A DNA stretch of 27,106 nt from a virus: the IMG/VR virus record IMGVR_UViG_3300046009_003156, positions 1 to 27,106 of that record; one strand, 5' to 3'. Under the pieces are notes generated by a model. It saw only the letters and a program-made list of their open reading frames with translations, ran no database searches and was not told the DNA's origin. Position 1 is the stretch's first letter; every line of letters starts with the position of its first letter. The translations under genes were made by a program, and so were the position numbers. Positions 1 to 27,106 of the stretch are shown in pieces.

Positions 1-1085
1 GCGGCGGCTCGATCACGGGCCGCGGCGCCGACATCCTCATCATCGATGACCCCATCAAGGACAGCGAAGAGGCGATGTCTCCGACGCTGCGCCAAAAGCT
101 GTGGGACTGGTTCACGCAAGTGGCCATGACCCGCCTGATGACCAAGTTTGCCTGCGTGGTGGTGGTGCACACCCGCTGGCACGAAGACGACCTGATTGGC
201 CGCATCACGGACCCGAGCAACCCTTGCTACTCCGAAGAGGAAGCGGCCAAGTGGAAGATCATCAACCTGCCTGCCATTGCTGGCGACGCCGACCCGTTGG
301 GCCGCCAGGCTGGCGAAGCCTTGTGGCCCGAGCGGTTTGACCTCGATTTCCTGAATGCTGCCAAGCGCCTGGACGCCAAAGGCTTCAGCGCGCTGTACCA
401 GCAGCGGCCAACGCCCGAAGACGGTGACCTGTTCCGGTCGGACTGGATCGTGCACTACGAGCGCTCACAGCTGCCCAGCGACCTGCGCATCTACGCTGCC
501 AGCGACCACGCCATTGGCGAGGACAAGACCCGCAACGACGCCACCGTGATGATCGTGGGCGGCGTCGACCAGTACGGCGACATCTACCTGCTGGACGTGT
601 GGTGGGAAAAAGCCGGGGCCGACAAGCAAGTCGACGCCATGCTGCGCTTGGCCAAACAGTGGAAGCCCACGCTGTGGTTTGCCGAGAAGGGCCACATCAG
701 CAAGGCCATTGGCCCGTTCTTGCGCAAGCGCATGCAGGAAGAGCGCACCTACTTCACCGTGGAAGAGGTCACGCCCATCGGAAACAAAGTGCAGAGGGCT
801 CAATCGATCATGGGCCGCATGAGCATGAAGAAGGTCCGATTCCCCAAGCACGCCACTTGGACGATGGCAGCCCGCGACGAGCTGCTGAAGTTTCCCAACG
901 CACGCCACGACGACTTTGTGGACGCGCTGGCCTGGCTGGGTCGGGCGGTGGATCGCATGTCCACACCCACGCGCACGCGCCCCGTCGATGGTGGCCCCAA
1001 ATACGGCACGCTGGGTTGGCTTAAAGCCGACGCGGCGCACAGAGACAAACAACAACGGCTGGAGTCGGCCATGAAAGGTTGGTAA
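1..1085 (+). CDS. terL: Terminase large subunit, C-terminal part (5' truncated by window edge)
   Basis: Packaging motor ATPase and nuclease that cuts concatemeric DNA and pumps it through the portal. The reading frame is open to the window edge (first full codon at base 3), so about 360 residues are visible and the Walker A region is missing. Near the start, ILIIDDPI is a Walker B-type strand with the acidic pair. The C-terminal half has RNase H-fold nuclease signatures: YAASDHA with a catalytic-type Asp, then FAEKGHI, and near the end RHDDFVDALAWLGRA. The ATG at 75 is internal to the fold because conserved terminase sequence continues upstream of it, so it is not the true start. The stop overlaps the portal ATG (TAATG). 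A phage of this type should have a small terminase subunit upstream, outside the window. Family assignment rests on motif recognition. Confidence 0.93.
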   Translation, partial: GGSITGRGADILIIDDPIKDSEEAMSPTLRQKLWDWFTQVAMTRLMTKFACVVVVHTRWHEDDLIGRITDPSNPCYSEEEAAKWKIINLPAIAGDADPLGRQAGEALWPERFDLDFLNAAKRLDAKGFSALYQQRPTPEDGDLFRSDWIVHYERSQLPSDLRIYAASDHAIGEDKTRNDATVMIVGGVDQYGDIYLLDVWWEKAGADKQVDAMLRLAKQWKPTLWFAEKGHISKAIGPFLRKRMQEERTYFTVEEVTPIGNKVQRAQSIMGRMSMKKVRFPKHATWTMAARDELLKFPNARHDDFVDALAWLGRAVDRMSTPTRTRPVDGGPKYGTLGWLKADAAHRDKQQRLESAMKGW

Positions 1086-3157
1086 TGGAAGAGCAAATGA
1101 AAATCATCGTGGCCACGGCTGGCGAGGAAGAAACAGACAGCGAGGCGTCAGTCGCCCGCAAGAATCTGGTGTCTGAGCTGCTGCGCCGGGTCAGCACCGC
1201 CAAGGGCGAGCACAAGAAAGCCTTTGACCGGATGAAGAGCGACATGGACATGGTGTTCCATGGCTTTGACCCGAAGCTGTGGGATGACGAGAAGTATTCC
1301 GTCAACCTGTCCCAGCGCCACGTGCAGCAACGCACGGCGGCCCTGTACGCCAAGAACCCGCGCTGCGTGGCCAAGCGCCGCCAGCGGATGATGTACCAAC
1401 TGTGGGACGGCTCGCCCGAGATGCTGGGCGATGCGAAGGCGGCCAGCCAGTTTGCCGAGCAGGCCATGCAGCCAGTGCCCCAGGCGGTGGCCATGGTCCT
1501 GCAGGAATACGACGAGGTGCAGGCCGAGAACATCCGCCTGGACAAGATCGGCAAGACGCTGGAAATCCTGTTCAGCTACTTCATGTCCGAGTCGCAGCCG
1601 ACGTTCAAGAGCCAGATGAAAGCGCTGGTGCGCCGCATGCTGACCACGGGCGTGGGCTACGTGAAGCTGGGCTTCCAGCGTGAGATGCAGCGCCGCCCGG
1701 AAATCAGCGCTCGCATGAACGACGTTCAAGTGCGCCTGGATCACCTGGACCGGCTGGCCAAAGAAGTCGGCAAGGGCGAGCTCAGCGACACAGAGGCCGA
1801 GCACGAAGAGCTGATGCTGTCCATGAAGGAGCTGACCCAGCAGCCCGACATGATCGTGCGCGAAGGCCTGATGTTCGACTTCCCAGATGCGACGGCCATC
1901 ATTGTGGATTCGCGCTGCAAGCAGCTGCGCGGCTTCATTGGCGCCCGCTGGATCGCGCACCAGATGTTCTTCACGCCCGACGAGGTGATGGAGATTTACG
2001 GCAAGGACTGCAAGGACAACTACACCGGCTACCAGGTCAAGGGCCGCTCGCACGATTCGTCGCGCCGTGGCGAGGTCGTCGGAGAAAACAGCGCATCGTC
2101 CGAAGAGGGCATGGTTTGCGTCTATGAGATTTACGACAAGCCAAGCGGCCTGGTCTACACGGTGGCCGAGGGCTTCCATGATTTCCTGAAAGAGCCCGCC
2201 GAGCCCGAGCTGCGTCTGGAGACTTTCTGGCCCGTGTTCTCTCTGGTGTGCAACGAGGTGGAGCACGACAAAGAAATCTACCCGCCGTCTGACGTGCACC
2301 TGATGCGCTCGATGGTGCATGAGTACAACCGCGCACGCGAAGGCCTGCGCGAGCACCGCAAAGCCAACCGCCCTGCTTACCTGACACCGGCCGGAGCGCT
2401 GGAGGAAGAGGACAAGGCCAAGCTGGCCACCCGCCCAGCCCACGGCGTCATCACCATCCAGGGCATGCAGCTGGGCCAGAAGTCGGAAGACCTGGTGACG
2501 CCGCTCAAGACCGTGGGCATCGACCCCAACTTGTACGAGGTGGGCACCGTGTTCGACGACGTGCAGCTGGCCGTGGGCGCGCAAGAGGCCACCTTTGGCG
2601 GCACTGGCGGGGCCACGGCCACCGAAACCAGTGTGGCCGAATCCAGCCGCATGTCGGCCCTGGGCGCCCAGGTCGACGAGCTGGACTCATTCATGTCTGA
2701 CATCGCCCGCGCATCGGGGGCCATCATGTTCCAGCAGATGAGCGCCGAGCAGGTCAAGAAGATCGCTGGCCCGGGTGCCGTGTGGCCTGAGCTGACAGCC
2801 CAAGAGATTGCCGACGAGATCCAGCTGGAGATTGAAGCAGGCTCCACCGGCAAGCCCAACCAGGCCGCCGAGCTGCAGAACATCGAGCGCGTGCTGCCTT
2901 ACATCATCCAGATTCCCGGCATCGACCCCAAGTGGCTGGCCAAGGAAGTGCTCAAGCGCATGGACGACAAGTTGGACTTGGACGCAGCGCTGGCCGAGGG
3001 CATGCAGTCGGTGGTCGCCATGAACGGCATGAACAACGCAAACGCCGCCGCTGGCATGGGTCAAGGCCCGGCTGGAGCGGCCAACGCACCCACCCCAGGA
3101 TCACCTGGCGGAGCCCTTGGCAGCGCTCCAGGCGGGCAGCCACCCATGATGATGTGA
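1085..3157 (+). CDS. Portal protein
   Basis: Dodecameric head vertex through which DNA enters and leaves. It is 690 aa, long for a portal and similar in size to those of P22-type and other podophages. The ATG at 1085 is chosen over the TTG two codons upstream because it forms a TAATG overlap with terminase and has an AAAGG ribosome site about 7 nt upstream. The N-terminal part (SQRHVQQRTAALYAKNPRC) is typical of portals from this group. Around residues 120-260 there is a charged, coiled-coil-like segment, and the C-terminus (about 650-690) is a Gly/Ala/Pro-rich tail ending in Met residues. Position directly after terL and before scaffold and coat supports the call. It is not the short HK97-type portal. 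Confidence 0.88.
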   Translation: MEEQMKIIVATAGEEETDSEASVARKNLVSELLRRVSTAKGEHKKAFDRMKSDMDMVFHGFDPKLWDDEKYSVNLSQRHVQQRTAALYAKNPRCVAKRRQRMMYQLWDGSPEMLGDAKAASQFAEQAMQPVPQAVAMVLQEYDEVQAENIRLDKIGKTLEILFSYFMSESQPTFKSQMKALVRRMLTTGVGYVKLGFQREMQRRPEISARMNDVQVRLDHLDRLAKEVGKGELSDTEAEHEELMLSMKELTQQPDMIVREGLMFDFPDATAIIVDSRCKQLRGFIGARWIAHQMFFTPDEVMEIYGKDCKDNYTGYQVKGRSHDSSRRGEVVGENSASSEEGMVCVYEIYDKPSGLVYTVAEGFHDFLKEPAEPELRLETFWPVFSLVCNEVEHDKEIYPPSDVHLMRSMVHEYNRAREGLREHRKANRPAYLTPAGALEEEDKAKLATRPAHGVITIQGMQLGQKSEDLVTPLKTVGIDPNLYEVGTVFDDVQLAVGAQEATFGGTGGATATETSVAESSRMSALGAQVDELDSFMSDIARASGAIMFQQMSAEQVKKIAGPGAVWPELTAQEIADEIQLEIEAGSTGKPNQAAELQNIERVLPYIIQIPGIDPKWLAKEVLKRMDDKLDLDAALAEGMQSVVAMNGMNNANAAAGMGQGPAGAANAPTPGSPGGALGSAPGGQPPMMM

Positions 3158-3164
3158 TTTTGTT

Positions 3165-3186
3165 CGGCTATTTTGTTGAATAGTCG
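3165..3186 (+). other. Stem-loop in the portal-scaffold gap
   Basis: The 78-bp gap between portal and scaffold holds an 8-bp stem (CGGCTATT/AATAGTCG, one G-T pair) with a TTGTTG loop. No T-run follows on either strand, so it is not a convincing intrinsic terminator. It could be a processing or attenuation element. An ATCAGACAAA motif that recurs elsewhere follows at 3193-3202. Confidence 0.3.
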
Positions 3187-3235
3187 CGCAAAATCAGACA
3201 AAATACCAACAGGAAAAACAACGCGGAGTTGACGT

Positions 3236-4204
3236 ATGGAAATTGAAGAGCAATCCGGTTCGTCCCCGGAGCTGGGCAACCAAGACACGCAAGTGATCGA
3301 TGAGCCCAGCACGCCAGGCGAAACAGAAACCAGCCTCCTGTCGGTGGTGCAAAGCGTGGTGGAGAAATCCGCCGAGCAAAGTGCCCCCGCCAGTGACACG
3401 GAATCGCCACCCGAAGGGCAAAGTCAAACAGCCGCACCTGAGCGAGCCGAGGATGAACAGTCCGAGGATTACTCAAAGCTGCCATTCAATGAGCATCCCC
3501 GCTTCAAAAAGCTGGTGGCCCAAAAGCACGCATTCCGTGCGCAGGCCGAAGCCAATGAGCAGGACGCGAAGCAGTACCGGGACATTCAAGCCTTCATGGA
3601 AACCAATGGGTTGACCGCCGAAGAGGTGGCGCAATCCCTGGACATGCTGGCCAAGATGAAATCGGGCGACCCAGCAGAGGCTTACGAGCTGATGCAGCAG
3701 CGAATGCAATCGCTGGCCGTCATGGCGGGCAAGCAATTGCCAGCCGACCTGGAAGAGAAAGTCGAACAAGGCTATATCGACCGGGACACGGCGCAGGATT
3801 TGCATCAGCAGCGAGTGGGTGCTGAGCGAAAAGCTCAACTGGCGCAAAGTCAACTGGATCGCATATCCCAACAGGACCAGCGCAGCCAGGTGAATGCGAT
3901 GGCCAGTGCAGTGTCGGCATGGGAGCAGGCGACGAAATCGTCCGACCCCGACTTTGATCTCAAGGCTGAATTGGTGAAAGACCGTGTGCGCGCTCACGTT
4001 GCGAGCCATGGCATGCCAAAGAATTCTGATGAAGCACTCAAGCTCTCGAAAGAGGCTTACGAGTCGGTGACTCAGACGCTTTTGCGTGCCCGTGGCGACA
4101 GAACGCCAATGCGTACCGCGGTCGGGGGCAAAACAAATGGCTCTGCCCAGCCGGAACCAAAAAGCCTGCTCGACGTGATTCGTCGGGCATCGGCCGGTGC
4201 CTGA
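3236..4204 (+). CDS. Putative scaffolding protein
   Basis: Likely internal scaffold that directs coat assembly and leaves or is degraded before DNA packaging. It is 322 aa. The first ~75 residues are acidic, Ser/Pro-rich and low in predicted order. Residues about 85-270 are rich in Q, E, K and A with long helical, coiled-coil-like runs, and the C-terminal ~50 residues are basic, as in scaffolds that bind coat through a basic tail. It lies exactly between portal and major capsid protein, the usual scaffold position. A GGAG ribosome site lies 7 nt before the ATG. Third-position G/C bias is visibly weaker than in the portal and nozzle genes. No protease motif was seen. The role is inferred from position and composition rather than a signature. 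Confidence 0.7.
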   Translation: MEIEEQSGSSPELGNQDTQVIDEPSTPGETETSLLSVVQSVVEKSAEQSAPASDTESPPEGQSQTAAPERAEDEQSEDYSKLPFNEHPRFKKLVAQKHAFRAQAEANEQDAKQYRDIQAFMETNGLTAEEVAQSLDMLAKMKSGDPAEAYELMQQRMQSLAVMAGKQLPADLEEKVEQGYIDRDTAQDLHQQRVGAERKAQLAQSQLDRISQQDQRSQVNAMASAVSAWEQATKSSDPDFDLKAELVKDRVRAHVASHGMPKNSDEALKLSKEAYESVTQTLLRARGDRTPMRTAVGGKTNGSAQPEPKSLLDVIRRASAGA

Positions 4205-4235
4205 GCCGATCAGTAACTGAACCGGAGATATCAAA

Positions 4236-5303
4236 ATGGCATTTACTCAAGCCGAAATCGACAACATCGCCAACGCCGCACTCGATTACTACATCGAAAA
4301 AGGCAGCGTTTTCTCGTCCACCATTCAAGACAAGCCTTTGCTGGCCGCTCTGGATGGCAAAGCCAAGACCTTCTCAGGTGGCAAGGGCGCCGTGTCTGTT
4401 GCAGTGAAGGGTCAGTACGACTCGACACTGGGTGGTTACACCCACAACGACACTGTCAACTACGTCAACCCCGCGAAGATCAAGCGCGCCAACTTCACAT
4501 GGAAAGAGCACCACATCGGCATCGGCGTGACTCTGACCGAATTGAAGCGCGACGGCATCAGCGTGGCAGACTCCATGAACAGCGAGACTCAAAAGAGCAA
4601 TCGCGGCCGTGAAGAGACTGCGCTGGCCAACTTGCTGGAAGACAAGCTGGAAGACATGGCCGAAGGCTACGCCCGTGGCCTCAACAGCTTCTTGTGGGGT
4701 GACGGTACTGCCGACGCCAACGCATTGGCTGGCATTCGCGCCTTCATCAAGGACACTCCTGCTGCCGCTGCGCAGACCGTGGGTGGCATTGACCAGAACG
4801 CGGCGGCCAACAGCTGGTGGCGCAACCGCGTCAACTTGTCCATCACCACCACGGCGACTGGCGACGAGTTGATCGACACGTTGAACAAGGAATTCCGCCA
4901 GCTCCAGCGCTACGGCGGCAAGCCCACTGTGGCCTTGTGCGGCTCGGACTTCATGGACCGTCTGAACAAAGAGCTGCGTGCACGCGGCTACTACACCCAG
5001 CAGGGCTATGCACGAAGCCAAGACATCAAGCACGGCGACGTGACCTTTGGTGGCCTGGTCTTCAAGTACGACCCCACCATGGACGACATCGGCACCAGCT
5101 TGGGTGGCACCACCAACTACTCCAAGCGCGCTTACCTGATCGACACCTCCAAGTTGTGCCTGTACTACATGGAGAATGAGAAGATGAAGCGTCACAGCCC
5201 AGCACGTCCGCACAACCAGTACGTGATGTACCGCGCTATCACCACGACTGGCGTGTTGGCTGCCCAGCAGCTCAACTGCCACGGCGTGTACCAGTTCAGC
5301 TGA
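4236..5303 (+). CDS. Major capsid protein (HK97-fold type)
   Basis: Main coat subunit, 355 aa. The N-terminus (AEIDNIANAALDYYIEKG) is followed by a Gly-rich beta stretch (FSGGKGAVSVAVKGQYDS), suggesting N-arm and E-loop. The middle has GRGEETALANLL helices and a conserved-type SFLWGDGTADANALAGI segment, as in many HK97-fold coat proteins that carry a W-x-G...LAGI motif. The C-terminal part (PHNQYVMYRAITTTGVLAAQQLN) suits the A-domain end. The ribosome site GGAGATATCAAA precedes the ATG. There is no N-terminal protease-processed delta domain, which fits the separate scaffold gene upstream. A hairpin terminator follows at 5320-5350, which fits a strongly expressed gene. The exact coat family is not determined. 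Confidence 0.88.
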   Translation: MAFTQAEIDNIANAALDYYIEKGSVFSSTIQDKPLLAALDGKAKTFSGGKGAVSVAVKGQYDSTLGGYTHNDTVNYVNPAKIKRANFTWKEHHIGIGVTLTELKRDGISVADSMNSETQKSNRGREETALANLLEDKLEDMAEGYARGLNSFLWGDGTADANALAGIRAFIKDTPAAAAQTVGGIDQNAAANSWWRNRVNLSITTTATGDELIDTLNKEFRQLQRYGGKPTVALCGSDFMDRLNKELRARGYYTQQGYARSQDIKHGDVTFGGLVFKYDPTMDDIGTSLGGTTNYSKRAYLIDTSKLCLYYMENEKMKRHSPARPHNQYVMYRAITTTGVLAAQQLNCHGVYQFS

Positions 5304-5319
5304 TCGGCTGAAACATGAG

Positions 5320-5350
5320 GGGCTGCCATCGAAAGGTGGCGGCCCTTTGT
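5320..5350 (+). terminator. Intrinsic terminator after the major capsid gene
   Basis: An 11-bp stem (GGGCTGCCATC / GGTGGCGGCCC, two G-T pairs) closes on a GAAA tetraloop and is followed by TTTGT. The T-run is short, so it may attenuate rather than stop transcription into the following genes. Confidence 0.7.
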
Positions 5351-5374
5351 CGTAACTACCCCAGGAGAATCCCC

Positions 5375-5758
5375 ATGCAAATCTGTAACTGCACCGTTGC
5401 CATTGGCGGCGAGGTCGGAATGACCGTCACGAAGGAGCGCGTCACCGTGCCCGAGATGGCCATCCTGCGCATCGTCCACGGTGAAGACGCGGTGCGAAAC
5501 ATCGAAGTCATTGCCGACGAGGCCATCGACACCAACGAAGAGCGCTCGCGCCTGAACAGCATCTACAAGTCGCCCGAGAACGTCGTGCGCGACACCTTTG
5601 GTGCATCCGGCGTGCTGCCCAAGACACTGGATGACGCTGGCATCAGCGACGAATTTGTCATCTCTGACATGGTGACCAAGGCTGGCAAGCGCAAGGCCAA
5701 GGCCAGCGCCGCAGCCGAGATGACGGCGGCCGAAGTGGCCGGCGCAACCGACGAGTAA
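5375..5758 (+). CDS. Small head-module protein, function unknown
   Basis: A 127-aa protein placed between coat and adaptor, a position often held by a head decoration or head-completion protein. The start is the ATG at 5375, which has AGGAG 6 nt upstream. The longer in-frame ORF from 5315 would run back through the terminator hairpin, so it is rejected. It begins with CNCTVAIGGEVGMTVTKERVTVPEMAIL and has a central IVHGEDAVRNI segment that I associate with small proteins in phage structural modules but cannot name. The last ~25 residues are Lys/Ala-rich and look disordered. No membrane segment or signal peptide is visible. Confidence 0.75.
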   Translation: MQICNCTVAIGGEVGMTVTKERVTVPEMAILRIVHGEDAVRNIEVIADEAIDTNEERSRLNSIYKSPENVVRDTFGASGVLPKTLDDAGISDEFVISDMVTKAGKRKAKASAAAEMTAAEVAGATDE

Positions 5759-5768
5759 GGAGCAAGAC

Positions 5769-6473
5769 ATGGCCCGTAACGTAACGCTTGGCGAGCTGAT
5801 CGACGATGTGCGCGCCGAGGCGGGCCACTCCCTGCAATCAAACCTCGGGGCCGCTATGCGCGAGGTGCTGGTGAAGATCATCCAGCGCCAGCAGCGCAGG
5901 CTCTGGGAGGATTTTGACTGGACCTTCCTGCGCGTGGACCGTGATGTCCCCGTGCAGGCTGGCCAGCGCTACTACGACATTCCGCTGGACTTGACGCTGG
6001 AGCGGCTTGAGTCGCTGCAATTCAAGTACGGCGATCGCTGGATCCCCTTGAGGCACGGCATTGGCCGAGAGCAGCTGGACCAGCACGATTCAGACCGCGA
6101 CATCCGGGCTTACCCCGTCGAGCGCTGGGCCGAGTACGAGGACGACCAGATCGAAGTCTGGCCTATGCCATCCCAGAACGGCACAAGCCCCCGCGACGGC
6201 TTGGTGAGATTCACCGGCATCCGCCGCTTGCGCCCACTGGTGGCAGAGGCCGACCGCGCCGACTTGGACGACACCTTGCTGGTGCTGTACAGCGCTGCAG
6301 AAATCCTGGCCCGCGAGAAATCGGCCGACGCATCCTTGAAGCTGCAGCTGGCGGAGAAACACTACAACCGCCTGCGCGCCAGAAACTCCAAGAGCGACAC
6401 CTTCTCCCTGAGCGGCGAAGCGCCAGAGCGCATGCCGAAAGGCCCAAAGATCATCGCTGTTCAGAACCAATAA
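5769..6473 (+). CDS. Head-to-tail adaptor protein (gp4/gp11-like)
   Basis: Probable adaptor ring joining the portal to the short tail. It is 234 aa, with TAAGGAG placed about 8 nt before the ATG. The sequence starts with a helical segment (TLGELIDDVRAEAG) and carries VLVKIIQRQQRRLWEDFDWTFLRVDRDVPVQAGQRYYDIP. That helix plus the 'DFDW..L..' beta motif followed by '.G.RYYD.P' is a common arrangement in podophage adaptor and tail-tubular-A-type proteins. The C-terminal helices (VLYSAAEILAREKSADASLKLQLAEKHYNRLR) also match that architecture. It sits between the coat module and the nozzle gene, three bases before the next ATG. Confidence 0.78.
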   Translation: MARNVTLGELIDDVRAEAGHSLQSNLGAAMREVLVKIIQRQQRRLWEDFDWTFLRVDRDVPVQAGQRYYDIPLDLTLERLESLQFKYGDRWIPLRHGIGREQLDQHDSDRDIRAYPVERWAEYEDDQIEVWPMPSQNGTSPRDGLVRFTGIRRLRPLVAEADRADLDDTLLVLYSAAEILAREKSADASLKLQLAEKHYNRLRARNSKSDTFSLSGEAPERMPKGPKIIAVQNQ

Positions 6474-6476
6474 GCC

Positions 6477-8546
6477 ATGCCTTACTTTGCCATTGAAGAC
6501 TTCCGCGCAGGCATGGACTCGCGCCGCATGGCGGTGCTGTCGGTGCCTGGCTCTTTGTTGTCGCTGGTCAATGGCCACATCAACCGAGGCGGCGAGATTG
6601 AAAAGCGCCTGGCCTTCGTTCCTCAGATCACCATGCCTGCCGGGACGTTTGGCTTGTCGGCCGTTGGCGGCACGCTCTACACCTTCGGGTCGGCCGCTTC
6701 GGTGACGTTCCCCGCAGGGACACCTGCCAACATGGTCTACCAGCAGCTGGCGCATCCGACCGGCGTGGCCATGGCCAAGATCATTCACACCAGCGCTTTT
6801 GCGGGTAAGGCCTACGTCATTGCGCAGTACGACGACGGCACCGTCTACCACTTCTACAACGGCGTGCGCAACACTGAGCTGGTGGAGGCCCGCTCCCGGG
6901 CGAGCTTCACGGTCACTGGCGGGACGACGGTGGGTGTGAGTGCCACAGCCAGCTTCACCATCACGGGTGGCATCAACTCGGCGGGCGACCGCCTGCTTTC
7001 CATCCGCGCCAATACGCTGGCCATCCTGACCCAGGCAGTGCAGCACAACGGCAGCAACTCCAGCACGGCGGCAGCGGTGGCAGCGGCCATCAACGCATTC
7101 GTGGGCAACCCAGACTTCACGGCCACAGCGGTGGGCGCCACGGTCACCCTGACTTCGGTGACGCCTGGCACGGACTTCAATGGCCTGGCCCTGACGCTGA
7201 GCTTGACGGGTGGCTTTGCCGTTGGGTCTGTGAATAACTTTGCCGGAGGTGTGGATAACGCCATCACGGCCATGACGGTCGATGGCGTCAGCATCATCGG
7301 CCGCAAGATTTTGCACACGGGCAGCAACGCCACCACGGCCGCCGCTCTGGCCGCTGAAATCAACGAGCACCAGAGTGCCCCAGAGTACCGGGCGCTGGCC
7401 GTCGGCAACAAGGTCAACGTGATGATCCAGACGGCTGGCGCCGCCAACAACGGCAAAACGCTGGCCATCACAACCACTGGCAACATGACCACCAGCGCTA
7501 CGTCGGTGACGCTGGCGGGTGGCTCCGACTTGGTGGTGGGCACAACGACATCAACCTACCTGCCTGGCGAGTACGGCAAGCCCGCCAAGAGCAAGATGTA
7601 CTCGACGGCTTCGTCGCTGGTGCACTTTTCGGGCATTTCCGCGCCGCTGGAGATGAACGAAACAACCAAGGAGGCGGGTTTCATTGACCTGTCCACCAAC
7701 GCCGAGGGCTCTGAGCGACTGACGGCCATTGCCAACTACCAGCAGAACCTGGCGATCTTTTCTGAGCGCACGGTGCAAATTTGGTTTGTGGACGTGGCCG
7801 CGTCTGGCAACCAGCAGCTCCAGGTGCTCAACAACACGGGCGCCATTGCGCCGCTGAGCGTGCAGGAGATTGGCGACAGCGACGTGTTCTACCTGTCCGA
7901 GTCGGGCATCCGCTCGCTGCGCGCCCGCGACTCATCCAATGCTGCCTTTGCCACCGACATCGGCAACCCGATCGACACCCTGGTGCTGGACGACATCAGT
8001 GCTGACCGCCTGACGGTGCGTGAAAGCCGTGCCGTGCTGGAGCCACGCGACGGCCGGTACATCCTGGCCGTGGGCTCAAAGTGCTATGTGTTTAGCTACT
8101 TCCCGGCCTCGCGTGTGTCGGCCTGGTCGATCTACGAGCCGGGCTTTGCCGTCACCGATTGGGCCATCATCGGCCGCAGGCTTTACTGCCGCGGCGACGA
8201 CGGCAAAATGTATTTGCTGGGCGGCCAAAACGGCACCACCTACGACGGCACCCAGGTCACGGCCTACCTGCCCTACGTGGACGCCAAGCAGCCCGCCACC
8301 AAAAAGATGTTCACCGGGCTGGACCTGGCCAGCGAAGGCGTGTGGCGCGTGGAGATTGCATCCAACCCACTGGACCAGACGGCGCTGCAGACGGTGGCCT
8401 ACGTCGAGGAAACCACTTTCGACAAGGGCAACCTGGCCTTCCAAGTCACCGGCACCCACATGGCCATCAAGCTGACCAGCCAGGGCGAGGGCTTTGCCAA
8501 GATTGGCGCCATCGTCGTGCATTACGAGGGTGGCGATAAGGGTTGA
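6477..8546 (+). CDS. Tail nozzle/hub protein with tandem duplicated insert domain
   Basis: A 689-aa protein, most likely the short-tail nozzle or tail-hub component (T7 gp12-like or P22 gp10-like position), which forms the DNA exit channel. Residues 1-140 and 365-689 are beta-rich and resemble the propeller-like scaffold of such proteins, for example GRRLYCRGDDGKMYLLGG. Between them, residues about 158-259 and 262-351 are two clearly homologous modules. Both contain H-x-GSN-x-x-TAAA-x-AA-x-IN, then a beta stretch with AVG, and both end with AGG-x-D. The start overlaps nothing and follows the adaptor stop by three bases. The family call comes from gene order and general features. The duplication is seen directly. 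Confidence 0.72.
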   Translation: MPYFAIEDFRAGMDSRRMAVLSVPGSLLSLVNGHINRGGEIEKRLAFVPQITMPAGTFGLSAVGGTLYTFGSAASVTFPAGTPANMVYQQLAHPTGVAMAKIIHTSAFAGKAYVIAQYDDGTVYHFYNGVRNTELVEARSRASFTVTGGTTVGVSATASFTITGGINSAGDRLLSIRANTLAILTQAVQHNGSNSSTAAAVAAAINAFVGNPDFTATAVGATVTLTSVTPGTDFNGLALTLSLTGGFAVGSVNNFAGGVDNAITAMTVDGVSIIGRKILHTGSNATTAAALAAEINEHQSAPEYRALAVGNKVNVMIQTAGAANNGKTLAITTTGNMTTSATSVTLAGGSDLVVGTTTSTYLPGEYGKPAKSKMYSTASSLVHFSGISAPLEMNETTKEAGFIDLSTNAEGSERLTAIANYQQNLAIFSERTVQIWFVDVAASGNQQLQVLNNTGAIAPLSVQEIGDSDVFYLSESGIRSLRARDSSNAAFATDIGNPIDTLVLDDISADRLTVRESRAVLEPRDGRYILAVGSKCYVFSYFPASRVSAWSIYEPGFAVTDWAIIGRRLYCRGDDGKMYLLGGQNGTTYDGTQVTAYLPYVDAKQPATKKMFTGLDLASEGVWRVEIASNPLDQTALQTVAYVEETTFDKGNLAFQVTGTHMAIKLTSQGEGFAKIGAIVVHYEGGDKG

Positions 8547-8603
8547 AATTGTCTGGCGTTGGCCGACGAATTTCATACAATCGGAGCATGCGGCGAAATT
8601 GTT

Positions 8604-8650
8604 GTGTCCATCGCCAAGACACGCACAGGGCTTTGCCCGCATCGGGTGCG
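8604..8650 (+). promoter_or_regulatory. Nested stem-loops in the leader of the cupin-like gene
   Basis: The ~108-bp non-coding gap before the ATG at 8655 contains GTGTC/GACAC (8604-8622). CGCAC/GTGCG (8622-8626 with 8646-8650) encloses GGGC-TTT-GCCC (8628-8638). The 3' arm GTGCG lies where the ribosome would bind. Stems are short, so this is a weak candidate for translation control. Confidence 0.3.
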
Positions 8651-8654
8651 AGAC

Positions 8655-9197
8655 ATGACTGAGCTGAAAGAATCCCCGCTGGACATTGGGCTGGTTGACT
8701 TCAACCCGCCCGCGCCCATGCTGCCATCGCTGGTGGACGTGGGGGAGCCGGTGGTTTTTCAGCGATTTGCCAACCAGTTTGACGACCCTGACCTGCGCCA
8801 GAAGGTGCTGAGCATGGAGGCCTTCATGCTGGAGCAGCCGCAGGTCGAGATTCCGGTCAAGCACCACTTTTGCAGCGGCATCTACGCCCGAGAAATCACC
8901 GCCCCTGCTGGCGTCATCATGACCGGAATGGTCCACAAGACCGAGCACTTGAACATCATGTCCAAGGGCGAGGTGTCAGTGATGACCGAAGACGGCATGG
9001 TGCGATTCAAGGCTCCCTGCACCTTTGTCTCAAAGCCCGGCACCAAACGCATTGGCTATGTGCACGAAGAGATGGTGTGGACCACGATCCACGCCACCAC
9101 CGAAGCCGACCTGGCCAAGATCGAGGCCGACCTGGCCACGCGCTCCTACGAGGACGCAGACATCGGGCGATTCATGATTGAGATGAAGGAGAATTGA
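8655..9197 (+). CDS. Cupin-like phage protein
   Basis: A 180-aa protein with a compact beta domain in residues about 70-155. The sequence HHFCSGIYAREITAPAGVIMTG is followed by HKTEHLNIMSKGEVSVM and then a P-G-T-K-R-x-G-Y-V-H-E segment. That order suits a small cupin-type barrel with conserved His and Glu residues. Such proteins recur in the structural modules of podophages, but the role is unknown. I place the start at ATG 8655. An in-frame TTG at 8559 would extend it by 32 residues, but those codons lack the third-position G/C bias of the rest and no ribosome site precedes the TTG. The upstream gap has small hairpins. Confidence 0.72.
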   Translation: MTELKESPLDIGLVDFNPPAPMLPSLVDVGEPVVFQRFANQFDDPDLRQKVLSMEAFMLEQPQVEIPVKHHFCSGIYAREITAPAGVIMTGMVHKTEHLNIMSKGEVSVMTEDGMVRFKAPCTFVSKPGTKRIGYVHEEMVWTTIHATTEADLAKIEADLATRSYEDADIGRFMIEMKEN

Positions 9198-9198
9198 T

Positions 9199-10119
9199 AT
9201 GTCATTTGTTGTTGCGGCCGTTGCAGGCTCAGCCTTATACGTCGGAAACAGAGCGAACAGCGCAGCCAAAAAGGGGGCCGCCGCCGCCGCCGAGCAGGCG
9301 CGCCTTCAGCAAGAGTTTGAGAACACACGCATCGCGGAGGCGCAAGCAGAGGCCGAGCGCGTTCGCCAAGCCGAGGTGCGCCGCCAGCAGAACATCACCG
9401 CTGGCCAGAACGACATTGCCTCGATGTTTGGCCAGTTCGATGACAACTTCTACAACCAGCGTTCAAAGTCCTATTTGGACTACGCGTTGCCTACGCTGGA
9501 TAAGCAGTACCAAGACCAGATGAAAGCGTTGACCACTCAGCTGGCCCGCACTGGCAACCTGAATTCGTCGCTGCGCGGGGACTTGATGGGCGAGCTCCAA
9601 AAGCAATACGACACCAGCAAGTTGAGCTTGTCCGATGCGGCCAACAATTACGCCAGCGAGGCGCGGGCCAGCGTGGCCAAGGCCAAGGCCGGACTGATGG
9701 AAAGCAACCTGCGGCTGGCCGATTCCGGGCCATCGTTCACCCCCGAGCAGGAACAGCAACTACGCGAGACTCAGCGCCAGTTGGGTCAGGTTGCCATGAG
9801 CCCCGTCGCCGGACTTTTTTCATCAATCAGGCAGCAGAAGCCGATTTCAGAGATCGGTGGCAGCGTGCTTTCCAGCGTCAGTAAGGCGGCGCAAAAGGTC
9901 GGGCCAGGGCCAGCCCCTGTCAGCATGATCCGGGACGCGGCGGCAGCCGAGGCGCAAGGCCTTCAGGTTGCGCCGCAATTCCAGTCTTTAGGTCAGATGA
10001 TTTCTGACTTGTCGAGTGGCGTACAGACATCGACAGCCAAAAGGCCCGTAGCGTCGGGCGCTGGCGTCAGCTTGTTCTCTGGCGGCTCTGGCGGCGGCAC
10101 CGGCCGCGTCATTTCATAA
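9199..10119 (+). CDS. Putative internal virion / DNA ejection protein (gp14-like)
   Basis: A 306-aa protein that begins with a hydrophobic helix (SFVVAAVAGSALYVGNRA), followed by an Ala-rich spacer and a long Gln/Glu/Arg-rich coiled coil (about 30-75). It continues helical to about residue 190, and the last ~120 residues are Ser/Gly/Ala-rich. A short N-terminal hydrophobic segment plus coiled coil is the layout of T7 gp14-type ejection proteins, which enter the host outer membrane during infection. A GGAG site 6 nt before the ATG supports the start, and it follows the cupin-like gene by one base. It is the first of four consecutive genes that I read as ejection proteins. Assignment is by architecture and position. 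Confidence 0.65.
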   Translation: MSFVVAAVAGSALYVGNRANSAAKKGAAAAAEQARLQQEFENTRIAEAQAEAERVRQAEVRRQQNITAGQNDIASMFGQFDDNFYNQRSKSYLDYALPTLDKQYQDQMKALTTQLARTGNLNSSLRGDLMGELQKQYDTSKLSLSDAANNYASEARASVAKAKAGLMESNLRLADSGPSFTPEQEQQLRETQRQLGQVAMSPVAGLFSSIRQQKPISEIGGSVLSSVSKAAQKVGPGPAPVSMIRDAAAAEAQGLQVAPQFQSLGQMISDLSSGVQTSTAKRPVASGAGVSLFSGGSGGGTGRVIS

Positions 10120-10128
10120 GGCACCAAC

Positions 10129-10950
10129 ATGGCCACCATTGCACAAAGCATGAACACACCAGGCGGCGGCGCTGTTATTGGTGCGATCGGTAACGCGATC
10201 AACGCCTACCAGAGCACGAAGGCCCAAGGCAGGATGCTGGCTCAACAGACCCAGCAGCTCAAAGAGCAGATTGCATTTCAGCGCAAAACGATGGAGCAGC
10301 AGGCCATGCTGCGCCAGGAAGAGGTAGCGCGCCAACAGATGATGGCGCAGGCCGCAGGCCAAGCGTTTGCCGACTCAAAAAACCTGTTCCGCGATGTCGA
10401 GGGTGACATCGGCGCAAAGACCAACAACATTTCTGATGTGTTTCGCGCTGCGCTGGCGCGGCCAGCCCCGCAGTCGATGGCGCCAGCAGGCAGCGCCCCC
10501 ACCAGCGGCTACGAGGCCGCCGTGCGGGCGGAGCAAACCGGCATGGTCAACGACGACGCCAGGCGCCTGGCCGCTGTGCAGGCGTTTGGCCAGACCATGA
10601 CCGACAAGGGCTACGGCATGACCGAGAATGACCAGCTGGCAGCCATTCTGCGCAACTTCGGTCAAGGCTCGCAGCAAGCATCGCAGGCCGAAATCATGTC
10701 CCGCGAAGGGCAGCTGTTTCAGCCTCGCATCACACAGCCATCCCCCGGCATGATGGGCGACATGTTTGTTGGCCTGGCCAGCGCCTACGCCAACAAGATG
10801 GGTCAGCCAGACGCGCCGCCCAGCAAGTACGCCCTTGATCTGCCCACCCGTGGCGAGACTGGTTTGAGGCCAGGCGGTACGCTGGGCATCAAGCCGACGG
10901 GCACGCTGGGCTTGGACTTTGGGCGGCCAGCTGGCCTGGGCATTCGATAA
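10129..10950 (+). CDS. Putative internal virion protein, coiled-coil
   Basis: A 273-aa protein. The N-terminus (GGGAVIGAIGNAINAYQSTKAQG) is a short Gly/Ala hydrophobic stretch, followed by a Gln-rich coiled coil at about 35-75 (LAQQTQQLKEQIAFQRKTMEQQ). The rest is Ala/Gly/Pro-rich. The C-terminal 25 residues contain a short repeat of GL-R/K-P-GTLG type (GLRPGGTLGIKPTGTLGLD). It resembles the previous gene in layout, so the two may be related ejection components. The ribosome site is weak (AAGG about 8 nt upstream). Function is inferred from position. Confidence 0.6.
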   Translation: MATIAQSMNTPGGGAVIGAIGNAINAYQSTKAQGRMLAQQTQQLKEQIAFQRKTMEQQAMLRQEEVARQQMMAQAAGQAFADSKNLFRDVEGDIGAKTNNISDVFRAALARPAPQSMAPAGSAPTSGYEAAVRAEQTGMVNDDARRLAAVQAFGQTMTDKGYGMTENDQLAAILRNFGQGSQQASQAEIMSREGQLFQPRITQPSPGMMGDMFVGLASAYANKMGQPDAPPSKYALDLPTRGETGLRPGGTLGIKPTGTLGLDFGRPAGLGIR

Positions 10951-10961
10951 CCGGAGGCGAT

Positions 10962-12263
10962 ATGCCCACACGACAAAACCCGTTCTATCAGTACCAAAAC
11001 CGCGCCGTGGGCCAAGCCTTCAATGGACTGGCGTCGATCTTCTCTGGCACCGACCCGGTGAAGCAGTCGATGGTGACAGAGAACCAAGCGCAGGCCAGGT
11101 CTGCCGACGCCACCGCAGGCTATCGCACCGAGCAAACACGCGGCGAGCGCAACACCAACGACGCCATGATGGCCCCGCCAACAACGCTGGCCGAGCTGTT
11201 CCTGTCAGGTGGCCGCGCCACGGACGACCCTCTTCAGCGCAATCCCAATTACACCGACCCGGCGCCTACCGACTACAGCCTGTCGGCCCAGCCGATGGCT
11301 GAGCCGCAGTCGATGTTCCAGCCCAACCGCTCGGCCAACGACAAGGTGGCGGCGGCCCTGCAGGAAGCCCTGATCCGCGGCGTGAAGGTGGACGACATCG
11401 CCAAGCTGTTTGGTCAAGGTGGCTACCTCAACGCCGTCAACTCTGGCAAGCCAGAAGACGGCATGGGCTACATGCCATTGTTCGGCGCAGCGCCAAACCA
11501 GAACACGGCCCTGAGTGTCGGCCGCCAGGATGCCATGTCGGCCCGCGACGCCGCTGAAGAGCTGACCAAGCAAGGCACGATCAACGACACACGGCTGGCC
11601 GAAGAGCGCATCCAACAAGGTGGCGCCAACAGTCGCAACCAGTTCAGCGTGCTCAACGCCCCCGTCACCGCGGGCAACAATGCCGACGTGGTGCTGACGC
11701 CCGCCAGGGGTAAAGCAGCGGGCATCACGCCAGACGCCGATGGCCGCTACGTGGTGCGAGGTCGCACGACCGTGGGCACTGGCCAAGACCAGCAGCCCGG
11801 CACTCTGGGCGGCGAAGCGGTGGCTGGCCGCACAAAGCCAGTGGCGGCCGGAGCCGGTGGCAAGCCACTGCGCTTTGAGACACCCCAGATCAAGGCCGTC
11901 AACGGCATGATCGAGTCGGGTGGCACCAAGCTGGGCACCACGATCCCGCAAGCCACCCGCGACCTGATCCGGGACAACGCAGCCAAGCACTACCGCGACC
12001 CGGCCCAGCCTGAGTATGGCGACCTGGCCAACGCCACCGCTCGCTCGATGCGCGAGTTCTGGGGCGACAACCCTGCGCAAACAACTGGTGGCGTTTTTGG
12101 CCAGGGCAAATTGCTGGTCCCTCAATCTGTTGTTTCCAGCGTGCGCAAGGCGCTGGATTCTGGTGTCGATCCTGACAAAACCTACAAAACCATCGCGCAA
12201 CGCACTGGCTACACCCGCAAACAGATCGAGGACGCCCTGAATGCTCAACAACCTGCTCGATGA
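10962..12263 (+). CDS. Putative virion protein of the ejection module, unknown
   Basis: A 433-aa protein with no recognisable enzyme motif. The N-terminal ~130 residues are Asn/Gln/Pro-rich and look disordered. Helical segments lie at about 125-150 and 185-215. A Gly-rich region spans 225-300, and the C-terminal 110 residues are helical and end in a small helix pair (AQRTGYTRKQIEDALNAQ) that resembles a helix-turn-helix-like end. The GGAGG site lies 5 nt before the ATG. The 3' end overlaps the giant gene by 23 nt, indicating coupled translation, so it probably works with that protein. No function can be named. Confidence 0.65.
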   Translation: MPTRQNPFYQYQNRAVGQAFNGLASIFSGTDPVKQSMVTENQAQARSADATAGYRTEQTRGERNTNDAMMAPPTTLAELFLSGGRATDDPLQRNPNYTDPAPTDYSLSAQPMAEPQSMFQPNRSANDKVAAALQEALIRGVKVDDIAKLFGQGGYLNAVNSGKPEDGMGYMPLFGAAPNQNTALSVGRQDAMSARDAAEELTKQGTINDTRLAEERIQQGGANSRNQFSVLNAPVTAGNNADVVLTPARGKAAGITPDADGRYVVRGRTTVGTGQDQQPGTLGGEAVAGRTKPVAAGAGGKPLRFETPQIKAVNGMIESGGTKLGTTIPQATRDLIRDNAAKHYRDPAQPEYGDLANATARSMREFWGDNPAQTTGGVFGQGKLLVPQSVVSSVRKALDSGVDPDKTYKTIAQRTGYTRKQIEDALNAQQPAR

Positions 12264-15200
12264 CCTGATTCAGAAGCCGCAGCAACCCGCTGCGCGGACC
12301 AGCGTTTCTACTGCGCCCGGTGGCCTGCTGGACGACCTGATTACACAAGACACAGTGACCCCGCCCCAGAGCCAAGCGTCGGCTCCTCCTGCGGTTGCTG
12401 TCAACTCGGACCTGGGTGGTGGGGCGGCACCCAGGGCTGTCTCGGGGTTTCAGTTACCCCCGGTGGGCGATCCGTTCGGAATCAATAAGCCAGCGTCGGC
12501 TCCTGAGCAGACATTCAAAGCGGGCACGCCGGGCTTCAGCGTCATGGGTGACTTGCCCGCCGCCAAGCCACTGCCTGCGGGGGTGTCGCCTGATTTTGTG
12601 GGTAACGTGCGCAATGAAATGTTGAGGGCCACCCCCCAGCAGCGCATGCAGCTGGCCCAAGACACAGGCATGAAGGGGCGCGTCGTTCAGTCGCTGCTGG
12701 AGACTGAGCCAGCCACGTTCCGCCCGCGCCAAGACACCATCAAGAAGACACCGTTTGCCACGCAAGTGGGCATGGACCTCAGCAACAACATTCAAAACCC
12801 AGCGGCCCGCGGCGTCGTGTCTGGCCTGGCAGGTCTAGGCCAAGTGATCCCCGGCGTGATTCAAGCGGGTGCTGATTTAGTGGGCGCCGACAGTGTGGCC
12901 GACGCTGCCGCCAATACGGCGCAGATAGGCCGAGACATTTCGCAACCCCTGCGCCCAGCCGCTGGCAACGATCGCTTGGTGTTCGATGTCTTCAACAGCA
13001 TCACGCAGTCCTCGCCCACCCTGCTGGTTGGCCTGGCTGGCGGCCCGGCCATGACCACCTTGTTCGCGCAGTCCGGCGCCCAAGAGTATTCGGAGGGCCG
13101 CAGCCGCGGCCTGTCCGGTGAACAGGCCGCTGCACGCGCTGGCATCATGGCCGGTGCTGAAGTGCTGGGCGAGCGCATTGGCTTTGGCGAGCAGATGAAG
13201 CTGCTCAAGGGCATTACCGGCGGCCTGCCCATTGATGAGCTGGCCCCGACCTTTGCACGCGAAGTGGTCAAGAACGCCACTGGCGAACAGCTGACCACGC
13301 TGGTCCAGTTCCTGGGCGACAAGTACGGGCCTGGCGCCCTGAACCCACAAGGCAGCTTGCAGCAGTACCTGGAGCAAGCGGGCGACACCCTGAAGGTGGC
13401 TCTGGGCCAGTCGGCCCTGATGGGCGGCGGCCCTGCCGTGATCCAGAAAGCCCGCGACACCATGCGCAATCAGGAGGCTGGGCAGCTGGCCCGCGCCACC
13501 GACGAGTTGCCAGCCAGCGCGCTGGCCGCACGCGGGCCGGTGCCAAGCCCCGACCCGGCACCAGCCCCCGGCCCACTGCCCGTGTCCGAGCGCATCGAGC
13601 CGACGATGGACGGCCTGCTGGACGACTTGATTCCGAAAGGCGCACCCAATGCCGCTGCACCCCAAGCACCCGCAATCCCTGCCGTTGGCCAAGCGCCTGA
13701 CGCGCAAGGACCACAGGGAATTTCAGATGGCCCCGCCGTCGCAGCAGCGCAGCCTGATCCGGTTGCTGCACCTACCCAGCCCCAGCCATCGGCATCACTG
13801 ACGCCCCCTGTCGGAAATGACGGCCAACAACCGGCGGCAACACCGACGACCGATGTTCCCGAAACGGGTTTCGGGAACACCCAGCGTGTGTCCACAGTCA
13901 CCGGCCGCCAAGTGGAAACCCGCATGCGCGTGGTGGACGCCAGCGAATTGCAGGCCGCCAGTGGCGAGCTGCAGCCCCGCGACCGCAGCCGGATGTCGAG
14001 CGACGAGCAGATCAACACCATCGCCGGGCAGCTGGACCCGCAGCGCCTTGGCGAGTCGGCCGAGGCAGACCGCGGTGCGCCGATCATCGGACCCGACATG
14101 ATCGTGGAGTCGGGCAACGGCCGGGTTATGGCCATCCGTCGCGCCTTTGAGAGATTCCCAGAGCGCGCCCAGGCTTACCGCGACTACCTGGCGGCCCAAG
14201 GCTACGACACCACTGGCCTGGCCATGCCCGTGCTGGTGCGTGAGCGCGTGACGCCCATGGACCAACAAGAGCGCGTGGCCTTCGTGCAGGAGGCCAACCA
14301 GTCGGCCACCATGTCGCTGAGCCCTGTGGAGATGGCACAGATCGACGTGTCCGCCCTGCAGGACAACGTGGTGGACGTGTGGATGGGTGGCGACATCACT
14401 GACGCTGGCAACCGTGACTTCGTGCGCGCCTTCATTGGCGGGCTGCCGCAGGCCCAGCGCAACGGCATGCTGGACGAGAACGGTGGCCTGTCACCTGATG
14501 GCGCTATGCGGATCCGCCGTGCGCTGCTGGCTGCCGCCTATGGCGGCCGCGACTTGCTGGCTAAGTTGATTGAGAGCCAGGACGACAACATCAAGTCCAT
14601 CGGCAATGCGCTGTTCGACAGCTCGGGCCAGTGGCTGCAGATGCGCCGGATGGCCCGCGATGGCGTCATCAGCAAAGATTACGACGTGACGACGCAGCTG
14701 GTGCAAGCCGCCCGCATCATCGACCAGCTGCGCCAGACGCGAGGGCGCGTGCAAGATTGGCTGGCACAGACCGACCTGACCGGCGAGCGCGACCCTGTTG
14801 TGGACGCCTTCGTGACCGCCTTCTACAATGCCAACCTGACCCGTGCCGTGGGCCGCGACGCCATCAACGATGTGCTGCGCGCCTATGTCGGCATGGCCAA
14901 GAGCCAAGACACCGCTGGCTTGTTCGGTGATCCGCCTCCGCCTGTAGACATGGTGAAAGGCGCAGTGGAGCAACGCAATGAGCGAAACAAAGAAACTGTC
15001 AGTGGCAACCTCTTCGACCGAGCCGAACAAGAAAGTTCTGCTGGCGCTGGGGCGGGCCTTCAACAAGGCGGGCGACAAGCACAGCCTGCCGTCGTTCAAG
15101 GAAGCCGGGCGCGGGCTGATGGTGGCCGCACAGAAGGCCGACTTCTCGATGCCCAAGATCGGGGACCAGCGGCGCGCCAGGACCGCCAAGGGACCGGAAA

Positions 15201-18200
15201 TCAAACCCAGGCCGGTGATGTAAATGAGCGAGCCCGTCGACCTGACCGGGATGACGCCAGCGCAGGCACGCAGGGCGGTGAACGCCGCCGCGAGAACGAT
15301 GAAGCCAATCAAAACCAGCGGGTCAAGGGCTCGAGCTCCAGCTCCGTCTTCCAAAAAGTCTCTTTCACCGACCGACAAAGCATCTACCGGGACGCCTTTG
15401 TAGAGCTGGGGTTTGACCCGACCGAGGCCGAGCTGCTGCCACCGCAGCGCCAATACGAGATTCTGTCCAAGGGCTTGAAGGCCACCTACGGCCTGACCTT
15501 CGTTCAGAAGTCTGAACGCGCCAACATCCGCGATTCGATTGACCAACTGCTGGACGCCTACCGCGGCCTGCAGCTGATGACCCACGTTCTGGACCTGCCC
15601 ACGTCGGCCATTGGCCTGCGCGGCACCCTGGGCCTGGCCATGACCAGCCAGGGCAAATACTTGGGCGCCTACTACCCCGGCGGCACGGGCGATGGCAAGT
15701 CGTCTGATGGCGTGAAGTCGGACACCCCGACCATCGCCATGCCAGGCCGCTCCAACTCCTTCGCCCACGAATGGGGACACGCGCTCGATTACTTCGTGCT
15801 GACCAATTACGAGGGCGTGGTGAGCGACCTGTCCGGCTACATCCGCAAGGGTGAACGCCTGAGCGACAAGACGCCAGAGACTGTGCGCGACTCCTTCCGC
15901 CTGCTGATGAACAGCCTGTTCTTTGACCGGGCCGAGCAGTCGGCCAAGATCATGGACCTGGAGCAGCGCATCGAGGCGGCGGCGCAAAAAGGCGTAGACG
16001 CCACCAAGCTGAAGGCTGACCTGGAGCGCATCAAGTCCGGCGCATCCATGAGCCGCAACGACAAGAGTGAGTTCTACAAGTCGGCCGGGGAGTTTGGCAA
16101 GGCCACTGGCAGCGATCCAGATTACTGGCGCATGCCCACCGAGATGTTGGCCCGGTCCTTTGAGGCCTACGTGGCACACAAAGTCGAGGCCGCTGGTGGT
16201 TCTACCGAATTCATTGGCAAAAGCGATGCCGCTTATTCCAGTGAAGCCGACCTGCGCCTGGCCAAAACATTCCCTAAGAACGCAGACAGATATAACATCT
16301 TCCGCGCTTATGACTTATTGTTTGATGCAATCCGCGCTGAAGCACTGCTGAACCCCAACAACGAGGCGGTGGCCAACCTGCCCGGCAACGTGCGTCTTTC
16401 TGACCCTGCTGTCTATTTTGACGACCAACGTCAGTCGGCACAAACACCGGCCTACAAGCTGGTCTGGGATGCGGAAAAGCGTGCGTGGGCTGTGCGTGCC
16501 CGTGAGCTGGAAAAGCTCAAGGCCCGTCCCAACGACGACCGTCCGATCATCAAGCGCATGGGTGACGCCGTGCGCGCCATCCTCGAAACCAATCGTGGTG
16601 TGCTGCTGGGCATGGAGGGGCACTACCAACGCAGCGGCAATGCCTCTGCCGCCAAAGCTGTGCGCGAAGTCACCGAGCGCTTGGCCACGGACCCAGGCAG
16701 TGGTCGCAAGACAGCCGAGGGCGGCACCTACGCCGAGGCTGTGGACCGCGAGACAAAGCGCTTCCTGACGCGCCTGTCCAACATCCGGGGCAACAACAAC
16801 GCCGACCTGATGAGCGACGCCGACTTGGCGCTGCTCACGGCCGCGCTGACCGCAAGCGAAGAGCTGACGCCAATGCTGGTGCGCATGGAGAGCCCGGCCG
16901 TCACCAAGCTGGCCGCGCCACTGCGTGAGCTGCTGACGGACCTCTACTACTACAACCGCAACGCTGGCCTGGACATCGGCTTCGTCAAGGACCAGGGCTA
17001 CCTGCCGCGCCTGCTGGATGAGCCCGTCGTCACAGCCAACGCACCCGAATTCATCAAGGACGCCACCGAGGTCTACAAGATCGTCTTTGAGCGCGACACC
17101 GAGAACCCTGGTGAGGCCGACGACATCGAGGTGGCACTGGCCGCATTGGACAAGCGCATCAAGGAAGCCAACCTGTCCAAGGACGACCCCAATCTGGAGG
17201 CGTACCGCGAGGCCAAGAAAGAGCTGGCCAAGTTGCAGCGCAAGCTGGACGCGGCCAACCGTTCGGAAGACGGCGACCAGATGGACAACGCCCAAGCCGA
17301 CCTCAAGGATTTCATTGAGTCCAGCCGCAGCGTCTTTGAGGAAGCCTACGACTACGTGCGCGACGAGTGGTCGATGCAGGCCGCCGCCGAGTACCAGACC
17401 CGGATCAGCTACGGCTCGCCGGAGAGCTTCAGCTCACACTCGCCTGCAGGGTCATACCTGAAGGAGCGCACGCTGCCGCCCGAGGCCGACAAGATCCTGG
17501 CCAAGTATTACATCCAAGACCCGATTGAGCGGATCACGTCTTACGTGCAGATGTCTGTGCGCAAGGCCGAGTACAACACCCGCTTTGGACGGGATGCGCG
17601 CAACAGCCGCGAGAAGAACACCAAGCTCTTCACGATGCTGGAGTCCATGGTCAACGCTGGCGTGCGCAAGGAAGACCGCGACATGGTGGAGAAGATCGTT
17701 GGCCAGGTCACTGGCACCGACCGCTCCAGCATGCCAAGCCAAGCTCAGCGCACGCTGGGCAACCTGCACGCCTTGGGTCAAATGGCATTGCTGGGCCGCG
17801 TGGTGCTCACATCGCTGGCCGAACCCATCACCGTGGCTGCGCAAACGGGCAAGCCGCTGGACGCCCTGAAAGCCGTCGGCCTGACCATGCAGGAAATCGC
17901 CAACACCGGCAGCGTGCGCGAGCGCCGCGCCATGGCCCGCGTGCTGGGCATCGTGTCTGGCGACTATGCCGACGAGATGATTTCCAACCGCTTGGGCGGA
18001 TCGTTCGCAGAGTCGTCGGCCATGAGCCGCGTGTCGGCCAACTACTTCCGCCGCGTGGGCCTGACGGGCCTGACCAACGCGCAGCGACGGGCGGCCATGC
18101 AGCTGTCTGGCCGCTACGTGCTGGAGCTGGCACACACCATGGACGACACCGAGGCCAGCGCCAAAGAGAAGGGCTTTGCCCGCGACGAGATGGTGGACGC

Positions 18201-19086
18201 TGGCATCCAGCCCGAGCAGATCCAGGACTTCACCAATTGGGCACGCGAGTTCTCCAACCGCATGCCGCGCCACGACGAGCTGATCGACGTGGATGGCAGC
18301 CTGACTGAGATGGGCAAGATTTACGCCGTGATGGTGGGCCGCCTGGTCAACCAGTCTATTCAGAGCCCGACCGCCATCGACCGCCCATGGGCAGCCAACA
18401 CGCCAGTGGGTCGCCTGACCTACGGCCTGCTGTCGTTCTCCATGGCGTTCTTCCGCAACATCATGGTCAAGTCGGTTAAGAAAGTGGCCCGCGAGTATGA
18501 GAAACGCGGAGCTGGCCAAGCCGCCGCGGTGGCGGGCATGCAAGTGCTGGCGCCATTGGCGTCGCTGTACATGGGCCACTTGCTGGTGACGATGGCACGC
18601 GAGGCTTTGCTCAACCCTGACAAGTGGGAAGAGGAAGAAAAGAAGGAAGGCGGATTCCCGATCAAGTGGCTGGCAGCACTGGCATTCAGCCGCGTGGGAT
18701 TCACCGGCCTGGCCGACCCGCTCTACAACGCGCTGCTGGGCGTGAAGTACCAGCGCGACCTGTCCAACATCCTGGCCGGCGCCACCTTTTCGTTCTTCCT
18801 GCAAAGCCTGGAGCGCATCGCCAAATACTTTGTGGCCAACAGCGAGAACACGAACAGCGCCGAGCGTGCGGCGGCCCGCGGCCTGTATGAGCTGGCCGTG
18901 CAGCCGTCAATCGCCTATGCCACCGGCTACCTGCCAGGCGGCCCTGTGCTGGGTTACGGGCTGGGGGCCAGTTACATGTACATGAGTTCGCCCGCATTCA
19001 AGAGCCAGTGGCAAGACTGGCTGGCGGGCGAGAAAGAGGGCAAGCAAAAGAAGGCCGGAGGCGGCCAGAAAGATGGTCCGCTGTGA
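12241..19086 (+). CDS. Giant polyvalent ejection protein (ParB/DdrB-like, LPD1/HEWGH, membrane-active C-terminus)
   Basis: A 2281-aa protein, the largest gene here, in the position of the large ejected core protein of podophages. The N-terminus has two LLDDLI motifs (residues 5-10 and 29-34), with a third at 459-464. Residues about 187-380 are Ala/Gly-rich amphipathic helices. Residues about 541-900 form a ParB/DdrB-like domain with the motif SGNGRVMAIRRA (GNGR at 625-628). Residues ~913-1050 are a disordered linker overlapped by two small ORFs. Residues ~1035-1250 match the LPD1 type of large polyvalent protein-associated domain, with HEWGHALDYF (His-Glu pair at 1176-1180), a possible zinc metallopeptidase site. 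A coiled coil spans ~1619-1696. The last ~240 residues (LLSFSMAFFRNIMVKSVKK onward) resemble the LPD38-type hydrophobic C-terminus. Polyvalent proteins of this kind are thought to be injected with DNA to act early in the host. No canonical start codon lies between the linker and the LPD1 region. Domain names come from memory of the families. Confidence 0.82.
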   Translation: MLNNLLDDLIQKPQQPAARTSVSTAPGGLLDDLITQDTVTPPQSQASAPPAVAVNSDLGGGAAPRAVSGFQLPPVGDPFGINKPASAPEQTFKAGTPGFSVMGDLPAAKPLPAGVSPDFVGNVRNEMLRATPQQRMQLAQDTGMKGRVVQSLLETEPATFRPRQDTIKKTPFATQVGMDLSNNIQNPAARGVVSGLAGLGQVIPGVIQAGADLVGADSVADAAANTAQIGRDISQPLRPAAGNDRLVFDVFNSITQSSPTLLVGLAGGPAMTTLFAQSGAQEYSEGRSRGLSGEQAAARAGIMAGAEVLGERIGFGEQMKLLKGITGGLPIDELAPTFAREVVKNATGEQLTTLVQFLGDKYGPGALNPQGSLQQYLEQAGDTLKVALGQSALMGGGPAVIQKARDTMRNQEAGQLARATDELPASALAARGPVPSPDPAPAPGPLPVSERIEPTMDGLLDDLIPKGAPNAAAPQAPAIPAVGQAPDAQGPQGISDGPAVAAAQPDPVAAPTQPQPSASLTPPVGNDGQQPAATPTTDVPETGFGNTQRVSTVTGRQVETRMRVVDASELQAASGELQPRDRSRMSSDEQINTIAGQLDPQRLGESAEADRGAPIIGPDMIVESGNGRVMAIRRAFERFPERAQAYRDYLAAQGYDTTGLAMPVLVRERVTPMDQQERVAFVQEANQSATMSLSPVEMAQIDVSALQDNVVDVWMGGDITDAGNRDFVRAFIGGLPQAQRNGMLDENGGLSPDGAMRIRRALLAAAYGGRDLLAKLIESQDDNIKSIGNALFDSSGQWLQMRRMARDGVISKDYDVTTQLVQAARIIDQLRQTRGRVQDWLAQTDLTGERDPVVDAFVTAFYNANLTRAVGRDAINDVLRAYVGMAKSQDTAGLFGDPPPPVDMVKGAVEQRNERNKETVSGNLFDRAEQESSAGAGAGLQQGGRQAQPAVVQGSRARADGGRTEGRLLDAQDRGPAARQDRQGTGNQTQAGDVNERARRPDRDDASAGTQGGERRRENDEANQNQRVKGSSSSSVFQKVSFTDRQSIYRDAFVELGFDPTEAELLPPQRQYEILSKGLKATYGLTFVQKSERANIRDSIDQLLDAYRGLQLMTHVLDLPTSAIGLRGTLGLAMTSQGKYLGAYYPGGTGDGKSSDGVKSDTPTIAMPGRSNSFAHEWGHALDYFVLTNYEGVVSDLSGYIRKGERLSDKTPETVRDSFRLLMNSLFFDRAEQSAKIMDLEQRIEAAAQKGVDATKLKADLERIKSGASMSRNDKSEFYKSAGEFGKATGSDPDYWRMPTEMLARSFEAYVAHKVEAAGGSTEFIGKSDAAYSSEADLRLAKTFPKNADRYNIFRAYDLLFDAIRAEALLNPNNEAVANLPGNVRLSDPAVYFDDQRQSAQTPAYKLVWDAEKRAWAVRARELEKLKARPNDDRPIIKRMGDAVRAILETNRGVLLGMEGHYQRSGNASAAKAVREVTERLATDPGSGRKTAEGGTYAEAVDRETKRFLTRLSNIRGNNNADLMSDADLALLTAALTASEELTPMLVRMESPAVTKLAAPLRELLTDLYYYNRNAGLDIGFVKDQGYLPRLLDEPVVTANAPEFIKDATEVYKIVFERDTENPGEADDIEVALAALDKRIKEANLSKDDPNLEAYREAKKELAKLQRKLDAANRSEDGDQMDNAQADLKDFIESSRSVFEEAYDYVRDEWSMQAAAEYQTRISYGSPESFSSHSPAGSYLKERTLPPEADKILAKYYIQDPIERITSYVQMSVRKAEYNTRFGRDARNSREKNTKLFTMLESMVNAGVRKEDRDMVEKIVGQVTGTDRSSMPSQAQRTLGNLHALGQMALLGRVVLTSLAEPITVAAQTGKPLDALKAVGLTMQEIANTGSVRERRAMARVLGIVSGDYADEMISNRLGGSFAESSAMSRVSANYFRRVGLTGLTNAQRRAAMQLSGRYVLELAHTMDDTEASAKEKGFARDEMVDAGIQPEQIQDFTNWAREFSNRMPRHDELIDVDGSLTEMGKIYAVMVGRLVNQSIQSPTAIDRPWAANTPVGRLTYGLLSFSMAFFRNIMVKSVKKVAREYEKRGAGQAAAVAGMQVLAPLASLYMGHLLVTMAREALLNPDKWEEEEKKEGGFPIKWLAALAFSRVGFTGLADPLYNALLGVKYQRDLSNILAGATFSFFLQSLERIAKYFVANSENTNSAERAAARGLYELAVQPSIAYATGYLPGGPVLGYGLGASYMYMSSPAFKSQWQDWLAGEKEGKQKKAGGGQKDGPL
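14978..15223 (+). CDS. Nested small basic protein in +1 frame of the giant gene
   Basis: An 81-aa ORF lying wholly inside the giant gene in the +1 frame. The ATG has a GGAG site with an ideal 7-nt spacer (14967-14970). By hand count, 68 of its 81 codons end in G or C (84%; 56 of the last 61), whereas the giant frame over the same bases gives 39 of 82 (48%). The protein looks like real folded sequence (NKKVLLALGRAFNKAG, then FKEAGRGLMVAAQKADFS) with a basic tail. The giant frame here is Arg/Gln/Gly/Ala low complexity, as expected from a shifted reading of GC-rich coding DNA. No family is recognised. The stop TAA is followed at once by the ATG of a second nested ORF. Confidence 0.68.
   Translation: MSETKKLSVATSSTEPNKKVLLALGRAFNKAGDKHSLPSFKEAGRGLMVAAQKADFSMPKIGDQRRARTAKGPEIKPRPVM
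15224..15403 (+). CDS. Second nested small protein in +1 frame of the giant gene
   Basis: A 59-aa ORF starting directly after the previous stop (TAAATG), which suggests translational coupling; only a weak AGG lies upstream. Its first 23 codons keep strong G/C third positions (21 of 23). From about codon 33 the bias returns to the giant frame, where the LPD1 region begins. The sequence starts MSEPVDLTGMTPAQARRAVN, a plausible small helix, and ends in a Ser/Pro/Ala/Lys-rich tail that may be a by-product of the overlap. No family is recognised. It is below common ORF length cut-offs and easily missed. Confidence 0.5.
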   Translation: MSEPVDLTGMTPAQARRAVNAAARTMKPIKTSGSRARAPAPSSKKSLSPTDKASTGTPL

Positions 19087-19577
19087 TTGATCCGCTAACC
19101 GCCCTTGCCGCCGTATCGGCTGCCGTCAACCTGGTCAAGAAGGCCGTCAAGACTGTGGACGATGTTCGCAGTCTTGGCCCTGTGCTGGGCAAATACTTCG
19201 ACGCCAAGGCCGATGCCATCAAGGTGCTTGAAGAGGTCAACAAGGGCGGCTTCAAGGGCTCCAACATGGGCAAGGCCATCGAGCTGGAGTTGGCCATCGA
19301 GAGCGCCCGCCAGTTTGAGGCGCAGGTCAAAGAGCTTTTCTTTCCGCACAACATGGACGTGTGGGAAAGGATCGTCAATCGGCGCGCCCAGATGGACGCA
19401 GACGAGAAGGCCCAGCGCCGACGAGCCGCTGACGCCGCCATCCAAGCCCGCAAAAAGCGCAAGGAAGACTTTGAGTTATGGACCGCCATCACGCTGGCCA
19501 CCATCGTCTTTGTGGTGCTCATGTGGATCGGCGTGGAGATCGTCTACTACTGCCGCGAATTTAAATGTGGAAGCTGA
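19083..19577 (+). CDS. Membrane protein with C-terminal TM, lysis-module neighbour
   Basis: A 164-aa protein. The GTG at 19083 is chosen because it overlaps the giant gene's stop (GTGA), while the longer ORF start at 19008 lies inside that gene in a poor coding frame. Residues 3-25 are hydrophobic/amphipathic (PLTALAAVSAAVNLVKKAV), 60-130 are helical and strongly charged, and 133-155 form one clear TM segment (WTAITLATIVFVVLMWIGV) before a short tail with two Cys. Lying between the ejection genes and the holin, it could be a lysis accessory or virion membrane protein. It has no lipobox, so it is not a clear unimolecular spanin. Confidence 0.7.
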   Translation: MIDPLTALAAVSAAVNLVKKAVKTVDDVRSLGPVLGKYFDAKADAIKVLEEVNKGGFKGSNMGKAIELELAIESARQFEAQVKELFFPHNMDVWERIVNRRAQMDADEKAQRRRAADAAIQARKKRKEDFELWTAITLATIVFVVLMWIGVEIVYYCREFKCGS

Positions 19578-19595
19578 AACTGAAAGGAAAAAATC

Positions 19596-20093
19596 ATGAA
19601 TGAAGTGCTTGCAGGACTGCTGAAAAACTTAGCCCCAGGCTTGGCCACCGTGGTGGCTGGCCCGCTCGGTGGTATGGCCGTCAAGGCCATCGCTGAGAAG
19701 CTGGGTGTGGAGGATACGGTCGAGGCCGTGACCAACGCCATCCAGGCCGACCCAGAGGCAGCCCTGAAGCTGGCCGAGATTGACCTCAAACAGTTTGAGG
19801 CCGAGGTCAAAGACCGCGACGGCGCACGCGCCATGCAGGTCGCAGCCCTGCAGCAGAACGACTGGTTTGCAAAGCACTTCATCTATCTGTTCACAAGCGT
19901 CTGGTCCATCTTTGCGATGGCCTACTTCGCCTTTGTGACCTTCGGCACCGTGCCCACCAGTGGCGTGCGTATGGCCGACACGATCCTGGGCGTGCTCATT
20001 GGCACCGTGCTCACGGGCTTCTTCAACTTTTTCTTCGGCTCATCCAAGGGGTCACAAGACAAGACGAACGCGATCATGAAAGGCATCAAATGA
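19596..20093 (+). CDS. Holin, three-TM family
   Basis: A 165-aa protein matching the phage 'holin of 3TMs' layout. A weak hydrophobic Gly-rich segment (about 16-32, LATVVAGPLGGMAVKAI) is followed by a charged region with ADPEAALKLAEIDLKQFEAEV and DRDGARAMQ. Two strong TM segments follow at about 94-116 and 128-148, and a basic C-terminus. Holins form the inner-membrane lesion that lets endolysin reach the cell wall. The ribosome site AAAGGA precedes the ATG. The stop overlaps the endolysin start (ATGA), the normal coupling in lysis cassettes. Confidence 0.87.
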   Translation: MNEVLAGLLKNLAPGLATVVAGPLGGMAVKAIAEKLGVEDTVEAVTNAIQADPEAALKLAEIDLKQFEAEVKDRDGARAMQVAALQQNDWFAKHFIYLFTSVWSIFAMAYFAFVTFGTVPTSGVRMADTILGVLIGTVLTGFFNFFFGSSKGSQDKTNAIMKGIK

Positions 20094-20602
20094 AATCGAA
20101 CTTTGAATCAGCACTGAAGACCGTGCTCCACCATGAGGGCGGGTACGTCAACCATCCAGCAGACCCCGGTGGCATGACCAACCTGGGCGTGACAAAGCGC
20201 GTCTGGGAAGAATGGGTCGGCCATGAGGTGGACGAAAAGACGATGCGAGGCCTGACACCCGCCGTCGTTGGCCCGATGTACAAGGCCAAGTATTGGGACA
20301 AGATTCGGGGCGACGACCTGCCTGCCGGTGTTGACTATGCGGTGTTTGACGCTGCCGTGAACAGTGGCCCAGGTCGCGCTGCCAAGTGGTTGCAGGGCTG
20401 CGTTGGTGTTGAGCAAGACGGTGGCATCGGCCCCAAGACTCTGGCCGCCGTGGCTGCCATGGACCCGGCCGACTTGGTTGAGGATTACGCCAAGCGCCGG
20501 TTGTCGTTTCTGATGGACCTGAAGACCTGGGACACCTTCGGCCGGGGGTGGGGCCGCCGGGTGGCTGAGGTGCAAACCAGCGCGACGAACATGCTGGCTT
20601 GA
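20090..20602 (+). CDS. Endolysin, GH108-type N-acetylmuramidase
   Basis: A 170-aa peptidoglycan hydrolase. The N-terminus carries the HHEGGYVNHPADPGGMTNLGVT signature of glycoside hydrolase family 108, with Glu16 as the expected catalytic acid. The second half (VGVEQDGGIGPKTLAAVAA) is the matching peptidoglycan-binding type 3 domain. There is no signal peptide, so export depends on the upstream holin. The ATGA overlap with the holin fixes the start. The stop codon lies only one base from the CCA end of a tRNA gene on the opposite strand. No Rz/Rz1 spanin pair follows. Confidence 0.93.
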   Translation: MKSNFESALKTVLHHEGGYVNHPADPGGMTNLGVTKRVWEEWVGHEVDEKTMRGLTPAVVGPMYKAKYWDKIRGDDLPAGVDYAVFDAAVNSGPGRAAKWLQGCVGVEQDGGIGPKTLAAVAAMDPADLVEDYAKRRLSFLMDLKTWDTFGRGWGRRVAEVQTSATNMLA

Positions 20603-20603
20603 A

Positions 20604-20678
20604 TGGTGGGAGATACAAGTTTCGAACTTGTGACCTACCGCGTGTGAGGCGGTCGCTCTACCCCTGAGCTAATCTCCC
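20604..20678 (-). tRNA. tRNA-Val (anticodon CAC), CCA encoded
   Basis: Reading the minus strand gives a complete cloverleaf: acceptor GGGAGAT/ATCTCCC and T8-A9. The D-arm GCTC/GAGC has the loop AGGGGTA. The anticodon stem ACCGC/GCGGT closes loop CTCACAC (anticodon CAC). The variable loop is AGGTC, and the T-arm ACAAG/CTTGT has loop TTCGAAA. Discriminator A and CCA are encoded. All stems pair perfectly, so the gene looks functional. It reads GTG, a frequent Val codon in these phage genes. Its 3' end abuts the endolysin stop and the integrase lies on its 5' side across a repeat-rich stretch, so it may be part of attP or a cargo tRNA. Confidence 0.95.
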
Positions 20679-20764
20679 AATCCCTCGCAAAAGCACAACG
20701 AACAGCGCAATACGATTTGTGTCTGACGGCTGGAAGCCGCACTGCCACTGGCTTAGAGGCCGAT

Positions 20765-20800
20765 TACTGCGTTCACGTCCACAGTGGTGTGAACGCAGTA
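20765..20800. repeat. Perfect 12-bp inverted repeat
   Basis: TACTGCGTTCAC (20765-20776) and GTGAACGCAGTA (20789-20800) are exact reverse complements with a 12-nt spacer that itself contains CCAC-A-GTGG. No T-run follows on either strand, so a protein-binding or cruciform site is more likely than a terminator. GAACGCAG recurs at 20910-20917. Confidence 0.85.
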
Positions 20801-20886
20801 CGCTGTATGCGTCAGACACGCCATACACAAGGATTTCAAGGGCTTAGGCTGCTTTTGTATGGCGCTTGTATGGCGGCCAACAGCAT

Positions 20887-20931
20887 GTTTTGCGCTAAAT
20901 ACAGGAATAGAACGCAGCAATAGCGCAAAAC
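20887..20931. repeat. 11-bp inverted repeat downstream of the integrase operon
   Basis: GTTTTGCGCTA (20887-20897) and TAGCGCAAAAC (20921-20931) are exact reverse complements around a 23-nt spacer, just beyond the end of the leftward operon. It could slow leftward transcription, but it lacks a following T-run. Confidence 0.7.
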
Positions 20932-20933
20932 TT

Positions 20934-21089
20934 TCATTGCTTCCGCGGCCCGTTCTCGGTCGCCAGAATGAACGCGAACGCTGGCAGTAAGAGCGCAGCA
21001 AGTGCCGCCCACTGGCCAAACAAGATGCTGGCTATGACGGTCAACATCATCCAGGCCAAGAACAGAACAACAGTGGCAATTGATTTCAT
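20934..21089 (-). CDS. Small two-TM membrane protein coupled to integrase
   Basis: A 51-aa ORF whose ATG overlaps the integrase stop (ATGA), the same coupling used elsewhere in this phage. The sequence starts MKSIATVVLFLAWMMLTVIA and continues with a second hydrophobic stretch (WAALAALLLPAFAFILA) before a short polar tail (TENGPRKQ). It therefore has two likely membrane helices. No ribosome site of its own is needed if it is coupled. Small membrane proteins in lysogeny operons can affect superinfection, but nothing in the sequence shows that here. The call rests on the overlap geometry and hydrophobic pattern. Confidence 0.6.
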   Translation of the reverse strand: MKSIATVVLFLAWMMLTVIASILFGQWAALAALLLPAFAFILATENGPRKQ

Positions 21090-22135
21090 GCAGCCATCCT
21101 CAGTTTGGTTAACGCACCACGAAGGTGCTGGGGTGATAAGTGTAAGTAGTTCTTTTCCACGGTGGCCATCGTGTCGCCCAGCATGGCCGCGATGTCGGGC
21201 ATGGCGACGCCAGCCTGAGCCATCCTGGTGGCCAGCGTGTGGCGGAATGTGTGGGCGGTCACGCCGTCCAGGTGGTGCCGTTCGCAGAACCGCTCCATGG
21301 ATTTGCGGATCTGGCCCGTGTGGTCCAGCACCCAGGCGGTGGTCGCCTCATCCTTGGCACGCACCAGCACTGGCAGCAAGTCGTCGCTGATCGGGATCGT
21401 TGGCCTGCGCTTGGTCGTTTGGTTGCGGCCCCATGGATTGAGCTTGATGATGCCCGCCTTCAGGTCAACCTGGTCCCATGCCAGCGAGCGCAGCGCCTCC
21501 GACCGCGCACCCGTTTCCAGCAGCAACCAAAGGTAGCGGCTGATCCGGCTAATGCGCTCGGCGTCGGGGGTGATGGCGCGGCGCACGGTGGCCAGCTCGC
21601 TGTCACTCAGCACGCGGTCACGCGCCGGGGGTTTGGGCGGCAGGGGCACATAGGCCAGCACGCTCTGGCTGACGCGGTGCTCTTTGGGCTCGACCTTCTT
21701 GACCATGAAGTTGAAGATGGCGCGCAGGATGCCCAGCTCCTTGCGCACGGTCCCGGCAGACACCTTGCGCTTGCCAATGGCGCCCGTCAGGCGCGCCTTG
21801 GTGAAGGCCTCGATGTCCTTGCGCGTTATTTCCGACAGTGTTTGACCTCCAAACCAGACAACTAGCATCTTGGCGACGTGCTCCAAAGTCTCGGGCGACG
21901 CCACGGTGGGGCCGTGCTGGTCGATGTACAGGCGCACAGCACCGGCCAGCGTCTGCGGGTTGCTGGCCAGCGTGTCCTCGCCGTGGGATTTCAGCCAGCC
22001 CTGAAACCTTGCCTGCGCGACTTGTAAATCTTCTGTCCGAAGGCTTGTTCTTTGCGAGCGGCCACCGTCCGAGTAAGCGACGTACCAGACGCCATTGCTT
22101 TCGACGAGGCGCGGGGGGAGTTGTTTGCGTGCCAT
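21086..22135 (-). CDS. int: Tyrosine-type site-specific integrase
   Basis: A 349-aa phage integrase that recombines attP with attB. The N-terminal ~60 residues form a small beta domain (GVWYVAYSDGGRSQRTSL), followed by a core-binding SAM-like helical domain. The C-terminal catalytic domain has Arg in LLLETGARSEALRSL, Lys in TTKRRPTIPI, the HTFRHTLATRM box and LGDTMATVEKNYLHL, with Tyr about residue 330 as nucleophile. The start at 22135 has GAAAGGA about 7 nt upstream. The ORF extends 26 codons further, but that part lies within the excisionase gene in another frame. The first ~48 codons overlap the excisionase 3' end. It is transcribed leftward towards the att-like region. Confidence 0.93.
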   Translation of the reverse strand: MARKQLPPRLVESNGVWYVAYSDGGRSQRTSLRTEDLQVAQARFQGWLKSHGEDTLASNPQTLAGAVRLYIDQHGPTVASPETLEHVAKMLVVWFGGQTLSEITRKDIEAFTKARLTGAIGKRKVSAGTVRKELGILRAIFNFMVKKVEPKEHRVSQSVLAYVPLPPKPPARDRVLSDSELATVRRAITPDAERISRISRYLWLLLETGARSEALRSLAWDQVDLKAGIIKLNPWGRNQTTKRRPTIPISDDLLPVLVRAKDEATTAWVLDHTGQIRKSMERFCERHHLDGVTAHTFRHTLATRMAQAGVAMPDIAAMLGDTMATVEKNYLHLSPQHLRGALTKLRMAA

Positions 22136-22302
22136 TGCACTGTCCTTTCTATGTATTGGTCCACGGACTGGCGGGTAATCAGGATGGGCGCACGGCCAGC
22201 GCCTGGCAGCCACTGCAGCTGACCAGCCTGGCGCAGGCCGCGCACGAAGCGGCGGCTTCTGTGCAGCAGGTCGGCCACCTCTGACTCCAGCAACAGGTCC
22301 AT
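21991..22302 (-). CDS. Excisionase-like winged-helix DNA-binding protein
   Basis: A 103-aa protein. Residues 1-55 (LLLESEVADLLHRSRRFVRGLRQAG, then APILITRQSVDQYIER) match the MerR-like helix-turn-helix/wing of the excisionase (HTH_17) family. The tail is basic. The ATG at 22302 overlaps the repressor stop (TGATG), suggesting coupling. Its 3' end overlaps the integrase start by 145 nt, reminiscent of lambda xis-int. It likely directs excision and may also regulate int. It could instead be an AlpA-type regulator. The long overlap means the tail sequence may be constrained by int. Confidence 0.75.
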   Translation of the reverse strand: MDLLLESEVADLLHRSRRFVRGLRQAGQLQWLPGAGRAPILITRQSVDQYIERTVQWHANNSPRASSKAMASGTSLTRTVAARKEQAFGQKIYKSRRQGFRAG

Positions 22303-22727
22303 CACTGCTGCTCTTGCGCCAGCATGAAGATTTGCATGGCCACCTTTTTGGGCAGGCGCATGTTCAGCTTGATCCACATGTAGCCCTCATCGTTGGGCAC
22401 ATCACGCAGCTCAAACATCGGCTCTTGCTTGTTGTGGGCGGCCTCAAAGTAGTTGGGGAGCAGCTCTTCGGGCCGCACGCCCAGCACGTCGGCCATCTTC
22501 TGCAGCGCCTGGGGCGATGGCATTGAGCGGCCGCGCACGTAAGTGCTGACGGCATCGCGGGCCAGGTCGCAGTTGCGGGCGAACTCTGATTGCGTCCAGC
22601 CGCGCTCCGCAATCTTGCTGTATAGCCGCTTGGCAAACTCCTCTTTGAGTAAGTGCCTATTGCTCATTGCCTCCGGCGCTTGCGACTTCTTGGGTGCAGG
22701 CTTCGGTTGTGTTGCGTACTTGGGCAT
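22302..22727 (-). CDS. XRE-family repressor (CI-like)
   Basis: A 141-aa DNA-binding protein. The start at 22727 has AGGAG 6 nt upstream. After a basic Pro/Lys-rich N-terminal arm (1-20) comes an XRE helix-turn-helix at about 35-90 (ERGWTQSEFARNCDLARDAVSTYVRGRSMPSPQALQKMADVLGV). A 50-residue C-terminal domain follows (FELRDVPNDEGYMWIKLNMRLPKKVAMQIFMLA), with no S24 peptidase, so RecA-dependent self-cleavage is not expected. It is divergent from a Cro-like gene across a palindromic operator, the layout of a lysogeny switch. Immunity repressor is the best reading. A shorter start at Met21 is possible. Confidence 0.85.
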   Translation of the reverse strand: MPKYATQPKPAPKKSQAPEAMSNRHLLKEEFAKRLYSKIAERGWTQSEFARNCDLARDAVSTYVRGRSMPSPQALQKMADVLGVRPEELLPNYFEAAHNKQEPMFELRDVPNDEGYMWIKLNMRLPKKVAMQIFMLAQEQQ

Positions 22728-22743
22728 TTCAACTCCTGGTGTC

Positions 22744-22762
22744 GGCGTACAACTTGTACGCC
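22744..22762. promoter_or_regulatory. Operator O1, perfect 19-bp palindrome
   Basis: GGCGTACAA-C-TTGTACGCC has exact 9-bp arms around one central base. It lies 17 bp upstream of the repressor ATG, in its leader, and probably binds the repressor or the Cro-like protein for autoregulation. Confidence 0.85.
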
Positions 22763-22774
22763 TTGTAGGACCGG

Positions 22775-22804
22775 AGTGTAGTGCATGTATGACCACTGCC
22801 GCAA
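22775..22804 (-). promoter_or_regulatory. Candidate leftward repressor promoter
   Basis: On the minus strand TTGCGG (22799-22804) is 18 bp from TACACT (22775-22780). The match to sigma70 is weak, but the position is right: the predicted start lies just before operator O1. Confidence 0.35.
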
Positions 22805-22823
22805 ATTATTTTGTGCGATGTAG

Positions 22824-22851
22824 TTGACAAGGTGTATACCTGGCATACAAT
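22824..22851 (+). promoter_or_regulatory. Strong rightward sigma70 promoter (PR-like)
   Basis: A perfect -35 TTGACA (22824-22829), a 16-bp spacer and -10 TACAAT (22846-22851). Transcription should start at about 22858-22860, on the ATG of the Cro-like gene (22859). The spacer contains the small palindrome AGGT-GTAT-ACCT. Confidence 0.85.
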
Positions 22852-22860
22852 TTGTCGCAT
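22842..22860. promoter_or_regulatory. Operator O2 overlapping the rightward -10
   Basis: GGCATACAA matches the O1 half-site GGCGTACAA in 8 of 9 bases; the right half (TTGTCGCAT) matches only in TTGT. It covers the -10 box, so binding would block rightward transcription. Confidence 0.6.
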
Positions 22861-23107
22861 GCAATCAGACAAAAAACCACAGATCGACGTGCGCAGATTT
22901 ATTGAGCACTTCGGCGGATCAGCGGAGATGCGCCGCCTATGGGAGAAGTGCGGACTGGTGCTCACCAAAGGCACTCAGGACAAGTGGGTCATGCGCAAAG
23001 CTGTGCCGACGTCACGCATCCTTGAAGCTCTACAAGTATCCAGATCAAGGCGTAAGGCGTTTGACTTCAACAGCTTTGTTAAGACCACAAGAGGAGACAA
23101 AAAATGA
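22859..23107 (+). CDS. Cro-like early regulator, probably leaderless
   Basis: An 82-aa basic protein. Residues 10-60 (DVRRFIEHFGGSAEMRRLWEKCG, then KGTQDKWVMRKAVPTSRILEAL) have the spacing of Cro/YdaS-type helix-turn-helix proteins whose first helix carries 'HFGG'. It is the first gene of the rightward operon and faces the repressor, which supports a Cro role. There is no ribosome site before the ATG, and the predicted transcription start falls on it. The ORF extends upstream to a TTG at 22811 but runs through the promoter, so that start is rejected. Its stop overlaps the next ATG (ATGA). Confidence 0.75.
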   Translation: MQSDKKPQIDVRRFIEHFGGSAEMRRLWEKCGLVLTKGTQDKWVMRKAVPTSRILEALQVSRSRRKAFDFNSFVKTTRGDKK

Positions 23108-23298
23108 CTGACTTAGAAACAGAACAGTGGAGCGACCTTCAGTGGGCTCACGACGTGTTGGCTGGGCGCGGTGATGTTCACGACAATATGTCGTCAGCTC
23201 ACAACATGCTTCACTTAATCAGTGTCAACGGCGTGACTCAAAAGATCAAACATGCAGCCAGCGTCACCTTGATGCAGGGTGTCGCGGTGGCTGCATGA
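23104..23298 (+). CDS. Small early protein, unknown
   Basis: A 64-aa acidic-to-neutral protein (starting MTDLETEQWSDLQWAHDVLAG) with a GGAG site upstream and ATGA overlaps at both ends, so it is firmly embedded in the early operon. Sequence is His/Met-rich in the middle (HDNMSSAHNMLHLI). No family is recognised and no membrane segment is present. Confidence 0.7.
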   Translation: MTDLETEQWSDLQWAHDVLAGRGDVHDNMSSAHNMLHLISVNGVTQKIKHAASVTLMQGVAVAA

Positions 23299-23774
23299 AG
23301 ATTGCTGGAATTGACCCAGGTTTGTCGGGTGCCATCTGTGTGTTTGATGTCGACAAAGGGATGCTCACCATACTCGACATGCCGACAGTCGAGGTCAAGT
23401 CTGGCAAGACCATGAAGCGCAAGCTCAGCGAGCCCATGCTGGCCGAGCTGCTTCGCCCTCACAACATCGAGCACTGCGCTTTGGAGCAAGTCGGGGCCAT
23501 GCCTGGCCAAGGCGTCAGCTCGATGTTCAGCTTCGGCCAGAGCTACGGCGCGATCCGTGGCGTCTTGGCTGGACTGCAAGTGCCCATCACCCTGGTCACA
23601 CCGGCCAAGTGGTGCCGCGACCTCAAGCTGGCAGCTGGCAAGGATGCAAACCGCCAGCGCGCCGCCCAACTCTTTCCGGCCTATGCCGCGTCGTTCGTCC
23701 GTGTCAAAGACGATGGCCGCGCAGACGCTGCTTTGCTGGCCTATTGGCTGCTTCAATTTGGAGAAATTGTCTGA
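23295..23774 (+). CDS. RuvC-like Holliday junction resolvase
   Basis: A 159-aa protein with an RNase H-fold nuclease pattern like RuvC. Asp7 sits in IAGIDPGLSGA, Glu64 in CALEQVGAMPGQG, and a C-terminal acidic site in KDDGRADAALLAYW (Asp144 likely). FSFGQSYGAIRGVL is a typical core helix. It would resolve branched DNA before packaging or in phage recombination. The next gene is a recombination exonuclease, so they likely act in one pathway. The ATGA overlap fixes the start. Confidence 0.9.
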   Translation: MKIAGIDPGLSGAICVFDVDKGMLTILDMPTVEVKSGKTMKRKLSEPMLAELLRPHNIEHCALEQVGAMPGQGVSSMFSFGQSYGAIRGVLAGLQVPITLVTPAKWCRDLKLAAGKDANRQRAAQLFPAYAASFVRVKDDGRADAALLAYWLLQFGEIV

Positions 23775-23775
23775 T

Positions 23776-24441
23776 ATGACGACCGACATCAACAACACAA
23801 ACCGCAACTTCCTGATCGTGCACGCCGAGCAGCGCTCAGAGGAATGGTTTGAGGCCCGCCTGGGCCGCGTGACTGGCAGCATGGCCGCCAACGTCTGGGA
23901 CAAGACGGCCAAGGGTCTGCGCACCGCTGGCTGGATTAACTACCAGGACCAGCTGCTGGCCGAGATGATGACCGGCATGAGCGCTGACAGCGTGTTCGTC
24001 AACTTTGAGATGCAGCGCGGCATCGATCTGGAGCCAGTGGCCCGCCGCGCCCTGTCCAAGCACATTGGCGCAACGATCCGCGAAACCGGCTTCCTTGCGC
24101 ACAAAACGCTGCGCGCTGGGGCGTCACTCGATGGCGACATCGATGACTTTCGCGCCGTGGTCGAGCTCAAGTGCCCCAAGACCACCACGCAGCTGCGCTA
24201 CATCGAGGCGGGCAACCTGCCCGACACCTACATGGGCCAGTGCCTGCACAACCTCTACGTCACCGGAGCCGAGGTCTTGTACTTCGGCAGCTTCGATGAC
24301 CGCTTGCCACCGCACCTCCAACTCTTCGTGAAGGAGATGCGTGCGCAAGACATGCCGCTGGAAGAGTACGACCGCGACATCACCGCGTTCCTCAAGCAAT
24401 TGAACGAACGAGCCCAAGCACTGGCCGACCTGGCCAGGTAA
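23776..24441 (+). CDS. YqaJ/lambda-exonuclease-type recombination nuclease
   Basis: A 221-aa 5'-3' exonuclease-like protein. RSEEWFEARLGRVTGS is the family's N-terminal signature. Catalytic-type residues are Glu86 (GIDLEPVAR), Asp119 (GASLDGDID), and Glu130 and Lys132 (VVELKCPKT). The ATG at 23776 is used because the longer ORF from 23557 lies inside the resolvase gene in another frame. A GGAG site is about 13 nt upstream. Together with the RuvC-like and SSB-like genes it forms a recombination module. Confidence 0.9.
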   Translation: MTTDINNTNRNFLIVHAEQRSEEWFEARLGRVTGSMAANVWDKTAKGLRTAGWINYQDQLLAEMMTGMSADSVFVNFEMQRGIDLEPVARRALSKHIGATIRETGFLAHKTLRAGASLDGDIDDFRAVVELKCPKTTTQLRYIEAGNLPDTYMGQCLHNLYVTGAEVLYFGSFDDRLPPHLQLFVKEMRAQDMPLEEYDRDITAFLKQLNERAQALADLAR

Positions 24442-24465
24442 TTCACAGACCCCAAGGAGAAGACG

Positions 24466-24681
24466 ATGAATGAATATTCGTACGCCATAGAGAAACAGCG
24501 AAACGCAATGGCGGCCCATGGCGTGCAGGCGATCGATGAAAACCCGACCGTCCAAGAAAACATTGACCGAAAGATTGCATTACTGCGCCGCGAGATTGAT
24601 CGCCTGGAGCAGTCAAAGACTGATTTGAACCCTCTCTTGCAGATGCGTATTCGCGACATCCGCCAAGCGATGGACTACTAA
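24466..24681 (+). CDS. Small coiled-coil protein, unknown
   Basis: A 71-aa charged protein with AAGGAG about 6 nt before the ATG. Residues 30-70 (QENIDRKIALLRREIDRLEQSKTD) form a clear coiled coil. It lies between exonuclease and SSB-like genes and may be an accessory to recombination. No family is recognised. Confidence 0.7.
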   Translation: MNEYSYAIEKQRNAMAAHGVQAIDENPTVQENIDRKIALLRREIDRLEQSKTDLNPLLQMRIRDIRQAMDY

Positions 24682-24698
24682 GTAATGAAAGCAATGCC

Positions 24699-24743
24699 GC
24701 CGGTCATCTTCCTACCGGCACTGCCCGCCGTCAGCTCACGGCG
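24699..24743 (+). promoter_or_regulatory. Two tandem hairpins in the leader of the SSB-like gene
   Basis: GCCGGT/ACCGGC (24699-24704 with 24714-24719) and CGCCGT/ACGGCG (24726-24731 with 24738-24743) lie back to back, followed by an A/T-rich stretch and the ribosome site. There is no T-run. It is a possible mRNA-stability or translation-control leader. Confidence 0.4.
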
Positions 24744-24768
24744 ATAAACCTCTTAAAGGAAATCTGTA

Positions 24769-25365
24769 ATGCCTCTCGCAATCCCTGGTGGCGGTGACTC
24801 CCGCCCATTCATCCGCTTCGGTGCATCCATCAACGCTTGGCAAATGTCTGGCGCCGATGGCAAGCCCGCCGAGTTCGACTTCAACAAGCCCGCCGTGTTC
24901 GACATCCAGAACATTCAGCTGGGTTGGATGCTTCTGGAAACCGGCAACCGTGACTGGCAGCCGTGGCCAAGCAACCAGCAGCAGCCCAAGCCCCAGGGCG
25001 AATACAAGGCTGGCTTCGATGTGAACGTCTACAGCACCACCATGTTCGGTGAAGACCATGTGCGCAGTTACTCCAGCAACAGCACCGGTAACGTCATGTT
25101 CATCCAGGAGCTGTACAACGCCGCCGAGCAGGCGCCCGAGTTTGCTCAAGGCCTGTCCCCTGTGGTGCAGCTCACCGGCTCCAAGGCCATCAAGGTGGGC
25201 AAGGGCACGACCCGCATCCCTCAGTTCCAGATTGTCAAGTGGGTGCCGCGCCCGCAGGCGCTGGGTGCCGATGGCGCTGACCATGATCCAGCACCAGCAC
25301 CGGCCGCAAAGCCCGCCGCCAAGCCTGCGCCAGTGGCTGCAGCGGCCGACGACAGCGAGTTCTAA
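24769..25365 (+). CDS. Putative ssDNA-binding / recombination protein (SSB-like tail)
   Basis: A 198-aa protein. Residues 1-165 are beta-rich (RPFIRFGASINAWQMSG, FDIQNIQLGWMLLETG, MFGEDHVRSYSS, GNVMFIQELY), consistent with an OB-type or similar fold. Residues about 165-192 are an Ala/Pro linker, and it ends in DDSEF, an acidic-hydrophobic tip like the SSB C-terminus that recruits partners. It is placed beside a YqaJ exonuclease. The ribosome site AAAGGA precedes the ATG. I do not recognise a named family. Single-strand binding is inferred from tail and context. Confidence 0.65.
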   Translation: MPLAIPGGGDSRPFIRFGASINAWQMSGADGKPAEFDFNKPAVFDIQNIQLGWMLLETGNRDWQPWPSNQQQPKPQGEYKAGFDVNVYSTTMFGEDHVRSYSSNSTGNVMFIQELYNAAEQAPEFAQGLSPVVQLTGSKAIKVGKGTTRIPQFQIVKWVPRPQALGADGADHDPAPAPAAKPAAKPAPVAAAADDSEF

Positions 25366-25387
25366 GCACCGGCCACACGCCAACCAG

Positions 25388-25421
25388 GCCGCCATCAGGG
25401 AAACCGGATGGCGGCTTTTTT
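25388..25421 (+). terminator. Intrinsic terminator
   Basis: A perfect 9-bp stem GCCGCCATC/GATGGCGGC with a 10-nt loop, followed directly by six T residues. It should end the first early transcript after the SSB-like gene. Confidence 0.93.
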
Positions 25422-25432
25422 GACGCCAACGC

Positions 25433-26245
25433 ATGAGCAAAGCCTTCAAGACCCCCGGCATGCAGGAGTTCATCGACCAGATGGACGCCTGGCAGCGCGA
25501 AGACGCGCCGTGGCTCTACGAGGCAGCGCCTGCCGAGCTGCCCCGCACGCCCGTCAGGGGCAAGGGTGGCAAGCCAACTGGCGAGTACCTGCCGACAGGC
25601 AAGGAATCACTGAAACAACTGGAGAAACAAATGGGACGCAAGACAACACCCGCGGGGGCCAACCCGCTTGCCGCTGGCACTGAGCTGCCAACGCGGCCGG
25701 ACCGCAACGAATCCCTGCGCCGCGTGCAGCAGGCCAGCGCCAGCGCCGTGCTGGCACCGCTCGACCAGGTGGCCACGGCCATGGAGCGCAAGTGGGGCGT
25801 GGGCCGCCTGCAAACGCTGGTGCCCGAAGAGTGGACGCTGAAATTTCACAGCGCCAGCGAGAAGCTGAACGCAGCCATCGCCAGCAGCGACATGGCCCAG
25901 ATCAAAGAGCGCGCCGAAGTGATGCGCCGCGGCTGGACCAAGCTCGACGAGCTGGCCAGTGGCTCAGGGCATGAGCCTTGGGTGGCGCCTGATGTGTGGG
26001 AGGTGCAGGCAGCCAACGGCACGGTGTACGCCATCGTGCGCGGCGATGTGGACCGGCGCAACGGCGCATGCCGCGAGGGCGTGACTGTATATACGCTGGC
26101 CGAGGTCGCCAAGATCCTGCAGGCCTGGGACGAGGACGGCCAGGTGTCGATCCTGAAGGCGCAGTTCCCCGACGCCACCGTGGTGAAGGCTGGGTTTGTG
26201 CGGCAAACGATTGACCCGGCAGATGACCCGTCGGCTGGGATTTAA
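25433..26245 (+). CDS. Early protein of unknown function, two possible starts
   Basis: A 270-aa protein starting 12 bp after the terminator. The N-terminal 66 residues (FKTPGMQEFIDQMDAWQRED onward) have good coding bias but the ATG has no visible ribosome site. An in-frame ATG at 25631 (residue 67, MGRKTTPAG) has a strong GGAG at 6 nt, so a 204-aa form is likely too. Residues about 100-160 are helical. The C-terminal half (VWEVQAANGTVYAIVRGDVDR, then VYTLAEVAKILQAW) is a compact alpha/beta region. No function is recognised. The next promoter follows at 26266. Confidence 0.7.
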   Translation: MSKAFKTPGMQEFIDQMDAWQREDAPWLYEAAPAELPRTPVRGKGGKPTGEYLPTGKESLKQLEKQMGRKTTPAGANPLAAGTELPTRPDRNESLRRVQQASASAVLAPLDQVATAMERKWGVGRLQTLVPEEWTLKFHSASEKLNAAIASSDMAQIKERAEVMRRGWTKLDELASGSGHEPWVAPDVWEVQAANGTVYAIVRGDVDRRNGACREGVTVYTLAEVAKILQAWDEDGQVSILKAQFPDATVVKAGFVRQTIDPADDPSAGI

Positions 26246-26265
26246 AAAATCAATGAAGTAATTCG

Positions 26266-26293
26266 TTCACGTTACCGTGATGTCGGATATATT
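26266..26293 (+). promoter_or_regulatory. Candidate second rightward promoter with palindrome
   Basis: TTCACG (26266-26271), 16 bp, TATATT (26288-26293). The palindrome TCACG-TTAC-CGTGA (26267-26280) sits at the -35/spacer and could be an operator. It lies in the 102-bp gap before the DUF3310 gene and after a terminator-separated gene. Confidence 0.55.
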
Positions 26294-26299
26294 CACTTC

Positions 26300-26331
26300 G
26301 TCTGACACACATCAGACAAACATCAGACAAA
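26300..26331 (+). repeat. Tandem 11-bp repeats with inverted half-site in a 5' leader
   Basis: ACATCAGACAA occurs twice with an 11-bp period (26309 and 26320). GTCTGA at 26300-26305 forms an exact inverted pair with TCAGAC at 26312-26317. The region is just downstream of the candidate promoter and upstream of the ribosome site. Confidence 0.75.
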
Positions 26332-26347
26332 CAAACAGGAGAAACCA

Positions 26348-26578
26348 ATGAGCGCACTGGACATCCAGGTCGATGGCGACCACTACAAAAAGCTGGCCAT
26401 CCAGCCGATGGAGTACAGCATGAACAACAAGCTGGACGCGTGCCAGCACACCATCATCAAGTACGTCACCCGCTTCCGCGACAAGGGCGGCATCAAGGAC
26501 TTGGAGAAGGCCCGGCACGTGCTGGACATGTTGATCGAGTTTGAGCAGGTGCAGCATGCGCAAAAGAACAATGCGTAA
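26348..26578 (+). CDS. DUF3310 family protein
   Basis: A 76-aa protein matching the small phage DUF3310 family: HYKKLAIQPMEYSMNNKLDACQ, then IIKYVTRFRDKGGIKDLEKARHVLDMLIE. The function of the family is unknown, though it often sits among phage nucleotide or replication genes. AGGAG precedes the ATG by about 8 nt. Its 3' end overlaps the next gene. Confidence 0.9.
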   Translation: MSALDIQVDGDHYKKLAIQPMEYSMNNKLDACQHTIIKYVTRFRDKGGIKDLEKARHVLDMLIEFEQVQHAQKNNA

Positions 26579-27011
26579 GCACTACGCCCTGCTGAACCCG
26601 ATCCAGCACGCCATGGAGGGCGCAGCCATCACCGCTGGCCCAGACCTGGACAAGCTGCGCATGATCGAGCTGCAAGCTCTTGAGGCTTTTCGCAAGGGCG
26701 CCGCTGGCCTGCAGGAGTGGCACGAAATCGAGTCGATGATGAACATCGCTGAAACGATGGCCAAGAACGGCATCGGCATCGAGGTCGAGTCCATTTGCAT
26801 GCAGGCCCAAGCCCACCTGATCGACAGCGCCAAACGCTTTGAACGCATCGGCCGCATGGGTGCCACCGGGCCAGCGCTTCAGTGCTGGCAAGACCTCTAC
26901 GACTACCACGACCTGCAGCGCCAGAGCGTGGCCCGCAGCGTGTACGAAGACATGATCCGCACAACAACCAACCGGGTGCGCAGCACAGCGCCTGGCGTCA
27001 TTCAACTTTGA
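26556..27011 (+). CDS. Hypothetical early protein
   Basis: A 151-aa, mostly helical protein with HYALLNPIQHAMEGA, DLDKLRMIELQALEAFRKG and NIAETMAKNGIGIEVESICMQA, a pattern I have an impression of from other phage early regions but cannot name. The start is uncertain: ATG 26556 has AGG 6 nt upstream, ATG 26571 has none, and TTG 26541 is less likely. It overlaps the DUF3310 stop. Confidence 0.7.
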   Translation: MRKRTMRKHYALLNPIQHAMEGAAITAGPDLDKLRMIELQALEAFRKGAAGLQEWHEIESMMNIAETMAKNGIGIEVESICMQAQAHLIDSAKRFERIGRMGATGPALQCWQDLYDYHDLQRQSVARSVYEDMIRTTTNRVRSTAPGVIQL

Positions 27012-27021
27012 GGTGTATGAA

Positions 27022-27106
27022 ATGAAGACAGACAACGACCTGCCAATCCAATTTGCAGCGCCTGCCGCGAAGACGACCATGCCCACCCGCTCGCTGCTGG
27101 ACCCGC
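27022..27106 (+). CDS. Partial CDS, 5' end only
   Basis: ATG with GAGG about 8 nt upstream, open to the window edge (28 codons). It begins MKTDNDLPIQFAAPAAKTTM. Too short to classify. Confidence 0.5.
   Translation, partial: MKTDNDLPIQFAAPAAKTTMPTRSLLDP

Follow-up and report, generated by a model that had tools for sequence, protein, structure and literature searches.

Can the linker between two domains of a giant phage protein encode, in a second reading frame, further proteins of its own? The question is raised by a 27,106-base virus record (IMG/VR record IMGVR_UViG_3300046009_003156, positions 1 to 27,106; here called the window), in which a giant gene for a polyvalent protein carries two small open reading frames, ORF1 and ORF2, in tandem in its +1 frame. 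Polyvalent proteins that combine DdrB-ParB, zincin-like peptidase, and LPD domains have been described (Iyer et al., 2017; PMC5512222), and the word "overlap" is absent from the main text of that paper.

The Giant Gene

Gene order in the window begins with terminase (3–1085) and portal (1079–3157) genes, followed by the gene for the major head protein (4236–5303) and then tail genes. The giant gene lies downstream of these on the plus strand (12241–19086) and encodes 2,281 amino acids; genes for an endolysin (20090–20602) and a Holliday junction resolvase (23295–23774) follow on its 3' side. Pfam identifies a DdrB-like ParB domain (ddrB-ParB, E = 6e-33) at residues 555–669 (13903–14247, plus strand), upstream of the nested ORFs, and an LPD1 domain (E = 2.5e-12) at residues 1291–1366 (16111–16338, plus strand), both in one polypeptide. 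Downstream of the nested ORFs, the protein also has a zincin-like metallopeptidase motif, FAHEWGHALDYF (HEWGH; 15760–15795, plus strand), of a peptidase class described previously (PMC5512222). Its FAHEWGHA core is invariant in an 18-sequence alignment of giant-protein relatives, and no Pfam peptidase family matches the giant protein above the curated cut-off. The giant protein resembles the published polyvalent proteins in its DdrB-ParB and LPD1 domains (by Pfam) and its invariant HEWGH motif. Its gene context, downstream of terminase, portal, and capsid genes, and weak PHROG matches to a virion structural protein and an internal head protein suggest that it is probably packaged in the virion and ejected.

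Nested Reading Frames in the Window

ORF1 (14978–15223, plus strand, 81 aa) is located in the linker that joins the DdrB-ParB domain to the zincin motif, and ORF2 (15224–15403, plus strand, 59 aa) follows directly in the same linker. A Shine-Dalgarno-like GGAG (14967–14970, plus strand; GTGGAGCAACGCAATG) stands 7 nt ahead of the ORF1 ATG, and the two ORFs meet in a TAAATG stop-start junction (15221–15226, plus strand), which reads GTAAATG in the sequence. The coordinates, starts, and stops given in a first-pass annotation of the window agree with the sequence, as do the GGAG and the junction that it reported. Its hand count of G/C third positions was also reproduced: over 14978–15223 they occur in 68/82 codons of the +1 frame (stop counted) and in 39/81 of the giant frame. 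The annotation had extended this coding shift over about 426 nt; it holds for the ORF1 span but is absent in ORF2 (41/61 vs. 41/60). Because of that absence, and because a Pro/Ala-rich stretch of the giant gene (13591–13860) has a G/C third-position shift resembling that of ORF1, the shift is weak evidence by itself. When the giant protein was kept and its synonymous codons were reshuffled, the +1 frame stayed open across the ORF1 span with P ~0.68. From one sequence alone, the claim of nested ORFs is weak; it is the comparative data from relatives that carry the signal beyond chance, and with them the original observation was upheld and made much stronger.

Distribution Among Relatives

Relatives were sought with the zincin region in 2.9 million viral contigs and 84,980 prokaryote genomes, which yielded about 100 giant-gene loci. 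Dozens of uncultured phages carry ORF1 at this position even though much else in them differs. The nearest relatives (zincin region 70–92% identical) keep its start, stop, and protein, and across relatives generally the protein sequence, start position, and ribosome-binding site are kept, usually together with the stop-start junction. The TAAATG junction is identical in loci L006, L008, L011, and L013; in L015 the ATG after the ORF1 stop is displaced by one codon and the junction is not kept. Stop and start codons are also adjacent in L024, L031, L033, L034, L035, L027, and L111. In alignments of homologues, the +1 ORFs and their starts are conserved alongside the linker, and within the window's clade no relative combined a conserved linker with unconserved ORFs or an intact linker with loss of both.

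An iterative profile built from six ORF1 proteins was searched in six frames against the approximately 100 giant-gene loci. It gave 46 matches, 45 of them nested in the +1 frame of the giant gene; neither the giant frame nor the antisense strand yielded any. The remaining match, in L148 (Vibrio hannami), lies in the +1 of the local frame, where the giant gene is broken by frameshifts. ORF2 profiles likewise matched the +1 frame only. Outlying members of the ORF1 family were found by iterative profiles of short sequences. Broken giant genes, with a frameshift or early stop, were seen in L148 (6000–9100, V. hannami genome) and in the viral contig L055 (5052–8294), and these may reflect decay or assembly error.

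Several further small ORFs were noted in giant genes. Those at L042:7744, L043:2032, L048:7006, L050:7387, L051:6625, and L054:5056 are +1 ORFs of 45–81 aa, each preceded by a strong Shine-Dalgarno site. Their giant genes give no match to the ORF1 profile, and pairwise conservation scans in L042/L043, L048, L050, and L051 gave no significant signal; they may be diverged ORF1 genes, separate births, or chance. In another giant clade, comparison of L126 with L131 revealed a second +1 conservation peak (L126:4796–4975; +2 weaker) well upstream of the zincin region, which may mark another nested ORF or simply a stretch of low synonymous divergence. Two isolated phages, Aeromonas phage phiARM81mr (L177:5112) and Pseudoalteromonas phage vB_Pun_Y3 (L064:9151), each have, beyond the DdrB-ParB region, a small +1 ORF preceded by a ribosome-binding site. 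These were not accepted as nested ORFs, since their relatives are too similar or too different and no conservation signal supports them.

Selection on Both Frames

Substitution rates by giant codon position are dominated by position 3 in nearly all segments outside the overlap. Within it the order flips (0.45/0.19/0.15 at 15121–15300), as expected of a protein encoded in the +1 frame. Conservation was assessed under a minimum-change null; an earlier null, with random codons at changed residues, was too lenient and overstated z-scores. Under the minimum-change null, ORF1 identity in the +1 frame exceeded expectation in 8/8 pairs of the window's clade (P ≤ 0.014); the same held for 11/11 pairs of other lineages (P ≤ 0.004). 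In every one of the 19 ORF1 pairs the giant frame showed reduced synonymous change, and the reduction was significant for most; examples are L021–L032 (3/33 vs. 0.51) and L022–L023 (3/27 vs. 0.57). The upstream flank, downstream flank, and N-terminal segment, used as controls, were flat. Of the three closest pairs, two gave a mild positive signal in the Pro/Ala linker control (13591–13860; P 0.02–0.04), which was negative in divergent pairs; ORF1 values from any single close pair therefore deserve little weight.

For ORF2 the picture is divided. Its N-terminal half has +1 identity above expectation in 6/6 close pairs (P ≤ 0.013, minimum-change null) and no conservation with L015, while its C-terminal half is mostly dictated by the giant protein. 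ORF2 also varies between lineages and is absent from several. The first-pass reading of two nested small genes therefore has to be qualified for ORF2, whose clear +1-frame signal is confined to the N-terminal half and which is replaced or missing in some lineages.

The giant frame is constrained as well. When ORF1 and ORF2 were kept and their codons reshuffled, a mean of 3.6–6.2 stops arose in the giant frame, and only 0.04–2% of trials in each of six lineages were stop-free. The giant frame is nevertheless open in the relatives examined, broken loci apart. This openness, together with the constraint on ORF1 and ORF2, indicates that both frames are under selection. The linker DNA is very probably dual-coding and conserved, with independent initiation of ORF1, as judged by sequence comparison. 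The proposal that the same bases encode the linker and the small proteins is supported, in that conservation of the nested ORFs goes with an intact, conserved giant-frame linker.

Origin of the Nested Frame

As one origin, the first-pass annotation had suggested a gene fusion in which a stop was lost and two small genes were read through. On that account, the two small genes once stood between separate ddrB and zincin genes, which became joined through them as stops disappeared. ORF1 and ORF2 do resemble an ordinary pair of small genes in tandem, the stop of one abutting the start of the next, but a stand-alone ORF1 was not found in the collections scanned. Pattern scans of the 2.9 million viral contigs were run with two ORF1 sub-alignments as queries, the full 28-row alignment having no conserved stretch; they returned nested copies only, including two on contigs outside the first set, and no stand-alone copy, at a sensitivity that diverged copies could escape. 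A tblastn search with three ORF1 members against 50,697 phage records gave no match. Where relatives lack the small ORFs (several such loci are in bacterial genomes), ddrB, linker, and zincin region already form one continuous gene. Epsilon15-like phages were considered as the ancestral split state and rejected: they have a stand-alone ddrB with no related small gene after it, and the small gene that follows ddrB in some has no ORF1 match. Fusion is therefore unlikely.

Because only nested copies of ORF1 were found and continuous giant genes without the ORFs exist, the evidence favours birth of ORF1 inside the linker (overprinting), which fits better than fusion; insertion of a coding segment is also possible. 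The linker is shorter in most of the inspected relatives that lack the small ORFs. Presence of ORF1 is clustered on the zincin tree, requiring 6 changes against 27 with shuffled labels (on a quick, unrooted tree).

Predicted Translation of the Giant and Nested Frames

If the giant ORF were in fact two proteins, the N-terminal part would end in the linker, the C-terminal part would start independently, and only ORF1 and ORF2 would be translated between them. The low complexity of the giant-frame linker would suit such an arrangement, and phage P1 DdrB is reportedly processed before packaging (PMC5512222). An open giant frame is improbable if untranslated, however (P 0.0004–0.02 in each of the six lineages), and there is no canonical start between 14965 and 15475, which makes two separately translated proteins very unlikely. 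Downstream of a GTG at 14965, the giant frame next offers a TTG at 15475 and then an ATG at 15577 as canonical starts. The claim that none occurs from about 14965 up to LPD1 is correct for a gap of about 510 nt but does not extend to LPD1, since the TTG and ATG precede the zincin motif and are well ahead of that domain. Later proteolysis of the full-length giant product is possible.

Shine-Dalgarno matches of at least 4 nt, located 4–11 nt from the ATG or GTG, precede 25 of 29 non-redundant ORF1 copies and are found in 11.7% of control windows. Programmed frameshifting out of the giant frame, giving a truncated DdrB with an ORF1 tail, would account for the nested frame being +1 to the giant in every case. 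Two observations speak against it: the ORF1 start codon and ribosome-binding site are conserved, and a stop in the +1 frame often lies close ahead of the start. The open stretch there is 0 codons in L038, 2 in L031 and L034, 4 in L007, and 7 in the window, which leaves hardly any space, or none, for a shift site. Frameshifting is thus highly improbable. That the +1 ORFs are a compositional artefact of a GC-rich, low-complexity linker, with no product, is scarcely credible: openness by chance and the G/C shift at 13591–13860 would agree with it, but the +1 protein is conserved and giant-frame synonymous change suppressed in every pair tested, flanking controls are flat, ribosome-binding sites are enriched, and every profile match over many lineages falls in a single frame.

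For ORF2, the recurrence of stop-start adjacency in distant lineages suggests reinitiation, and the TAAATG junction probably mediates termination-reinitiation (translational coupling). In L022 and L023, ORF1 follows the DdrB-ParB region and ORF2 precedes the zincin region, even though they are about 400 nt apart, so that each ORF tracks its neighbouring module. We infer that the ORF1 and ORF2 proteins are actually made.

The Predicted ORF1 and ORF2 Proteins

ORF1 proteins are small and basic. Family length is about 47–87 aa, and all 26 members checked are basic (mean net charge +8.3). The 81-aa protein of the window has a net charge of +10 and predicted helices at residues 18–35 and 38–53. The two-helix hairpin is modelled with pLDDT ~90 within an otherwise low-confidence model. 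Searches of 28 members against Pfam and PHROGs matched no family. No significant structural match was obtained in the PDB, a two-helix hairpin being too generic; the best profile matches there were designed helical proteins, over about one helix, and were rejected as homologues. ORF2 is predicted to form one helix plus disorder. Tentatively, ORF1 might assist the giant protein as a small partner when that protein is packaged or processed, or it might be a basic protein that is packaged along with the DNA.

Discussion

Nested or overlapping phage genes are known from lambda (Rz/Rz1) and phiX174, where a small protein is encoded in another frame and has its own translation start. The present case is similar in that a small phage protein lies in another frame inside a larger gene. 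It differs in that the host gene is that of a giant polyvalent protein, the site is an inter-domain linker, two ORFs are in tandem, and no known family is involved; nothing here points to lysis. Phage P1 also has a small ORF, iddB, annotated inside its ddrB gene, but iddB runs on the other strand and falls inside the DdrB-ParB region, whereas ORF1 is in the +1 frame and in the linker that follows. As an antisense and unrelated gene, iddB was rejected as an ORF1 homologue, and the ORF1 profile has no match in P1. Nested phage genes are thus a known kind. We found no report in the open-access literature of the ORF1 family, its location in polyvalent protein genes, or its breadth, and as far as we have found, nested genes are new to the polyvalent-protein class.

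In the arrangement that we propose, the giant-frame linker would serve as a low-complexity, probably disordered spacer between the DdrB-ParB and zincin-like regions. An internal ribosome-binding site with an ATG or GTG in the +1 frame would give ORF1, a basic helical hairpin, and in many lineages an adjacent stop-start junction would lead to ORF2, probably through reinitiation. The +1 frame would have been born inside a permissive linker by overprinting, and its products would be synthesised alongside the giant protein in the late phase of infection. A broader reading, which we put forward with some reserve, is that nested +1 genes in the linker behind the DdrB-ParB domain are general in one large group of DdrB-zincin giants, with ORF1 a required small subunit or chaperone whose overlap with its partner's gene fixes co-inheritance and co-expression; the +1 ORFs of L042/L043, L048, L050, L051, and L054, which occupy a corresponding part of the giant gene, would then be either copies of ORF1 too diverged to be recognised or genes born independently at a permissive site.

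These genes represent strongly supported, long-lived dual coding in tailed DNA phages, in a family missed by annotation because it is always inside a larger gene. They suggest that disordered linkers of giant modular proteins are sites of gene birth and retention, and they make ORF1 a concrete small-partner candidate for phage proteins that are thought to be injected with DNA.
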